64,000 bases of DNA from Candidatus Gastranaerophilales bacterium (GTDB taxonomy: Bacteria > Cyanobacteriota > Vampirovibrionia > Gastranaerophilales > Gastranaerophilaceae), in NCBI GenBank assembly GCA_944324435.1, contig CALUWH010000004.1, forward strand, positions 1-64,000, given 5' to 3'. The notes beneath the pieces were generated by a model that made no database searches, was not told the origin of the DNA, and worked only from the letters and a program-made list of their open reading frames with translations. Shown here in pieces: positions 1 through 64,000 of this stretch. The first letter of the stretch is position 1, and each line of letters opens with the position of its first letter. A program made the translations under genes and the position numbers.

Positions 1-160
1 CTTTATAACTTCTCCTAAACTTATAAACTACTCAACCTCTAAACCCTAAAACTACTTTTCAACTGTTCAACTTATCAGCCCTTTATAACTTCTCCTAAAC
101 TTATAAACTACTCAACCTCTAAACCCTAAAACTACTTTTCAACTGTTCAACTTATCAGCC
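1..160. repeat. 80-bp perfect tandem duplication
   Basis: Bases 1-80 and 81-160 are identical, and a degraded third copy starts at 161 and fades by about 205. The unit is pyrimidine-rich on this strand and is itself built of short words of the CTCAACT / CTAAACC kind. It may continue to the left of the window. No gene is visible in it. Similar but diverged text recurs at 413-480 and 1105-1185. Confidence 0.9.
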
Positions 161-245
161 CTTTATAACTTCTTCTAAACTTCTCAACTTATAAACCTAT
201 AAACCGAACAATTAGAGTTTTAGTCAGGCATTGCCTGACCTACTG

Positions 246-372
246 TTCTTAAAGTGACCAAGTGATCAGGTGACTAAGTGAGCAAGAGTGAATAGTGAAA
301 GGTGATCAAGTGATCAAGTGATCAGGTGAACAAGTTAGCAAGAGTGAATAGTGATTGGTGAATAGTGAATAG
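246..372. repeat. 7-8-bp tandem word array (AAGTGA/AGGTGA family)
   Basis: A run of degenerate 7- and 8-mers ending in GTGA (such as TCAAGTGA, TCAGGTGA, ATAGTGA) repeats head to tail about fifteen times. A cognate array lies at 890-1035 and the same words build a hairpin at 45407-45454. No ORF here looks coding. The style recalls short tandemly repeated repetitive (STRR) sequences known from cyanobacteria, but that comparison is inference. Confidence 0.8.
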
Positions 373-375
373 ATT

Positions 376-480
376 TTTAACTTCGCCTCAACTTCTCAAC
401 TACTCAACTTATCAACCCTTTATAACTTCTCCTAAACTTATAAACTTCTAAACCCTTAAACTACTGTTCAACTTCTAAGC
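376..480. repeat. CTCAAC/TTCAAC word array, degenerate copy of the 80-bp unit
   Basis: Short words of the TCAACT type are repeated with 7-8-bp spacing. From 413 the text follows the 80-bp unit of 1-80 with small deletions. It is noncoding as far as can be seen. Confidence 0.7.
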
Positions 481-531
481 CTTCGTTCTATCCAGCTTCT
501 CTACCATGTCAATGTTCAATTATTCAGGCTC

Positions 532-873
532 GATATGTTACACTCTACTTAACAGAATACATATTGTGTTACATGTGCTACGCACGTAGACATTGGGCCG
601 GCTTCTAGGTGAGACGACAAGCCGGTTTCAAAATTCCATGTCCGCCTAAGAATTTCTGCTACAGGCTTGTACGCGTGGGTTGGGCTGGAAGGCAAATACT
701 ACAAGAGTTTTAGGAAGTGAAGTTTTTGCAAAATTTGGGCAAAAATGAGGATTTTTGGCCTCGTACAACATAAGAGCGCCTCTTCACAAATCCAATAATA
801 TATGCTATCATGAATGGCAGGGGCGCTCTTATGTAACACAATATGTAGTTTGTTACACTCAATGTAACATATC
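532..873. mobile_element. 342-bp MITE-like element with 43-bp imperfect terminal inverted repeats
   Basis: Bases 532-574 and 831-873 are inverted copies. The outer 11 bp and inner 17 bp are perfect and flank a diverged 15-bp middle of equal length. Inside is a perfect 12-bp inverted repeat (769-780 with 822-833) and a 7-bp GC-rich hairpin (598-604 with 619-625). There is no transposase and no convincing ORF. The interior is richer in GC than its surroundings. The ends sit between STRR-like arrays, so target-site duplications cannot be read with confidence. It could be a decayed insertion sequence, a MITE or a structured RNA gene. Confidence 0.5.
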
Positions 874-889
874 AAGTCGTTAAATTTGG

Positions 890-1036
890 TGGTTAAGTGA
901 CCAGGTGACCAAGTGATTAAGTGAGCAAGAGTGAATAGATTTTTGCGTGAAGGGTGAAGCGTGAGGGGTGAAGGGAGCGTTTTTAAGTGATCAGGTGAAC
1001 AAGTGATCAAGTTAGCAAGAGTGATTAGTGAATAGA
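890..1036. repeat. Second AAGTGA/AGGTGA word array
   Basis: This array has the same 7-8-bp vocabulary as 246-372, interrupted by a variant stretch (GTGAAGGGTGAAG type) near 950-985. The 14-mer AAGTGATCAGGTGA recurs in both arrays. Confidence 0.75.
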
Positions 1037-1039
1037 TTT

Positions 1040-1187
1040 AACTTCTTCTCAACCCCTCAACTCCTAAACCATAAACTACCCTTCAACTTTTCAACTATTC
1101 AACTTATCAACCCTTTATAACTTCTTCTAAACTCCTCAACCTCTCAACTTCTAAACCCTGAAACTCCTCAACCATAAAACTACTATA
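1040..1187. repeat. Second CTCAAC-type word array
   Basis: Pyrimidine-rich short words as in 1-205 and 376-480, including another diverged stretch of the 80-bp unit from 1105. It ends just upstream of the promoter region of the gene at 1258. Confidence 0.7.
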
Positions 1188-1257
1188 TTCTTCTTTTTCT
1201 ACTTTTTTGCTATAGTAAGCATATAGCACCCAAATCATGATATAAAAAGGAGTGTGT

Positions 1258-2052
1258 ATGCAAATTAGTCGAAATTATGAAATCTTAATGGAAATGGTAG
1301 AACACTATAAAAATCTAAAAGAGGTTGAATCCATAGGCCTTGCAGGTTCTTCTACTGCGAAGACGGCCGATAATAAGTCTGATTACGATATTTATATTTA
1401 CGGAAAATCCGAGCCACCGGTAGAAGACAGGCGTAAAATCGCGGAAAAATTCGCAGACAAGCCTGAAATTGATAACCATTATTTTGAAACAGGAGATACA
1501 TTCCGGTTAAGAGAAACAGGCAAACCTATTGATATAATGTATCGTAATCCGGAGTTTATTGAAGGTAACGTAAAATGGGTTTGGGAAGAAGGGAATGCTT
1601 CTTTAGGGTATACAACTTGTTTTGTGGACAATATAAAAAAGACAGAAGTTTTGTACGACAAAAACGGCTGGCTTGAAGGGATAAAAAAACGTGTGGATAC
1701 GCCTTATCCAGAAAAGTTAGCCTTGAACATAATAAAAAAGAATTTTGATTATCTAAAAGATGCAATGTTTTCATACCGCGACCAGATTGCCTCCGCTGTG
1801 GAACGGAATGATTTTGTCAGCATAAATCACAGATGCGCTGCGTTTTTAGCAAGTTATTTTGATGCGCTTTTTGCAAAAAACAGAGTTTTAAATCCGGGAG
1901 AGAAAAAGCTTATACCATTTGCTCTAAATAATTGTAAAATCTTGCCTGAAAACTTTGAAAAAGATGTTGTTGAATTATCAGTCGGCGAAGTCTCAAAAAG
2001 GCTTCCGGCCGCAGAAAGACTTGTTGAGAATTTGAGGAAAATTCTAAAATAG
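1258..2052 (+). CDS. DUF4037-like nucleotidyltransferase
   Basis: A protein of 264 residues with a polymerase-beta-type nucleotidyltransferase core near the N terminus: G-S-S followed about 12 residues later by S-D-Y-D-I, the usual metal-binding pair. A further acidic strand (P-I-D-I-M-Y) follows, then a helical C-terminal half. The layout resembles DUF4037/aminoglycoside-nucleotidyltransferase-like proteins; the substrate is unknown. An in-frame GTG lies at 1252, but ATG 1258 is preferred because AAAGGAG sits 5 nt before it, while the GTG would overlap the ribosome site. It stands alone after the repeat field, with another plus-strand gene 48 bp downstream. Confidence 0.7.
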   Translation: MQISRNYEILMEMVEHYKNLKEVESIGLAGSSTAKTADNKSDYDIYIYGKSEPPVEDRRKIAEKFADKPEIDNHYFETGDTFRLRETGKPIDIMYRNPEFIEGNVKWVWEEGNASLGYTTCFVDNIKKTEVLYDKNGWLEGIKKRVDTPYPEKLALNIIKKNFDYLKDAMFSYRDQIASAVERNDFVSINHRCAAFLASYFDALFAKNRVLNPGEKKLIPFALNNCKILPENFEKDVVELSVGEVSKRLPAAERLVENLRKILK

Positions 2053-2100
2053 GTCAATTTTTTGGGTTGAGATGTTTTATTATATATAGAAAGGTTTACT

Positions 2101-2451
2101 ATGTCTGTACAATCTGTCAATAACGTTCAAAAATCTCACCGGCTTCCTGCTATTCAGAATACAGGGGAGAAAAAAACAGATGAGAAAAAATCCGTTTCTA
2201 CAACAAAAGTCTTGATAGGACTTGGTGCAGCAGGTGCAATTGCACTTGGGATTTTAGCTGCAAAAGGCAAATTCAAAAAGAATCCAAATAATATTAAAGA
2301 TATTATTGGCAAAGACCCTAAAGTTGATAAACTTACAGAAGAAGAAAAGCTGAAGCTAATCAAAGAATTGCAGGCAAAGACAGACAATCCGGATACCAAA
2401 GAGACGATAAAAAAGCTCGTTGAAAACGGCGAATGGGACAAATTGCCTTAA
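2101..2451 (+). CDS. Small single-pass membrane protein, unknown
   Basis: A 116-residue protein with a polar N terminus, one hydrophobic Gly/Ala-rich segment at about residues 37-56, and a Lys/Glu-rich C-terminal tail predicted helical. An AAAGG site lies 8 nt before the ATG. Not recognised as a known family. The end overlaps the convergent gene at 2448 by 4 bp. The start and the promoter-like TATTATATATAG upstream suggest its own transcript or read-through from the nucleotidyltransferase gene. Confidence 0.6.
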   Translation: MSVQSVNNVQKSHRLPAIQNTGEKKTDEKKSVSTTKVLIGLGAAGAIALGILAAKGKFKKNPNNIKDIIGKDPKVDKLTEEEKLKLIKELQAKTDNPDTKETIKKLVENGEWDKLP

Positions 2452-2837
2452 TTCTTATTTAATACAATTTGCTTATACATATTGTTTTTAGGAGCACTGT
2501 TTCCGAGTTTAATAATTTTTTCGTATGCAAATTTTACCCAGTTCCTTGTTTTGTCTGTTGTAAAGACTATTGGTTCGGATTTTATATAATCAGCCATAGA
2601 TTGTGGAATAGTAACCTCTTTTTTCGGAGCAAACTTTGTAAAGGAAACAAAGGCGTCACCTTGTTCGTTTATTCCTGCATCCACCAGAAGTCTTGTCCTC
2701 AGGGCAGCATTATCAATATTTTTTCTTGCCTGATTGAGTCTATTAAATTTACCTCTTTCGGCCGCGTAATCCGCAACCTGCTTTAGGGAATCACTGTATA
2801 AAAACTTTGCTTTAAAACTAGGGCATTGTGTCTGCAT
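2448..2837 (-). CDS. Lineage-specific small protein with N-terminal F-K-A patch
   Basis: A 129-residue soluble protein, basic and partly helical, with no recognised domain. Near its N terminus it carries P-S-F-K-A-K-F (residues 7-13), similar to T-P-F-K-A in the hydrolase at 50417. A strong AAGGAG site precedes the ATG. It is convergent with the gene at 2101 (4-bp overlap). Function unknown; a lineage-restricted protein is the best description. Confidence 0.6.
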   Translation of the reverse strand: MQTQCPSFKAKFLYSDSLKQVADYAAERGKFNRLNQARKNIDNAALRTRLLVDAGINEQGDAFVSFTKFAPKKEVTIPQSMADYIKSEPIVFTTDKTRNWVKFAYEKIIKLGNSAPKNNMYKQIVLNKN

Positions 2838-2889
2838 AAAATTTATCTCCTTTTATAGGATTAAACCCTGTAAACAAAATTTTTGCGCA

Positions 2890-3432
2890 TTAAAAAATAA
2901 TTGCCTTAATTCCAAGCGTGATAAGAATAAGCCCAGCCATAATTTCCAACCACTTTGTCGGGAAAGATTTCAATCTGCCGCCGATTCCAAAACCAAGCAT
3001 AGAGTTTACAAAAGTCACTGCTCCAATCAGGATTGCAGGTTTTATGATATGATTTCCGTACAAAGATAGCGTAATCCCTGCCGAAAAAGCGTCAATACTC
3101 GTTGCAATTCCTATAAGCAGTAAACACTTTATATCAATACAAAGTCTCTCAATTTTTTTTGGTTCAAATGCTTCTATTATAAACTTTACACCCAGATACA
3201 TAAATATTACAAAAACAACCCATGCTGCATAAGGCTCTATATAAGATTTTACAAAGCCTGTTAAAAAATATCCTATAATCGGCATAAGAAACTGAAATGC
3301 GCCGGTAAATCCGGCTAGTTTCATTGAATTTGAAAGCCTGTTTTCTGAATATGCAAGTCCATAGGAAAATGAAACTACACAAGCATCTATTGATAAAGCT
3401 ATTGCAAGTAAAATTATTGCTATATATGACAT
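2890..3432 (-). CDS. mntP: MntP family manganese efflux pump
   Basis: A 180-residue protein with six hydrophobic segments arranged as two DUF204 halves, each with the signature S-I-D-A (Asp16 and Asp114). In this family these acidic residues take part in exporting Mn2+ across the inner membrane. Length matches the family. AAGGGAG precedes the ATG and the gene starts 11 bp after dnaB ends, so it is the last gene of a proS-dnaB-mntP unit. No yybP-ykoY Mn riboswitch fits in the short gap. YtaF-like DUF204 proteins are an alternative name. Confidence 0.85.
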   Translation of the reverse strand: MSYIAIILLAIALSIDACVVSFSYGLAYSENRLSNSMKLAGFTGAFQFLMPIIGYFLTGFVKSYIEPYAAWVVFVIFMYLGVKFIIEAFEPKKIERLCIDIKCLLLIGIATSIDAFSAGITLSLYGNHIIKPAILIGAVTFVNSMLGFGIGGRLKSFPTKWLEIMAGLILITLGIKAIIF

Positions 3433-3443
3433 TAATCACTCCC

Positions 3444-4853
3444 TTAGAAAACGTCTGTCTTAATAGGATTTTTGAATTTTGTAATACTGCCCTGAAAGAG
3501 AAGCTTAACAGTCCCGACAGGTCCGTTTCTGTGTTTTGCAATAATAATTTCTGCTTCGCCTTTGTTTGCGGCTTTTTCTGCCTGCTCCTCTTCATCGTTA
3601 GCATTCTTATAATATTCGTCTCTGTATATAAACATTACAATATCGGCATCCTGCTCAATAGAACCGGATTCTCTAAGATCCGAAAGCATAGGACGTTTAT
3701 CAGTTCTACTCTCTACTGCACGTGATAATTGTGAAAGAGCGATAATCGGAACATCCAGTTCTTTAGCGAGAATCTTCAAACCTCTTGAAATACTTGAAAT
3801 CTGCTGCATTCTATCTTCTCTGCCCGTTCCCTCAATCAGTTGAAGGTAATCGATTACAATCAATCCGAGGTTCTTTTCAGCCATTGCAAGTCTTCTGCAT
3901 TTTGCCCTCAAATCAGTAATCGTACACCCTGCAGTATCATCAATATAAATAGGAGCTTCTGAAAAGTTATTCATTGCATCTGCAAGTTTTTCCCAGTCTT
4001 TAGCCTGCATATTTCCTGTCTTTAACCTTTGTGTGTCAACTTCGGCCTCTGAACACAAAAGACGCTGAACAAGCTGGTCCTTTGACATTTCTAAAGAGAA
4101 TATTGCAACAGGGCGGTTAGCTCTCAGTGCAACATTTTGTGCAATATTGAGCGCAAAAGCTGTTTTACCCATCGCAGGACGTGCCGCAAGAATGATTAAG
4201 TCTGATTTTTGCAGGCCGTTTGTCATTGTATCCAAATCATAAAAATCTGTCGGAATACCGGTTAAAGTTCCTTTATTATTGTAACGCTCTTCGATTTTCG
4301 CATAAGTGTCATATACCAAGTCCTTAATAGGAGCAAGAGATTTCGAAGTTTTTTGCGAGGCTATATCGAATATAAGCTTCTCAGCCTGTTCCAAAGATTC
4401 TTCTATAGGGTTCAAATCATAGCCTGCAGATACAATCTCCGAACCAGCCTGAATCAGCGATCTTTTTATAGCTTTTTCCTGTACAATTCTTGCGTAATAC
4501 TCTACATTTGCCGTCGTAATCGTTTTATAGCTCAAATCATTAATAAAAGCACGCCCCCCGACCAGTTCCAATTTTTGATTAATGTTCAAAATATCAGATA
4601 CAGAAACAATATCAATCTTAGTCTTATCATCGCCGTTGTTATATAGTTGAAGCATTGCTTCGTATATATGTCTGTGCGCCGGTTTATAAAACGATTCCGG
4701 GGTTATATGTTCTACGATTCGGTTCATGCAGGATGGACTCACAAGAATAGCTCCAAGAATAGCTTCTTCCGCGTCAATGTTTTGAGGCATTAACAGAGAA
4801 AGATCTTCTGTCTGTTTCCTTTTTTTCTGTGAAGTTGTATATGATGAAGTCAT
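3444..4853 (-). CDS. dnaB: Replicative DNA helicase DnaB
   Basis: A 469-residue protein with the helical N-terminal primase-interaction domain (about 20-125) and a RecA-like helicase core. Walker A is A-R-P-A-M-G-K-T near 224-231, and the H4-type segment with G-R-E-D-R-M follows the Walker B strand V-I-D-Y-L-Q. It unwinds DNA at the replication fork as a hexameric ring. Normal length and uninterrupted core: there is no intein, though DnaB is a frequent intein host in cyanobacteria. AGGA lies 7 nt before ATG. It is 12 bp downstream of proS. Confidence 0.97.
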   Translation of the reverse strand: MTSSYTTSQKKRKQTEDLSLLMPQNIDAEEAILGAILVSPSCMNRIVEHITPESFYKPAHRHIYEAMLQLYNNGDDKTKIDIVSVSDILNINQKLELVGGRAFINDLSYKTITTANVEYYARIVQEKAIKRSLIQAGSEIVSAGYDLNPIEESLEQAEKLIFDIASQKTSKSLAPIKDLVYDTYAKIEERYNNKGTLTGIPTDFYDLDTMTNGLQKSDLIILAARPAMGKTAFALNIAQNVALRANRPVAIFSLEMSKDQLVQRLLCSEAEVDTQRLKTGNMQAKDWEKLADAMNNFSEAPIYIDDTAGCTITDLRAKCRRLAMAEKNLGLIVIDYLQLIEGTGREDRMQQISSISRGLKILAKELDVPIIALSQLSRAVESRTDKRPMLSDLRESGSIEQDADIVMFIYRDEYYKNANDEEEQAEKAANKGEAEIIIAKHRNGPVGTVKLLFQGSITKFKNPIKTDVF

Positions 4854-4865
4854 TGATTTATCCTA

Positions 4866-6608
4866 TTATTTAATATTGTGTACAGCAGTAACCACGATTT
4901 CTGCGGCTTCTTCCGGTTTAATATTAGAGATTTCACCGGTTTCTCTGGACTTAAACTCTACAAGCCCTTCTGAAATAGTTTTTCCGACAGTAATCCTATA
5001 TGGGAAGCCGATTAAGTCTGCGTCTTTGAATTTTACTCCGGCTCTTTCGTCTCTATCGTCAATTACGACTTCAACACCGTGTTTTTGAAGCGTTTTGTAG
5101 ATATCTTCCGCAACTTTCATTTGCAATTCATCTTTTGTGCTGACAGGAATTACTATTGCGTGATAAGGCGCTATTGCGAGCGGCCATTTGATTCCGTGCT
5201 CATCGTAATGCGCTTCAACCGCGGCTGCTGCAGTTCTTGAAATTCCGATACCGTAGCAGCCCATTATATAGGGTTTTGTTTTACCGTCAACATCAGTATA
5301 AACAGCATTCATTGGTTTTGAATACTTTGTTCCTAACTGAAAGATATTTCCAACTTCAATTCCTCTTGTTACTTTGAGCGGCTTGCCGCATACAGGACAA
5401 AGCTCGCCGGCTTCAACAAGTCTTATATCCGCAACGGTTTGAGGAAGCTGAACTTCTGCTCCCCAGTTGTACCCTACGCCGTGCTTATCTTTCTGATTTA
5501 TTCCAATAACAAAGTTTCTCATCTCTTTAACAGTTTCATCCGCAACAATCGTAATCGGGTAACCGTTATATTCTTTTAATCCGTTTGGACCTATAAAGCC
5601 TTTTTCAGCATCAAACCCGTTTACCTCCATCATTTCTTCGATTTCACCTGCGGTTGCAATTCTTATATCAACTCCGCCGACCGCATTCATAAGTTTTGTT
5701 TCTTCAATAGCCTTATCACCTCTTATAAGAGCTAACACCGGTTTTTTATCAACTATATAAACAAGTGTTTTAACAATCAAAGTTGAAGGGATTTTCAAGA
5801 AATCACACAATTCCTCAATAGAATGGGTATTTGGAGTATCAACAATTTCAGCCTTTGTATAATCTCCGACGATTTTTGCGTCAGGAAGCTTTGATACAGC
5901 ATGGTTTGAGTTTGCAGAATAATCACATTCACAGTAGAAAACGTCATTTTCTCCTGCGTCAGTATCTGTGATAACCATAAATTCATGGCTTACGCTTCCG
6001 CCTATTGCACCGGAATCCGACTGAACCATTTTGGTATTAAGTCCGCAGCGTTTGAAAATTTTTGTATAAGCCTGCGCCATATTTTCGTATTCTTTTTCAA
6101 GCCCTTCTTGGGTAGTATCAAAAGAATACGCATCCTTCATGATAAATTCACGACCTCTTAAAAGCCCGAATCTCGGACGAACTTCGTCGCGGAATTTTGA
6201 TTGAATCTGATAAAGATTTACAGGCAGTTGTTTGTATGACTTTAACCCATCTCGGGCAATCGAAGTGATAATCTCTTCATGCGTAGGCCCGAGACACATT
6301 TCTCTATCGTGTCTGTCTCTTAGGCGCATAAGTTCACGCCCGTAGACTTCCCAGCGCCCTGATTCTTCCCAGAGTTCTTTTGGCTGAACAAACGGCATCA
6401 AAAGTTCCTGAGCGCCAGCCGCGTCCATTTCTTCTCTTACTATATTTTCAATCTTTTTAAGAACACGCCACATAAGAGGCAGGTAGTTATAAACACCGCT
6501 CGTTAATTTTCTTATATACCCTGCTCTTACAAGCATTTTATGTGAAATAACCTCCGCATCTGACGGAAATTCTCTCAAAGTCTGTACAAACAATTTTGAC
6601 ATTTTCAT
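4866..6608 (-). CDS. proS: Prolyl-tRNA synthetase
   Basis: A 580-residue class II synthetase of the bacterial type. Motif 2 (F-R-D-E-V-R-P-R-F) and motif 3 (G-I-G-I-S-R) are present. The inserted YbaK-like editing domain lies between them (roughly 225-390), and a C-terminal anticodon-binding domain contains V-V-I-D-D-R-D-E-R. It charges tRNA-Pro and edits Ala-tRNA-Pro. The first ATG (M-K-M-S-K) has AAGGGG about 11 nt upstream; the second ATG, two codons in, is also possible. First gene of proS-dnaB-mntP. Confidence 0.97.
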   Translation of the reverse strand: MKMSKLFVQTLREFPSDAEVISHKMLVRAGYIRKLTSGVYNYLPLMWRVLKKIENIVREEMDAAGAQELLMPFVQPKELWEESGRWEVYGRELMRLRDRHDREMCLGPTHEEIITSIARDGLKSYKQLPVNLYQIQSKFRDEVRPRFGLLRGREFIMKDAYSFDTTQEGLEKEYENMAQAYTKIFKRCGLNTKMVQSDSGAIGGSVSHEFMVITDTDAGENDVFYCECDYSANSNHAVSKLPDAKIVGDYTKAEIVDTPNTHSIEELCDFLKIPSTLIVKTLVYIVDKKPVLALIRGDKAIEETKLMNAVGGVDIRIATAGEIEEMMEVNGFDAEKGFIGPNGLKEYNGYPITIVADETVKEMRNFVIGINQKDKHGVGYNWGAEVQLPQTVADIRLVEAGELCPVCGKPLKVTRGIEVGNIFQLGTKYSKPMNAVYTDVDGKTKPYIMGCYGIGISRTAAAAVEAHYDEHGIKWPLAIAPYHAIVIPVSTKDELQMKVAEDIYKTLQKHGVEVVIDDRDERAGVKFKDADLIGFPYRITVGKTISEGLVEFKSRETGEISNIKPEEAAEIVVTAVHNIK

Positions 6609-6688
6609 GATTTGTGATCCCCTTTGTTTTATAAATAAATTCTACCATGAAAAAATTAAGAGGCATTATCAATATATAAAATTTAATT

Positions 6689-7867
6689 CTATTCAATCTT
6701 CTGTAAATACAGCTTCAAGTCAATAATCCTTGTATCAATTGTAAGTACCAGATCTCTCATCTGGGCCTCAAGCCTTTTGGCTCCTTTAAAACAGGTATGA
6801 AAAAACAGAATTGTTGCAGAACCCTTAACCAGAGCATTCCTCATGTCAAGAATTTTGTTATATATGATAGGGTCAACGATTTCTTTGTTTTCACACAAAG
6901 CTATAAATATATCCCCGAACCACCACTGAACTTCTTCTACATTATTGGCTTTCAACCCTTTGAGAGCTTTTTTAAGATACGTTGACACAAGAGAATAAAC
7001 CTCTACAAGCTTTTCCTTTTTGGCAGGCAGTGTCTTTTTAAAGTAATCCATTGTTTTGTTATATCCGATATTAATCAAATTTCTCCGCGCTTCCTTATTC
7101 AGGTTGAAGTCTGCAAAAAATATATCTCCGGTATTAATATTAATATAATCATACCTGTCGTTTTGTCCGTATAATTCCGTTACAAACTCTGTTGCAGCAT
7201 CTGTTACGCAGCTATATATTGTGTTAATGAACGAAATTGGATTTTTCTCATCCTTACTGCAATCTCCTTCAAGTCGAAATTCCAGAATCCTGCTTTCTGA
7301 ATTTTTGAGAGTTTCTGCAAGCCTCCACATAGGAGAGGCCTTCTGCAAGTCTCCATCAGCAAGAAAACAGCCCTCATATTCAAAAGGAGCCATCAAGCCC
7401 GGCATGCTGGATGAGATTTTTATTGCCTGTGCGACTTCAAAATCAGGTGTCGTCGTTTGTGAAAATTCCTGAGGACAGAACTTTGTCAAATTCGTTGTCA
7501 TAACAACCAATGTTTTTTCTATATCTTTAAAAGTTACATTACTTCCTTTTGCGTGTTTCACTTTATTTGATAAGAGCTCATTAATCCAATCCTGGAAAAT
7601 TTCACCTTTACTTAATGCAAAACCTTTACCAAACCCGAGATGAATATCTTTAAACAAATCAAAATTTACTTTCATAAACAAATTCTCAAGTTCATAGGAT
7701 TTATATCCGCATGCAACAAGCGCGGCAAAAATTGACCCCACAGAAGAGCCGCCTATTATATCATATTCAATTCCAAGCTCTTCCAGAGCACGTATGGTTC
7801 CAATATATGCCATGCCCCTGACAGCACCGCCTCCAAACAGACAGGTATATTTTAAAGGATTAGTCAT
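6689..7867 (-). CDS. Patatin-like phospholipase
   Basis: About 392 residues. The patatin fold is marked by the oxyanion loop F-G-G-G-A-V-R-G near the start, the nucleophile elbow G-S-S-V-G-S (about 40-45), and the catalytic Asp in A-D-G-D (about 171). Such enzymes hydrolyse acyl esters of phospholipids. The C-terminal 150 residues are helical and not recognised. A TTG at 7870 is in frame, but ATG 7867 with GGAGG 6 nt upstream is the better start. It overlaps the end of the GT-C-like gene before it, so it belongs to the four-gene operon at 12318-6689. No signal peptide, so it is probably cytoplasmic or associated with the inner membrane. Confidence 0.85.
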   Translation of the reverse strand: MTNPLKYTCLFGGGAVRGMAYIGTIRALEELGIEYDIIGGSSVGSIFAALVACGYKSYELENLFMKVNFDLFKDIHLGFGKGFALSKGEIFQDWINELLSNKVKHAKGSNVTFKDIEKTLVVMTTNLTKFCPQEFSQTTTPDFEVAQAIKISSSMPGLMAPFEYEGCFLADGDLQKASPMWRLAETLKNSESRILEFRLEGDCSKDEKNPISFINTIYSCVTDAATEFVTELYGQNDRYDYININTGDIFFADFNLNKEARRNLINIGYNKTMDYFKKTLPAKKEKLVEVYSLVSTYLKKALKGLKANNVEEVQWWFGDIFIALCENKEIVDPIIYNKILDMRNALVKGSATILFFHTCFKGAKRLEAQMRDLVLTIDTRIIDLKLYLQKIE

Positions 7868-9335
7868 CAATCGCCTCCAAGGTCATCTCTTCCAAATTAT
7901 TTTCAAAGATTTTTCTTCTATAATAATTTATATCTTCATTCGGTGCAAGTTCTGTGTGTATTATATTTTTATCTGTTCTGAGAAAAATTCCGCATAAAGA
8001 GCCTGTATATAAATGTTTCCAACTTTCTTCTTCAAACATAGCTCCATAAGCAGGATCTGTTTTCTCTACCATAACAATATCCGTATCATATTTATTAAGC
8101 ACCTTACGCCAGCCGCCCCGTTTATTACAAAAATCCATTAAATCTTCCAGAGTATCGGGATAGTATACCTCTTCATACCTTCCATCCATATATATCAGGT
8201 TATTAGGATAAAGTTTATAGCTGACGTAACTCCCCATTTCAAATGGAACTAAAATATTACCTTTGATATTGTTAATTTTTAAAAATTCTACCTCCTTCAA
8301 AGGGAATATCCCGAAAGTAGCTCTTGGAATCATTGGAGAATATAACGGAATTAAACATGCCATCACCAAAATTACAGCGCTTGTTATTTTTTCTGCTTTT
8401 TTCCAAATAGGAATTGAGCAGTACATAAATATTGCAATAAGTGAAAGCCCTAAAAGCTTTATATGTGCTAACCCCATATAAAGAGTTACAGCGAGAACCG
8501 CATACTCGATATAATCAAGATGACGCTTCTTTATATCTGTATACAAACGCCATGCCAGCATTCCAAACATTACAACTAATACCGGAAGATAATACAAAAA
8601 ATGATATGCCTGAAAAACATCATACCATTCCAGAATATAATATCGCTTTAATGTAGCGGCATAAAACAAAAATGCAATATATTTCAAACCATAAGGATTT
8701 ATTATCAAACCTGATATAGATGCAATCCAAGAAGCCAAAAGCTTTTTGTAAGGTTTCTTTTCTATTATTAAGCCGACAAGATAAATAAAGGCTATTCCAA
8801 GTCCTGAAACGACACCGCCATGAAGATTATTCCAGACAACACTCATCGGAAACAACAGCCATATAAGATTTGTGTTTTCTCTTCTATATTTATCCAGTAA
8901 AAATATAAAGACCGCAAAAAAGAAAAAGGTAAACGTATGGCATCGTATTAAATCATCATGTGTATAATGCAATGTTACAAGAAATAATGCAGAGGAGAAA
9001 ACCGACATTGTACCCCATTTTTTCTGAATAAAATAGGCAATTCCGGACAGGAGCAATGCATTTAAAAGGATTAATCCAAAAGCACCGAAAAATTTAAGAA
9101 AGGTGTAGAAAATAACACCTGCACCCCACTCATGGTCATACCATACATGGGTCCTTGTATATGAAAAAGGACAATGTTTCAGAATTTGCCCTGTTTTATA
9201 AAAAATTTCTCCAACTTCCAGGCGTGCAAACAAATCATAGTCATAATTTGTTGTAAGACAGCTTAAAAATAAAGATAATAAAAATATTAAAATCAAAAGT
9301 TTAACATTTTGTATTTTTATGCAAAATTTCTTCAT
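7860..9335 (-). CDS. GT-C-like polytopic membrane protein, paralogue 3 of 3
   Basis: A 491-residue protein with an N-terminal membrane segment, then a first periplasmic loop holding D-Y-D-L-F-A-R and W-Y-D-H-E-W. About ten further hydrophobic segments follow. A C-terminal soluble part contains G-S-Y-V-S-Y-K-L-Y and Y-M-D-G-R-Y-E-E-V-Y-Y. The layout (acidic motif in loop 1, H-E-W, late D-G-R) matches a family of putative GT-C glycosyltransferases that use polyprenyl-phosphate sugars. Its start overlaps the upstream paralogue by 4 bp (ATGA). Most diverged of the three. Donor and acceptor are unknown. Confidence 0.7.
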   Translation of the reverse strand: MKKFCIKIQNVKLLILIFLLSLFLSCLTTNYDYDLFARLEVGEIFYKTGQILKHCPFSYTRTHVWYDHEWGAGVIFYTFLKFFGAFGLILLNALLLSGIAYFIQKKWGTMSVFSSALFLVTLHYTHDDLIRCHTFTFFFFAVFIFLLDKYRRENTNLIWLLFPMSVVWNNLHGGVVSGLGIAFIYLVGLIIEKKPYKKLLASWIASISGLIINPYGLKYIAFLFYAATLKRYYILEWYDVFQAYHFLYYLPVLVVMFGMLAWRLYTDIKKRHLDYIEYAVLAVTLYMGLAHIKLLGLSLIAIFMYCSIPIWKKAEKITSAVILVMACLIPLYSPMIPRATFGIFPLKEVEFLKINNIKGNILVPFEMGSYVSYKLYPNNLIYMDGRYEEVYYPDTLEDLMDFCNKRGGWRKVLNKYDTDIVMVEKTDPAYGAMFEEESWKHLYTGSLCGIFLRTDKNIIHTELAPNEDINYYRRKIFENNLEEMTLEAIDD

Positions 9336-10831
9336 TTAAAACATCCAAAACTCTTTGAACAAAACATTGTGCGCCTGTAATAATCTAACCCGTATTCCGG
9401 TTCAAGATAAGAGCTCCTTTCCATACCTTTTTTCACAAATATACCACATAATCTACCGTCAAATATATGTACCCAATCAGGACTGCTCTTTAGAACTTCG
9501 TATAGATTATCCGTCTTAGGAGGCATTATTATATCTGTTTGGTAATTTTTATAAATATCCTGCCAATTAGATTCTGCAAGCCATGTATTTCGAAGTAATA
9601 AAAATTCTTTGTCATAATAGACTTCTTCATACCGCCCGTCAATAAAGATTAAATTATTCGGATATAATTTGTAGGCCGCATAACTTCCAAGCCCAAAAGG
9701 TGCAACTATATTTCCTTTAATATTGTTAATAAGTAAAAATTCGATTTCATATAATGGGAATTTATACAAACTTGCACGGGGATGCAGAGGTGATGAAAGC
9801 GGAATAAAGCAAGCCATCACAATAATAACAAGATAAACTGACTTCTCTATTTTTTTCATCCAAGCCTTTATTGGATGAACCAAGCCGCAAAATTCATTAT
9901 AGCATAGGGCAGCCGCAGCAATAAGTGCAACAGGGATAAGCTTGACGTGCGCAAGTCCCAGATACAACGTAACAAAAAGAACGATAGTTTTTGTCAGGTT
10001 AATCTTTTTTAATTTAATTATATTAATGACATTGCACAGGAACGCTAATACTACATATATGGCGCACGGCAAGTAATATAAAAAATGCATTCTGCTAAAA
10101 ACAGACCACCACTCTGTTATATACTCACGATTTTTAGTGGCTGCAGAAAACAAAAAGTCTAAGTATTTATAACCGTACGGATTTATGATTAGAACAGACG
10201 TTGATAATACCAATACTGCCAAGAGTCTCTTCCAAATATTTCTTGAGTCCTTTTGGAAGATATCACCAACAATATACATAAAAATAAGTCCAAGCCCGGA
10301 AACGACACCTCCGTGAAGGTTATTCCAAACAATTACTATAAACGGCATAGCCCAGATTAAACCGGTAGATTGCTTTCTTTCCTTTTCTAAAATATATAAA
10401 AACATACTAAAGAAAAAGAAACTGAACAGATGACATCTGATTAAAGCAGGGTTTGCTTGCATAAAGAGGAAAAGAAAGATTGACATAAATACAAGCGATG
10501 TTGGGTATGCATGCTTTTGTAATCTTTGGGTTTTTATAACAAATATTGCTGTTCCGAGCATCAACAAGGCTTGGAGTAAAAGGAAACCAACCGGCCCTAT
10601 AAATTTTAATACGCTATAGAAAACGACGCTGGAACCCCATTCATGGTCGTACCATACATGCGTCGGGGTATATGACATAAAATCCTTAAACGGTAAAATT
10701 CCATCCTCTATAAACCTTTGCCCTACAATTAACCTTGCATATAAATCGAAGTCATAATCCATTGACAAGCATGACAGAAAAACACAAATCAGGGCAAGCA
10801 GTATGTATAGAATTATTGTTTTCTTTCTCAT
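9332..10831 (-). CDS. GT-C-like polytopic membrane protein, paralogue 2 of 3
   Basis: A 499-residue close relative of its neighbours on both sides. It has D-Y-D-F-D-L-Y-A-R and V-W-Y-D-H-E-W-G-S in the first external loop, many membrane segments, and C-terminal F-I-D-G-R-Y-E-E-V-Y-Y. It overlaps the upstream copy by 4 bp and the downstream copy by 4 bp, so translation is likely coupled through the three genes. A membrane glycosyltransferase acting on LPS, teichuronic-like polymers or proteins is the inference; no direct evidence fixes the substrate. Confidence 0.7.
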   Translation of the reverse strand: MRKKTIILYILLALICVFLSCLSMDYDFDLYARLIVGQRFIEDGILPFKDFMSYTPTHVWYDHEWGSSVVFYSVLKFIGPVGFLLLQALLMLGTAIFVIKTQRLQKHAYPTSLVFMSIFLFLFMQANPALIRCHLFSFFFFSMFLYILEKERKQSTGLIWAMPFIVIVWNNLHGGVVSGLGLIFMYIVGDIFQKDSRNIWKRLLAVLVLSTSVLIINPYGYKYLDFLFSAATKNREYITEWWSVFSRMHFLYYLPCAIYVVLAFLCNVINIIKLKKINLTKTIVLFVTLYLGLAHVKLIPVALIAAAALCYNEFCGLVHPIKAWMKKIEKSVYLVIIVMACFIPLSSPLHPRASLYKFPLYEIEFLLINNIKGNIVAPFGLGSYAAYKLYPNNLIFIDGRYEEVYYDKEFLLLRNTWLAESNWQDIYKNYQTDIIMPPKTDNLYEVLKSSPDWVHIFDGRLCGIFVKKGMERSSYLEPEYGLDYYRRTMFCSKSFGCFK

Positions 10832-12318
10832 TTATTTTTAAAAACTCCTTTATTTTTAAACATTGTTAATCTGTAGTAATTTTTTATATATGCAGGCTCT
10901 AAATAATTTGATTTAGCAGCCTCTTTTTTAACAAATACACCGCAGGAGACGCCTTCATAAATCTGTTTCCAATCAGGATTATTGAGCAGCACAGGATATA
11001 TCTCTGTATATTTAAGCGGCATAAGAATATCTGTCGGGTAGTTTTTCACAATATCCTGCCAGTTAGGCTCTGCAAGCTCATAATCTCTTAGGACATAGTA
11101 TTCTTTATTGTTATAAACTTCCTCATACCGCCCATCCATATATATTAAGTTATTAGGATAAAGTTTATAGCTGACATAACTACCAAACCCGAATGGTACT
11201 ACAATGTTACCTTTAATATCATTAATCTTTATGAACTCTGTTTCATAATAAGGGAATTTATATCCTTGAGCTTTGGGGATATTTAGCCCTTTAAACGGAA
11301 TAAAGAGTATTGCAGATATCAGTATAGCCGCACAAGCAAGAATATTAAAATATATAAATCCTTTTTTCAGAAACCGGAACAATTTTACTATATCGTTATA
11401 ACAAAGAGCTGACAGAGCTATAAGCGGTAAGGACAACAATTTAACGTGCGCAAGTCCCATATAAAGAGTGACAATAATAGTCAGAGATTTAGTTATATCA
11501 AATTTTTTCTGCCTTAATGCCTGAATAAAATTCACAAGTGCCGTAAAAATAAGAAATGCTGCAATCGGAAAATAATACCAGAAGTGCCGCTTGTGGTAGA
11601 ATGGCCACCATTCAGTAATATATTTTCTATGCATAGTGCCTGCAGAAAATAAAAACGGCAAATACTTGTATCCCCAAGGGTTTATCAAAAGTCCGAAAGA
11701 AGAAAGCGCAAGAATACTCGCGAGTTTTTTCCAGGGTCTTTTTTCTGCTAAGGCACCTATAAAATATAAAAATACAAACCCCAGCCCTGCTAAAATGCCG
11801 CCATGCAGGTTATTCCAGATTACAGTAACCGGCACAATAAGCCAAATCCATTTCGTTTCTTTCTGCCTGTTTTTTTCAAGAAGATATAAAAACATCGCAA
11901 AAAAGAAGAAGCTAAACATCTGACATCTAATTAGAGATGGATTCAAGCTGGAGAACAAAACTACAAAGACGGACATAAAAAGAATTGAAGCCGGATATCC
12001 GCCCCTTTGTACTCTTTGCGTTTTTATAACAAAAAATGCCGTCCCAAAGGATAATAATGCCTGCATCAAAATAAACCCGAACGGTCCCAGATATTTCAAC
12101 AACAAATAAAATACAACACCCGAGCCCCATTCATGGTCGTACCAGGCGTGCGTCGGGGTATAAGACAAGAAATCCTTAAAAGGCAAAATCCCGTTTTCTA
12201 TAAACCTTTCCCCGACAATCAGCCGTGCAAACAAGTCATAATCATATTCGCTTGATACACTTGCGAACAAAAAACACAGAATGAAAATAGTTATATACAG
12301 TAAAACTTTTTTCTTCAT
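10828..12318 (-). CDS. GT-C-like polytopic membrane protein, paralogue 1 of 3 (operon head)
   Basis: A 496-residue protein with D-Y-D-L-F-A-R (26-32), D-H-E-W (61-64), repeated hydrophobic segments, and the C-terminal block with G-S-Y-V-S-Y-K-L-Y and D-G-R-Y-E-E-V. An AAGAAGGGGC site precedes the ATG. The family resembles bacterial proteins annotated as dolichyl-phosphate-mannose-protein mannosyltransferase-like. The three copies keep the same motifs but differ in the lengths of loops and the C terminus, pointing to duplication followed by specialisation. The DxE motif classic for GT-C enzymes is replaced by D-Y-D. Confidence 0.7.
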   Translation of the reverse strand: MKKKVLLYITIFILCFLFASVSSEYDYDLFARLIVGERFIENGILPFKDFLSYTPTHAWYDHEWGSGVVFYLLLKYLGPFGFILMQALLSFGTAFFVIKTQRVQRGGYPASILFMSVFVVLFSSLNPSLIRCQMFSFFFFAMFLYLLEKNRQKETKWIWLIVPVTVIWNNLHGGILAGLGFVFLYFIGALAEKRPWKKLASILALSSFGLLINPWGYKYLPFLFSAGTMHRKYITEWWPFYHKRHFWYYFPIAAFLIFTALVNFIQALRQKKFDITKSLTIIVTLYMGLAHVKLLSLPLIALSALCYNDIVKLFRFLKKGFIYFNILACAAILISAILFIPFKGLNIPKAQGYKFPYYETEFIKINDIKGNIVVPFGFGSYVSYKLYPNNLIYMDGRYEEVYNNKEYYVLRDYELAEPNWQDIVKNYPTDILMPLKYTEIYPVLLNNPDWKQIYEGVSCGVFVKKEAAKSNYLEPAYIKNYYRLTMFKNKGVFKNK

Positions 12319-12390
12319 AAAGCCCCTTCTTTTATATCTTATAATAAAAATGTTTTTATGCTAATATATAGTGGATAAAAGGAGAGTAAA

Positions 12391-13632
12391 ATGGGATTGA
12401 CGTTAGTTGAAAAAATTATATCCGAACATGCCGGCAAGCAGGTTCATGCAGGAGAACTTGTTATATCAAAAGTGGATGTAACTGCAGTTCAGGATGGAAC
12501 AGGGCCTCTAACGGTACAGGAGTTTAAGAAATTAGGAAAATCTAAGCTAAATAATCCGGAAAGAACTATTCTTTTTATCGACCATGCTTCCCCAAGTCCG
12601 AGAAAAGAATTGTCAAATACTCATATGGTTTTGAGAGAATTTCATAAAGAATATGGAGCAGTATTGTCAGATGTCGGAGCAGGTGTTTGCCATCAGAGGT
12701 TAATAGAAACCTTTGTTAACCCTGGAGAAGTCCTTGTCGGAGCAGACTCTCACACTTGTACATCAGGAGCTCTCGGAGCTTTTGCAACCGGCATGGGCTC
12801 AACAGACGTTGCTGTTGCAATGGCGCTAGGGAAAACATGGCTTAAAGTTCCGCAAACTTATAAAATCGTTGTAAACGGTAAGTTTAAGCCCGGCATTTGT
12901 TCAAAGGATTTGATGCTTCACCTTATCGGAATGATTGGAGCTGACGGGGCAACTTACAAGGCATTAGAATTTACGGGTGACACGATTGAAAATATGTCTA
13001 TGTCCGAAAGGTTTACGCTTGCGAATATGGCAGTAGAAGCAGGCGCAAAATGCGGACTTTTTGTTGCGGATGACAAAACAAAAGCTTTCTTAAAAGAACG
13101 TGGGCGGGAAGATAAATTCAGACAGATTCTTCCTGATAAGGATGCCGTGTATGAAAGAGTCATTGAAATTAATGCGGAAGATGTTCCGCATACAGTTTCT
13201 TGCCCTCATACGGTTGACAATACGAAAACAGTTGACGAGCTTAAAGATGTCAAAGTTAATCAGGTATTTGTCGGGACTTGCACAAACGGCAGGATTGAAG
13301 ATTTGAGGATTGTGGCAGAAATTCTTAAAGGCAAAACCGTTCATCCGGACGTTAGAATGTTAATTTCTCCTGCATCAAAAGATGTTTTTAAGCAGGCATT
13401 AAAAGAAGGTTTAATAGATATTTTTGTAGAAGCAAATGCGGCCATCTTAGCGCCGGGCTGCGGACCTTGTGTAGGGGTTCATGCAGGAATCTTAGGTGAC
13501 GGAGAAGTCTGCCTTGCAACACAAAATAGGAACTTTCAGGGCAGAATGGGTAATACTAAGGGATTTATTTACCTTGCCTCCCCTTATGTTGCTGCTTACA
13601 CTGCTTTAAACGGTTATATTTCCGCAAAATAG
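12391..13632 (+). CDS. leuC: 3-isopropylmalate dehydratase / homoaconitase large subunit
   Basis: A 413-residue aconitase-superfamily large subunit of the short LeuC/HacA type. The 4Fe-4S ligands are visible: C297 in G-T-C-T-N-G-R, and C357 and C360 in G-C-G-P-C. The active-site stretch G-A-D-S-H-T-C-T is near 118. With a small LeuD-type subunit it would isomerise 2- to 3-isopropylmalate in leucine synthesis. No leuD lies next to it in this window, so the partner must be elsewhere or the substrate may differ. AAAGGAGAG precedes the ATG. It is followed 10 bp later by a small membrane protein. Confidence 0.9.
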   Translation: MGLTLVEKIISEHAGKQVHAGELVISKVDVTAVQDGTGPLTVQEFKKLGKSKLNNPERTILFIDHASPSPRKELSNTHMVLREFHKEYGAVLSDVGAGVCHQRLIETFVNPGEVLVGADSHTCTSGALGAFATGMGSTDVAVAMALGKTWLKVPQTYKIVVNGKFKPGICSKDLMLHLIGMIGADGATYKALEFTGDTIENMSMSERFTLANMAVEAGAKCGLFVADDKTKAFLKERGREDKFRQILPDKDAVYERVIEINAEDVPHTVSCPHTVDNTKTVDELKDVKVNQVFVGTCTNGRIEDLRIVAEILKGKTVHPDVRMLISPASKDVFKQALKEGLIDIFVEANAAILAPGCGPCVGVHAGILGDGEVCLATQNRNFQGRMGNTKGFIYLASPYVAAYTALNGYISAK

Positions 13633-13642
13633 AGGTTAAAAT

Positions 13643-14131
13643 ATGAATTTATTATTGCTAAAACAACTATCAATTGTAAGTCTGTTCGCAGGAATTATCC
13701 TAGGGCTTGTGGGAGTTGTATCTTATTTTACGTTTGTAATTTGTGTTATGCTTGCAATGCTCTGCGTGTCAGTTTTTGTACTTATATATTTCAAGCGGAA
13801 TGAACTTATAGGAATTATAAACGTTAGGGAAGGATGTATATTTGGTGCAGTAATAGGTTTTGTTGCCTTCTGCGGTTTCTCGGTGGTTTTTGCGCCGATA
13901 AGCATGATTCTCGGATGGCTTATTCCTGCTTATACATTAGGATTTTTAAGGTTTTTTATGGGAAGTTTCGGAACATTTGTTGTAATGTTTTTCCTATTAT
14001 TATTTATGGGCGGACTTGCGGCTTTATTTAACGGTTTTTCGGGACTTGTAACCGCTTATGTGTTTGAACTTATCACCGGTATAAAAAAAGAGAATAACGA
14101 AAACACGAGCATAGACTTTGAGATAAAGTAA
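13643..14131 (+). CDS. Small polytopic membrane protein, unknown
   Basis: A 162-residue protein that is very hydrophobic, with about four membrane segments (around 7-28, 30-48, 65-85 and 100-140) and a short charged C-terminal tail. An AGAGG site precedes the ATG. It lies between the leuC-like gene and mtnA with short gaps (10 and 26 bp) and is probably co-transcribed with both. No family recognised and no transport motif seen. Confidence 0.65.
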   Translation: MNLLLLKQLSIVSLFAGIILGLVGVVSYFTFVICVMLAMLCVSVFVLIYFKRNELIGIINVREGCIFGAVIGFVAFCGFSVVFAPISMILGWLIPAYTLGFLRFFMGSFGTFVVMFFLLLFMGGLAALFNGFSGLVTAYVFELITGIKKENNENTSIDFEIK

Positions 14132-14157
14132 GAAAAATCGAATAGGACGAGGTTGAA

Positions 14158-15213
14158 ATGGAATTTAAATCAAAAATAAAAACAATAGAATGGGTTGATA
14201 CATATTCAAAGATGGTTGATCAAACGGTTGTACCTTATGAGTATAAATTTGTAAATATCACAACCGGCGATGAGATGTTTGATGCAATAAGAAATATGAT
14301 AGTAAGAGGAGCTCCTGCAATCGGGATTGCAGGAGCTCATGGGGTTATACTATATGCTCAAACTCTAAAAGAAGAGTGCACTTCTTGCGAGGAATTTATC
14401 GGCAGACTTCTTGAAAAAGCCGAATATATGAAGACATCTCGTCCGACGGCTGTTAATCTTATGTGGGCGGTTGATAAACAGATTGAGATTATCAAAAAAT
14501 CAAAATCGGATATAAAAGGTATAATAGATGAGCTTAAAGCTAATGCTGTAAAACTTGAAAATGAAGATATAGAGATTAACAAAAAAATCGGAGACTTTGG
14601 AGCGGAAGTTGTACCCAAGGGAGCCACAATTCTTACCCACTGCAACGCAGGCGCGCTTGCAACCGTTGGATATGGTACTGCACTGGGAGTTGTACGCTCA
14701 GCTTATGCAAACGACAATACCATTCAGGTTTTTGCAGATGAAACAAGACCGCGCCAGCAGGGAGCTCGGATTACAACATTTGAGCTTGCTATGGACGGAA
14801 TTCCTGTAACACTTATTACAGACGGAATGTGCTCGTATTTTATGAAAAAAGGTATGATTGATATGGTCGTCGTAGGTGCTGACAGAATTGCTGCAAACGG
14901 TGATACCGCAAACAAAATCGGCACATACACTGTTGCAATTGCCGCAAAATACCATAACATACCATTTTATATAGCAGCGCCTTTGTCTACAATTGATACA
15001 TCAATCAAATCAGGAGAAGAGATTCCGATAGAAGAACGTTCCAGAGAAGAAGTAACTCATATTAACGGCAAGGCAATTTGTGCTTTAGAGGGAGTAAATA
15101 TTATTAATCCTGGGTTTGACGTAACTCCGCACGAATTGATTACCGGTATAATTACTGAAAAAGGTATTTTGAAACCTGATTATAATAAATCTATAGAAAA
15201 AGTATTTAATTAA
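14158..15213 (+). CDS. mtnA: S-methyl-5-thioribose-1-phosphate isomerase
   Basis: A 351-residue eIF2B-alpha-like fold. Visible marks are R-G-A-P-A-I-G near 50, the catalytic Cys162 in T-H-C-N-A-G-A-L-A, D-E-T-R-P-R-Q-Q-G-A-R near 195, and the catalytic Asp242 in G-A-D-R-I-A-A-N-G-D. It converts 5-methylthioribose-1-phosphate to the ribulose form in methionine salvage. Length is normal. No other mtn genes are adjacent. Related ribose-1,5-bisphosphate isomerases are shorter, so the assignment is secure. A bidirectional terminator lies directly after the stop. Confidence 0.95.
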   Translation: MEFKSKIKTIEWVDTYSKMVDQTVVPYEYKFVNITTGDEMFDAIRNMIVRGAPAIGIAGAHGVILYAQTLKEECTSCEEFIGRLLEKAEYMKTSRPTAVNLMWAVDKQIEIIKKSKSDIKGIIDELKANAVKLENEDIEINKKIGDFGAEVVPKGATILTHCNAGALATVGYGTALGVVRSAYANDNTIQVFADETRPRQQGARITTFELAMDGIPVTLITDGMCSYFMKKGMIDMVVVGADRIAANGDTANKIGTYTVAIAAKYHNIPFYIAAPLSTIDTSIKSGEEIPIEERSREEVTHINGKAICALEGVNIINPGFDVTPHELITGIITEKGILKPDYNKSIEKVFN

Positions 15214-15246
15214 AAAAAAAGCAGATTTTTAAAAATCTGCTTTTTA
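15212..15246. terminator. Bidirectional Rho-independent terminator
   Basis: A perfect palindrome at 15221-15240 (GCAGATTTTT and its complement) is flanked by an A-run on the left and a T-run on the right. It can therefore end both mtnA (plus) and the 879-residue gene (minus). Confidence 0.9.
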
Positions 15247-15266
15247 TTATCACTAAACAACCATAT

Positions 15267-17906
15267 TTATTCTGCTTGTTCATCCGGTAGAATATCTGCC
15301 TCTGTATAATCTTTACCTGTTTTTTCATTGAGTTTTGTAAGAGCTTCGCCAACCGTTTTACCAGTTGCAGAATTACCATCACAATCAGTAAGAGTTATAC
15401 TGTTGTATCCTGTCTCAATTCCGACTTTACCGATATAACCGACAGGTTTTCCTTCCGGCTGTCTGAATTTAACTTTACCGTTTTCGTCTCTTTTGCAATC
15501 GCCAAGCTGTTCAGGGATTGTAATACTTGATGGAATATAACCGGCTAACAATTTTTTGTAAAGCTGTTCGTCAAGAGTTCCATCTGCCTTTGTAGCAACT
15601 GCTCGTTTAAGAGCCTGTATTGCACCGCCTTTATTGTACATTTTGTCGAAACAATCTGCCCAGCTCGGGAAGTATGCTTTTACTATTTCCTCCCAAGAGT
15701 CGCCGTATTTGAATTCGTGAGTGAATGTTGTATCAACTTTCTCAGAATCTTTTTCCAAATTACAGCGTACCGGTGTAGGAGGAACCGGGGGTTTCGGTGG
15801 TTCCGGCGGACGTTTGTCAGGGTAGAGCACGTTGCCTCTAAGTTCATCACAGTTAAGAACTGAACCAAGTCCTGCTATTTTTCTTAATTGATTGAAGAAG
15901 GCTTCGTGATCCCAATCTGATGTTGCTGTTGGCTCTTGACCCTCAGGAAGTTGATATGTTTCAATCAATTGTGCTAAAAGATCTGCCTTCCATTCAGGAT
16001 ATCGGCCTCTGATATATTCTACAAAGTTTTCTTTGAGAGTATATCTTGTATCCGTATTATCGTAGTCTGTGATGGATATGCAAGCCTGTTCATAAGCTTC
16101 AGGATCACCGAAGATAAGAGACATCGCCATTGCCTGCAGAGTTCCAAGTGCAGCTCCGGACAATGCATTTAATCCAATAAAATTCAAGACATTTTCTTGA
16201 AGAACTACTACGTTAGAAGTACCATCCCCGTTGTCTGTAATATCTGGAACTATTCCCTGAGACAATAATTCTTGTTTCATATCGCTGACGGTACTATTAT
16301 CGAGGCTCGGAATTATTATACTTTGAGTGTTATGTATATATCCGCCGATAGCTGCAGCACCGCCGAGTAAACCGCCTACTGCTCCGGGGAGTATTTTATT
16401 CAACAAATTACGTTTAAGTGTTTCCTTATTTGTTTCCCTGTCAATACCGCAAAGGTCAATAAGCATCTTAACTTCTGTATCGTTAAGCGTTATGTTCAGT
16501 TCGTCTTCTAATCTTTTCTTTATATTATGCATTTCTGCCATTTCTGTTTGAGTTGAAGTATTGACATAATAATCTTTACCGACGAGTTTTTGAATTTCTT
16601 CTGACAACGGTCTGAGATTATAAGTACCATCTTCATTTTTGTGCTCAGCCAAGTATGAACGGTTTAGTTTTTCTAAAAGGGCTTTTGCTTTTTTTAATTT
16701 GAAGCTTAAAAACTTAGCATCGTCTTTTTCTATATCCTTGCCGCACATGCCCCTGATAATAGATTTTTCTGAAATACTTTCTAATTTATCAGCTGTTTTT
16801 TCTACATTATTGTGTCTTGCTGCAATTGCGACTTCTTGTTTCAAGTCTTTTCTTGCATCTACGTGATAAGGATCGTCTGCCGTATTTTGTTTTTTAATTT
16901 CTTTTCTGACTTTTTTCTCAGTCGTTCCCTCAGTTTCTCTAAGTTGTGCTCTTACGACGTTTTTCACATCATCTTTTATGTAATCTACAAGACGTTCATA
17001 AGCTTCATTTGTATAAGAAACGTTCCAAGCGCTTGCAGCAAGTCTGTCTTCAAGTTCAGCTGCGGACATCTTGGTTTTTAATTTTGAAGCAACCTCTTCC
17101 ATTGAAGGTTCATGTCCAAGTTCTTTTTTAAGTTTTGATTTAATTTTCCTTACTTCTTGTCTTAAATCCTCATTTTTCTTTAATTCGTCTTTTACGATTT
17201 CTGCATAAGCTTTAAAATGATCGCCTTTATTTTTTACAATTTCCGTATCGGCCATGATGTCCTTTACATCAATATACATTGAAACCAAAGCTTTAAATTC
17301 TTTTTGAACCTGAACTTCTTTTGCCTGTACGACCAACTGTTTCAATATATTTTTGTGGAATTTGTCATCTTTATTTGCATTCTCTAGTTGCTTTTTGACT
17401 TGATCATATATACCATCTTTCCTATATACCGTAAGACCATCTGCCGTCAGGTAAAGAACACCCTCGATATCATCTCTAGAATTATATCCAATTTTGTTAA
17501 CTGCATCTAAAAGTGCTTGTACTTCATTGAGGATAGGCGCGTATTCAGGATTCTTATATTCTTTTTTGAGCTCTGCCATTAAATGTTCAGGGCTAATACC
17601 TGCTTTGACATATTTTTCTACAGAATCAAGGACAGCATTTTGGTATCTTTTCTTTTCTTTTTTAGATAATTCTACAGGAGTCGAAGTTGTCTTAACTCCA
17701 GAACTTGCTTCAAGACCAAAGATATTTTTAATTTCCGCATTGTCATCAGCGGTTAGTGTACCTTGAGCTGTAAGCTTTGCAATTTCACCTTCAAAAATTG
17801 TAATTTCTTTGTCAGTGTCCAGCTTTGAATTTTTGTCCCCATACTCGGTGTCAATACTGCTTGCGAGTTTTTGTAACATTTCGAGTTTTTGTAAATCAAT
17901 TCCCAT
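15267..17906 (-). CDS. Large modular protein: helical stalk, Gly/Ala hydrophobic segments, Pro linker, LysM-like tail
   Basis: An 879-residue protein of unrecognised family. Residues 1-70 include an EF-hand-like D-x-D-x-E patch, and 80-500 are charged and helical or coiled. Two Gly/Ala-rich hydrophobic stretches lie at 505-524 and 575-600. A proline-rich linker spans 699-712. Residues 727-800 read like a divergent LysM module (H-E-F-K-Y-G-D-S-W-E-E-I-V, ending in S-I-T-I-P). There is no signal peptide. AAAAGGAG precedes the ATG. The design suggests an envelope-linked or secreted effector-like protein, but the function is unknown. It stands alone between a terminator and a DUF4013 gene. Confidence 0.6.
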   Translation of the reverse strand: MGIDLQKLEMLQKLASSIDTEYGDKNSKLDTDKEITIFEGEIAKLTAQGTLTADDNAEIKNIFGLEASSGVKTTSTPVELSKKEKKRYQNAVLDSVEKYVKAGISPEHLMAELKKEYKNPEYAPILNEVQALLDAVNKIGYNSRDDIEGVLYLTADGLTVYRKDGIYDQVKKQLENANKDDKFHKNILKQLVVQAKEVQVQKEFKALVSMYIDVKDIMADTEIVKNKGDHFKAYAEIVKDELKKNEDLRQEVRKIKSKLKKELGHEPSMEEVASKLKTKMSAAELEDRLAASAWNVSYTNEAYERLVDYIKDDVKNVVRAQLRETEGTTEKKVRKEIKKQNTADDPYHVDARKDLKQEVAIAARHNNVEKTADKLESISEKSIIRGMCGKDIEKDDAKFLSFKLKKAKALLEKLNRSYLAEHKNEDGTYNLRPLSEEIQKLVGKDYYVNTSTQTEMAEMHNIKKRLEDELNITLNDTEVKMLIDLCGIDRETNKETLKRNLLNKILPGAVGGLLGGAAAIGGYIHNTQSIIIPSLDNSTVSDMKQELLSQGIVPDITDNGDGTSNVVVLQENVLNFIGLNALSGAALGTLQAMAMSLIFGDPEAYEQACISITDYDNTDTRYTLKENFVEYIRGRYPEWKADLLAQLIETYQLPEGQEPTATSDWDHEAFFNQLRKIAGLGSVLNCDELRGNVLYPDKRPPEPPKPPVPPTPVRCNLEKDSEKVDTTFTHEFKYGDSWEEIVKAYFPSWADCFDKMYNKGGAIQALKRAVATKADGTLDEQLYKKLLAGYIPSSITIPEQLGDCKRDENGKVKFRQPEGKPVGYIGKVGIETGYNSITLTDCDGNSATGKTVGEALTKLNEKTGKDYTEADILPDEQAE

Positions 17907-18034
17907 AATATACTCCTTTTGCCTAGTATTTATACTCTTGTATATATAAAGTATTTTTACCTTAAAGAATTGCGTATTTGCTTTACAAAACTTTACAATT
18001 GGAGGCCAATTATTTTATGGGTATTCTATCAAAC

Positions 18035-18766
18035 CTAATCCTTAATTGATTTTGCAACTAAATAAATGTTAACAAACACTACGTATGTAGAAATAATAAC
18101 TGAAACTAACGTTGCTGCAGCTATTCCAAAAAGCCCTCTTCCGAATAAGATGAGAAGTATTCCGCTTATGATTCCGGATAAAAGATTGACTAAAACGAAT
18201 AAACCAACACCTTTGTTATATGTCCCTGGGGCTCTTTTTATATGTTCTGTTGCCTTTTTAAACTGCAGAAAAGAGGTCCATGCTTCTGTTGTTGCAAAAA
18301 TCCGGTTTAATGCAATTGTATAATATAAGATTAACAAAATTACGGCTATAAAAAGCAGAGAAATTCCTATATAGGCAACTATTTTGGCAGATAACAGTGC
18401 TGAAATAACAGCCGTTATAATGCTGAGAATTGCTAATCCTATTCCACAAACAAGAGATAAAATTACAATAGCGACCATTAATTTAAATCCGGTTATAAAA
18501 TTCCGTTTATAGCTAAATCTCGGTAAAACAAAGTTTTCATTTTGTTCAATCAGGGCTTTAATAGAATTTATAACATAACCGCAAGGAATAAACATGATTA
18601 TGCTTCCCAGAGTTAGAAATATAAATGAGAACATAACAAGTTTTGTAGTCTGCAGTGAATTTCCAATATTCAACAAAAAAGTTCCGGCAAAAGCAAAAAT
18701 AAAGTAAGTTAACGCCTTTTGTCCGAACAGATTATCTTTAAACATGTAATTAAAAGCTTTTTTCAT
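18035..18766 (-). CDS. DUF4013-like membrane protein
   Basis: A 243-residue protein with about six hydrophobic segments. The motif P-C-G-Y-V-I-N-S-I-K-A-L-I followed by Q-N-E-N-F-V-L-P is typical of DUF4013 proteins, whose function is unknown. AGGAG precedes the ATG. It is 128 bp from the 879-residue gene downstream; a small palindrome (AATTGG-AGG-CCAATT, 17997-18011) in the gap has no strong T-run. Confidence 0.7.
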   Translation of the reverse strand: MKKAFNYMFKDNLFGQKALTYFIFAFAGTFLLNIGNSLQTTKLVMFSFIFLTLGSIIMFIPCGYVINSIKALIEQNENFVLPRFSYKRNFITGFKLMVAIVILSLVCGIGLAILSIITAVISALLSAKIVAYIGISLLFIAVILLILYYTIALNRIFATTEAWTSFLQFKKATEHIKRAPGTYNKGVGLFVLVNLLSGIISGILLILFGRGLFGIAAATLVSVIISTYVVFVNIYLVAKSIKD

Positions 18767-18967
18767 ATAAAACTCCTATATTTAATAATGTTTAATTATT
18801 ATATATTTTTTAGCTCATATTAACCTCATATAAAAGACGTAAATAAAAGCATAAACAGAGTAGGGGAGTTTATAAGCCCAGAGGTTGAATAGTTGAAAGA
18901 ACCTTGGATAAAAAGTCGAGTTAACAATTACTCAGAACAAAAGAGGAAATAGATTCAAAATAACAAT

Positions 18968-19714
18968 TTATTTTTGCCTTTCTGTTTGTATAACGCTTTT
19001 TAGCTGATCGCATAGCAGTGCAAGCTTTTCATCAAAAGAAAAGTCTTTTAAATCATACTTTTTGTCTGCATAAGTTATGTTATCAAGTCTTTTAAATTGT
19101 TTATCAATGTAAGGCTCGGCCTGTTTTGAATTGCGTTCACTGAATAGATTGTACCTAAAGAACTGTAAGATATTTATCTTATCATCAGTTTTTCTATTTT
19201 GTAAAAAGTTATCCAAACTTTCTTTGTTTAACACGTTTTTGCCGGAGATATTTTGTGCATAAAAATCACAAACATCCTTTGCATCTTTTATATGGTTATT
19301 TATATAGATATTCCTTGCTAGAAATTTTGGATTACAAATTTCATTAAAAAATGATTGGGTAATTTTTAAGAAATTTTTGGCTGAACTCTGGCGAATGCAT
19401 TCTCCCCATATATTATGAGGAAGATAAAGCCCAAACCCTCTTATCTTGTTTTTAGCCCCAAGAAGAAGTGATAATTTGGAAGCCTCAGAATCTGCTGCAT
19501 TAAATACTTCAACTCCGATATTACCGCCTGCGGAGTCTTTTAAGGCAGTTTTAAACTTTGATGTCTTAACTTCTCTCTGTACAAATTTGTCATGCAGCTT
19601 TTCATAGAACTGCAGATTAAGACCTATCGCTTTTTGCAACCTTTCCTGCTGTGTTCCTTTTATAGCAGATAGGGGTAGTGAAGTTCTTATTTTATTTATT
19701 GAGAATTTAGCCAT
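18968..19714 (-). CDS. Hypothetical protein, lineage-specific
   Basis: A 248-residue protein that is basic and mostly helical, with no signal peptide and no membrane segment. I recognise no family. The ATG has no clear Shine-Dalgarno; a weak TAAGAT lies just upstream. It follows the RNase P RNA gene on the same strand by 47 bp, so it may be read from rnpB or from its own poor promoter. The 200 bp after its stop (18767-18967) contain words related to the repeat field at the window start, such as GAGGTTGAATAGTTGAA near 18880. Confidence 0.5.
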   Translation of the reverse strand: MAKFSINKIRTSLPLSAIKGTQQERLQKAIGLNLQFYEKLHDKFVQREVKTSKFKTALKDSAGGNIGVEVFNAADSEASKLSLLLGAKNKIRGFGLYLPHNIWGECIRQSSAKNFLKITQSFFNEICNPKFLARNIYINNHIKDAKDVCDFYAQNISGKNVLNKESLDNFLQNRKTDDKINILQFFRYNLFSERNSKQAEPYIDKQFKRLDNITYADKKYDLKDFSFDEKLALLCDQLKSVIQTERQK

Positions 19715-19761
19715 ACTATCTTAAATCACGTAAAAATTATTTTTGCTAGCATGATAAAAAA

Positions 19762-20160
19762 GAATAAAGCAGCTCATAAGCCGTGTTCTGTTTTTTTCTT
19801 TACTTCCAAACCGAAATTAAAAATTCCGAACTTAAAAGTTAAGTGTACTGATAATCATCTGTCTGGTACCGGGATTACTCCCGGTCTCTAGCGATTTTCC
19901 AAGCATCGGCGGACACCTCAAGCGCTTGATTCAATCTTGCATCCAACCGGGGTTTAGCTAGCCGATACCTTCCGGTACCGCTGGTGAAGCTCTTAACTCA
20001 CCGTTGCACCATCGCTCCTGCCTAAATTAGGTGGTTAGCAGTATATTTCCTGTGCCACTTTCCGCCAGCTCACGCTGCCCGGAGTTTCTCCGGCGGTCTG
20101 TCCTCGGATGCACGGACTTTCCTCACCCGACTAGGGCGCGATTATCCGGCTGCTTTATTC
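19762..20160 (-). ncRNA. rnpB: RNase P RNA (bacterial type A)
   Basis: Read on the minus strand, the conserved 5' block GAGGAAAGTCCGTGCATCC, the central A-rich CAGGAAATATACTGC region and a 3' GGCTTATGAGC block are all present. The ends pair over 12 bp (GAATAAAGCAGC with its complement at 19762-19773), defining helix P1 and hence both ends. A T-run follows the 3' end (TTCTTTTTT). The 3' core reads GAACACGGCTTAT rather than the common GAACCCGGCTTAT. The first bases overlap the lpxK stop codon. As the ribozyme of RNase P it matures tRNA 5' ends. Confidence 0.95.
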
Positions 20161-21186
20161 CTGTTTATTATAACATAATTCCTCTACATCTAAAACTGTT
20201 TTTAATTTTAGGGCGTAAATATCAGGCCTGCTAAGAAGCGAGAGCTTCACAGCATCCTTTTCTGTTGTTACAATTACACCATCAATTTTACTAATATCAT
20301 CAAGCGTGTATTGATGGTGGTCATCAAAAGTTATTTTTGATTTTATTTTATAATCTTTTTCTAAAAACTTATAAAACTGCTCAGGCTGACCGATTGCGGA
20401 TATTGCAGTGACTTCCGCGCCGGATTCAAGATGCTCGCCAGTAATAATATTGTACGCATAATCCGGCTCTACCTTTGCAATAAAAGTCTTTATTCCTTGC
20501 TTTTTCTCCATAATTTTAGCAAGCTTTTCTGCCCTTGTATGCTCTATATTTTTACTTACAATAAGCAGTCTGTCAACGCGCTTAAAAGCCTCCAAGCCTT
20601 CTCTTAGCGGTCCGGCCGGAAGCAAATTTTCATTCCCGAACATTTTTTCTGAATCAACCAGCACAATATCCAAATTCCTGTGGATTTTTCTATGCTGAAA
20701 TCCATCATCAAGTATTATTCTTGTAACTCCGAGCTCTTTTATTGCGTAATTGGCCGCCTTAACCCGATTTGAGCAGGTCAAAACCGCACACATATTCAAA
20801 TTAACTGCAAGCCAGTAAGGCTCATCCCCTGCCATATCGGCTTTATAATATAGATTAATTCCGTCTGATATTACATTAACCTTTTTATTATTTAATTTTC
20901 CGCCGTAACCTCGCGAGATTATAGCGACTTTTTCTCCTTTATTAACAAAATATCTTGCAATCTCAGCTACAACAGGCGTTTTACCGACACCTCCGGTCGT
21001 AAAATTACCAACAGAGATTACACAAGCGTCAACCTTTTGCGGCTTTAAAATATTTCTATCGTATAATTCATTTTTAAGCCGGCTTCCAATGCCATAAAAA
21101 ATAGAGCAAAATTTCAGCAGGCTAAAAAATAAACCGCCGGGATTTTTATCATAATGTATCTTTGAAATTTGGGTTTTTAAATTCAC
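20155..21186 (-). CDS. lpxK: Tetraacyldisaccharide 4'-kinase
   Basis: A 343-residue protein with the LpxK P-loop T-T-G-G-V-G-K-T (63-70) and the D-D-G-F-Q-H-R motif in the middle. It phosphorylates the 4' position of the lipid A disaccharide at the inner membrane. It starts with GTG, with AAGGG 7 nt upstream. The hydrophobic N-terminal helix common in the family is short here. Its last bases and stop overlap rnpB. Third gene of the methyltransferase-kdsB-lpxK unit. Confidence 0.95.
   Translation of the reverse strand: MNLKTQISKIHYDKNPGGLFFSLLKFCSIFYGIGSRLKNELYDRNILKPQKVDACVISVGNFTTGGVGKTPVVAEIARYFVNKGEKVAIISRGYGGKLNNKKVNVISDGINLYYKADMAGDEPYWLAVNLNMCAVLTCSNRVKAANYAIKELGVTRIILDDGFQHRKIHRNLDIVLVDSEKMFGNENLLPAGPLREGLEAFKRVDRLLIVSKNIEHTRAEKLAKIMEKKQGIKTFIAKVEPDYAYNIITGEHLESGAEVTAISAIGQPEQFYKFLEKDYKIKSKITFDDHHQYTLDDISKIDGVIVTTEKDAVKLSLLSRPDIYALKLKTVLDVEELCYNKQE
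20167..20195 (-). promoter_or_regulatory. rnpB promoter inside the end of lpxK
   Basis: An extended -10 (TG-T-TATAAT, box at 20167-20172) lies 6 nt before base 20160, the 5' base of helix P1. A weak TTTTAG is at -35 with 17-nt spacing. The RNA 5' end is fixed by pairing, so this gives the organism's -10 to +1 distance. Confidence 0.75.
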
Positions 21187-21205
21187 AGCCCAACCCTTCC
21201 TGATT

Positions 21206-21937
21206 TTAACATTCAGCTAATGCCTTAAATCTTTCAAAATCTTCTATTGTGTCAATGCCCACAGGAACATTATTTACAACAGCAACTTTAATCTTCATGC
21301 CGTTTTGCAGCGCTCTTAATTGTTCCAGACTTTCAGCCTGCTCACAAGGAGACTGCGGAAGCTGAGTCATCTTAAACAGCGCCTCCCTTTTATAACCATA
21401 TATTCCCAAATGACCATAGAAAACACCTTTATTACTGCCTCTTTCATAAGGAATCTTTGAACGTGAAAAATACATAGCGTAATTGTTCACATCAAAAACA
21501 CATTTTACAAGGTTTGGGTTATTAACCTCATCTTCATCGGTAATCAGCCTCACAAGCGTTGAAATATCAGCCTTGTCATCATCCTTAACCCCTTTGATTA
21601 CAAGCTCAATATTTTCTACTTCAATCAACGGCTCATCACCCTGCAGATTAATAATATAATTTATTTCAGGATGTCTGTTTGCTACTTCCGCAATTCTATC
21701 GCTGCCCGACTTATGTTCGGTCGATGTCATCTCAACCTCTGCACCAAAGCTCTTGCATTCATTAAAAATTCTTTCATCATCAGTTGCAACTATTACCCTA
21801 TCTGCAAGGGTGCAGGAAGAAGCCTTCTCCCAAACCCATTGGATAATAGATTTATCACACACTCTTAAAAGCGGTTTGCCTTCCAGTCTTGAAGAGCCAT
21901 ATCTGGCAGGTATAATTATTGCGGTTTGATTTTCCAC
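21206..21937 (-). CDS. kdsB: 3-deoxy-manno-octulosonate cytidylyltransferase
   Basis: A 243-residue nucleotidyltransferase with the N-terminal I-I-P-A-R-Y-G-S-S-R-L-E-G-K-P-L signature. N-L-Q-G-D-E-P in the middle and the usual G-I-Y-G-Y stretch follow. It makes CMP-Kdo for LPS inner core synthesis, supplying the Kdo transferase encoded at 62378. It starts with GTG behind AAGGAG. It is 19 bp upstream of lpxK and 9 bp after the methyltransferase gene. Confidence 0.96.
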   Translation of the reverse strand: MENQTAIIIPARYGSSRLEGKPLLRVCDKSIIQWVWEKASSCTLADRVIVATDDERIFNECKSFGAEVEMTSTEHKSGSDRIAEVANRHPEINYIINLQGDEPLIEVENIELVIKGVKDDDKADISTLVRLITDEDEVNNPNLVKCVFDVNNYAMYFSRSKIPYERGSNKGVFYGHLGIYGYKREALFKMTQLPQSPCEQAESLEQLRALQNGMKIKVAVVNNVPVGIDTIEDFERFKALAEC

Positions 21938-21946
21938 TGTAACTCC

Positions 21947-22813
21947 TTACTTTGTAGCATTAATAAATACTGCATTTGTTTTAAGACTAATTTCTCGTCC
22001 GGTCAAATAATTCTGAACATCCTGCATATACTTTTCAACAGTTGCCTCGTCAAAGTATCTTAAATAACGTTCCTTAGTTGATGGCTGATCCGGAGATGGC
22101 GGATTAATAAACCATTCTCTTACCATATTAGGTTGAACAACGTATTTTGAGCGGACTTCCTGCAGTTTAACCTCAGGGATTGAGAAGCCTGCTATCTCCA
22201 AGTTCATTTTTAAGGTATTTTCATCAAAATTACACAATGAATCAGCAGGATTTTCCATTATCTCATTTTCAACCCTTTTAAAATCCTCATACTTATCTAC
22301 ATAATCAGGATCTAAGATTTCCCAATAACGAGTATTAGAACGAATTATAGGTTCAAATGCGCACAACTTCCCACCCGGTTTAAGAACTCTGTAAATTTCA
22401 TTAATCGCAGGCTGTTTATTCACAACATGCACAAGAACAGAACGCATTAAAGCCTTATGAACAGAGCTTTCCGGGAGCGCAATATGCTCTACCGGACATT
22501 TTAAAAGTTCATAGCCTGTGGTAACACCGGAAGCATCGAGAATTCTTTTGCAGTCATCGAGACAATCCTGAAACATGTCGGAAAATATTACTTTTCCTTT
22601 GCAATCCTGCATCTCCAGAGCTTTAAAAGCAAGCATGCCTGTTCCGGTTCCAATATCCAAAACAATATCATAAGGCTTGATTTCTGCATACACAAGAACT
22701 ACATCTCTTACAGCCTCCAGCCATTTCATGGTTTGTGCCTGCATTTCCGGAGTTTGACCGGCAAATCTGTTTTGTTTAAGCCACTGGGTCCAGTTTTTAC
22801 AAATCTCACTCAT
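21947..22813 (-). CDS. Class I SAM-dependent methyltransferase
   Basis: A 288-residue protein with a Rossmann SAM site (V-L-D-I-G-T-G-T-G near 50) and the post-motif region R-V-L-K-P-G-G-K-L near 150, as in UbiE/arsenite-type methyltransferases. The C-terminal third is unlike the common family members. The substrate is unknown. It heads the unit with kdsB and lpxK, so an envelope or lipid substrate is possible but not shown. GAGGAAG lies upstream of the ATG. Confidence 0.8.
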   Translation of the reverse strand: MSEICKNWTQWLKQNRFAGQTPEMQAQTMKWLEAVRDVVLVYAEIKPYDIVLDIGTGTGMLAFKALEMQDCKGKVIFSDMFQDCLDDCKRILDASGVTTGYELLKCPVEHIALPESSVHKALMRSVLVHVVNKQPAINEIYRVLKPGGKLCAFEPIIRSNTRYWEILDPDYVDKYEDFKRVENEIMENPADSLCNFDENTLKMNLEIAGFSIPEVKLQEVRSKYVVQPNMVREWFINPPSPDQPSTKERYLRYFDEATVEKYMQDVQNYLTGREISLKTNAVFINATK

Positions 22814-22878
22814 CTCTACTTCCTCTATTTTAGGGATTGCACCAAATAATTATACAATACTTGAGAAAACTTAGCAAT

Positions 22879-22912
22879 AAAAAAGACTTTCCGCAAAGGA
22901 AAGTCTTTTTCT
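22879..22912 (-). terminator. Terminator after rpmA
   Basis: A GACTTTCC/GGAAAGTC stem at 22884-22906 is flanked by A and T runs on both sides. It ends rplU-rpmA on the minus strand and could also act in the other direction. Confidence 0.85.
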
Positions 22913-22927
22913 TGAAGCTTTTACAAT

Positions 22928-23182
22928 CTACACAGCGTAAACTGAAACTTGTTTTCTGTCACGTCTGTGCGGTTCAAACTTAACCTGACCGTCAATAAGA
23001 GCGAACAAAGTATCATCAGATCCGATACCTACATTGTTACCCGGATGGATTTTAGTTCCTCTTTGGCGAACAAGAATATTTCCGGCTTTTACAATTTCAC
23101 CGCCGAATTTTTTAACGCCCAATCGCTTCGCTTCGGAATCGCGGCCGTTTCGGGTTGAACCCATACCTTTCTTATGTGCCAT
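22928..23182 (-). CDS. rpmA: 50S ribosomal protein L27
   Basis: An 84-residue protein beginning M-A-H-K-K-G and containing G-S-T-R-N-G-R-D-S and the L27 core with [10 protein letters not shown]. It lacks the N-terminal extension cleaved by a protease in Firmicutes. It sits at the peptidyl-transferase centre of the ribosome. AAAGGAG precedes the ATG. It is downstream of rplU with a 92-bp gap, as in most bacteria, and is followed by a terminator. Confidence 0.98.
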
Positions 23183-23274
23183 TTTTATATCTCCTTTATT
23201 TTTAATCTAGATTTTATAAACCTACCAGCCTGCCCCCAGTTTTATAACTTAACCGGAAGCTCCGTCAAGCCCAC

Positions 23275-23631
23275 TTATGCTTCTGCTGTTTCAGCAGCTT
23301 CTGATTTAGCTTTAGAAGCAGTTGTTCTGATTTTATTAATCATAACTCTTGCAAAGCCTTGTCTGTGTCCTTGTTTTTTTCTGTAACCTTTTTTAGGTCT
23401 TTGTTTGTAAACAATAATTTTCTTTGCTCTGTCAGTTTTAAGAATGGTACCTTCAACCTTAGCATTAGCAACGTAAGGCTGACCTACTTTTGACTTTTTG
23501 CCGTTAACAATCATAACGACCTTATCAAAAACGACTTTAGCGTCTTTTTCTTCGCCTAACAATTCAACGTCAACATAACGTCCTTCTTCAACTTGGTATT
23601 GTTTACCGCCTGTTTCGACTATTGCGTACAT
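23275..23631 (-). CDS. rplU: 50S ribosomal protein L21
   Basis: A 118-residue protein with the L21 fold: M-Y-A-I-V-E-T-G-G-K-Q-Y at the start and K-R-P-K-K-G-Y-R-K-K-Q-G-H-R-Q near 85. An Ala/Glu-rich tail of about 15 residues extends beyond the usual end. It binds 23S rRNA. AAAGGAAG precedes the ATG. The 5' leader is long, and a TTGACA at 23803-23808 may be the -35 of its promoter. Confidence 0.97.
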   Translation of the reverse strand: MYAIVETGGKQYQVEEGRYVDVELLGEEKDAKVVFDKVVMIVNGKKSKVGQPYVANAKVEGTILKTDRAKKIIVYKQRPKKGYRKKQGHRQGFARVMINKIRTTASKAKSEAAETAEA

Positions 23632-23778
23632 TTGTACTTCCTTTCTTTTTGAGGAATCGTAACCCCTGCTTTGCAGAATCTGGTATTAAGTTTTACACCA
23701 ATACCGCACCTTTTGTTTTAATTCCGCACCCGGGATTTTAAGCACGATTTACCTATCTATACACTATTTATACATATA

Positions 23779-23808
23779 GTTTTAACATAAGCTATTTGCG
23801 GCTGTCAA
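23779..23808 (-). promoter_or_regulatory. Probable rplU-rpmA promoter
   Basis: Read on the minus strand, TTGACA at 23803-23808 is followed after about 17 nt by TTAAAA. The -10 is poor and a TATAAA a little further down is an alternative. It would leave a leader of more than 100 nt before rplU. Confidence 0.35.
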
Positions 23809-23917
23809 GGGTAGAGAGTTAAGTTTTGTTACAAAATTACTACCCTTTTTAAATTAAAAATTTAACAAAAAATATTCAGCCTTTTTTATAAAACTATCGT
23901 AAAATTCAAAACTGTGT

Positions 23918-23932
23918 TATAATATCACCATG
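23918..23932 (+). promoter_or_regulatory. Leaderless promoter of the TPR/propeller gene
   Basis: An extended -10 TG-T-TATAAT (box 23918-23923), then exactly 6 nt, then ATG at 23930. There is no Shine-Dalgarno. With the usual spacing, transcription starts at the A of the ATG. Confidence 0.7.
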
Positions 23933-24754
23933 TTTAAAAGAATTGTTATCACAATTTTATTATCTTTATCAATGTCAGTATACGCAGCAGAAATTCCAGT
24001 AGATGCTAAGCTTGACTACAATCAGGGGATTGATTTCTACAAACTCGGGATGTATGAAAGGGCGATAGAATCTTTCCGTTCTGCAATAAGAACTTATCCC
24101 GACTATATTGACGCTTATTATAATCTTGCGACAATACTAGAGTATCTGAAACAGTATGCGGAAGCACTCTCAATCTACAAACAAGTATATCTGAGAAATC
24201 CTAATGACTATGAAGTTGTTTATAAACTTGCTCTTATGAGCTCCAAGCTGGAAGATTACACAAAAGCGGCAGAGTATTTGAGCCTGCTTCCGGAAACAAG
24301 CTCCTATTACCAACGAGGGCAGGAACTTGCAGAATCAATTAAGGTTTCAACAACACTTCCGCCGCAAAAGATGAACACACCTTCAAAAATTGCGACAAAC
24401 TCAGGTATTTATGAAAATATTTTAAGCCCGACAGGTGTTACAACAGATACACAAGGGAACGTTTATGTTGCAACTTTCTCGGACAATACTATCCTGAAAA
24501 TTACACCCGACGGCAAAAGACAGGTTTTCTTAAAAAGTTCGCAAATCAGCGGCCCGATAAGCCTTGCAAGTGACGAAACAGGGAATATATATGTTTCTAA
24601 TTACAACACAAACAATGTTCTAAAGATTACCCCCCAAGGAGTCGTATCAGTTTTTGTATCAAAAGTTGACAAACCTTATGGGCTTCATGTTGACGGAAAT
24701 ATGCTTTTTATCACCTGTCAGGGGTCTAATTCTATTTTAAGACAAAAGCTCTAG
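23930..24754 (+). CDS. Secreted TPR and NHL-like beta-propeller protein
   Basis: A 274-residue protein. Signal peptide at 1-20 (basic start, hydrophobic core, ending V-Y-A-A). Three tetratricopeptide repeats lie at about 25-125. From about 145, repeated strands of the form G-N-x-Y-V-A/S-x-x-x-x-N-x-x-L-K-I-T-P are seen, typical of NHL or Vgb-type propellers; only three or so blades fit. Likely a periplasmic or outer-membrane-facing scaffold. It appears to be leaderless. The stop overlaps the convergent WG-repeat gene by 4 bp. Confidence 0.75.
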   Translation: MFKRIVITILLSLSMSVYAAEIPVDAKLDYNQGIDFYKLGMYERAIESFRSAIRTYPDYIDAYYNLATILEYLKQYAEALSIYKQVYLRNPNDYEVVYKLALMSSKLEDYTKAAEYLSLLPETSSYYQRGQELAESIKVSTTLPPQKMNTPSKIATNSGIYENILSPTGVTTDTQGNVYVATFSDNTILKITPDGKRQVFLKSSQISGPISLASDETGNIYVSNYNTNNVLKITPQGVVSVFVSKVDKPYGLHVDGNMLFITCQGSNSILRQKL

Positions 24755-25653
24755 TTCTCGTCAGTCTCTATATCCGGAGCATTGATTAACTCTCTTTTCA
24801 GGTTAGTCTTTACACCACTTAACGGCCCGTTGTTAGGTGCAATAAGATTTTGGTAATACTTCTTTGCATACACAAACGGAAATTTCGGAATCCAGGAGAA
24901 ATTCATAATTACGCCTGCAGCGTCCGCACCTTTAGAAAACATAAGCTCATCAATCGTCTCTTCATAGGCAGGAGAAATTGAAGAAAAAATCTTTAGAAAA
25001 TAATTCGTAGCAGTAACTCCATAATATCCTGTTGTTACTCCCGGCTTTGTAATCAATTCCGTTATTGTAAAATCGGAATTATCCTGTATTGACTGAATAT
25101 TTGTAGGCAGAGTTAAAGCTTCAGTCTCGCTGCCTCTCGTAATCTCAAAGGTCTGACCATTATACACAAGAACCATCGTATTTGGTTTCGGCATATAGAT
25201 ATCATCAAAAACATTATCCAATATCATCTGGCCGTTCATATCCGTAACGCCGTATTTATAATTTTTGCAGGTCAAAAACATACCGCCGTAGAGCAAGTCT
25301 ATTGAAGAAAATTCAACCGGAAGAATTGTGAATCCGTACTCATCAAAAAGCCCCATTTTGCTGCCTTTACCGAGTTTTACATATTTTCCCAGAACACGCT
25401 CTGCATAGCTGTATTTTGGCTCGACAACGAACTTGCCCGTATTTACCATAAGCCCGAATTTTGAGCCCTTTTGAGTGAGCCAAGAATCTTCTCCGATTCT
25501 AATTAATTTTTTATACTGAGCCTCAACAGTAATGTTCCCTTTCTCGTCTTTCAGTCCAAACTCGCCGTCATCATTTTTGAAAACAACCGAGCGCGCCGAA
25601 ACGGAACTCTGTATAAGAATACAAGATAAAATTAATAAACTCAACTTCTTCAT
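24751..25653 (-). CDS. Secreted WG-repeat protein
   Basis: A 300-residue protein with an N-terminal signal peptide (about 1-20). Five or so WG/KWG-type repeats follow (blocks such as F-G-L-K-D-E-K-G-N, F-G-L-M-V-N-T-G, M-G-L-F-D-E-Y-G, Y-G-V-T-D-M-N-G). The last 130 residues are not recognised. WG repeats form beta-rich binding surfaces; the ligand is unknown. A TG-T-GATAAT box lies 8 nt before the ATG without a Shine-Dalgarno, so the mRNA leader would be only 1-2 nt. Confidence 0.75.
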   Translation of the reverse strand: MKKLSLLILSCILIQSSVSARSVVFKNDDGEFGLKDEKGNITVEAQYKKLIRIGEDSWLTQKGSKFGLMVNTGKFVVEPKYSYAERVLGKYVKLGKGSKMGLFDEYGFTILPVEFSSIDLLYGGMFLTCKNYKYGVTDMNGQMILDNVFDDIYMPKPNTMVLVYNGQTFEITRGSETEALTLPTNIQSIQDNSDFTITELITKPGVTTGYYGVTATNYFLKIFSSISPAYEETIDELMFSKGADAAGVIMNFSWIPKFPFVYAKKYYQNLIAPNNGPLSGVKTNLKRELINAPDIETDEN

Positions 25654-25699
25654 AATAAAAGATTATCACAAAATCCGCTTTTTGTGAATTTAATAATCC

Positions 25700-27688
25700 T
25701 TATTTTTCAACCATTTCTCTTAACTTCTTAAGCTGGTCTCGGATTTCTGCCGCGCGTTCAAAGTCGAGTATTTTAGCGGCCTTATGCATATCTTTTTCGA
25801 GCTTGGATATAAGTTTCGGCAAGTCTTTCCGCTCTATACCCAAATCCACCATTTCCTCGGCAACAATATCTTCCAAATCCCTGTAGCTTGCAACCAGCGA
25901 CAAAAGATTATTTTCAATAGGCTTCTTAATCGTCTGCGGAATAATTCCGTATTTTTTGTTGTACTCCAGCTGAATTTCGCGGCGTCTGTTTGTCTCATCT
26001 ATAGCCCTCTGCATTGAATCCGTTATTTTGTCCGCATACATTATAACTTCACCGCAAGCATTACGAGCAGCACGCCCGATAGTCTGAATCAAACTTGTAT
26101 CAGACCTTAAGAATCCCTCCTTATCCGCATCCATAATCGCAACAAGAGAAACTTCTGGAATATCCAAACCTTCTCTAAGGAGGTTAACACCTATCAGAAC
26201 ATCAAACTCGCCAAGTCTTAAATCGCGCAAAATCTCTACACGCTCAATAGATTTTATTCCGCTGTGCAAGTATCTTACCCTTATTCCTTCCTGCAAGAAA
26301 AAGTCGCACAAATCCTCTGCCATGCGTTTTGTTAATGTCGTAATCAAGACACGCTCTTCTTTTTTCGCGCGCTTTTCAATCTCGATTTTCAAATCACTAA
26401 TCTGTGTCTCAATCGGTCTTACGCTGATTTTCGGATCGACAAGCCCTGTAGGTCTGATAATCTGTTCCACAAGCTGGTCGGAAGTATTCTTTTCAAACTC
26501 ACCGGGGGTTGCGGAGATATAGATTTTCTGTCCTACTTTGGCAAAAAATTCTTCACTTTTAAGAGGCCTGTTATCCTTAGCGCAAGGAAGCCTGAATCCG
26601 TATTCAATAAGCGTATTTTTTCTTGAAGCATCCCCGTGGTACATTCCGTTAAGCTGCGGCAGTGTTACGTGCGATTCATCAATAACCGTGAGAAAATCTT
26701 CCTGAAAATAATCCAAAAGTGTTGCAGGTGCAGACCCGACAGGGCGGCGTTCAATAATTCTCGAATAATTCTCAATTCCTGAACAGTAGCCCATTTCTTT
26801 TATCATCTCTATATCGTACTTCACCCTCTGTTGAAGCCTTTGTGATTCCAGAATTTTGTTCTGACTTTCGAGTTCCGCAACACGATTTTTAAGCTCCTGC
26901 CGAATCATGCTTATTGTCTCTTCCTCATTCTCATCATAAGAAATATAGTGAACCGCAGGATAAATCACTACACTCTCGGGAGCTTCCAAAATTTCGCCTG
27001 TAAGGCTGTCAATCTTGACGATTTTTTCAACCTCATCATCAAAGAAATAAACCCTTGTTATAATCTTTTCATACGCAGGCATAATCTCTACAATGTCGCC
27101 TCTTGCCCTGAAAGTCGAACGCTCAAGAACCAAGTCATTTCTTGTGTATTGAACGGATACAAGATGTTTTATCAATTCGCCGCGGTCAAGCTTTCCGCCA
27201 ACCTGAATTGTTATTGCCCCCTTAAAATAATTTTCAGGCAGCCCCAAACCGTAAATACAGCTTACGGAGGCGACAATGATAACATCATTCCGCTCATAAA
27301 GACTTCTTGTTGTATTGTGCCTCAAACGGTCGATTTCTTCATTAATACTTGCCGATTTTTCGATATATGTATCTGTTCTCGGAATATAAGCCTCCGGCTG
27401 ATAGTAATCATAATAACTGATAAAATACTCCACAGCATTATTTGGAAACAATTCCTTAAACTCGTTATAAAGCTGAGCTGCCAGAGTTTTGTTATGCGCA
27501 ATAATCAAGGTTGGTTTCTGTACCTGCTCGATTACGTTTGCAATAGTAAAAGTTTTACCTGAGCCGGTAATCCCCAGCAAAGTCTGGGCATCATCTCCAT
27601 TATTAATCCCGTCTACCAGTTCTTTTATAGCTTTCGGCTGATCTCCTGCCGGCTTATATTTCGACACCAGTTCAAATTTATTTCTCAT
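25700..27688 (-). CDS. uvrB: Excinuclease ABC subunit B
   Basis: About 662 residues. Helicase-like protein with Walker A G-I-T-G-S-G-K-T-F, the beta-hairpin region with Y-D-Y-Y-Q-P-E-A-Y, helicase motif VI Q-T-I-G-R-A-A-R, and the C-terminal UVR motif (K-I-L-D-F-E-R-A-A-E-I-R-D). It verifies DNA damage and loads UvrC in nucleotide excision repair. The open frame reaches a TTG at 27706. ATG 27688 is preferred: it gives the canonical M-R-N-K-F-E-L start and lies 6 nt after a perfect TATAAT, so the gene looks leaderless. Confidence 0.96.
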   Translation of the reverse strand: MRNKFELVSKYKPAGDQPKAIKELVDGINNGDDAQTLLGITGSGKTFTIANVIEQVQKPTLIIAHNKTLAAQLYNEFKELFPNNAVEYFISYYDYYQPEAYIPRTDTYIEKSASINEEIDRLRHNTTRSLYERNDVIIVASVSCIYGLGLPENYFKGAITIQVGGKLDRGELIKHLVSVQYTRNDLVLERSTFRARGDIVEIMPAYEKIITRVYFFDDEVEKIVKIDSLTGEILEAPESVVIYPAVHYISYDENEEETISMIRQELKNRVAELESQNKILESQRLQQRVKYDIEMIKEMGYCSGIENYSRIIERRPVGSAPATLLDYFQEDFLTVIDESHVTLPQLNGMYHGDASRKNTLIEYGFRLPCAKDNRPLKSEEFFAKVGQKIYISATPGEFEKNTSDQLVEQIIRPTGLVDPKISVRPIETQISDLKIEIEKRAKKEERVLITTLTKRMAEDLCDFFLQEGIRVRYLHSGIKSIERVEILRDLRLGEFDVLIGVNLLREGLDIPEVSLVAIMDADKEGFLRSDTSLIQTIGRAARNACGEVIMYADKITDSMQRAIDETNRRREIQLEYNKKYGIIPQTIKKPIENNLLSLVASYRDLEDIVAEEMVDLGIERKDLPKLISKLEKDMHKAAKILDFERAAEIRDQLKKLREMVEK

Positions 27689-27694
27689 AGAAAT

Positions 27695-27724
27695 ATTATA
27701 AGTCAAATCAAATTATTTGTGTAA
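27695..27724 (-). promoter_or_regulatory. Leaderless promoter of uvrB
   Basis: Minus-strand TATAAT at 27695-27700, then 6 nt, then ATG at 27688. A TTACAC lies upstream with an 18-nt spacer. There is no ribosome-binding site. The upstream TTG start would place the -10 box inside the gene. Confidence 0.7.
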
Positions 27725-27775
27725 AATAACGGCTGAAAATTCACTCTAACCTCCGATAATTTGCACTCTTTTATT

Positions 27776-30700
27776 TTAATTTATCCATTTGAAGCTGGTG
27801 ACATAATTATCGCCGTTAATATTCCCCTTAATTTCTGCTATAAATTTTCTATAAGCCTTGCTGGAAAGTTCAATTCCGGGAATTTTATTAATTTGTTCCA
27901 GAACTCTTGAATCTTTAGATAAATCAACGCCCGGGATTACATTAAATAACGTGTTCAACGAAAGATTCCCAACCGGACCGAACATTGTCGAAATTTTCTT
28001 TGACAAAAGTCCAAGAACTTCCATATTAGCGATAGATGTTGAAAAATTATAGTTACCGCTTATATAAAGGCTGAGGTCTTTGCCGCGAGTTATAATTTCT
28101 ATATCATGAGCAATACCGTCTTTAATATCCAATTCTCCTGAAATATTTGAAAACTCTCCGGTTTTAAGCGGTGTTACCAAATCTATAACACTATTAATAG
28201 ATACACCCGTCAGTCCGCCCTTCAAAAGGTTTCCGGCTTTCAAAAGGTACTCAAGAGAACCCAGTTTTGGCATACGCCCTTCTGTAACATTGAAAACAGT
28301 TTTTCCGTTTAAAGTTTTCATACAGTGATTAAAATCAACACCGCTGCAAGAAAGATTTATACTCCCTGTCAAATCACCGTATATCTGATTTTGTAAATCA
28401 AATAATGCTATCGATAAATCATTTGCATCAATATCTGACGCTTTCAAATTTAGTTCAGTATAATTGTTTGCGAGATTGTATATCAAAGCCCCATCAAGAT
28501 TACCACGCGCTAGATTAAACTTAAAGTCATTAACGTTCAATATTTTCTTGTCGTTAAATGACATCGAAGCTTCAAAATCCTCTGCAATAATATTTCTTAA
28601 ATGAATACTGTCAGCGCGCATTTTTAAATTTTTTACAACCGCTGTTGAGACGTCAAACCCTTCAAAGGAGGCAAATGTTGAATAGTTATCAACCTGTGAT
28701 AGCTTCAATTTGTCTATTATATAGTTCAAATCCAAAACACCCGTATAAATTTGCGCATTTTCTATATAATATGGCGGCGTGAGCTTATTTTTCATAACTC
28801 CTTGAATAGAAATATCATTTCCCAAAATTTCACCTTTTGATGAAAGATTTATTGTCTTATCTTTAAATGACACAATAATACTTTTTAGAGTTGTATCCAA
28901 AAACGGGATATTTGTTTCAAAAATATGAAAATCGCCAACAAGCTTAGGATTAGAAAGCTTTCCGTTAAACACAAGATCCGAGGTAAATTGCCCCTGTTTT
29001 ATATTTGGTTTTCTGAATATTATATTAAAAATTCTTGCATCTGTTGGGTTATTGGTTTTTATATATAGATTGTGAAACCCTAAGTCTTCCTTATAGACAT
29101 CGATTCCGCCCTTTGCTTTAAGCATGTTCAATCGTGTCTCACGTCCAGATTGAGAGGATATTAACTTGTCGTATGAAAACTCTTTTATTTTCAGCTTGTA
29201 CAATTCTTGTATTTTAGCATCTAAATTAAGTACAATGGCATTTTCCACATCACCGATTGTTGCCCCAAGATGGTAAATGCTGGAATCTTTAGACATATTG
29301 ACTTCGGATTTAACATCAAAATTATTTTTCTCACCCTTTAAATTTGCGGAATAAACAATATCGCCTTTGATTTTTACCGGATAGATTTGATTTTTGTTGA
29401 TATATTTATCTATAAATTCCTGTTTAGGCTTTGAATTAAAATACATATCAAAGTTTTGTTTTGAAAGCACATCCTTGATAGTTCCATCCGCAAGTATCGG
29501 CATGCCGTCTGCAATAAGATTTATTTTATTTAGCCTGAGATTATTATTCCTCATAATAAGGCTGCCGTTTACAATTTGAACAGGCATATTCAGTGGTACA
29601 TAAGTAAATTTCAGACCGCCTAAATCAGTATATGCATTAATCTTGCTGTGATTTACCCTGCAATTGAGATTAATTTTACCGTTATCAAATCTGATTTGAT
29701 TGATATTGTCCCGTAATTCTTCTGATAAATAATTGGCAAATTTGTTAATTTCAGGCAAGCTGAATGATTTTAAATATACAGAACCATTGATATCAGGTTT
29801 TTGTGACAGAGGATTTTTAGCGCTGATATTTATATCAAACGTACCTCCGCTGTCTGAAATTGAACCTCTAAGATTTGATATTTTAAGGTTGTTATCATCA
29901 AAAGAGACCTCACCGCTTGACAGTTTTAACTTATTATCTTTAGACGAAGCAATAACACGGGCATTAAAATTTATTTTTTCGTATTCTATTTCATTAATTT
30001 TGCCTTTGTATTTTGCAATCACATTTACAACAATGTTTCCGGCTTCTTTTACAAAATTATCGCTTGCAGGAATTATGTCTTTTACCGCAAGTTTCGGAAT
30101 TTCTATGCTCAAATCGGCCGCGTTATTTCGCACCTGAGCTTTTGCAGCAAGAGGAGAAGAACCTATATAAGAACTTATTTCCGCTGCTGCATTTGTTCCG
30201 GTTATATTAACTTTGCCTTTTGTATTATGAATTTCCATCCCCTGCATACCGAAAGTATTGCCAAGAAGAATTATCTCTCCGTCCGTAAAAAGATTTTCAT
30301 TGAATTTTATATACTCGATATCTTTTATTGCACCGTAGACTTTTAGCTTTAAGTTGACCATCCCACCGCATATATCAAGCTTGGGCAGCATTTCCTTGAT
30401 TTCGTCTATCATTGTTGACGTCTGTATGGCATTGTACAGATAGCTTATCTCCTGATTATCAGAAGCTACGTCAAAATCAAACTTGCCATAGAGATTACAT
30501 GTTCCGTTAATCTCTACAGTTTTGCCGTTTATATATCCCTTTTTAGTTGTAAAGACGGCATTTTGATCATTAAATTTTAATACTGCCTGAGCATCTTTTA
30601 AAACCAAATTTGGAATTTCGTTGAAAAATGTTGTTACATTATAAAAATTCAAAGTCCCCCATACATGCGGATTTTTTCGATTACCTTTAACTATAATGTC

Positions 30701-32116
30701 AATATTGCCGCTGCCTTTTATATCCATAATCGGAACAGGCCCAATGATAAAATTCAGTATTTCATGGATTGGATTTACTTTTGATTCTGCCAGCTGTAGA
30801 TCAACTTTTGGTGTGCTCCAGACTCTCATATCTGCATATTTGACGTTATAAAGTTCAACTCCCCCTTTTACCCAAACCTTTTCAGTACCGCCTGCAGGAA
30901 CTGTAACATCGAAATTTACATACTTACCTTTAAAACTTAGTTTTACGGTTGCACCATTAGCATTTTTTATGGGAGAGATTAAAATAACATTGTCAACAAA
31001 GACATCACCGTTAACTTCAGGCTCCGCTATATTACCTTTGACCGTAAAATTCGCAATTACGTCGCCGTACATTTTGTATTTCTTGAGCTTATAGGCATTT
31101 ATCTCCTCTATAACAAACGGCGGAAGCAGACTTATGATATCTTCCACTTTGGACGTATCCAGCTGGACATTTAAATCTACGGTTGTTGTGGGTCTGTCAA
31201 GATAATCAAAAACTGAGCCGGATATAGTTGAGTGGATATTCTTTGAATTTATTTTTACGCTGTCAAAGGTAATGAATTTTCGTGTAATATGAAATTTTGA
31301 ATCAACTTTAAGATTATCCGGAAATACCAGTGATTTTGCAGAATCCTTCATTATAAACGAACCATTATTGAAAACCGCGTGTAAATTATCTTTATCAACA
31401 CTCGCATTTATACTCCCATTGATATTGACAAGGTCGGCCGGAAGATAGTTCTTCAAATATTCTTTGAGAGGTTTCAGCTCAAAATTGGAGATTTTTATGC
31501 TGACCTTACTTTTTTCTATGTCATTATTCTTTGGTAAAAACAAATCTACATTTATTTCAGACATCGATTTTTTTATATTTACACGGCTGTTTGTAAAGAG
31601 CTTGATAAAACGCCCGTTATTTTGATACACAATGTTATCGGCCGTATAGACAAAAGGTTCTGTAACATTGTTCTGATTGAGAGTGAGTACAAATTTGTCT
31701 ATTTGAAGCTTTTTGCACTTGAGTTTGAGATTATCAAGATTAGTGATAAAATTTCTGTCAAGTTCGGGCTTTTGCCGGAGTCTCAGATTTATATTTATAC
31801 TTGAAGAGTAAAAATTATTGATGTGAACTTTGCCGGATAATAACGGCAATATTCTTATTGAGATATCCGGATTCTCCATTTCCGCCTTTGTATTTTGCGC
31901 CTCTATAATAATCTTATCTGCTCTGAATCTTGCTGTTGGAACAACATTTAGACGTAACTCCGGATTCTGCACTACGATACTGAATCCGCAGGCAGCTGAT
32001 ATTTTTTGACTGACTAGAGGAAATACCTTTGGAAAAATTAACGGCAAGCCTAAAAGCCAAATTATATAAAAGACCAAAATTAATATTATATATTTATTTA
32101 ACGGAATTTTCTTCAT
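27776..32116 (-). CDS. Giant AsmA/TamB-like envelope protein
   Basis: A 1446-residue protein with one N-terminal membrane anchor (about 7-28). Roughly 1400 residues of repetitive beta-rich sequence follow (D-x-N-G-x, G-x-I-x-x-x-G patterns), with an AsmA-like C-terminal region around 1230-1430. Members of this superfamily form long grooved beta-structures and are implicated in moving phospholipids between inner and outer membrane. The length is near TamB or YhdP rather than AsmA. No TamA/BamA partner is visible here. A strong promoter (TTGTAG, 17 nt, TATGAT) ends 8 nt before the ATG. Confidence 0.8.
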   Translation of the reverse strand: MKKIPLNKYIILILVFYIIWLLGLPLIFPKVFPLVSQKISAACGFSIVVQNPELRLNVVPTARFRADKIIIEAQNTKAEMENPDISIRILPLLSGKVHINNFYSSSININLRLRQKPELDRNFITNLDNLKLKCKKLQIDKFVLTLNQNNVTEPFVYTADNIVYQNNGRFIKLFTNSRVNIKKSMSEINVDLFLPKNNDIEKSKVSIKISNFELKPLKEYLKNYLPADLVNINGSINASVDKDNLHAVFNNGSFIMKDSAKSLVFPDNLKVDSKFHITRKFITFDSVKINSKNIHSTISGSVFDYLDRPTTTVDLNVQLDTSKVEDIISLLPPFVIEEINAYKLKKYKMYGDVIANFTVKGNIAEPEVNGDVFVDNVILISPIKNANGATVKLSFKGKYVNFDVTVPAGGTEKVWVKGGVELYNVKYADMRVWSTPKVDLQLAESKVNPIHEILNFIIGPVPIMDIKGSGNIDIIVKGNRKNPHVWGTLNFYNVTTFFNEIPNLVLKDAQAVLKFNDQNAVFTTKKGYINGKTVEINGTCNLYGKFDFDVASDNQEISYLYNAIQTSTMIDEIKEMLPKLDICGGMVNLKLKVYGAIKDIEYIKFNENLFTDGEIILLGNTFGMQGMEIHNTKGKVNITGTNAAAEISSYIGSSPLAAKAQVRNNAADLSIEIPKLAVKDIIPASDNFVKEAGNIVVNVIAKYKGKINEIEYEKINFNARVIASSKDNKLKLSSGEVSFDDNNLKISNLRGSISDSGGTFDINISAKNPLSQKPDINGSVYLKSFSLPEINKFANYLSEELRDNINQIRFDNGKINLNCRVNHSKINAYTDLGGLKFTYVPLNMPVQIVNGSLIMRNNNLRLNKINLIADGMPILADGTIKDVLSKQNFDMYFNSKPKQEFIDKYINKNQIYPVKIKGDIVYSANLKGEKNNFDVKSEVNMSKDSSIYHLGATIGDVENAIVLNLDAKIQELYKLKIKEFSYDKLISSQSGRETRLNMLKAKGGIDVYKEDLGFHNLYIKTNNPTDARIFNIIFRKPNIKQGQFTSDLVFNGKLSNPKLVGDFHIFETNIPFLDTTLKSIIVSFKDKTINLSSKGEILGNDISIQGVMKNKLTPPYYIENAQIYTGVLDLNYIIDKLKLSQVDNYSTFASFEGFDVSTAVVKNLKMRADSIHLRNIIAEDFEASMSFNDKKILNVNDFKFNLARGNLDGALIYNLANNYTELNLKASDIDANDLSIALFDLQNQIYGDLTGSINLSCSGVDFNHCMKTLNGKTVFNVTEGRMPKLGSLEYLLKAGNLLKGGLTGVSINSVIDLVTPLKTGEFSNISGELDIKDGIAHDIEIITRGKDLSLYISGNYNFSTSIANMEVLGLLSKKISTMFGPVGNLSLNTLFNVIPGVDLSKDSRVLEQINKIPGIELSSKAYRKFIAEIKGNINGDNYVTSFKWIN

Positions 32117-32124
32117 TTTTCTAT

Positions 32125-32153
32125 ATCATACCAACAAACATGTATAACTACAA
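32125..32153 (-). promoter_or_regulatory. Promoter of the AsmA-like gene
   Basis: Minus-strand TTGTAG at 32148-32153, a 17-nt spacer, and TATGAT at 32125-32130. The ATG begins 8 nt later, leaving a 1-2 nt leader. No Shine-Dalgarno is present. Confidence 0.65.
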
Positions 32154-32179
32154 CCCAAATGTAACATTACTTTAATTCG

Positions 32180-32217
32180 TTGGTTGTTTTGATTTGTTAT
32201 GATATAATCATATCGTG
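32180..32217 (+). promoter_or_regulatory. Leaderless promoter with GTG start
   Basis: TTGGTT at 32180-32185, a 17-nt spacer, and extended -10 TG-A-TATAAT (box 32203-32208). Six nucleotides later comes GTG at 32215, the predicted +1. It is divergent from the AsmA-like promoter in a 98-bp gap. Confidence 0.7.
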
Positions 32218-33414
32218 AGAGATTTTTTAAGAATATTGGCAGTAGGGATAATTCTTTTTGCGGCTCCGTATGTCTATGCGGCGCAGTATAAGGTTGTAAT
32301 ACTGCCTGATAATATTGTTACGGAAAACGAAGCTCTGGATTCGTACATCTATAATGCGACTGCGGAATTTTTTGCAAACGAGATTGCTAATATTCTTAAT
32401 CAAACGGACTATATTGTGTCACCTACGGTAAGCGAGGTGAGAAAACTTCTAAAGAGTTCCCCCACGTATATGCTGCCTGCAAAAAATCTTACAAACCGTT
32501 TTAGAACAACATACAATGTCGATTTTGTTGCATTAAAAAAAATAGCAGCGAAAAATCAGGCAAGATATGTTCTTTTGATAACTTCTTCCATTGATTCCGA
32601 AAACTACATATTAAGAAGAACTGTCTGGGATTTTTTAAATGTTCCGGGCGCGACCGTTGTAGATCCGGCCTATAAGATATCGACTTATGCGGCTCTTGCC
32701 GACACACAGAAGAATGTTATTCTTTGGTCTAACACATTTTATAAAACAATCAGTGTTGTAGAAAACAGAATAATTACAAGGGGGCCTTCTCCTCAGACAG
32801 AGCAGCTTCAAAAAATTCGGGATTATTCAAGAATGCTCTGTCCGGAAATCGCCCAAAATGTCCAATTAAAGGTGTTACCTGCCGATGTTTACGGAAAAGA
32901 ATCCAATCAAATTTATTATGACATGGCAAACTTTGACAACGTATTTACTAAAAAATACAGGAGATGGCATAAAGAGGGTTCAAAGGACTATAATGCATTT
33001 AAAACAAAAGTTGATGCACAAATAGCAGATACTAAAGAGAAAATAGACGAAACAAAAGAAAAAACAAAGTCCAAATTCCAGCAGTTTAAAGAAAAGCAAG
33101 AACAAATGAAACAGGAAAAACAACGTCAAAAAGAGCTTCAAAAACAACTGGAAGTTAAAGCAGAGCCTGTAAAAGAATCCTCTGACAAGACAACAAAAAC
33201 AAAAATTGAAACAACTCAAACAGAAAAAAATATTGTTAAACCTAATGATACCGAAACGGAAAAAGAGAATAATATTCTGAACATTAATCTTAAAAAGCCG
33301 GCTCTTGAAGATCAGAGTCTTTATGAACCGATAGAAATTCAAAAGACAAAGAAAAATAACTTATACGGTGAATTTGACAATTCTCGTCCTCCGCTTAGAG
33401 ATTACGCTTACTAA
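32215..33414 (+). CDS. Secreted protein with C-terminal coiled coil, unknown
   Basis: A 399-residue protein. Signal peptide at about 1-22 (ending Y-V-Y-A-A). A globular part at 25-245 has a mixed alpha/beta pattern, possibly related to periplasmic nucleotide- or lipoprotein-type folds but not recognised. A highly charged coiled coil rich in K, E and Q lies at about 255-335, and a short conserved-looking end (P-P-L-R-D-Y-A-Y) closes the protein. The GTG start is chosen because it gives an intact signal peptide and fits the leaderless promoter; no Shine-Dalgarno exists. Confidence 0.6.
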   Translation: MRDFLRILAVGIILFAAPYVYAAQYKVVILPDNIVTENEALDSYIYNATAEFFANEIANILNQTDYIVSPTVSEVRKLLKSSPTYMLPAKNLTNRFRTTYNVDFVALKKIAAKNQARYVLLITSSIDSENYILRRTVWDFLNVPGATVVDPAYKISTYAALADTQKNVILWSNTFYKTISVVENRIITRGPSPQTEQLQKIRDYSRMLCPEIAQNVQLKVLPADVYGKESNQIYYDMANFDNVFTKKYRRWHKEGSKDYNAFKTKVDAQIADTKEKIDETKEKTKSKFQQFKEKQEQMKQEKQRQKELQKQLEVKAEPVKESSDKTTKTKIETTQTEKNIVKPNDTETEKENNILNINLKKPALEDQSLYEPIEIQKTKKNNLYGEFDNSRPPLRDYAY

Positions 33415-33444
33415 CATTGATAATGAATGTTTAACCTTAAAATG

Positions 33445-33483
33445 AAAAATTTAGCAGTAATACACATCGGTACTACTGCTAAA
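33445..33483 (-). terminator. Terminator after fabZ
   Basis: A perfect 10-bp stem (TTTAGCAGTA at 33450-33459 with its complement at 33474-33483). On the minus strand it is followed by TTTTTC. It closes the dapB-to-fabZ operon and may also block the convergent gene. Confidence 0.7.
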
Positions 33484-33501
33484 CTGTTTGTCGAAATTTA
33501 T

Positions 33502-33957
33502 TTATTTCAAAGCGACCGTCATGTCTGCTTCAATGCAAACTTTTCCATCAACATAGCCAACACCATGGCTCTTGCAGATAGGACCTTTTACCTTAACTAA
33601 TTCAATAACCATATCAAATCTGTCACCAGGTCTTACTATGTTTTTGAACCTTACATTGTCAACGCCTGCGTATAATGTCAATTTTCCTTTATACTCAGGA
33701 AGTGTCATAAGAACAGGAGCAGAACATTGTGCAAGAGCTTCAAGCTGCAAAACTCCGGGCATTACAGGGTTGCCGGGGAAATGGCCCTGGAAAAATTCTT
33801 CATTCATTGTAAGGTTTTTGTATCCCTTAGCATATTTTCCCGGAACACATTCTGTGATTCTGTCTACCAAAAGAAACGGATATCTGTGCGGAAGCATTTG
33901 CATTAAATCCTGAATATCTAATGATATAACTTCTCCTTCTTTTACTTCTTCAATCAT
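33502..33957 (-). CDS. fabZ: 3-hydroxyacyl-ACP dehydratase
   Basis: A 151-residue hot-dog fold enzyme. Catalytic His59 lies in G-H-F-P-G-N-P-V-M-P-G and Glu73 in L-E-A-L-A-Q; the opening L-P-H-R-Y-P-F-L-L-V-D-R is classic. It dehydrates 3-hydroxyacyl-ACP in fatty acid synthesis, competing with LpxA/LpxD for the same substrate. AAGGAG precedes the ATG. It is the last gene of the operon; lpxA, which often follows, is not here. Confidence 0.97.
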   Translation of the reverse strand: MIEEVKEGEVISLDIQDLMQMLPHRYPFLLVDRITECVPGKYAKGYKNLTMNEEFFQGHFPGNPVMPGVLQLEALAQCSAPVLMTLPEYKGKLTLYAGVDNVRFKNIVRPGDRFDMVIELVKVKGPICKSHGVGYVDGKVCIEADMTVALK

Positions 33958-33968
33958 AATTTTTCTCC

Positions 33969-34805
33969 TTATATTTTAACTAACTTATTTTTCAATATTT
34001 GTGCGACTTTTGTATGGACAGCATGCCCTGCTTCCTTTACTAATATTTGGGCTCTCATATTAAGAGGGGAAACTCCTGTGAGGTACAAATCCCCAATTAA
34101 ATCCAGTATTTTATGTTTTACAGGCTCAAGTTCAGAACGTAATTCGGTTGTGTAACCTTCGTCCTTTAAGCCCACTGTATTATCAATCGTTACACCTTTT
34201 GCAAAACCCAGCATCTGGAATTTTTTAAGATCTTTATAGAACCCGAAAGTTCTTGCCTCAATGATTTCATCAAGGTTGTTATTATCCATCGTAACCCATC
34301 TTTGGCGTAAGTCAGGATGGTCGTAATTAACTGCATAAGTTATTCTTAACTCTTTGTCAGGAAGAATCACAAGGCTGGTCTTACCATTAAGGTAATATAC
34401 AGGCTCGCTTACTGTATAAAGGTCATTATTTACCCCATCAATACCCGCTTGTTTGAATAATTCAACCCAAACTTTAGAGCTGCCGTCTAAGATAGGCATT
34501 TCCGTTTCAGAAAGGTATACGTCAATAGAGTCAATACCGCAGATTGCACAGGCTGCAATAAAGTGTTCGCATAGCATTACTTTGTATTTATAATCACCGA
34601 GTAGAGTTCTGTGCTCCTTACTGCAAAGGGTTACACAGTGCTCTGTCGAATACAAATTTTCTATGCAGACATTAAACGGAATATCAGAGCCTTTGGAAAA
34701 TATTCTGATATTACCGCCTCTGGACGGCTTTATAAGCACATCACAATTACGGTTTTTCATTAAAGATTTTCCAAATGTCTTTATTTCGTTCTTTATTGTA
34801 ACCAT
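33969..34805 (-). CDS. lpxC: UDP-3-O-acyl-N-acetylglucosamine deacetylase
   Basis: A 278-residue zinc enzyme. Zn ligands are His81 (in C-E-H-F-I-A-A), His231 and Asp235 (in H-K-I-L-D-L-I-G-D), with Glu80 as general base and the late His in G-H-A-V-H. It performs the committed step of lipid A synthesis. AAGG lies upstream of the ATG. It is 12 bp after lpxD and 11 bp before fabZ. It is slightly shorter than the E. coli protein but complete. Confidence 0.97.
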   Translation of the reverse strand: MVTIKNEIKTFGKSLMKNRNCDVLIKPSRGGNIRIFSKGSDIPFNVCIENLYSTEHCVTLCSKEHRTLLGDYKYKVMLCEHFIAACAICGIDSIDVYLSETEMPILDGSSKVWVELFKQAGIDGVNNDLYTVSEPVYYLNGKTSLVILPDKELRITYAVNYDHPDLRQRWVTMDNNNLDEIIEARTFGFYKDLKKFQMLGFAKGVTIDNTVGLKDEGYTTELRSELEPVKHKILDLIGDLYLTGVSPLNMRAQILVKEAGHAVHTKVAQILKNKLVKI

Positions 34806-34817
34806 TTATTGACCTTT

Positions 34818-35918
34818 CTAGTGTTTTTCAGCCCCGACGCTTTCTTCAAAAGAGCGTAACAGCGGTTCGTATTTTTTGAACTTAGCTATCAAATCGCCGG
34901 CGTCTTTCATTATTTTAAGCTGTTTGATAAATTCTTTTCTCGGAACAGCAGGAGCGCCAACTACAATAGATTTTGCAGGGAAACTCTTAGTAACACCTGA
35001 TTGAGCTGCAATAATTGTATCATCACCGATGCTGATATGATCAGCAAGTCCGGCCTGACCTGCTATAACAACTCTGTCGCCGATTACACAGCTTCCTGCA
35101 ATACCAACTTGAGATACTATCATGCAGCCTTTTCCGATACGGCAGTTATGGCCAATCATTACGAGGTCATCAATTTTTGTGTTGTCGCCGACGGTGGTAT
35201 TTTCTATTGTACCTCTGTCAATTGCAGTATTTGCACCAATTTCAACGTTATTACCGATTTCAACTGATCCGATTGAAGGTATTTTAAATATTACTTGTTC
35301 AACGTCATTTCCCTTAATTTCGCCGTCTTTTCTTGCTTGTTCAATGTTATTAGGATTTTCTGTAACAAAGCTAAATCCGTCAGCGCCCAGAGATACGCCG
35401 TGGTGAAGAATAACCTTGTTTCCGACTTTAACTCTATCTCCTACGCATACAGCAGGGTGGAAGAAACAGTCTGCACCGATTATTGCACCGTTTCCAATAT
35501 ATCCGTTTGCAAGAATTTTTGTATTGTTTCCGATTTGTGCGTTTTCACCTATTACTACATTTGGCCCCAATGAAACATTTTCGCCGATTTTTGCAGAAGG
35601 ATGAACAACTGCAGTCGGGTGAATGCCGGAATTTACATGCGGCTCTTCATAGAACATTGATATAAGTTTCATCATAGCCAAACGAGGACGTTCAACTTCA
35701 ATCGTAGAAAATCCGTCTATATTAACTCCCAAAGGAACAAGAGCAGCTTTTGCTTTTGTAGAGCTTAAGTTTGCAATCTCTTCTTCTCCAAGAGCAAGCG
35801 CTAATGTATTTTCATCTGCCAGAAGCGGAGGCGCTATTCTTGTGATGGCAACATCTTTTGCCTTTGAAAGCATTCCGCCGGTAATTTGTGCTATCTGTTC
35901 CAATGTGAAAGTTTTCAT
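34818..35918 (-). CDS. lpxD: UDP-3-O-acylglucosamine N-acyltransferase
   Basis: A 366-residue protein with an N-terminal uridine-binding domain (about 1-100), then a left-handed beta-helix of many hexapeptide repeats (I-G-x-N/G). The active-site region L-H-H-G-V-S-L-G-A-D-G-F lies near 175-190. It adds the second acyl chain in lipid A synthesis. AAAGGAG precedes the ATG. The C-terminal helical extension is longer than the E. coli one by some twenty residues. Confidence 0.96.
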   Translation of the reverse strand: MKTFTLEQIAQITGGMLSKAKDVAITRIAPPLLADENTLALALGEEEIANLSSTKAKAALVPLGVNIDGFSTIEVERPRLAMMKLISMFYEEPHVNSGIHPTAVVHPSAKIGENVSLGPNVVIGENAQIGNNTKILANGYIGNGAIIGADCFFHPAVCVGDRVKVGNKVILHHGVSLGADGFSFVTENPNNIEQARKDGEIKGNDVEQVIFKIPSIGSVEIGNNVEIGANTAIDRGTIENTTVGDNTKIDDLVMIGHNCRIGKGCMIVSQVGIAGSCVIGDRVVIAGQAGLADHISIGDDTIIAAQSGVTKSFPAKSIVVGAPAVPRKEFIKQLKIMKDAGDLIAKFKKYEPLLRSFEESVGAEKH

Positions 35919-35933
35919 AGTACACTCCTTTAT

Positions 35934-36401
35934 TTATCCTACACACTTATTTATAACATTTGTTGTTGACTTTCCCTGAACAAAGTCTATGAACACTACT
36001 TTTATATTATTTTTTATAACTACATCTCGTTCGGGCAAAGTCTCCAAAGAGTAGTCTGCACCTTTTGTATAGATATCAGGTTTTATAGCTTCCAGCAGTT
36101 TTGCCGGTGACTTCTCTTCAAATAATACCACATAATCAACACATATCAAAGCATTTAATATTTCTGCTCTGTCCTGCTCGCAATTTATTGGTCTGTTTTC
36201 GCCTTTTATCATCTTTACTGACTTGTCTGAATTAAGCATAACTATTGAATAGTCTGCAAGAGACTTTGTCTTTTGAAGATATCTGACATGCCCGACATGG
36301 AGGATATCAAAGCAGCCATTCGTAGCAGCAAATGTCTTGCCCTCTGCCTGACCGTTTCTTACAATATTGATTATTTCTTCTTGTGAGACCAGTTTTCCCA
36401 A
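35934..36401 (-). CDS. rfaE2: D-glycero-beta-D-manno-heptose 1-phosphate adenylyltransferase (HldE C-terminal type)
   Basis: A 155-residue nucleotidyltransferase with G-C-F-D-I-L-H-V-G-H (29-38), K-G-A-D-Y and the final S-T-T-N-V-I. This matches the stand-alone C-terminal half of HldE, which makes ADP-heptose. The kinase half and other heptose genes are not nearby. Glycerol-3-phosphate cytidylyltransferase shares the H-x-G-H motif, but K-G-A-D-Y favours the heptose enzyme. It lies between a small unknown gene and lpxD. Confidence 0.88.
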   Translation of the reverse strand: MGKLVSQEEIINIVRNGQAEGKTFAATNGCFDILHVGHVRYLQKTKSLADYSIVMLNSDKSVKMIKGENRPINCEQDRAEILNALICVDYVVLFEEKSPAKLLEAIKPDIYTKGADYSLETLPERDVVIKNNIKVVFIDFVQGKSTTNVINKCVG

Positions 36402-36407
36402 AAATTC

Positions 36408-36611
36408 CTACCTTTTCATTTGATCTATGCTTACTTGAATCTTATCTTTAATTCTTTCAAACGAGTCTGAATTAGTTTCTAAAAAAAACTTCTTTTCTAT
36501 TGGCATTTCTTTAGGTAAAACTCCTGAATGTTCTGCCATTTGCTTTGCTTTTTTTATTTTTCTATCAGTCGGTTTAATCGAAATATTTGCTGCAATCTTC
36601 TTTATATTCAT
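36408..36611 (-). CDS. Small basic protein in the DAP/LPS operon
   Basis: A 67-residue protein, Lys-rich and helical, with no known domain. AAGGGG lies 8 nt before the ATG. Gaps to its neighbours are 11 and 6 bp, which supports a real gene translated with asd and the heptose enzyme. Function unknown. Confidence 0.6.
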   Translation of the reverse strand: MNIKKIAANISIKPTDRKIKKAKQMAEHSGVLPKEMPIEKKFFLETNSDSFERIKDKIQVSIDQMKR

Positions 36612-36622
36612 AATCTGTCCCC

Positions 36623-37639
36623 TTAAAACAATTGCATTTCAATAACTTTTTTGCATAATCTTACCGTATTTAAAGCTGCACCTATTCTAAGATTATCAGC
36701 AACACACCAGAGAGATATACCGTTATTGAAAGCCAGATTCTTTCTTATACGTCCGACAAATACCGGATCAACTCCGCTTGCATCACGTGTTGTCGGATAT
36801 TCATAATTTTCAGGATTATCGATTACCTTAACCCCAAAAGAATTACTCAAAATTTCTCTTACTTCATCCGGAGTTATGTTCTTTTCAAATTCTATATCAA
36901 CAGCCTCACTATGACCGTTAAATACCGGCACTCTCGCTGCCGTACAAGAAATAGGGGTGTCATCGCTCAGGTGAAGAATTTTCTTAGTCTCATTGACAAC
37001 TTTCATCTCTTCTTTTGTATACCCATTATCGCAAAAGACGTCTATTTGAGGAATAACATTGAATGAAATTGGCTTTTTGAAGCATTTATTTTCAAAAGGT
37101 TTGCCCTCAAGATTAGCGATAGTATCTTCTCTCAATTCATTAATAGCTGCAAGCCCGGCTCCTGAAACAGCTTGATACGTAGACACAATTAATCGTTTAA
37201 TTTTGGCGATTTCATTAAGAGGCTTTAAAACAAGCATTAGTTGAGAAGTCGAACAATTCGGATTTGCAATAATTCCCTTATGCTTGCGCAAATCATCGTC
37301 ATTTACACCAGCAATAACAAGCGGCACGTCTTTTTCCATCCTAAAAGCAGAAGAATTATCAATAATAACTCCGCCTCGTTTTACAATCTCAGGCGCGAAT
37401 TTTAAACTTGTAGAACCGCCGGCTGACGCCATAACGATATCAACATCATCAAAAACTTCCGGCACCGCTTCAATTACCGTGTATTCTTTGCCTTGAAAAT
37501 TAATCTTTGTTCCTGCACTTTTTGCGCTTGATAAAAATTTAATACTTTCAAACTCTACATTGAGCTCATCTGTAATCTTTGTAATCTCTCTTCCGACTAC
37601 ACCTGTCGCACCTAAAATTGCAATTCTTGGTTTTCTCAT
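36623..37639 (-). CDS. asd: Aspartate-semialdehyde dehydrogenase
   Basis: A 338-residue protein. The NADP site G-A-T-G-V-V-G is at 10-16 and catalytic Cys129 is in N-P-N-C-S-T-S-Q-L. A helper block (S-G-A-G near 165) and the late H-S-E are also present. It reduces aspartyl phosphate to the semialdehyde feeding lysine/DAP, threonine and methionine. AGGAGAAG precedes the ATG. It is 8 bp downstream of dapB. Confidence 0.97.
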   Translation of the reverse strand: MRKPRIAILGATGVVGREITKITDELNVEFESIKFLSSAKSAGTKINFQGKEYTVIEAVPEVFDDVDIVMASAGGSTSLKFAPEIVKRGGVIIDNSSAFRMEKDVPLVIAGVNDDDLRKHKGIIANPNCSTSQLMLVLKPLNEIAKIKRLIVSTYQAVSGAGLAAINELREDTIANLEGKPFENKCFKKPISFNVIPQIDVFCDNGYTKEEMKVVNETKKILHLSDDTPISCTAARVPVFNGHSEAVDIEFEKNITPDEVREILSNSFGVKVIDNPENYEYPTTRDASGVDPVFVGRIRKNLAFNNGISLWCVADNLRIGAALNTVRLCKKVIEMQLF

Positions 37640-37647
37640 GTCTTCTC

Positions 37648-38394
37648 CTATAGTATGTTCTCAAGGCCGTATATAAACTCTTTATGTGTATTAATATATC
37701 TTGTTGCAAGCAGAACACCATCCATATAGCATTCTCTATTCATTGAATCATGTCTTATTGTAAGTATCTGTCCGCTTGCTCCGAATAAAACCTCCTGAGA
37801 AGCTATATATCCGGGCATACGCACCGAGTGAATATGTATATTATTATATGATACACCGCCTCGGGCACCTTTTATTGTCTCAACTTCCGGACAATTACCG
37901 GATGTAAAATCGGGGTTCTCTTGTGCCATCATTAAAGCAGTCTTTACGGAAGTTCCGGACGGAGCATCTTTTTTCTGATTATGATGAAGTTCTATAATCT
38001 CCGCGTTTTTAAAATATTTAGAAGCCATCTGGGCAAATTTCATCATTAATACCGCACCAGTGGAGAAGTTTGGTGCAATAAGACAGCCGGTCTTTTCACT
38101 TTCTGAAAGAGACTTCAGTTCACTAATCTGTTCATCGCTCAGACCTGTTGTTCCTATAACTATAGGGATTTGATTATTTAAGCAGTACAAAGCGTTTTCA
38201 TATATTGATTTGGGCTGTGTAAAGTCTATCAACACATCGATATTTACGGAATCTTTAGCCTCTTTTATTGAAGCAAACTGACCGTCAAGAATATCAATTT
38301 TGGCAACAAGAGACATGTCCTCTGCATTAGTGACCGCCCTAACTACCTCCTGCCCCATCTTTCCGTTTGCGCCGCACACTGCAACATTAATCAT
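37648..38394 (-). CDS. dapB: 4-hydroxy-tetrahydrodipicolinate reductase
   Basis: A 248-residue protein with nucleotide site G-A-N-G-K-M-G-Q-E near 9 and the catalytic region E-L-H-H-N-Q-K-K-D-A-P-S-G-T near 138-151. It is the second dedicated step of DAP synthesis, needed for peptidoglycan and lysine. GGGAGG precedes the ATG. It heads a seven-gene minus-strand operon ending at fabZ. dapA is not in the window. Confidence 0.96.
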   Translation of the reverse strand: MINVAVCGANGKMGQEVVRAVTNAEDMSLVAKIDILDGQFASIKEAKDSVNIDVLIDFTQPKSIYENALYCLNNQIPIVIGTTGLSDEQISELKSLSESEKTGCLIAPNFSTGAVLMMKFAQMASKYFKNAEIIELHHNQKKDAPSGTSVKTALMMAQENPDFTSGNCPEVETIKGARGGVSYNNIHIHSVRMPGYIASQEVLFGASGQILTIRHDSMNRECYMDGVLLATRYINTHKEFIYGLENIL

Positions 38395-38548
38395 TCTTTA
38401 TCCTCCCATAAAGCATAAAAGAATTATACAATAAATAAAATTTGAATAAAAGTTTATATTAAGATTTCAAATTATTAAGATTTGTAACAATATTATATAT
38501 TTTAGATATATTAGTGTTATAAAAAACTTGATTGTGGAATATATAAAG

Positions 38549-38630
38549 TATAATCTCTTTTCTTTATTTTCTCCTCCACTCCTTTATCTAACGTGAGTTA
38601 ATGCCGCAACAGATTGCGGCTTTTCGTTTG
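38549..38630 (+). ncRNA. Candidate small RNA with CU-rich body and terminator
   Basis: A TATAAT (38549-38554) with a weak upstream TTGATT is followed by a pyrimidine-rich stretch containing CTCCTCC. Then comes a GC stem GCCGCAA-CAGA-TTGCGGC (38603-38620) with a TTTTCGTTTGTT tail. The transcript would be about 65-70 nt. No plus-strand gene precedes the terminator, which is why an RNA gene is suspected. The CTCCTCC could pair with Shine-Dalgarno sequences. Prediction only. Confidence 0.4.
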
Positions 38631-38641
38631 TTAGGGATAAA

Positions 38642-39925
38642 TTATTCAAAGCGTTTGAAAATAACATCAATATTTTTAAGATAATCATTAACATCAAAAC
38701 AGGATTCAATTTCTTCGGCTGATAGGTTAACTTCTCTATCTTCCATCAACTCCTGCTTAAAATTACCCCCATTTAAGGCATTTAAAGCGTGTTTTTGAAC
38801 AATTCTATATGCGTCTTCCCTTGTATGCCCTTTTTCAATTAGGTTAAGCAAAACCTTCTGAGAATACACTATACCGCCATACAGATGAGTATTTTTAAGC
38901 ATATTGTCTTGATGAACTACAAGGTTTTTCATAACGCTGCAGAACCTGTGAAGCATAAAATCTATAAGAATCAAAGAGTCTGGAAATATAATCCTTTCAG
39001 CAGAGCTGTGAGAAATATCTCTTTCATGCCAAAGATTAATATTTTCGAATGCCGCAAGCGCATTTGAGCGTACAACCCTTGCAAGTCCGCATAAATTCTC
39101 GCATAAAACAGGGTTTTTCTTATGCGGCATAGCTGATGAGCCCTTTTGATGAACACCAAAACCTTCTTCAACCTCTCTAACCTCTGTTTTCTGTAAATGT
39201 CTTATTTCTGTTGCAAACTGTTCTATAAGACTTGCTATAAGAGCCAAAGAGGCCATAAATTTTGCGTGTCTGTCTCTTGATATAATTTGTGTTGAAATTT
39301 TAGCGCTCTTTAAGCCCAGCTCTTTGCAAGCTATTTCTTCAACATCCGGAGGAATGTTGCTGTAAGTTCCAACCGGGCCGGATATTTGTCCGACTGTAAT
39401 TTCTTCTAAAGCAGCTTTAAAGCTTTCATTCGCACGAGTAATTTCATCCAGCCAGTTCAGAAGTTTAAACCCAAATGTCGTGACTTCTGCATGAACCCCA
39501 TGAGAGCGTCCTATGCAAACAGTATTTTTATACTTGAAAGCAAGTTCTTTAAGAACATCTATAAGTTCTGCCAAGTCTTTTAATATAATTTCTGAGCTGT
39601 CTTTTATCTGCAAAGCAAACGCTGTATCTATAACATCAGAGCTTGTCATGCCCATGTGCATATATTTCGCGTTTTCAGCGCCCAAAGATTCGTTAACCGC
39701 CGTTAAAAACGCTATGACATCATGACGAACTTCCCGCTCAATTTCATCAATTCTTTCTACCGTAAAAGATGCCTTCTCTCGTATTTCCCTTAAATTTTCA
39801 CCGGGAATAACACCCAGTTGATAATAAGCCTCACAAACAGCCAATTCTACTTTTAAATAATACGCAAACTTGACTTCTAAATCCCAAATCTTTTTTATTT
39901 CTTCTCTTGAATATCTCTCAATCAT
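38642..39925 (-). CDS. purB: Adenylosuccinate lyase
   Basis: About 427 residues, fumarase/aspartase superfamily. The signature S-S-A-M-P-H-K-K-N-P is near 260, and the middle T-S-S-D-V-I-D-T and R-S-H-G-V-H-A blocks are present. It acts twice in purine synthesis. A TTG at 39940 is in frame, but ATG 39925 gives M-I-E-R-Y-S, the usual start, and lies 6 nt after a perfect TATAAT; the upstream TTG would run through the promoter. The gene appears leaderless. Confidence 0.96.
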   Translation of the reverse strand: MIERYSREEIKKIWDLEVKFAYYLKVELAVCEAYYQLGVIPGENLREIREKASFTVERIDEIEREVRHDVIAFLTAVNESLGAENAKYMHMGMTSSDVIDTAFALQIKDSSEIILKDLAELIDVLKELAFKYKNTVCIGRSHGVHAEVTTFGFKLLNWLDEITRANESFKAALEEITVGQISGPVGTYSNIPPDVEEIACKELGLKSAKISTQIISRDRHAKFMASLALIASLIEQFATEIRHLQKTEVREVEEGFGVHQKGSSAMPHKKNPVLCENLCGLARVVRSNALAAFENINLWHERDISHSSAERIIFPDSLILIDFMLHRFCSVMKNLVVHQDNMLKNTHLYGGIVYSQKVLLNLIEKGHTREDAYRIVQKHALNALNGGNFKQELMEDREVNLSAEEIESCFDVNDYLKNIDVIFKRFE

Positions 39926-39931
39926 AAAATC

Positions 39932-39937
39932 ATTATA
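39932..39937 (-). promoter_or_regulatory. Leaderless promoter -10 box of purB
   Basis: Minus-strand TATAAT, then 6 nt, then ATG at 39925. No good -35 is visible: the region upstream is occupied by the terminator of the preceding gene (39943-39969). Confidence 0.65.
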
Positions 39938-39942
39938 CAATA

Positions 39943-39969
39943 AAAAAGGAAGGCATAACCTTCCTTTTT
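39943..39969 (-). terminator. Terminator after the small coiled-coil gene pair
   Basis: A GGAAGG/CCTTCC stem with a small loop is flanked by A and T runs. It lies 3 bp after the stop of the gene at 39973 and directly before the purB promoter. Confidence 0.85.
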
Positions 39970-39972
39970 CGA

Positions 39973-40326
39973 TTAATCATTATTAAACAATGACTTCCAA
40001 AAGTTTGTTTCAGCCTCAATAGCGTTTTTTGTATTTTCCCTTCTTGCTTGAGCTTCCTTTTGTTTCTTTTTCAAAGCTTTTTCACGTTCTTTCTGCTGTT
40101 TTTTTATAGCTTTTTGTCTTTCCTTTTGTTGTTTTTCATACTGAGCTTGTCTTGCTTCTCTTGCTTTCCTCTGAGCCTCAGCTTGAGAATTTAGCTCTTT
40201 TTCCTTTGATGTAATTGGTGAAATTAAATTATCAACAAATTTTTCAACACGTGATTCTGCAGCGTTTACTGCCATTGAAGAAGTTAAAATAGCTATTATT
40301 GCCGCTGTAAGAAACTTTTTCATCAA
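39973..40326 (-). CDS. Small secreted coiled-coil protein, paralogue B
   Basis: A 117-residue protein. A signal peptide (about 1-22, ending V-N-A-A) is followed by E-S-R-V-E-K-F-V-D-N-L-I-S-P-I-T. A long K/Q/R/E-rich helix covers 45-100, with an aromatic end (N-F-W-K-S-L-F). It is clearly related to the gene immediately upstream (40338). AAAGGATTG precedes the ATG. No known family; it resembles small periplasmic helical proteins in general shape only. Confidence 0.65.
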   Translation of the reverse strand: MMKKFLTAAIIAILTSSMAVNAAESRVEKFVDNLISPITSKEKELNSQAEAQRKAREARQAQYEKQQKERQKAIKKQQKEREKALKKKQKEAQARRENTKNAIEAETNFWKSLFNND

Positions 40327-40337
40327 TTCAATCCTTT

Positions 40338-40652
40338 CTATTTCTTAATCATATTATTCCAGTAGTCTTTTTCTGCCTGGATAGCATCTTTGGTTGCTTG
40401 TCTTCTTGCTTGAGCTTCTTTTCTTTGTTGTTCCATTTTTGCTTGTCTTTCAGCCTGTTGTTTTTTATACTCAGCCTGCTTCTGCTCATTAGCCTTTTGT
40501 TGAGCTTCCATCTTAGAATTAAATTCTTTTTCTTTGTCTGTTATCGGAGAAAGTTTTTTGTTTACGTAGTTTTCTAATCTAGACTCAGCAGCTGTTGCGG
40601 CAAGCGATGCTGTTAATGCAATAACTGCAAACATTGTAAGTAATTTTTTCAT
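40338..40652 (-). CDS. Small secreted coiled-coil protein, paralogue A
   Basis: A 104-residue protein: signal peptide, then E-S-R-L-E-N-Y-V-N-K-K-L-S-P-I-T-D-K-E-K-E-F-N-S, then a Q/K/A/E-rich helix and a Y-W-N-N-M end. It shares the S-R-x-E-x-x-V and S-P-I-T-x-K-E-K-E-x-N-S blocks with its neighbour, so the two are a tandem duplication. AAAGGAG precedes the ATG. Function unknown. Confidence 0.65.
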   Translation of the reverse strand: MKKLLTMFAVIALTASLAATAAESRLENYVNKKLSPITDKEKEFNSKMEAQQKANEQKQAEYKKQQAERQAKMEQQRKEAQARRQATKDAIQAEKDYWNNMIKK

Positions 40653-40712
40653 TATAAAACTCCTTTCTTTTGCGTATAATGAATTTTAAAACACATTTTT
40701 TTATTTTTCAAG

Positions 40713-40727
40713 TATAATGAAATTATG
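40713..40727 (+). promoter_or_regulatory. Leaderless promoter of the WecG/TagA-type gene
   Basis: TATAAT at 40713-40718, 6 nt, then ATG at 40725. There is no Shine-Dalgarno and no clear -35. Confidence 0.6.
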
Positions 40728-41444
40728 GGTGTTGAATTACTGGGTCTTAATATTGATAACTATACGTTTGAAGAAGCTATTACTACCGCAAAGGAATTAA
40801 TTGACGGTCATAAGGTTTCTCAGGTTGTAACTATTAATCCTGAAATGTTTCAGACTGCTGAAAAAGACCCAAATTTTGCGAATATAATCAAAGAAGCGGA
40901 AATGGTTATTCCTGACGGTGTCGGGGTTAAAATAGCACTAAAATTAACGGGGAAAGATGTAGCAAGAATTCCGGGAATTGATTTTGCTAAAAGACTGCTT
41001 AAAGAAGCCGCCTCCAGTGGGATTCCGGTTGCTATTGTCGGCTCAAAAGAGGAAGTGATAACAAAAGCAGTAACTAATCTTCAAAAAGAAATTAGTGGGC
41101 TAAATATAGTGTATTACCATAATGGGTATTTTAATAACGACGAAGAAATTTATAATGAACTTAAAGCAAAATCGCCTAAACTTATTCTTGTTGCACTAGG
41201 TTCACCAAAGCAGGAGCAATTTATTTATAATGCCAAAAAGCTTCTGAACCCAGCGCTTATGATTGGAGTTGGCGGCAGCCTTGATGTTTGGTCAGGATAT
41301 GTCAAAAGAGCACCTAAAATATTCCAAATTTTAGGTTTGGAGTGGTTATATAGAACAATATCTCAGCCATCCAGATTTAAGAGAATATTTCCAACGCTTC
41401 CCTTGTTTTTGATTAAGGTACTCAGCAGTAATAATAAGATATAG
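40725..41444 (+). CDS. WecG/TagA/CpsF family glycosyltransferase
   Basis: A 239-residue GT26 enzyme. Marks are T-I-N-P-E-M-F near 38, P-D-G-V-G-V-K near 62, G-S-K-E-E-V, and A-L-G-S-P-K-Q-E near 163. Such enzymes transfer ManNAc-type sugars to undecaprenyl-linked GlcNAc in polymer synthesis. The sugar cannot be told from sequence. It is followed 21 bp later by the transketolase gene; the leaderless promoter makes it the operon head. Confidence 0.9.
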   Translation: MGVELLGLNIDNYTFEEAITTAKELIDGHKVSQVVTINPEMFQTAEKDPNFANIIKEAEMVIPDGVGVKIALKLTGKDVARIPGIDFAKRLLKEAASSGIPVAIVGSKEEVITKAVTNLQKEISGLNIVYYHNGYFNNDEEIYNELKAKSPKLILVALGSPKQEQFIYNAKKLLNPALMIGVGGSLDVWSGYVKRAPKIFQILGLEWLYRTISQPSRFKRIFPTLPLFLIKVLSSNNKI

Positions 41445-41465
41445 AGGGGTAAATAGGGGTGAAAG

Positions 41466-42299
41466 ATGTTAACTGATACAGAAAAGAACGAGCTTAAAAA
41501 ATTTGCCAATGAAGTTAGAAAAAACATTGTAAAAATGGTTTACAATGCAAAATCAGGACATCCGGGAGGCTCTCTCTCTGGTGCTGATATTCTGACTGTA
41601 TTGTATGAAAAATCACTTAATATCCCTAAAGACTGGGATAAATCGCCTGATTTTGATAAAAGAGACAGATTTATTTTATCAAAAGGGCATGCATCACCTC
41701 TAATGTATTCTATTTTAGCAAACCACGGAATTATTAATAAAGATGAACTTATGACATTTAGGAAATTTAATTCCAAATTACAAGGACATCCGGCAAAAAA
41801 CTACATTCCAGGAATTGAAACATCAACAGGCTCTCTTGGGCAAGGTTTGTCCGTTGGCTGCGGAATGGCTTTGGGTTTAAAATTAAATAGCAATCCTGCA
41901 AATGTCGTTGTATATCTTGGTGATGGAGAGTTACAGGAAGGTTCTTGCTGGGAAGCTTTTATGCAGGCAGCACACAGAAAACTTGATAACCTTATTGCAA
42001 TAATTGACAGAAATGGATTGCAAATAGATGGAGAAACCGAAAAAGTCATGGCACTTGATAACCTTAATGATAAATTAAGGGCGTTCAATTGGGATGTAAT
42101 TGAAATTAACGGACACAATTTTGATGAAATATATTCTGCTATAGAAATGGCCAAAAAGTGCACAAAACCGTGCGCAATAATTGCTCATACAATAAAGGGC
42201 AAAGGTGTTTCATTTATGGAAAATCAGGCCTCATGGCATGGGAAAGCCCCAAATGAAGAACAGCTAAAACAAGCATTAAAGGAGCTCGGAGATGATTAA
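41466..42299 (+). CDS. Transketolase N-terminal subunit
   Basis: A 277-residue protein holding the thiamine-diphosphate pyrophosphate-binding half. It has G-H-P-G-G-S-L-S near 35, K-G-H-A-S-P near 77, and the metal motif G-D-G-E-L-Q-E-G near 155. Split transketolases need a C-terminal subunit, normally the next gene. Here the next gene is a short Cys-rich protein and no C-terminal subunit is in the window. AGGGG precedes the ATG. Confidence 0.9.
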   Translation: MLTDTEKNELKKFANEVRKNIVKMVYNAKSGHPGGSLSGADILTVLYEKSLNIPKDWDKSPDFDKRDRFILSKGHASPLMYSILANHGIINKDELMTFRKFNSKLQGHPAKNYIPGIETSTGSLGQGLSVGCGMALGLKLNSNPANVVVYLGDGELQEGSCWEAFMQAAHRKLDNLIAIIDRNGLQIDGETEKVMALDNLNDKLRAFNWDVIEINGHNFDEIYSAIEMAKKCTKPCAIIAHTIKGKGVSFMENQASWHGKAPNEEQLKQALKELGDD

Positions 42300-42498
42300 A
42301 ACCTGCCCATTTTCTTCAGCTAAAGAATGTAATAAAACCTGCCCTCTATATATTTCACCAGAGGACTTGAATGAATTTGTCACAGCAAGGCTCTCCAGCA
42401 TCGGCGTAATTGGGCGCACTGAAGGGGAGTGCTCGCTAAAAATGCTTGCTTTAAGCCAGAGCAGAATGGTTTTTGAAAAGACTAACACACGCGGCTAG
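42292..42498 (+). CDS. Small Cys-rich protein overlapping transketolase
   Basis: A 68-residue protein beginning M-I-K-T-C-P-F with the spacing C-x6-C-x3-C and a fourth Cys near residue 46 (E-C-S-L). This looks like a small metal-binding (Zn or Fe-S) module. It overlaps the transketolase gene by 8 bp, with GGAG about 8 nt before the ATG, which supports coupled translation. Similar short C-P-F-x-x-x-x-C-x-x-x-C proteins are common in anaerobes, without known function. Confidence 0.6.
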   Translation: MIKTCPFSSAKECNKTCPLYISPEDLNEFVTARLSSIGVIGRTEGECSLKMLALSQSRMVFEKTNTRG

Positions 42499-42501
42499 TT
42501 T

Positions 42502-42909
42502 TTATGAAAAAAATCTAAACATAAACTTTTTAAATACTGAAGAATGTTTTTTTACAGTTCTAAGGACAACACTTTCGGTTTGAACTAGGAACATTCGGGC
42601 TTTTAATGTTTTAGGATACATTTCTTTTAGCTGAGAAGTAAATTCATCATTTAGTTGTTTGATTTTGTGGTTTCTCAGCATAGTATTTCGATTCCTCTCA
42701 TAACAGGCAGGGTACATAATCCCCTTTCTTGCAGCTTCTTTTCTTGCAAGAAGGCCTCTTGTAGGATTTTCCTTACAGTCCTCAAGGTGTGAAATAGCAT
42801 CTTTTGCCCAATCTACATCCCAACTTAATCTTGTATCAAGATGGGCATGGGTCCAATGAGCATTTCTCCTGATATTTTCAAATCTTGGTGCGCCGAATTC
42901 GATTTCCAT
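42502..42909 (-). CDS. Hypothetical protein
   Basis: A 135-residue protein, basic, with R/K/H-rich helical sequence, two Cys (near 45 and 69), and no signal peptide or domain that I recognise. GGAG precedes the ATG. It lies downstream of rplA, beyond a strong terminator, in the place where rplJ would be expected in many genomes. It shows no similarity to L10. Confidence 0.55.
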   Translation of the reverse strand: MEIEFGAPRFENIRRNAHWTHAHLDTRLSWDVDWAKDAISHLEDCKENPTRGLLARKEAARKGIMYPACYERNRNTMLRNHKIKQLNDEFTSQLKEMYPKTLKARMFLVQTESVVLRTVKKHSSVFKKFMFRFFS

Positions 42910-42938
42910 ATTTGCTCCTTATAATACACAACAACGAT

Positions 42939-42967
42939 AAAAAAAAAGGCCAGCCCGAAGGCCAGCC
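42939..42967 (-). terminator. Terminator after rplA
   Basis: Minus-strand GGCTGGCC-TTCG-GGCTGGCC folds as an 8-bp stem with two G-U pairs and a stable UUCG loop, followed by eight or nine T. It directly follows the rplA stop. Confidence 0.85.
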
Positions 42968-42974
42968 GTAAATA

Positions 42975-43700
42975 TCAACCAACAATTTCTTTTACTTCTG
43001 CTTGTAAATTTTTAGAATCAATCTTAATGCTTGGTCCCATTGTTGTAGTCAAATAGATTGACTTAACATAAGTACCTTTTGCTGCAGAAGGTTTAGCTCT
43101 AAGTACAGCATCAACTAAAGTACCATAGTTTTTAACCAAATCATCAAGAGCAAATTGAACTTTACCGATAGGACAGTGAATCATACCCTGTTTATCAGCT
43201 CTGAATTCAACTTTTCCTGCTTTAGCATCCTTAACTGCTTTTGCAATATCCAAAGTAACAGTACCTGTCTTAGGGTTTGGCATTAAGCCTTTTGGACCTA
43301 AAACTCTACCTAATTTACCAAGCATACCCATACAGTCTGGAGTAGCAATTAATGTATCAAATTCAAACCAGCCGCCAGCGATTTTATCAATAATATCTTC
43401 TGTGCCGTAGAAATCTGCACCTGCATCCTTTGCTTCATTAACCTTAGGTCCTTTAGCAATAACGCAGACACGAACTTCTTTACCAAGACCTGCCGGTAAT
43501 ACAACAGTAGATCTGATTTGCTGTTCAGCGTGCTTAACTTCAATACCTAATCTCATATGACATTCAACTGTTTCGTTGAATTTAGCAACTTCTTTTGATA
43601 CTTCTTGTAATTTATTAAGAGCATCACGACCGCTAGCCGGTTGAGTAAAATCTGCCAGCAATTCTTGAAGTTTCTTTTGTTTTTTAGTTATTTTTGACAT
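42975..43700 (-). CDS. rplA: 50S ribosomal protein L1
   Basis: A 241-residue protein with the L1 RNA-binding core: [14 protein letters not shown] near 130 and P-I-G-K near 180. It forms the L1 stalk near the E site and typically represses its own operon by binding the mRNA leader. AAAGGAT precedes the ATG. It is separated from rplK by a 187-bp structured gap and followed by a strong terminator, so it is the last gene here. Confidence 0.97.
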
Positions 43701-43887
43701 TTCTTTATCCTTTCATGGTATTAGCGGACAACAAGTCCTTCCATTCTGTCTAGTTTCCCAAATAACCGCCTGTGCAATCAAAGATTGCTTCGCTGCATTC
43801 ACTAACGTTCATTCCGCAACGGCAGTGTCGTAGTGTTTGTCCTCATTTCACCGGCTCACCGCCGCTGAATTCGGACTTCACACCGGC
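43701..43887 (-). promoter_or_regulatory. Structured rplK-rplA intercistronic region
   Basis: 187 nt without ORF, richer in GC than usual intergenic DNA here. It contains short inverted repeats such as GGAC-TTGTT-GTCC close to the rplA start. By analogy with other bacteria this could carry an L1 target, but no consensus L1 site can be confirmed by eye. A promoter for rplA is also possible. Confidence 0.3.
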
Positions 43888-44322
43888 TTACGCATTTTCT
43901 TCTTTTACTGTAACGCCCATAGCTCTGCAAGAGCCTTTAATCATGTTTACAGCAGCTTCCATAGAAGTAGCGTTCAAATCGTTCATTTTGATTTTAGCTA
44001 TTTCTTCTAACTGAGCTCTTGTAATTTCAGCGACTTTTGTTTTATTCGGCACAGCAGAACCCTTAGGGATATTCAATGCCTTTTTAATTAAAACAGGAGC
44101 CGGTGGTGATTTAGTTACAAAAGTGAAACTTCTGTCTTCATATACATCAATAACAACAGGGATAATGTAGCCTGCTTGAGATTCAGTTCTTGCATTAAAC
44201 TGTTTGCAGAAATCCATGATGTTAACACCGTGCTGACCCAATGCAGGACCAACCGGAGGTGATGGGTTTGCTTTACCTGCTTCGATTTGCAGTTTAATTT
44301 TTCCTACTACTTTTTTTGCCAT
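43888..44322 (-). CDS. rplK: 50S ribosomal protein L11
   Basis: A 144-residue protein: M-A-K-K-V-V-G start, [14 protein letters not shown] near 24-37, and the C-terminal rRNA-binding domain. An in-frame extension runs up to 44424 but has no homologous sequence, whereas the ATG at 44322 has GGAGAA upstream and gives the standard length. It binds the GTPase centre of 23S rRNA. A leader hairpin (CGTGG...CCACG with GGGG/CCCC inside) lies just upstream. Confidence 0.97.
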
Positions 44323-44442
44323 TTTGAGTTCTCCTTTCGTGGTACTAACGGGGGGCATCCCCTTCCACGTTATTTGTGTTGTTTTATTAGCTGAGGCAAG
44401 TGAATAATTGGAGAATAGGAACATTCTCCTTTCATTTACCCC

Positions 44443-45054
44443 TTATAATTTTTGAATTTGTTTATATTCAAGCTCAACCGGAGTTTCACGACCAAAGATT
44501 GAAACCATTGCTCTGAGTTTTGCTTTATCAGGATAAACTTCCGTGATATCACCAACAAACTCGGCAAACGGACCGGATATAATTCTAACTTTTTCGCCAA
44601 CTTTAATATCCATTTCAATTTTCTGGGTTTGGGCTGTTGAGCGGTGAATAATCTTTTTAATTTCACTGTCTTTTGCAGGGATAGGTTTCTTTGCAGAACC
44701 AACAAACTTTGTAACCCCTGCTGTATGACGGACAACATACCAGCTGTCTTCGTCCATAATCATTTCAACAAGGACATAGCCCGGGAAGATTTTTTCTTCT
44801 TTTTCCTGCTTTCTTCCGCCTTTAATCTGGGTAATAGTCTTTTGAGGAACTTCTACTCTAAAGATTTTATCAGCCATGTTCATGTATTCAATACGTTTTT
44901 CAAGGTTGTTTTTTACCTTGTTTTCATAGCCGGAATAAGTGTGTACTATGTACCAGCGCTTTTGATTCTTCTTGTCTGAAGTTTTATGATTCTCAGTTTC
45001 CTGAGTTTCTTCCATCTGTTCTTCATTTACAATGTTTTCGTCTTTTTCACTCAT
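44443..45054 (-). CDS. nusG: Transcription termination/antitermination protein NusG
   Basis: A 203-residue protein: an acidic N-terminal tail of about 30 residues, the NGN domain (R-W-Y-I-V-H-T-Y-S-G-Y-E near 33), G-Y-V-L-V-E-M near 90, and a C-terminal KOW domain (G-P-F-A-E-F-V-G). It binds RNA polymerase and links it to Rho or ribosomes. AAAGGG precedes the ATG. The order secE-nusG-rplK-rplA is the standard one. Confidence 0.97.
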   Translation of the reverse strand: MSEKDENIVNEEQMEETQETENHKTSDKKNQKRWYIVHTYSGYENKVKNNLEKRIEYMNMADKIFRVEVPQKTITQIKGGRKQEKEEKIFPGYVLVEMIMDEDSWYVVRHTAGVTKFVGSAKKPIPAKDSEIKKIIHRSTAQTQKIEMDIKVGEKVRIISGPFAEFVGDITEVYPDKAKLRAMVSIFGRETPVELEYKQIQKL

Positions 45055-45093
45055 TATTCTTACCCTTTATGGTTTTATGCGGTTACCGGTTAA

Positions 45094-45294
45094 TTATAAT
45101 TTAGATAATAGTGCATTGAATATAATATCCACAATATAAATAAAGACAGTGAATATAAAAACAATTGCAACAACAAAGAATGTTTCCACAACGACCTGAT
45201 GTTTTTCGGGCCATGTAATTTTGCCCCATTCAGTTCTTACGCCTTTAAAATAAGTTATGATATTTTTCTTTGCTGTTTCTATAGTATCGTTCAT
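45094..45294 (-). CDS. secE: Preprotein translocase subunit SecE
   Basis: A 66-residue protein of the short, single-span type: amphipathic helix (Y-F-K-G-V-R-T-E-W-G-K-I-T-W-P) followed by one membrane segment (about 34-56). It clamps SecY in the inner membrane. AAAGG precedes the ATG. It lies between tRNA-Trp and nusG. Confidence 0.95.
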   Translation of the reverse strand: MNDTIETAKKNIITYFKGVRTEWGKITWPEKHQVVVETFFVVAIVFIFTVFIYIVDIIFNALLSKL

Positions 45295-45321
45295 TATAAA
45301 TAACCTTTATTTTTCATAAAT

Positions 45322-45394
45322 CGCGCCCTGAAGGACTCGAACCCTCGACATCCGGTTTTGGAGACCGACGTTCTACCAACTGAACTAAGGACGC
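45322..45394 (-). tRNA. trnW: tRNA-Trp (CCA)
   Basis: A 73-nt cloverleaf on the minus strand. The acceptor GCGTCCT pairs with AGGGCGC, the D arm has AGTTGGTAGA, the anticodon loop is CTCCAAA (anticodon CCA), and the T loop is TTCGAGT. The 3' CCA is not encoded. It sits between rpmG and secE, the usual place in many bacteria. Confidence 0.96.
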
Positions 45395-45406
45395 TTAGTT
45401 AGTGAC

Positions 45407-45454
45407 GTGACTAGTGAATGGTGAACAGAACTCTACTCACTATTCACTAGTCAC
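45407..45454. repeat. Hairpin made of GTGACTAGTGAATGGTG words
   Basis: A 17-bp inverted repeat (45407-45423 with 45438-45454, one G-U) lies between the rpmG stop and tRNA-Trp. The words are those of the arrays at 246-372 and 890-1036. Confidence 0.8.
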
Positions 45455-45463
45455 CGTTCACTG

Positions 45464-45631
45464 TTACTTTGTTTCCTTGTGAGTTGTGTGTTTTTTGCAA
45501 GTCGGACAATATTTGCTTAATTCCATTCTGTCCTTAGTGTTCTTTTTGTTTTTAACTGTTGTATAGTTTCTTTCCTTACAGTCTTCGCAAGCTAGAACTA
45601 CCATTCTGTCATTTTTACCTTTGATACCCAT
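45464..45631 (-). CDS. rpmG: 50S ribosomal protein L33
   Basis: A 55-residue protein read by eye on the minus strand: M-G-I-K-G-K-N-D-R, then two CxxC pairs (C-E-D-C near 15-18 and C-P-T-C near 42-45), and H-K-E-T-K at the end. This is the zinc-binding form of L33. It is too short for a 60-codon cut-off. It is followed by the hairpin at 45407-45454, tRNA-Trp and secE. AAAGGAA lies before the ATG. Confidence 0.95.
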
Positions 45632-45685
45632 GTTTGTATTCCTTTATTTTCCTTGTTGTTATTGCTATTTTAAACCTATTTAAAA

Positions 45686-45742
45686 TAGAATGTGAATTTA
45701 ACACATTCTAATAAAATCGGCGTATGAGTTTATGTTATTATA
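45686..45742 (-). promoter_or_regulatory. rpmG-trnW-secE promoter and leader hairpin
   Basis: Minus-strand TATAAT at 45737-45742 would start the ribosomal transcript. Downstream in the leader a 9-bp stem TAGAATGTG/CACATTCTA (45686-45694, 45702-45710) is followed by TTTTAAAT and may act as an attenuator or stabiliser. Confidence 0.45.
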
Positions 45743-45871
45743 AACATTTTGAAATTGCAAATAAATTATGAAGTTTTTTTAATATTTAGATGACAGGTCT
45801 AAGGACTCTGCATATCGTTGAAACAAGGGACAACAGTAGATATGTGAGAATTTTGTATTTGCCGGTATAAT

Positions 45872-45900
45872 TTGATTTTATCAATTTTGTTAAATATAAT
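45872..45900 (+). promoter_or_regulatory. Promoter of the restriction-modification cassette
   Basis: TTGATT at 45872-45877, a 17-nt spacer, and TATAAT at 45895-45900. The predicted +1 near 45907 falls just inside the ATG at 45905, which argues for translation from GTG 45953 behind AAAGGAGAGG. Confidence 0.65.
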
Positions 45901-45952
45901 AGAAATGGAGAATAGCTTAAATTTGCAAGGACTAATAGCAAAGGAGAGGTAT

Positions 45953-47005
45953 GTGAAGCAGCAGTTAAATGTATTAGATCTTTTTTGCGGTGCAGGTGGT
46001 TTATCCTGCGGTTTTGAGCAAGCCGGCTTTAATATAATACTAGGTATTGACAATGATGCTGCAGCACTGGATACATTTCAATATAATCATAAAGATTCGC
46101 AAATTCTATGCAGCGATATTACTCAAATTTCGTACAAAGATATAAAAGAGAGCATTGGCAATAAACAGATTGATGTAATTATAGGCGGACCGCCCTGTCA
46201 AGGGTTTTCTCTATCCGGACCTCGGAATTTCAATGATCCCAGAAATAAATTATATCTAAGTTTTATCAGATTGGTTGAAGAAATCAAGCCCGGAGCTTTT
46301 GTCATAGAAAACGTTCCAGGGCTGGTATCTCTATTTGGAGGTGAAGTTAAAAATAATATAGTAAAAAGTTTTGCAGATATGGGGTATCGTGTAGCATATA
46401 AAATATTGTGTGCTGCCGATTACGGAGTCCCTCAAAATCGTAAAAGAGTTATTTTTGTAGGCATTTTGAACGGGAATAAGGACTTCGATTATCCTAAAGC
46501 TGAAAATAATATTGTAACCTGCGAAATGGCGTTATCAGACTTACCGCCTTTAACAGAGAGTTTAGGAGAAGAATTGCAAGATTATACGACTCCGGCACAA
46601 AATAAATATCAGTCTGTTATGCGCAAAAATTCTCAAAAAGTTAAAAATCATATAGCCGCCCGACATTCTGATAAAGTGCAGCATATTATATCGTTAGTTC
46701 CTGACGGCGGAAACTACAAGAATTTACCGGACAAATACAAGTCAACAAGGAATTTTCATGTTGCCTGGACAAGATTTAACAGTTCGCTGCCGGCACCTAC
46801 GATTGACACCGGACACAGACACCATTTCCATTATAAATATAATCGAGTTCCGACTGTAAGAGAATGTGCAAGACTGCAGTCTTTTCCCGATAACTTTGTT
46901 TTTTGCGGCAGCAAAACCCAGCAGTTCCGCCAGGTTGGAAATGCTGTTCCGCCGCTTTTAGCTCAAAAAGTCGCAGAACAGCTTCGTAAAGAGATGGGAG
47001 TGTAA
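45953..47005 (+). CDS. C5-cytosine DNA methyltransferase 1
   Basis: About 350 residues. Motif I is D-L-F-C-G-A-G-G near the start and motif IV is G-G-P-P-C-Q-G-F-S (catalytic Cys about 82). Motif VI is E-N-V-P-G-L, VIII Q-N-R-K-R-V-I-F-V-G, IX R-E-C-A-R-L-Q-S-F-P and X Q-V-G-N-A-V-P-P. It protects host DNA by making 5-methylcytosine. The frame opens at 45872, but GTG 45953 has a strong ribosome site 6 nt upstream and lies downstream of the promoter. It is followed 6 bp later by the nuclease gene. Confidence 0.93.
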   Translation: MKQQLNVLDLFCGAGGLSCGFEQAGFNIILGIDNDAAALDTFQYNHKDSQILCSDITQISYKDIKESIGNKQIDVIIGGPPCQGFSLSGPRNFNDPRNKLYLSFIRLVEEIKPGAFVIENVPGLVSLFGGEVKNNIVKSFADMGYRVAYKILCAADYGVPQNRKRVIFVGILNGNKDFDYPKAENNIVTCEMALSDLPPLTESLGEELQDYTTPAQNKYQSVMRKNSQKVKNHIAARHSDKVQHIISLVPDGGNYKNLPDKYKSTRNFHVAWTRFNSSLPAPTIDTGHRHHFHYKYNRVPTVRECARLQSFPDNFVFCGSKTQQFRQVGNAVPPLLAQKVAEQLRKEMGV

Positions 47006-47011
47006 GCTAAA

Positions 47012-48463
47012 ATGGGTATTTATAGAATTCCTGATGAATACTATTTCAGACTGCATCATGTCCGGCCGCGCTTCAAAAATGATGTTGAAAATGTACTTAT
47101 ATATATGGCGGAAGAATTATCCAGAATTGATTCCGCACCTAAAAAAGAATTTATAAAGTCAATGAATAATGCCATATACTGCTATCCGGGAAATGCAAAT
47201 AAGCAGTTAAAGACTATTAATAATTGGCGTACAGAAATTTCTGCTTTATTTGGATTTATTGTATATAAAAACGATAATTATTGTGTAGGGAAAAGGGCGA
47301 AAGAACTTGCTGAAAAACAAGATTTGGTAGAAGCTTTTAAAATATTCTTGTATAATTTTCAATACCCCGGCGCGCATATTAAGCCCAAAGCTGTTATTGA
47401 ACAAATTCAGCACGGAATACATTTTAAGCCTGCTCAATATATATTGAAACTCTTGAAGTATGCCTCAGAACTTGAGAAATGTTCAATAGGAATAACCAAA
47501 GCGGAAGCGTGTCATTGTATATTCAATGATTTGCGAGTAACCTGTCATAATGAAGATGTAAGTCTGACCTGGAATAGAATTCTAAAGAACAGGCAGAATA
47601 ACATTTCTTATGACTGTGATGGTGATATAGTCCGCTACGCCGGCGACATTTTAGATTATATGGAAATTGCTAACCTTGTAAAAACATACGACAGCAAGAC
47701 ATACTATTTAAATTCATTAGAAAATGAGATGATTATGAAATTCTGTGAGTCTAATGAATGGTTTTCAGGTTATGATGATATGCTAAAAGAGCGCAACGCT
47801 ACACTTAAACAAGTACAGGCATGTACAAACAGCTGGTTTGATTATGTTAACAGAGATATGTCAAGCACGGATTTTTCAACTGATATTTTAACGTTTATTG
47901 CCCAAAATAATAATGATTATAACCATCTGCTTGACTCTGCTGCTCGATTTGAACAAGACAAGTCCATAACCGAAAAAATAATTACAAACAGGCTTAATAA
48001 TGAATATGAAACATTTACAACTAAGGACATCGGCGATATTGGCGAAAATCTTGTTCACGGGCACGAATGTATGCGCCTTAAAAAGAGCGAACGCAGTGAT
48101 TTAATCCATCTAGTCCAACGTATTCCTACCAAATTCGCAGTCGGATATGACATTAGTTCTGTTGAAACAGATGAAAGAAAAAGATTTATTGAAGTAAAAA
48201 CGACAATCTCATCAAAACCGCTGAACTTTAACCGTATTCATCTGACAAAAAATGAGTGGAATACGGCTGACAGTACAAGAGAACGTTACTTTATATACAG
48301 ACTTATGCTAAGTAAAAATAAAAGGACATTATTTTTAATTCAAGATCCGGTAGGCCTGTATAAGACCGACAAAATTGATATGATTCCGTGTGACGGGGCA
48401 GATATTATATTTGATCCAAAAAAAATAGGACAATTTGAGGAGCTTTTAACATGGGAAAATTAA
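47012..48463 (+). CDS. Type II restriction endonuclease with DUF3883-like PD-(D/E)XK domain
   Basis: A 483-residue protein. The N-terminal 300 residues are helical and possibly winged-helix, with no sharp match. The C-terminal domain has G-E-N-L-V near 340, G-Y-D-I-S-S (Asp380) and F-I-E-V-K-T-T (Glu394, Lys396), the layout of DUF3883/PD-(D/E)XK nucleases. It lies between two cytosine methyltransferases: 6 bp after the first and overlapping the second by 13 bp. The recognition site is unknown. A regulatory or Type IV role is less likely given the flanking methyltransferases. Confidence 0.8.
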   Translation: MGIYRIPDEYYFRLHHVRPRFKNDVENVLIYMAEELSRIDSAPKKEFIKSMNNAIYCYPGNANKQLKTINNWRTEISALFGFIVYKNDNYCVGKRAKELAEKQDLVEAFKIFLYNFQYPGAHIKPKAVIEQIQHGIHFKPAQYILKLLKYASELEKCSIGITKAEACHCIFNDLRVTCHNEDVSLTWNRILKNRQNNISYDCDGDIVRYAGDILDYMEIANLVKTYDSKTYYLNSLENEMIMKFCESNEWFSGYDDMLKERNATLKQVQACTNSWFDYVNRDMSSTDFSTDILTFIAQNNNDYNHLLDSAARFEQDKSITEKIITNRLNNEYETFTTKDIGDIGENLVHGHECMRLKKSERSDLIHLVQRIPTKFAVGYDISSVETDERKRFIEVKTTISSKPLNFNRIHLTKNEWNTADSTRERYFIYRLMLSKNKRTLFLIQDPVGLYKTDKIDMIPCDGADIIFDPKKIGQFEELLTWEN

Positions 48464-49413
48464 GGGTAGCATCACTTTTTTGCGGCTGCGGAGGAACAGA
48501 TATTGGTCTGCTTGGAGATTTTACTTTTTTAGGAAAATATTATTCACCAAATAATACCCAAATAGTTTATGCAAATGATATAGAGCCTTCTGCCTGCAAA
48601 TTATTTGAAGATAATTTTGGAATCACTCCTGATAACAGAGATATTCGGGAGGTTAAATCATCTGAGCTGCCCGAATTTGATATATTAACAGGCGGTTTCC
48701 CCTGTCAGTCTTTTTCTATTGTGGCACAAAATCCCAAAAGATTAGGCATAAAAGACGAAAAAGGAAAACTTTTTTTTGAAATGTGCAGGATTTTAAACGA
48801 CAGACAACCTAAAGCTTTTGTCGCGGAAAACGTAAAGGGAATTTTGTCGGCGAACAAAGGAGAGGCTTTTCCCTTAATAATTAAAGAATTTGAACAAGCA
48901 GGATACAATGTAGTTTATAAATTAGTAAATGCCGCAAATTACGGAGTTCCGCAAAAGAGGGAGAGAGTTATTATTGTAGGAATCAGAAAAGACTTGAAAA
49001 GACAATTTGTATTTCCTGAAGAACCTATATTAGCAGAAGAAAATTTTGTACCGTTAAAAAGTGTCATAGAGCAGAAGGTCTCTGAGAAATATTATTTTAG
49101 TGAACGAGCAGTTTCAGGATTAAAGAATGCAAATAAGAATATGAATAAGGGGCGTGCTCAAGATATTGAAAAACCCTGTAATACAGTAGGTTCACATCTT
49201 GCTAAAGTTTCGTTAAACAGTACAGATCCGGTCTTACTCATAAAAAACAGGTACAGACGTTTTACCCCAAGAGAAGTTGCCCGGATACAATCATTTCCGG
49301 AAAATTATAAATTGTCATATTCAGAAAGCGCGCAGTACCGCGCATTAGGAAACGCAATTGCTCCTCTGGTAATGTGGTATATTGCAAGAGATCTTGCAGG
49401 CATGATTGAATAA
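48451..49413 (+). CDS. C5-cytosine DNA methyltransferase 2
   Basis: A 320-residue protein. Motif I is S-L-F-C-G-C-G-G, IV G-G-F-P-C-Q-S-F-S (Cys85), VI E-N-V-K-G-I, VIII Q-K-R-E-R-V-I-I-V-G, IX R-E-V-A-R-I-Q-S-F-P and X L-G-N-A-I-A-P-L. Its target region differs from that of methyltransferase 1. The gene overlaps the nuclease end by 13 bp, with GAGGAG upstream of the ATG inside that gene. Two C5 enzymes around one nuclease suggest an asymmetric recognition sequence needing separate methylation of each strand. Confidence 0.93.
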   Translation: MGKLRVASLFCGCGGTDIGLLGDFTFLGKYYSPNNTQIVYANDIEPSACKLFEDNFGITPDNRDIREVKSSELPEFDILTGGFPCQSFSIVAQNPKRLGIKDEKGKLFFEMCRILNDRQPKAFVAENVKGILSANKGEAFPLIIKEFEQAGYNVVYKLVNAANYGVPQKRERVIIVGIRKDLKRQFVFPEEPILAEENFVPLKSVIEQKVSEKYYFSERAVSGLKNANKNMNKGRAQDIEKPCNTVGSHLAKVSLNSTDPVLLIKNRYRRFTPREVARIQSFPENYKLSYSESAQYRALGNAIAPLVMWYIARDLAGMIE

Positions 49414-49426
49414 TCACTACATATAC

Positions 49427-49460
49427 AAAAACGGACAGTAATTTTAAACTGCCCGTTTTG
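49427..49460. terminator. Bidirectional terminator between the RM cassette and tpiA
   Basis: AAAACGG-A-CAGT pairs with ACTG-C-CCGTTTT across an 8-nt loop, with one mismatch. A and T tracts on both sides suit termination in either direction. Confidence 0.75.
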
Positions 49461-49480
49461 TGTATTAATTATTTTCAGCG

Positions 49481-50275
49481 TTATACGCTTACTTTCATTG
49501 TATTTGCAATAATTTCGTTAAAGCTGTCAGCTTTAAGGCTAGCGCCTCCAACCAATGCTCCGTCAATATCAGATTGAGACATTTGTTCTTCTATAGTTGA
49601 AGGTTTAACTGAACCACCGTAAAGAATTCTTATAGAATCGCCTGCTTTTTCGGAAGAAACCTCTTTTACAACATTTCTAATCATAGCAATTACTCTGTTG
49701 GCTTCCTGACTGTCACAGGTTTTTCCTGTACCGATAGCCCAAATTGGTTCGTAAGCAATAACGGATTTAGAAATTTCTTCTTCTGATAAACCATTTAACG
49801 CAGCTCTGATTTGGGTTGCAATATGTTGATCAGTTACGCCGGCTTCTCTTTGTTCCAGAGTCTCTCCGCAGCAAATAATAGGAATCAAACCGCCTGCAAG
49901 AATTGCTTTAGCTTTCTTGTTAATCATCTCATCAGTTTCTGAGAAATATTGTCTTCTTTCACTGTGTCCGATAATGATATAAGAACATCCAGCATCTGCA
50001 AGCATTTCAACAGAAACTTCTCCTGTATAAGCACCGGATTTTTCCCAGTGACAATTCTGTGCAGCAATTGCAATTTTGTCTCCGCCGCATCCGCAATTGC
50101 ATCTTTCGGTTTGAACAACATTTAGTGAAGTAAACACAGGTGCAATAACAATAGAAGGTAATTGTTGTGCCGTAAAATCTTTTGTAAAGCTTTTTATTCC
50201 TTCAAACAAAGCTTTTGCCTCGTCTTGCAATAGATTCATTTTCCAGTTGCCTGCAATAATTGGTTTTCTAGACAT
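49481..50275 (-). CDS. tpiA: Triosephosphate isomerase
   Basis: A 264-residue protein: A-G-N-W-K-M-N at 8-14, the electrophile in I-I-G-H-S-E-R-R, and the catalytic Glu in A-Y-E-P-I-W-A-I-G-T-G. A short Cys-rich insertion (R-C-N-C-G-C-G-G-D near 58-66) is unusual for the family. It interconverts glyceraldehyde-3-phosphate and dihydroxyacetone phosphate. AAAGGAG precedes the ATG. Single-gene unit. Confidence 0.97.
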   Translation of the reverse strand: MSRKPIIAGNWKMNLLQDEAKALFEGIKSFTKDFTAQQLPSIVIAPVFTSLNVVQTERCNCGCGGDKIAIAAQNCHWEKSGAYTGEVSVEMLADAGCSYIIIGHSERRQYFSETDEMINKKAKAILAGGLIPIICCGETLEQREAGVTDQHIATQIRAALNGLSEEEISKSVIAYEPIWAIGTGKTCDSQEANRVIAMIRNVVKEVSSEKAGDSIRILYGGSVKPSTIEEQMSQSDIDGALVGGASLKADSFNEIIANTMKVSV

Positions 50276-50381
50276 AATTCATTCTCCTTTATTCAAGTAG
50301 TGGAGCACTGCATTATTCAGGGAACCACTCTCCTTATTATTACAATCGAATTTTAGAATAAACAAGGCCCAAAATCAAGAA

Positions 50382-50419
50382 TTGTAAAATTTGTTTTTTT
50401 TAATTAAAATGAGGATATG
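50382..50419 (+). promoter_or_regulatory. Leaderless promoter of the hydrolase gene
   Basis: TTGTAA at 50382-50387, a 17-nt spacer, TAAAAT at 50405-50410, 6 nt, and ATG at 50417. A GAGG lies in the 6-nt gap but is too close to the ATG to serve as a ribosome site. Confidence 0.7.
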
Positions 50420-51328
50420 AGAATTCAGCCGAATTATAATATTAACAATAGAATATATGCATATAATGATGGCAAGTCAACTCCCTTTAAAGCGCAGATA
50501 TACTCGCCAAAAAAATCAATATTTACTCGCATAAATCCCGGGAAAATGTATTTACAAAAGATGTTTGAGCGGACACTTGTCATTTCCAGAGCAAGAATCC
50601 AGCCGATTATTCCGGCACTCATAGATATTACAAAAGAGATCCCTCTAAATAGCAAAAAGAAAACTACTTATGCCTGGGATATCAACGACGGAACACGAAA
50701 AAAATATGCTCTTATTTTACATGGGATGAGCCAGAATGTTTCAAATCTACAGCCGTTGTATAAAGAAATTACAGAGAAAACAGATTTTGCAGTTTTCGCC
50801 CCCGAATACAGAGGCTTTGGAAAAAATCCAAAATCTGTAGTAAGCACAAAGACATTTGCAGAGGATACAGCTCTCGCTCTTGAATATTTAAAGAAGAAAG
50901 GAATCAAACAAGAAAACATATATGTTATAGGGCACAGCCTCGGGGGATACATTGCATCACAACTTGTGCAAAAAAATCCGGATTTGGGAAGGTTAATTCT
51001 TGTATCTTCTATTGATTCTTTAAAAAAGGATGCTACGAATTTTCTAGCGGCAAAAAATAGTGCTTCACCAGCGATATTATACTTGTATGAACATTTTAAG
51101 ATACTACGCAGCCCTATTGAGCGCTTATTCAAGACAGGGGATTGTCTAAAAAAAATTAATACCCCAATAGATATCATACATTCAACAAATGATACTGTTG
51201 TAAAATCAATTTCTGCAGAAAGAATAGCCAAAAAGTGCAAAAATCTCCAGAGCCTTCATCTATTAAAAACAGGAGGACACGCCTGGGACAATCAAAAAAT
51301 TAACACAATAATATCTATTTTAAGCTGA
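50417..51328 (+). CDS. Alpha/beta hydrolase with N-terminal F-K-A patch
   Basis: A 303-residue protein. A basic N-terminal region of about 80 residues carries T-P-F-K-A-Q-I (22-28). The hydrolase fold follows, with oxyanion strand L-H-G-M near 101, nucleophile elbow G-H-S-L-G-G (Ser174), an acid near 258 (S-T-N-D) and a His in G-G-H-A-W. No signal peptide is obvious. An acyl-ester or peptide substrate is possible; unknown. The stop overlaps the convergent gene at 51320 by 9 bp. Confidence 0.8.
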   Translation: MRIQPNYNINNRIYAYNDGKSTPFKAQIYSPKKSIFTRINPGKMYLQKMFERTLVISRARIQPIIPALIDITKEIPLNSKKKTTYAWDINDGTRKKYALILHGMSQNVSNLQPLYKEITEKTDFAVFAPEYRGFGKNPKSVVSTKTFAEDTALALEYLKKKGIKQENIYVIGHSLGGYIASQLVQKNPDLGRLILVSSIDSLKKDATNFLAAKNSASPAILYLYEHFKILRSPIERLFKTGDCLKKINTPIDIIHSTNDTVVKSISAERIAKKCKNLQSLHLLKTGGHAWDNQKINTIISILS

Positions 51329-51643
51329 CAGAGAGGTTGAGATTCCTTCCATAATGTTATAAAAATCTTCCTGAGGCAAGGTCGACATGGTTTTTAAAGC
51401 GTAAGACAAAACACTTACTTTATCATACCATCTTCTAGAATTAGATATCTTATAAAGCCCGAGAACACGATCAATCCCAATACTAACCTCTTGTTCTTCA
51501 TCTTCTTCATGCATCTCTTTTATTTGTCTTACAACTGTTGTCAGATCTCTGGATAAAGCACGTCTTTTATCTTCATCCATATCTTTTAGTAACGACAATG
51601 CTTGTTTTGTATACTCATTTGAATCATACCAACGTCTGTTCAT
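51320..51643 (-). CDS. Small acidic helical protein
   Basis: A 107-residue protein with no known domain. It has two R-R-W-Y-D motifs (near 3-7 and 70-74), which hint at an internal repeat of about 67 residues: Arg-Arg-Trp-Tyr-Asp followed by helices. GGGAGAGG precedes the ATG. Convergent 9-bp overlap with the hydrolase gene. Function unknown. Confidence 0.6.
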   Translation of the reverse strand: MNRRWYDSNEYTKQALSLLKDMDEDKRRALSRDLTTVVRQIKEMHEEDEEQEVSIGIDRVLGLYKISNSRRWYDKVSVLSYALKTMSTLPQEDFYNIMEGISTSLSA

Positions 51644-51733
51644 TCAAACCTCTCCCAATACACAATATATATACTAGTATAGTCAAACAAGCTTATTTAG
51701 CAATCATACATTTAATGTAACATGGCCGAAGCA

Positions 51734-53323
51734 TTATAAATACAAGACAACTAGATCGCCCTCTTTAAACATTGTTTCACCATCCGGCACAATATGTTTG
51801 CCTTCTCGTTTTATCATAACTATCATTATATTTTTTGCTATGTTAAGCTCTTTGATTTTTTTATTGCACCAAGGGTGGCTCCTATCCACAATAAATTCGC
51901 GCAGTTCAATCTTATCATCCGCCTGGCTTTCAGGAAGGCTCATCGTAATATTATCGCCCTCTTGTATTATTGTGTAACCCTTAGGTACGATTTTTTCTGC
52001 ACCGCGTCTGATTAAAAGTACAAGTGCTTTGCCGGGAAATGCAATATTTCTCACTTCCTGCCCTATCCACTCATGGCCTGTGGGAATATTTATTCTGAGA
52101 AGTTTTATTGCGCATTCTTCCTGATAATCATTAAATGTCTTTTTCACGTCTGAAAACTCATCGAGCATGTTTGTTTTTTTAGAAAACCACGGAAGCAAGC
52201 TTCCCTGAAAGGCGACGGAAAGTATTGATATTAAAAATACAAGATGGAACAAATCATAATGGAGCGTAATTCCGCTGTCTACAGCGATTATTGCAAATAC
52301 AATCGAGGCAACGCCCCTTAACCCTGCCCAGGATATAAGCAGGCATTGATTAATACTTGATTTGAACGGAAGAAGCAGTGCAAATATTACAATCGGTCGG
52401 GCAATGAAGGTCAAAAACAAGAATATTAATGTTCCGGTAACCAGTATTTGCGGAACTTCTCTTGGGAATGCAAGCAAACCCAAGATAAAGAATATACCTA
52501 TTTGAGCAAGCTTTGTTATGCCGTCAAAGAAGTTTATCATAGAAGATTTGTTGTGGATTTTTGCATTACCCAGAATTATTCCGAGAAAATACACGGATAA
52601 AAATGGGTTGCCGCTGTATAGTTCGGGCAGAGCGTACGCTGCAAGTACAAGCGCGATGATAAAAAGTGTGTCGTTTCCTTCTGTTACTATTCTAGTTTTT
52701 TCAAATATAAAAATAGCTGCTTTAGCGATTATGACACCGGTTAGAATCCCGAGAATCATCTGTTTTAAAAACAGAACAAAAACAAATCCTGCACTCTGCC
52801 CCTGCAAAAGAGTGATTGCAAGGATTACCAGAACATAAGACATCGGATCGTTGCTTCCGCTCTCTATCTCAAGAAGCGGCGCTGTGTGGTCTTTCAGGTT
52901 CAGTTTTTTAGCCCTCAAAATCGAAAAAACCGAAGCTGCATCCGTAGAGCTTATTACAGAGCCAATAAGAAAACTTTCAAGGAAATTCAGATTAAGTATA
53001 AAGTGGCAAAAAATGCAGGTCAGAGCAGCTGTTCCAAAAACACCTATGGTGGAAAGAATAGAAGCTTTTGCAATAATCGGTTTTGCAGTCTGCCATTTTG
53101 TGCAGAAACCGCCGTAAAAGATTATAAATCCGAGTGCTATTGAACACAGGTCCTTTGTTGTTGTAAAGTCCGCATAATGAATCTTGAATATTCCGTCTGA
53201 GCCGAACAGCATACCGAGACACATAAAAAACAACAACGCTGGGATTCCGAGCGTGTTTAAAAATTTGTTAGTGAAAATTGCCGAGAATATTACAACAGCA
53301 CACAATATAACTATAAAAACCAT
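51734..53323 (-). CDS. CPA1-type cation/proton antiporter with RCK_C domains
   Basis: About 529 residues. Twelve or so membrane segments form a Na+/H+ exchanger fold (S-S-T-D-A-A-S-V-F near 130 and E-S-G-S-N-D-P near 157 are the ion-site regions). A cytoplasmic tail with two TrkA-C/RCK_C-like modules follows (about 405-530). This is the layout of NhaP2/CvrA potassium/proton antiporters. ATG 53323 is preferred over the upstream GTG 53329. A TATAAT at 53356-53361 gives a leader of about 25 nt. No strong Shine-Dalgarno. Confidence 0.88.
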   Translation of the reverse strand: MVFIVILCAVVIFSAIFTNKFLNTLGIPALLFFMCLGMLFGSDGIFKIHYADFTTTKDLCSIALGFIIFYGGFCTKWQTAKPIIAKASILSTIGVFGTAALTCIFCHFILNLNFLESFLIGSVISSTDAASVFSILRAKKLNLKDHTAPLLEIESGSNDPMSYVLVILAITLLQGQSAGFVFVLFLKQMILGILTGVIIAKAAIFIFEKTRIVTEGNDTLFIIALVLAAYALPELYSGNPFLSVYFLGIILGNAKIHNKSSMINFFDGITKLAQIGIFFILGLLAFPREVPQILVTGTLIFLFLTFIARPIVIFALLLPFKSSINQCLLISWAGLRGVASIVFAIIAVDSGITLHYDLFHLVFLISILSVAFQGSLLPWFSKKTNMLDEFSDVKKTFNDYQEECAIKLLRINIPTGHEWIGQEVRNIAFPGKALVLLIRRGAEKIVPKGYTIIQEGDNITMSLPESQADDKIELREFIVDRSHPWCNKKIKELNIAKNIMIVMIKREGKHIVPDGETMFKEGDLVVLYL

Positions 53324-53355
53324 TAGCACACTTTTATTTTGTCCATTGAGATTTT

Positions 53356-53384
53356 ATTATAACATATTTTAACTTTTTAAGTAA
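53356..53384 (-). promoter_or_regulatory. Promoter of the antiporter gene
   Basis: Minus-strand TTACTT (53379-53384), a 17-nt spacer and TATAAT (53356-53361). It overlaps the end of prfB, so the antiporter need not depend on the tmk-prfB transcript. Confidence 0.55.
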
Positions 53385-54430
53385 GCCTCAATGAAACCGT
53401 CTAAATCGCCGTCCATAACCGCATCAACATTTCCCATTTCAAATCCTGTACGGTGATCTTTTACTAATTTATACGGATGGAAAACATAAGAACGGATTTG
53501 TGAGCCGAAGTTTATATCAAAATTTTCACCCTTTAGTTCCGCAAGCTTTTTTTCGTGCTCTCTCTGGCGGATTTCAAGAAGCTTTGATGCAAGCATTTGC
53601 ATTGCGTTCTCTTTATTTTGAAGCTGAGAGCGCTCCTGCTGACATTTAACAACAATCCCTGTCGGCTTGTGCAGAATTCGAACAGCGGTTTCAACTTTGT
53701 TGACATTCTGGCCGCCCGCGCCGCCTGAACGCATTGTATCTACTTCAATATCCTCCGGGGGAATTGTAATAGTTTTCTCGTAATCAGGAATTATCGGAGA
53801 AACTTCGCAGGATGCAAAACTCGTCTGCCTTTTGCCGTTTGCATTAAAAGGAGAAATTCTCACAAGCCTGTGAACGCCTTTTTCAGCTTTTGCGTACCCG
53901 TAAGCGTATTTGCCGGTAATCTTTATGGTCGCAGATTTTATTCCGGCCTCTTCACCTTCTGACTTATCAATAAGTTCAACCTTCCACCCTCTGGATTCAG
54001 CCCATCTGGTGTACATCCTGAGAAGCATGTTTGCCCAATCCTGTGCGTCTGTTCCGCCGGCTCCTGCATTAATACTCAAAAACGCATCAGCTTCGTCATA
54101 CTCGCCGGAAAGCATTTTTTGGATATCGTATTTATCAAGTTCTTTTTCTAGTGTATGAAGCGCATTCTCACTTTCTTTGAGAAGCTCTTCGTCTCCTATT
54201 TCCTGAGCGGTTTTGGCGTCTTCTATAATATTTTCCCATCTGGAAAACATCTCTAATGTTTCTTTGATTTCTCTTGATTTTTGCCCAAGCTCAGATGCAA
54301 GGTTCTGATTTGACCAGACCTCGGGCGTTTGCAGCTTTGATTCTAAATCCTTTAATTCCTGATTTAACGCTGCAAAATCAATGTTCTGTTTATCCTTATT
54401 TATCCGTTGTTCAAGTTCCTGCAAATTCAT
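53369..54430 (-). CDS. prfB: Peptide chain release factor 2
   Basis: A 353-residue protein with the RF2 stop-codon reader S-P-F (in V-R-I-S-P-F) and the catalytic G-G-Q in G-A-G-G-Q-N-V-N. It ends translation at UAA and UGA. The frame is continuous from an ATG overlapping the tmk stop (ATGA). The in-frame UGA and +1 frameshift used for autoregulation in many bacteria are absent, and the N terminus is shorter by about nine residues. Confidence 0.95.
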
Positions 54431-55035
54431 AGACAGTTTACCAGCTCCAAAACCTTTTTGTGAATATTCTCTATTGTATCAGAAGAGTCTATAACTTTCA
54501 CCCTGTCAGGCTCTTTTCGAGCAATATCAAGATAACCGTGTCTTACGCGGTTAAAAAATTCTACTCCCGCAGATTCCATTCTGTCTTTATTTTTGCCGAC
54601 CCTTGCAAGAGATGTTTCAACATCAATATCGAAAATGATTGTTAAATCCGGTTTCAGACCGCCGGTTGCAATATTGTTCAGATAATTAATTTGAGTAATA
54701 TCCAACTCTCTTCCGTAGCCCTGATAAGCAACTGTTGAATCCGTATGCCTGTCACAGAGGATAATTTTCCCCTCTTTGAGCGCAGGTTTTATAATACAGT
54801 CAACGTGCTGCGCCCTGTCTGCGAGAAATAAAAATGATTCGGCAGTTGGAGACACTTCGCTGTCATAATTAAGCAAAATTTCTCTTAATTTTTCGCCCAA
54901 TCCCCTTGAACCGGGTTCTCTGGTGAGAAGAGTATCACGCCCAGCTGCGCGTAAATATTTGTCCAGAAGTTCTATCTGGGTCGTTTTTCCGCAACCGTCT
55001 GCACCTTCAAATGTTATAAATAAGCCTCGCTGCAT
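54427..55035 (-). CDS. tmk: Thymidylate kinase
   Basis: A 202-residue P-loop kinase: [11 protein letters not shown] near 7-17, R-E-P-G near 40, [12 protein letters not shown] near 97, and a lid with R-V-G-K-N-K-D-R. It phosphorylates dTMP to dTDP. It lies 1 bp after the nucleotidyltransferase gene and overlaps prfB by 4 bp, so it is translated as part of that operon. Confidence 0.96.
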
Positions 55036-55036
55036 A

Positions 55037-55324
55037 CTAAATCCGTACCAAATCCTTTTCTATAAGTTTATAAAATTTTTCGTCTATTGTGTCATAATCT
55101 GTAAAGTTGACAACATAAGGTAAATTCGATTGGTCAAAAAGAAATTTGATAATTTCCAATTTTTCATAAGGTATTTTACTTTTAATTAATATATCCAAAT
55201 CGGATGTTTTTTCAAAATTACCCTTAACCCTTGAACCGTAATAGTAAAATTCGTAATCTTTTTTATACGCTGCAAGTATGTTTTGGATTATTTTTTCTTC
55301 TTCACTGCTTATGCCTTTTATCAT
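55037..55324 (-). CDS. MNT-type nucleotidyltransferase of a HEPN/MNT pair
   Basis: A 95-residue minimal nucleotidyltransferase with Y-G-S-R-V-K-G and T-S-D-L-D-I-L-I. An ATG at 55339 is in frame, but ATG 55324 overlaps the stop of the HEPN gene as ATGA, the usual arrangement for coupled genes. In HEPN/MNT modules this protein can AMPylate and silence the HEPN ribonuclease; older annotation calls the pair HI0073/HI0074. Confidence 0.8.
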   Translation of the reverse strand: MIKGISSEEEKIIQNILAAYKKDYEFYYYGSRVKGNFEKTSDLDILIKSKIPYEKLEIIKFLFDQSNLPYVVNFTDYDTIDEKFYKLIEKDLVRI

Positions 55325-55734
55325 GACAGGGAATCCCATTTGTTTAATAAGAATTTTACATCAAAAAGAAAATCAGGAATAATTTCAATTAGTCTGCGTG
55401 ATTTTTCAAAATTGTATTCATGAGAAGTATTGTTTCTCTGGGTGTAATAATCTTTCCATTTTAGCCAGGAATCAGTAAAACCGTAGCCTTCCATATATCG
55501 GAATATATTGTTCATAGTAAGCTCTTCTTCCTTTTTGGAATATTGGAGCTTGAAATATTTTTTCATAAGCTTCCAAGCAGTTTCAAAAGTGTATTCAAAT
55601 CGTTTAACACAGGAATCAGCATAAATATCGCAGATATCCTGCTCCAGACTACCTTTTTGATAAACCGCAAAAGCTTTTTCCAAAGAATCGTATGCTTTTC
55701 TTAAAGATTCTATATCAAGTTCAATATTTTCCAT
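55321..55734 (-). CDS. HEPN-family partner (HI0074/HepT-like)
   Basis: A 137-residue all-helical protein of the HI0074 nucleotidyltransferase-substrate-binding family. The segment Q-R-N-N-T-S-H-E-Y contains the R-x4-H spacing of active HEPN ribonucleases. It pairs with the nucleotidyltransferase just downstream. It heads the transcript that continues into tmk and prfB, from a promoter giving a leaderless mRNA. Confidence 0.8.
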   Translation of the reverse strand: MENIELDIESLRKAYDSLEKAFAVYQKGSLEQDICDIYADSCVKRFEYTFETAWKLMKKYFKLQYSKKEEELTMNNIFRYMEGYGFTDSWLKWKDYYTQRNNTSHEYNFEKSRRLIEIIPDFLFDVKFLLNKWDSLS

Positions 55735-55740
55735 AAGTTC

Positions 55741-55768
55741 ATTTTACAAAAAACAAACTTTTTCGCAA
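55741..55768 (-). promoter_or_regulatory. Leaderless promoter of the HEPN-MNT-tmk-prfB unit
   Basis: Minus-strand TTGCGA, about 16 nt, TAAAAT at 55741-55746, then 6 nt and ATG at 55734. There is no Shine-Dalgarno. Confidence 0.6.
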
Positions 55769-55776
55769 AGGTATGG

Positions 55777-56760
55777 TTAGAGCCCAATTTTCTGAGCCAG
55801 TTTAAAATGCTCAATAAGATTTACAATGGATAGAATTTCTTCAAACATTGTGAAATACTGTTTAGAATCATCTACTGGTTTAAATAGTGAACAAATGGAA
55901 AATAAATCTTTATTGGTATGCAGTCCTATAATTAGATACTTATCATAAAAAGCACAAGATACATTGTCTGCCGAGAAGGCTACCTGCATGTTATTTAATC
56001 TTTCCATAAAAGAAGTTGTAATCAAATATCTGGCCTCAACTTCATCGTCTGTATAAACATCAAATTTCTTTTCAAACACCACATCTTCTAATGTTGTATG
56101 TTTAAGATTCTTTGCAGGAGATGAATGCATAAAGCTATCTGGTCTTATCACAGTATTTCCGGTGAAATTCTTATTCATATCAAGAATTACCACAACACCT
56201 TTGAAAATAGTACGTCTATTCTTTGTGCTACTGTTGTCGTGATTTATAGGTTTGTTTTTCTCATAGTCCATAATAAATTCAGATTCTACAATTCGATACC
56301 CAACACCATGATATTTCCCTTCAAAAATATCATCAAAATTCTCGATATTGTATTTATCAATGAGGTGGGATTCTAATAAAATCTTACCGTTTATATTTGT
56401 TTTTTCCTTTAAAGTAAGCCATTTTAAATCTTCAAAACATGAGCATACTATTGGCATAATTTTTTCTTTAATCTTATTTTCAAAAGTTTTTTTGAATATG
56501 AAATAAACACCAATAGCAACGGCAAATAGTATACCTAATGCTTTTCCATCAATATTGATATTATGTTCAGGACTGGCGTAGAAAGAGTTAACCAACATAA
56601 AAACTAGTCCCGCAATAAATAATCCACAGCTTAAAGAAATTGCCAGTACAAGTTTTGTTTTGCGCTCCTTTTCAAATCCAGCCACAGCAGGAACAATGTT
56701 ATTCCTGTATTTGGCGTAAAATTCTTCTCTCATTTGTTTGTATGTTTTTATTTCATCCAT
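55777..56760 (-). CDS. DUF3137 membrane protein
   Basis: A 327-residue protein with two membrane segments (about 37-60 and 70-88) and a large soluble C-terminal part typical of DUF3137. These proteins often sit next to lemA, as here. Function unknown; an envelope-stress or assembly role has been proposed for LemA neighbours. A weak GAAAGA precedes the ATG. A 17-bp hairpin separates it from lemA. Confidence 0.75.
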   Translation of the reverse strand: MDEIKTYKQMREEFYAKYRNNIVPAVAGFEKERKTKLVLAISLSCGLFIAGLVFMLVNSFYASPEHNINIDGKALGILFAVAIGVYFIFKKTFENKIKEKIMPIVCSCFEDLKWLTLKEKTNINGKILLESHLIDKYNIENFDDIFEGKYHGVGYRIVESEFIMDYEKNKPINHDNSSTKNRRTIFKGVVVILDMNKNFTGNTVIRPDSFMHSSPAKNLKHTTLEDVVFEKKFDVYTDDEVEARYLITTSFMERLNNMQVAFSADNVSCAFYDKYLIIGLHTNKDLFSICSLFKPVDDSKQYFTMFEEILSIVNLIEHFKLAQKIGL

Positions 56761-56777
56761 ATCCGCGTCTTTCTTTT

Positions 56778-56815
56778 ATTCTAAGCGGCACACAAATATG
56801 CGTACCGCTTAGAAT
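56778..56815 (-). other. 17-bp intercistronic hairpin between lemA and the DUF3137 gene
   Basis: ATTCTAAGCGG (56778-56788) pairs with 56805-56815. The inner bases continue pairing to a TATT loop, giving a 17-bp stem with two G-U pairs on the minus strand. No T-run follows, so it is not a simple terminator. It may set transcript stability or differential expression. Confidence 0.7.
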
Positions 56816-56825
56816 AATCAAATAT

Positions 56826-57398
56826 TTATTTCAGAAAATCAGCAGCGTTGACAGCCTGTCTTTCTTTCTCTTCTGCCTTAAAGAAGTCCGTTGGTTTGAT
56901 ATTCATCATACGTGCAAAAAATGATGAAGGAAAAATCTCAACTGCGTTCTTTAATTCAAGAGCTGCAGAGTTATAGAATCTTCTTGCTGCTGCAATATGC
57001 TCCTCTACTTCATTATAAGTCTGCATTGCTGTAATCATTGTCTGATCTGATTTTAACTGCGGATAATTTTCTACCGCAACCATAATCTGCCCCATCTTTT
57101 TAGCGATTTCGCCATCTAGAGCAATTTTGCGGTCAATATTTTCAAAATTACTCGGAAGCTCCATTACTTGAGTTCTCAATTTGGTAACTTCTTCCATTAA
57201 TCCGCGTTCATGCTCCATAAATTTCTGAGCGATTGTAAGAATGTTTGGAATCAAATCGTATCTTTTCTTTAATTGAACATCAATTGAAGAGAACGCTTCC
57301 TGTGTTTTGTTTCTCTTCTGAATCAGAGATACATAAATAGAATAAGCCCAGCCAATCACTACGACCGCCGCAACTATTGCAATAATTGTTGATGTCAT
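56826..57398 (-). CDS. lemA: LemA family protein
   Basis: About 190 residues: one N-terminal membrane helix (about 5-25), then a helical bundle with Q-K-R-N-K-T-Q-E-A-F-S-S-I-D-V-Q-L and R-Y-D-L-I-P-N near 45, and R-F-Y-N-S-A-A near 135. The open frame extends to 57452, but ATG 57398 has AAGGG 7 nt upstream and gives the standard LemA start. Located in the inner membrane facing the periplasm or cytoplasm; function not settled. Confidence 0.9.
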   Translation of the reverse strand: MTSTIIAIVAAVVVIGWAYSIYVSLIQKRNKTQEAFSSIDVQLKKRYDLIPNILTIAQKFMEHERGLMEEVTKLRTQVMELPSNFENIDRKIALDGEIAKKMGQIMVAVENYPQLKSDQTMITAMQTYNEVEEHIAAARRFYNSAALELKNAVEIFPSSFFARMMNIKPTDFFKAEEKERQAVNAADFLK

Positions 57399-57469
57399 AA
57401 ATAAACCCTTTCTACTTTCCTGTTTACACCAAAAGCATATCATATTAAACAAATGACGAAATCATCCGT

Positions 57470-59434
57470 TTAATATACATTTCCATACACCCAGTAAGAG
57501 CGCAGAACTTTTTTAACATAGTTTTTAGTCTCAGGATATGGAATCTGCTCGACAAATTCATCTGTATCACTGTAGATAAGCTTGGAAAACCATTTGTTAA
57601 CCGAACCTATTCCGCCGTTGTAAGCTGTTATTGCATACAAATCCTTATTGCCTAAAACTTTCTTTAAACCTTCATAATAAAGGCTTCCTGCCGTAATATT
57701 TGATGTTTCAACATTAAGGTTAGAAGGCAGGTTGTGTTTTTTTACAACTTCATTATAAGTTGCAGGCATAAGCTGCATTAAACCTTTTGCGCCTACGGCA
57801 CTTGTAGCAAAAGGATTAAAGTGGCTTTCTTCTCTTATAATCGATTGTAATATTATCGAGTTATTATCGCCTTTGACCTTATCTACAATATCGTAGTAGT
57901 GCATAGGATAGACTAATCTCCATCTCAAATCACTAAACGGCGGTTTTTCCTGCAATTCTTCCATCGCGTTTCTTGCAAGAACCACTGAAATTGTATAATT
58001 CCCCCTTTCGTAAGCAAGCCAGCTCTGGATAAATTTATCTTTTTTGCAAAGCTCCTCAACTAAATCATAGTCGCCAAGATAGGCAAGCTTCACTACCAGA
58101 TTATTATCCAGCGATTTCTTGTATGGAAATATCACCGGTTTTTCTATTAACTCGCCGAAAGGAAGTGTTCCGTCATCTTTATAGAGATTATAGTTTGCTC
58201 TATACGCGTAATATGTATCAGGGTATGTGTCTATAACTTTTTTGTAATAACTGTTCGCGCTTTCATAATGTTTTAGTTTAAACGCGATTTTCCCCATAAA
58301 ATAGGTAACAGCAGGGCTTGATTTTACGTTAGGGAATTTTTTCAAATGCAAAAATCCTAAACGCTGAGCGTCATAGTATTTTTTCTGTAAATATTTGGTT
58401 ATAAAAAGATTATACAAGGAATCTGCCGAGAATTGACCGTTCGGATAGTTTTCGTATAACGTTCTAAAGCAGGCTTCCTTAAAGTTGGATTCAACAACTT
58501 CATTACAGTTCAGATAAGCTATATAATCAGCGCCGGTTGATTTTGCATTCAGGCTGACGAGTTTTTTTATGCCCTCGCCTCTTGTGGGGAACATTGTAAT
58601 ATAATTGTCTATAACTTCCAATACATCCGACTGATTTGTAGTTGCTGCGTGTTTTTGCAAGCCTAGTTCAGTATAGTATTTTGTTTTGTCATTGTTTTTA
58701 AGTTTGTATTCATTTTTTGCAAAGTCCGACCAGCTCTCAGCAAGAGTTGTTTTATTCAGATATGATTTAGCCTTTTCATACTCGCCGTTTTGATAAAACC
58801 CTTTAACAATAAGCAGATTGTCATAGTTTGTAAGCGTTGTATCTAATTTTATAATTTCATCAATAACTTTTAGGGCAAACCTTCCGTCCGGAGCTTTTTC
58901 AAGATATGTTTTAAAATGTATTAGGGCTCTTTCTTTTGCCTTTGCAATCTGTTTTTCGCTTTTATGCGGAGTTTCAGCCTCTATCATGCCTAGATAATAC
59001 TCTGATGCTATTGCATAATCACTTGAAGGATATTTTTTTATTATCTTTTTAAAATACTTTTTAGCGTTTTTATCCTGAGTTTCATACATCAATGTGGCCA
59101 TATTATACTGGCTTATAGGCACAATAGTTGACTTTGAGCTTGAACTGACAATGCGTTTATATTTTTTGATTGCAAGTTCCTTTTTATCCATATTTGTAGC
59201 ACATCTTGCCTGACGAAACAGGGCGGATGATTTAAGGCTTGAACCTGAAGGAACTTTTCCGAATTCCTGATATGCCTTTTCGTAATCACTTGCTTTGTAA
59301 TCTTCCAGAGCTGCCGCATAATTATTTACACCTCTTGATTCTGATGAAACATGGTTGTATACAAAATAACCTATTGTAATAATTAATAAAGCTATAACAA
59401 TATATAAATCATACTTTTTTCTTCTTCTTCTCAT
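57470..59434 (-). CDS. Lytic transglycosylase with TPR-type superhelix (Slt-like)
   Basis: A 654-residue protein: an N-terminal basic stretch and membrane anchor (about 8-26), then some 450 residues of TPR-like helices. The C-terminal SLT domain has catalytic Glu in I-I-R-E-E-S-H-F and G-L-M-Q-L-M-P-A-T. N-G-G-I-G-S-V-N follows. It cleaves peptidoglycan between MurNAc and GlcNAc to give anhydro ends, in the periplasm. It sits 71 bp before lemA on the same strand. Confidence 0.9.
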   Translation of the reverse strand: MRRRRKKYDLYIVIALLIITIGYFVYNHVSSESRGVNNYAAALEDYKASDYEKAYQEFGKVPSGSSLKSSALFRQARCATNMDKKELAIKKYKRIVSSSSKSTIVPISQYNMATLMYETQDKNAKKYFKKIIKKYPSSDYAIASEYYLGMIEAETPHKSEKQIAKAKERALIHFKTYLEKAPDGRFALKVIDEIIKLDTTLTNYDNLLIVKGFYQNGEYEKAKSYLNKTTLAESWSDFAKNEYKLKNNDKTKYYTELGLQKHAATTNQSDVLEVIDNYITMFPTRGEGIKKLVSLNAKSTGADYIAYLNCNEVVESNFKEACFRTLYENYPNGQFSADSLYNLFITKYLQKKYYDAQRLGFLHLKKFPNVKSSPAVTYFMGKIAFKLKHYESANSYYKKVIDTYPDTYYAYRANYNLYKDDGTLPFGELIEKPVIFPYKKSLDNNLVVKLAYLGDYDLVEELCKKDKFIQSWLAYERGNYTISVVLARNAMEELQEKPPFSDLRWRLVYPMHYYDIVDKVKGDNNSIILQSIIREESHFNPFATSAVGAKGLMQLMPATYNEVVKKHNLPSNLNVETSNITAGSLYYEGLKKVLGNKDLYAITAYNGGIGSVNKWFSKLIYSDTDEFVEQIPYPETKNYVKKVLRSYWVYGNVY

Positions 59435-59483
59435 TCAAATCCAGCCCAACTATTTAATAACCCAATGTAGATAATAAAAGACC

Positions 59484-59521
59484 AAGGTCTTTTCTATATT
59501 AACATTTTAATATAGAAACAT
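59484..59521 (-). terminator. Two adjacent palindromes after the serpin-like gene
   Basis: AAAAGACC-AA-GGTCTTTT and TTTCTATATT...AATATAGAAA lie side by side. On the minus strand the first ends in TTTTATTATC and can serve as a terminator for the gene at 59594. Confidence 0.5.
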
Positions 59522-59593
59522 GCAAAAGGAAAATCCTGTAATAAAAAATTACATTTTCTCTCCGCAGAAATACGTCTTAAAGGACGATGAGGA

Positions 59594-60601
59594 CTATTGG
59601 AAATTAGATATGTCGTGCACTCTCAAAGCAAAGTACGGTTTAGATTTTGTTTTTTCTTTGAGGAATAGAACGAAAGTATCGTCAAAATAGAAGTTTCTGA
59701 CTTCTTCCGGAGGCAGCAGAGCTGACATAGTAGCAATCATTGCAGCTTCGCTTTTGAGTTCAACACCTTTATTATTCATCTCAAATTCGATAGTTTCCAT
59801 AGCCTGGTCAATTACCAGATTTGTGCCTTTAATTCTTTTTCCGGTGACTTCATCAAAACTTTTTTCTTCATAGAATTTTAAGTTTGGAACTTTTAATTCA
59901 TCATCTTTGTTTAAAGTTTTGTCTCCGCTGTATTGAGCCTCTTTCTTCAGCATATCAGCGTATATGTAATTGAAAGTTTTAGTATTTTCAGTTTTGTAGA
60001 GGTATACTTCATCCTTACCATTTGTATCAAGAGCAACCGCAAAGTCAGACGGAGAATTGTAGAACAAAACTCGGACGCCTTGGGCTAATTCACTTGAAGA
60101 ATTTTTATCTATACCGAAGAATTCAGCTTCCTGATCTCTAAAATTAGATTTTCCAAGCTTATCAAACGGCTTCAAAAACTCGAAGTCTTTTTTGAGCATT
60201 GCATATACAATAAATTTATTCTTATCAGGTGTAAGATTCAGCTGTTCCAAAAGTTCGCTTGTCTCGTCGAATTTACGTTTTATTGCCTTTGCAATGGTTT
60301 TCTTTGTATTCTTTTTAACTTTGCCTGAATATTTGTAATAGCAATTTTCAGACAAATCTTCAACCGTAAAATCCTGTTTGTTAAGTTCATTAACAATTTG
60401 CGGAGTACCTTCAGGAAACTTAATCACGGTATGGGCAATTTTATCCATAAAATCATTCCATACAATTTGGAAAGTTCCGACCCATACTCTGTCCTGAATA
60501 TTTGATTTGCTCTGCATAGTTGCCAGAACATCGATATTACCTGCAAATGCAGGTGAGAATAAAAATAATGTAGTTAATAAAGATATAATTAATTTTTTCA
60601 T
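59594..60601 (-). CDS. Secreted serpin-like protein
   Basis: A 335-residue protein with a signal peptide (about 1-20, ending A-F-A-G). Late in the chain comes I-D-Q-A-M-E-T-I-E-F-E-M-N-N-K-G-V-E, then A-A-M-I-A-T, then F-Y-F-D-D-T-F-V-L-F-L-K-E, then P-Y-F-A-L-R-V. This order matches the serpin breach/hinge, reactive-loop and C-terminal F-x-x-x-x-P-F-x-F-x-I region. The similarity is remote and the reactive loop is short. If correct it would be a periplasmic or outer-membrane protease inhibitor. The promoter (TTGTAA, 17 nt, TAAAAT) lies 9 nt before the ATG. Confidence 0.55.
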   Translation of the reverse strand: MKKLIISLLTTLFLFSPAFAGNIDVLATMQSKSNIQDRVWVGTFQIVWNDFMDKIAHTVIKFPEGTPQIVNELNKQDFTVEDLSENCYYKYSGKVKKNTKKTIAKAIKRKFDETSELLEQLNLTPDKNKFIVYAMLKKDFEFLKPFDKLGKSNFRDQEAEFFGIDKNSSSELAQGVRVLFYNSPSDFAVALDTNGKDEVYLYKTENTKTFNYIYADMLKKEAQYSGDKTLNKDDELKVPNLKFYEEKSFDEVTGKRIKGTNLVIDQAMETIEFEMNNKGVELKSEAAMIATMSALLPPEEVRNFYFDDTFVLFLKEKTKSKPYFALRVHDISNFQ

Positions 60602-60610
60602 AGCTTTATG

Positions 60611-60639
60611 ATTTTAGCAGGAATAAGAATAAATTACAA
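60611..60639 (-). promoter_or_regulatory. Promoter of the serpin-like gene
   Basis: Minus-strand TTGTAA at 60634-60639, a 17-nt spacer, and TAAAAT at 60611-60616, 9 nt before the ATG. The leader would be 2-3 nt, without a Shine-Dalgarno. Confidence 0.55.
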
Positions 60640-60728
60640 TATTAACTAAAAATTTATCAAGTACGAGTTTAAATAAATTTCTTTTTATATATGTTTTTGA
60701 TAAAATTAAATTCAAATGGGAGTGAGCT

Positions 60729-62381
60729 ATGAAAATTTTTGAATCCGGATTTAAAGAGTTTGTATATAAACATATTGAAATGTTTACCATTTTAGGATTG
60801 AGTATTTTATTTTATTTTATCTTCTTCCATAATATTTGGGCTTATGCCTTGATGGATGTTGATGAATCAAGGTATGTTTCTATGGCAAAAGACATGTTCA
60901 ATACAAAGGATTTTTTAACTTTGTATTTGAACAAAGAATTTTTCTTTGAAAAACCTCCGCTTTTCTTTTGGGGCGAGTGTATTTCATTTGCAATATTCGG
61001 CAAAATTACGGAATTCACGGCAAGGTTTCCGGTAGCATTATACGGAACATTATGCGGATTTTTAACATACTTTGTCGGGAAAAAGATTGTATCAAGAACT
61101 TACGGCGTTGTATCAGCATTAATACTTGCGACTTCTTTAGAATTTGTTATCCTTGCAAAATTCGCAATTCTGGATATTGTTGTTGCAACTTGTATCTGGT
61201 TTTCACTCTGCTTTGGAATGTTGACAAATTTCTGTGAAGAAAAAAATAAAAAATATTTCTGGTGGTTATTCTACATATTCTCAGGTCTTGCTGTCATGGC
61301 AAAGGGAATCCCTGGGTTTGTTGTTCCGTTTGGTTCAATGTTTTTTATTTCAATTGTATCTAAAAGATTTAAGGAAATCTTCAGACCTCAATACTTTCTT
61401 GTCGGGTTTTTCTTGTTCTTTTTAATAACGCTTCCTTGGCATATTGTAATGCTAAAGATGCATGATCCATTGTTTTTCAATGAATATATAATGAAACACC
61501 ACGTTGCAAGGTTCCTTGGAGCGCCGGAAATAGGAAGGGTACAGCCGTTTTATTTCTATTTTCTGACTATTCTTTGGGGATTTTTCCCTTGGATTATATC
61601 TTGTATTACGGTGCTTTGCAGGAAAATTTATAAAAGAGACTTTAAATTTAAAGATTTAAATGATACTCAAAGATTTTTACTCTATAATGGAATTATTGCA
61701 ACATTTACCTTGTTATTCTTCTCTTCTTCCAAGACAAAGCTGATTACGTATATTTTGCCGATATATGGTTCACTCGCTTGTTTGGGCGGATATATCTGGA
61801 CTAATTATGTAGAAAGAGGGGAATATAGCCGTTTTATTAATAAGACTGTATATATTTTAGGCGGAATCTTTATTATTGCATCAATTGCAGCTTTGTTCAC
61901 TCCTTTATATTTACCCCCGGAGCTTAACCGCGATATTTATATTGCAAAACCTCTTTGTATTCCGTTATTGTTCTTTGTGGGTTTAATTTCCATAATATTT
62001 GCTAAAAAAGAAAAATTTTTGGGAGTATTTTTTACTTACGTAATATTTATGCTTGCTCTGTCTGCTTTTGGGACTGAGAAATTTTTCAAAATTGATTACA
62101 AGTTCGGTCAAAATGACTTATTGAGATTTGCACATTATGCAAAAGAGCATGATAAAACGCTTACGGCATACAGATTCTCTCACAAGTATTCTTTAATCTA
62201 TTACGGCGGAAAACCTGTTGAATACGGAAAAGAATATGGGATTCCGGAGCTTAAACGAGCTTTGGAAAAGGAAAATAATCTTGTAATTATTCCTTACAAG
62301 TTTAAAGATTCGGAAGTCGATAAACAGAATTTCAGGGTTATTGATACAGGAAGAAAGTATATTTTGGTTGAGAAAAAATGA
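60729..62381 (+). CDS. ArnT-like membrane glycosyltransferase (GT83)
   Basis: A 550-residue polytopic protein. The first loop has D-V-D-E-S-R-Y near 45 and E-K-P-P-L-F-F-W near 75, both typical of ArnT/PMT-type GT-C enzymes that use undecaprenyl-phosphate sugars. About twelve membrane segments are followed by a C-terminal soluble part. It may modify lipid A or core. GGGAG lies upstream of the ATG. It overlaps waaA by 4 bp, which supports an LPS role. Confidence 0.88.
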   Translation: MKIFESGFKEFVYKHIEMFTILGLSILFYFIFFHNIWAYALMDVDESRYVSMAKDMFNTKDFLTLYLNKEFFFEKPPLFFWGECISFAIFGKITEFTARFPVALYGTLCGFLTYFVGKKIVSRTYGVVSALILATSLEFVILAKFAILDIVVATCIWFSLCFGMLTNFCEEKNKKYFWWLFYIFSGLAVMAKGIPGFVVPFGSMFFISIVSKRFKEIFRPQYFLVGFFLFFLITLPWHIVMLKMHDPLFFNEYIMKHHVARFLGAPEIGRVQPFYFYFLTILWGFFPWIISCITVLCRKIYKRDFKFKDLNDTQRFLLYNGIIATFTLLFFSSSKTKLITYILPIYGSLACLGGYIWTNYVERGEYSRFINKTVYILGGIFIIASIAALFTPLYLPPELNRDIYIAKPLCIPLLFFVGLISIIFAKKEKFLGVFFTYVIFMLALSAFGTEKFFKIDYKFGQNDLLRFAHYAKEHDKTLTAYRFSHKYSLIYYGGKPVEYGKEYGIPELKRALEKENNLVIIPYKFKDSEVDKQNFRVIDTGRKYILVEKK

Positions 62382-63589
62382 TAGGCTGCGAACTACTTTT
62401 TAGAATATTTTATCCGTTGCTTATCCTGGCGCACAAACGCGGTGGGTATAGTGAAGATGCTATAAACCGTAAACTCGGAAAGTTTGAGGCTCACTTTGAG
62501 GGGAATAAAACAATTATGTTTCATGGTGTCTCTGTGGGCGAGATTAATGCTATTGAAAAACTTGTAAAAAAGGTTAGAGAAGAATTCCCTAATATAAAAA
62601 TTGTCGTAACTACCGGAACAAACACAGGGCAAGAAATTGCACATAAAAAGTTAGGAGAAACGACAGATTTAATAACTTACTTTCCTTTTGACACGCCTTC
62701 TTGCGTAAAAAGATTTTTGGCGAATGTAAAACCGGATATTGTTCTTATGGCAGAAACTGAAATTTGGCCGAACTTTCTTGAAGGTTGTAAAAAAAATAGA
62801 ACCAAAGTTTTTATCATAAACGGAAGAATATCAGATAGAACTTTTAATTCTTATAAAAAGCTAAAATTCTTTTTCAAGCCGCTTTTGAATCTTTATTCAG
62901 GAATTTTTACCCAATCAAGTGAAGATATGAACAAATTTTTGTCTTTGGGAGCCAATCCTGATACGACAGAGCGTATGAATAATCTAAAGTTTGATATAAC
63001 AGCACCTGCAGTTGATATTGAACTAAAAAAAGAAGGCAGAATATTTCTTGCAGCTTCAACACATTCCGGAGAAGACGGTATTGCCTTTGATGTATATAAA
63101 AAACTTAAAGAGAAGTATTCTGATTTAAAATTCATTATTGCGCCGAGACATTTAACAAGACTGGACGAAGTAAAAAGTGTTGTTAAGGAATATGTTTTGC
63201 GCTCAGAGGGCGGAAATTTGATTGAGCATGATGTTATGATTCTTGATACAATGGGCGAGCTCGGCAAAATATTTGCCTTTGCGGATGTTTCTTTTATCGG
63301 CGGAAGTTTTAACAAAACAGGCGGACATAATCCATTGGAATCAATAATATTTGGAAAACCTGTAATTTCCGGCCCTTCTATCAATAACTTTAAGGATATT
63401 TACTCTATTATTCAAAATGCTCATGCCGGATTTGTAGTTAAAACAGAAGACGAATTTTTCCAAATAGCTGACAAGTTATTTTCAGATAAAGCCTTTTACG
63501 AGAAAACCGCAAAAGCCGGCAAGCAGGTGTTTAAAGACCAGCAGGGCGCGTTAGAGTTCGTTATAAATAGACTTCGCACTATCTTGTAA
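62378..63589 (+). CDS. waaA: 3-deoxy-D-manno-octulosonic acid transferase
   Basis: A 403-residue GT30 enzyme: membrane-anchoring N terminus, F-H-G-V-S-V-G-E near 47-54 (general base Glu), A-E-T-E-I-W-P-N near 127, P-R-H near 252, and G-G-S-F-N-K-T-G-G-H-N near 310. It adds Kdo from CMP-Kdo to lipid IVA. It starts at an ATGA overlap with the ArnT-like gene. It works downstream of kdsB and lpxK encoded earlier in the window. Confidence 0.95.
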   Translation: MIGCELLFRIFYPLLILAHKRGGYSEDAINRKLGKFEAHFEGNKTIMFHGVSVGEINAIEKLVKKVREEFPNIKIVVTTGTNTGQEIAHKKLGETTDLITYFPFDTPSCVKRFLANVKPDIVLMAETEIWPNFLEGCKKNRTKVFIINGRISDRTFNSYKKLKFFFKPLLNLYSGIFTQSSEDMNKFLSLGANPDTTERMNNLKFDITAPAVDIELKKEGRIFLAASTHSGEDGIAFDVYKKLKEKYSDLKFIIAPRHLTRLDEVKSVVKEYVLRSEGGNLIEHDVMILDTMGELGKIFAFADVSFIGGSFNKTGGHNPLESIIFGKPVISGPSINNFKDIYSIIQNAHAGFVVKTEDEFFQIADKLFSDKAFYEKTAKAGKQVFKDQQGALEFVINRLRTIL

Positions 63590-63622
63590 ATTCGGTCTTG
63601 ATAACAATTGCTTATTTAAGCG

Positions 63623-63958
63623 TTACACAATTTTTTGTGCAAATTTAACTTCAATATCAGCCCCCAGGCCCCTTAAAATTTTCATTGTTGTGTCAAAACT
63701 TGGCTGAACCTTGCCTTTTAAAATATTACATAAATTTGAACGGTTAAGGTCAATTTCCTCTGCAAATTTGCTTACAGACCCTCTTGCTTTTATAACACGC
63801 TCTAATGATTTAAAAAATAATGTATAGTCACCGTCTTTTGCATATTCTTGCATGCTGAGTCTTAGGTAGTCTTTTTGGTACTCAACATCTTTAAGAACTT
63901 CCTGCATGTGCTGTTCATGAGTTATGCCTCTTTTTAAAACACTGGATTTAATTTTCAT
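63623..63958 (-). CDS. XRE/HigA-like DNA-binding protein
   Basis: A 111-residue protein. The C-terminal half is a helix-turn-helix (V-S-K-F-A-E-E-I-D-L-N-R-S-N-L-C-N-I-L-K-G near 73-93), followed by P-S-F-D-T-T-M-K-I-L. The N-terminal half is helical with no match. This shape is usual for antitoxins of HigBA/addiction-module type, whose toxin is often the upstream gene, here beyond the window edge. AAAGGA lies about 11 nt before the ATG. Confidence 0.75.
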   Translation of the reverse strand: MKIKSSVLKRGITHEQHMQEVLKDVEYQKDYLRLSMQEYAKDGDYTLFFKSLERVIKARGSVSKFAEEIDLNRSNLCNILKGKVQPSFDTTMKILRGLGADIEVKFAQKIV

Positions 63959-64000
63959 ATTAAGTCATTCCTTTATTTCTTTAATAATAGCTTTAGCCTT

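Follow-up and report, generated by a model that had tools for sequence, protein, structure and literature searches.

BpuJI, a Type IIS restriction enzyme of Bacillus pumilus, recognizes CCCGT, and its nuclease domain is related to the archaeal Holliday junction resolvases. FauI and SmuI are commercial enzymes that cleave approximately 6 nt from their site. Among residues that contact DNA, Arg often reads G and Gln often reads A. In BpuJI, N67 and Q208 are required for DNA binding (PMC9240713). The Type IIS enzymes FauI (Flavobacterium aquatile) and SmuI (Sphingobacterium multivorum) share the site CCCGC (PMC4309577). The MFRE-Seq paper mentions CCCGC solely in connection with Arthrobacter citreus, where it is the form of a CCGC motif that can be cleaved. 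An asymmetric pentamer, GACGC, is the target of LlaJI from Lactococcus, a system with two 5mC methyltransferases encoded in one operon (PMC1459862).

The locus analyzed here lies in a 64,000-nucleotide stretch of DNA from a Candidatus Gastranaerophilales bacterium (the window). At 45953-49413, it encodes a C5 methyltransferase M1, a nuclease R, and a C5 methyltransferase M2 on the same strand. It resembles LlaJI in the two-5mC-MTase operon and the asymmetric pentamer, as inferred for M1-R-M2, but LlaJI restriction takes two McrBC-related subunits, whereas here a single 483-aa BpuJI_N + NOV_C protein is present. The recognition domain of R shares its Pfam family and fold with that of BpuJI, aligns with it at E=9e-15, and keeps N67; R differs from BpuJI by an Arg in place of Q208, by the inferred site CCCGC, and by a C-terminus that is a NOV_C domain. 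The first-pass annotation of this DNA had named a close match to a characterized enzyme as counting against its reading; none was found, R being approximately 23-24% identical to BpuJI over the recognition domain. FauI and SmuI were compared with R by site only, and the literature on both enzymes yielded the site, the source organisms, and slippage but did not identify the proteins. Members of the R family occur in the source genera of these enzymes, Flavobacterium (L022, L055) and Sphingobacterium (L058), and homology of FauI and SmuI to the R family is a lead only.

Organization of the Cassette

The features of the region are as follows:

45872..45900, + strand: promoter-like match TTGATT-17-TATAAT, 5' of M1 (motif scan vs. 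shuffles)
45953..47005, + strand: M1, C5 methyltransferase (PF00145, E=1.1e-80; PADLOC MTase_II, E=4e-126)
47012..48463, + strand: R, Type IIS-like restriction endonuclease, 483 aa, BpuJI_N + NOV_C
47021..47839, + strand: R residues 4-276, BpuJI-type DNA-recognition domain (PF11564, E=4e-101)
48044..48334, + strand: R residues 345-441, NOV_C/DUF3883 PD-(D/E)XK nuclease domain (PF13020, E=4e-14)
48451..49413, + strand: M2, C5 methyltransferase, 320 aa (PF00145, E=9.5e-78)
49421..49465, unstranded: terminator-like hairpin between convergent M2 and tpiA (-16.9 kcal/mol, z=-5.4)

The gene order MTase-PD-(D/E)XK protein-MTase given by the first-pass annotation was recovered as three ORFs, and both the 6-bp gap between M1 and R (47006-47011) and the 13-bp overlap of R and M2 (48451-48463) proved exact. 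The closing terminator that it had proposed is matched by the terminator-like hairpin lying ahead of the converging tpiA. As to the cassette's own promoter, the match upstream of M1 does exist, but the region, with 20 matches of this type, is not enriched over shuffled sequence (15.5 ± 4.0 expected), so TTGATT-17-TATAAT is only a plausible promoter of M1. M1 starts with GTG closely preceded by a strong Shine-Dalgarno sequence, AAAGGAGAGG; in-frame alternative starts lie upstream at 45872 (TTG) and 45905 (ATG).

M1 and M2 are indeed two different C5 enzymes, as had been claimed, matching the Pfam DNA_methylase family with E=1e-80 and 1e-77, respectively, and both retain intact catalytic motifs (motif I (LFCG), PC, ENV, and Q.R.RV). 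The best relatives of M1 with a solved structure are 3g7u and M.HaeIII, and the nearest one of M2 is M.HhaI (E=3e-39).

The homology to same-genus genomes ends on the left at approximately 45785 and restarts on the right at 49481. Examination of relatives showed no case of secE next to tpiA and gave no clean empty site. Since the two genes were not seen as neighbors there and the homology stops at approximately 45785, the cassette appears to occupy a variable junction. A tRNA-Trp gene (45322-45394) is located between secE and the L33-like ORF adjoining the cassette.

Domain Architecture of R

The 300 N-terminal residues of R, described as unrecognized in the first-pass annotation, turned out to be assignable, with residues 4-276 matching BpuJI_N. 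An AlphaFold model of R, built from 49 sequences (the plasmid-record row was left out of the locus-protein alignment), reached a mean pLDDT of 88.8 and a pTM of 0.82. Structure prediction, which had been suggested as a check on the nuclease, placed the BpuJI recognition domain at the top of the PDB fold matches: the four best were crystal structures of this domain (TM 0.81-0.86 of target), and the Foldseek comparison of the model with 5hnf/2vla gave E=1e-14 to 4e-14 and TM 0.84-0.86 of target. Hence, the N-terminus of R belongs to the BpuJI-type recognition family PF11564 by both sequence and fold.

The C-terminus matched NOV_C, in agreement with the earlier description of a DUF3883-type PD-(D/E)XK nuclease. 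For the nuclease part, all fold matches were weak; they were to PD-(D/E)XK enzymes such as the D212 nuclease and an archaeal Holliday junction resolvase. The linker between the two domains (residues 314-335) was modeled with low confidence. E345, D380, and E394-V-K396 of the NOV_C domain are invariant in 80 of 80 aligned relatives; D380, E394, and K396 make up the predicted NOV_C/DUF3883 PD-(D/E)XK active site. The BpuJI_N + NOV_C architecture was common to R and all 48 aligned relatives.

The residue equivalent to N67 of BpuJI is N71 in R, and it is Asn in all 80 aligned relatives. The position of Q208 is occupied by R208, an Arg in all 80 relatives as well; judging from the alignment, we take this exchange as a putative specificity difference from BpuJI.

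The Family of M1-R-M2 Loci

The family comprises 85 related loci, of which 80 come from genomes, three from viral contigs, and two from plasmids. Its hosts belong to Bacillota, Bacteroidota, Pseudomonadota, Campylobacterota, Omnitrophota, Cyanobacteriota, several candidate phyla, and archaea. The order M1>R>M2 on the same strand was kept in 79 of the 80 loci holding all three genes, so the linkage is far above chance; the possibility that the genes would prove unlinked in relatives, raised at the outset, is excluded. The pairwise distances in the M1, R, and M2 gene trees correlated (Pearson 0.71-0.84), as expected for genes travelling together. The tree neighbors of the window cassette were another Gastranaerophilales cassette and gut Clostridia, and among the 97 genomes searched around the host, the cassette was found in one, the host's own. 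This grouping and the single occurrence make horizontal transfer of the cassette among gut bacteria likely.

Several variants of the locus were observed. An apparent M1-R fusion, an 835-aa ORF, is encoded in two Prevotella-group genomes (L021:4891-7398 and L029:4888-7395), and the former host is CCCGC-depleted (0.25). On the Photobacterium damselae plasmid NZ_CP146977.1 (L004:4385-12518), both MTases point away from R, whose recognition and NOV_C parts are separated by an insert with a recombinase gene. In four loci (L045, L046, L076, and L082), R is broken or shortened while the adjoining MTase genes are still present. A search for a BpuJI-type protein within the family, directed at a Bacillus host, turned up a single match, weak and partial (L171).

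Recognition Site

Because Arg stands in place of BpuJI Q208, the last pair of the site was guessed to be C:G and the site to be CCCGC; this guess was recorded before any counting. The host sample was approximately 455 kb, the counts were made on 374 kb of coding DNA, and the expectation was derived from synonymous-codon shuffles. CCCGC occurred 34 times vs. 212.8 expected (0.16) in the host and 193 times vs. 143.8 expected (1.34) in the same-genus genomes without the cassette. The host-vs.-congener differential (log2 -3.03) was the largest of 512 pentamers, the next one being -0.87. All eight one-base extensions of CCCGC were depleted alike in the host (0.11-0.22), so the site is 5 bp long. 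Two same-genus controls, G033 and G052, were also CCCGC-low (0.40 and 0.32, on small counts). CTCGC and CCCAC, the deamination products of CCCGC, were enriched only slightly in the host; the site loss can stem from 5mC deamination, selection against cutting, or both.

A similar loss was visible in the cassettes themselves. In 253 cassette genes, CCCGC was present at 0.37 of the expectation from synonymous-codon shuffles, and when each of the three genes was analyzed on its own (83-87 copies each), no other of the 512 pentamers was depleted as strongly. Among other hosts, CCCGC was low in Moraxella atlantae (0.18 vs. 0.62 in congeners), Bacillota S11_Bin2 (0.16 vs. 0.78 in congeners), Prevotellaceae (0.25), and Pasteurellaceae (0.35). 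In both M. atlantae and S11_Bin2, a few other pentamers differed more, and these sets resemble those of CCGG and GATC systems. Of the 20 host genomes in the sample, roughly half showed no clear CCCGC loss (e.g., 0.94 in Maribacter and 1.25 in S. sanguinis). Recent acquisition is the simplest account that fits these hosts; inactive or different-site members are also possible.

Altogether, depletion in host genomes and cassettes points, indirectly, to CCCGC as the sequence recognized by the cassette. The earlier suggestion that the specificity may be new was therefore not upheld, as the same site is known from FauI and SmuI (PMC4309577).

The next most differential depleted pentamers of the host relative to same-genus genomes were GCCAC/GTGGC (0.33 vs. 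0.60) and GGACC/GGTCC (0.39 vs. 0.71).

Alternative Explanations

The homology of the recognition domain to that of BpuJI, with the equivalent of N67 conserved, would speak for CCCGT, the site of BpuJI, as the target of the Type IIS system, and this pentamer is slightly underrepresented in the host (0.72 vs. 1.20 in same-genus genomes), where some relaxed reading of the last site base is possible. However, CCCGT was undepleted in the cassette genes (0.96), Moraxella (0.88), and Prevotellaceae (1.20), all of them depleted of CCCGC; the window cassette contains three ACGGG and neither CCCGC nor GCGGG; and the Q208 position is invariably Arg in the relatives. The pentamer counts went against CCCGT as the site, and a system reading it is highly improbable. 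We consider it very unlikely, too, that the CCCGC loss in the host is due to another system or to base composition while the cassette targets something else. Such a view draws on other pentamers, e.g., GATC-containing ones, being low in many genomes as well, and on a congener of S11_Bin2 (G421; L233, L234), in which CCCGC was reduced to 0.04 (4 vs. 108.6 expected) though neither a match to R nor a near match to M2 was found there. Depletion alone is thus no proof of cassette presence; in G421, the system may have been lost, the gene may be unassembled (missing contig), or another system with the same site may be present. Against a foreign cause stands the loss inside the M1, R, and M2 genes at more than 80 loci as well as in several unrelated hosts. 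Moreover, the one-letter neighbors of CCCGC (CCCGA, TCCGC, ACCGC, and others) were undepleted in the host, save for the mild CCCGT loss, and no C5 MTases other than M1 and M2 were found in the host genome, the site being free of adenine on either strand.

The presence of NOV_C/DUF3883 in other defense proteins, including the PADLOC candidates PD-T4-1, TmtA, and PDC-S36, could be read as a sign that R is a modification-dependent (Type IV-like) nuclease and that the MTases serve epigenetic marking. This view is scarcely credible: R is tied into a single operon with two MTases and carries a BpuJI domain that reads sequence, and a methyl-dependent nuclease cutting at that site would turn on the DNA of its own host.

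Discussion

The cassette is very probably a complete and active Type IIS-like restriction-modification system with the asymmetric target 5'-CCCGC-3'/5'-GCGGG-3'. The site deduced from depletion is asymmetric, as is typical of Type IIS recognition, and the operon supplies two distinct, intact C5 MTases. Type IIS systems usually have two MTases, each serving one strand, and a distinct nuclease domain that cuts outside the site. As CCCGC/GCGGG is non-palindromic and without adenine on either strand, protection of both strands needs two cytosine specificities. The Type IIS interpretation put forward in the first-pass annotation has thus gained support in its asymmetric site and its one C5 MTase per strand; its unrecognized N-terminus did not stand, and the specificity does not appear to be new.

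In the proposed mechanism, M1 and M2 would each methylate one cytosine on one strand of CCCGC/GCGGG, and replicated host DNA would be re-protected on both strands by their joint action. R would bind the unmethylated site in foreign DNA via the BpuJI-type two-winged-helix recognition domain and cut near it with the C-terminal NOV_C PD-(D/E)XK nuclease, two R nuclease domains probably pairing before the cut. We infer that the system is active at present; the strand served by each MTase, the methylated base, the cleavage distance, and R dimerization are predicted features of this scheme. R208, corresponding to Gln in BpuJI, would be what turns CCCGT into CCCGC. A broader proposal, to which we give somewhat less than even weight, holds that BpuJI-type domains with Gln208 read CCCGT and those with Arg208 read CCCGC, that the nuclease has been exchanged (for NOV_C), and that the modules evolve independently, the last base being set mainly by one residue.

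The CCCGC specificity was already known from FauI and SmuI, and the useful results are the family-wide site assignment and the BpuJI_N + NOV_C architecture. They provide a supported site for a widespread, loosely annotated "DUF3883" restriction family whose members occur in archaea and candidate phyla as well as in gut bacteria. They also tie a recognition domain of solved structure to a second specificity, which renders the one-residue specificity hypothesis directly testable. Finally, site loss within the cassette's own genes, viewed over many copies, can expose, from sequence alone, the target of an uncharacterized 5mC restriction system.
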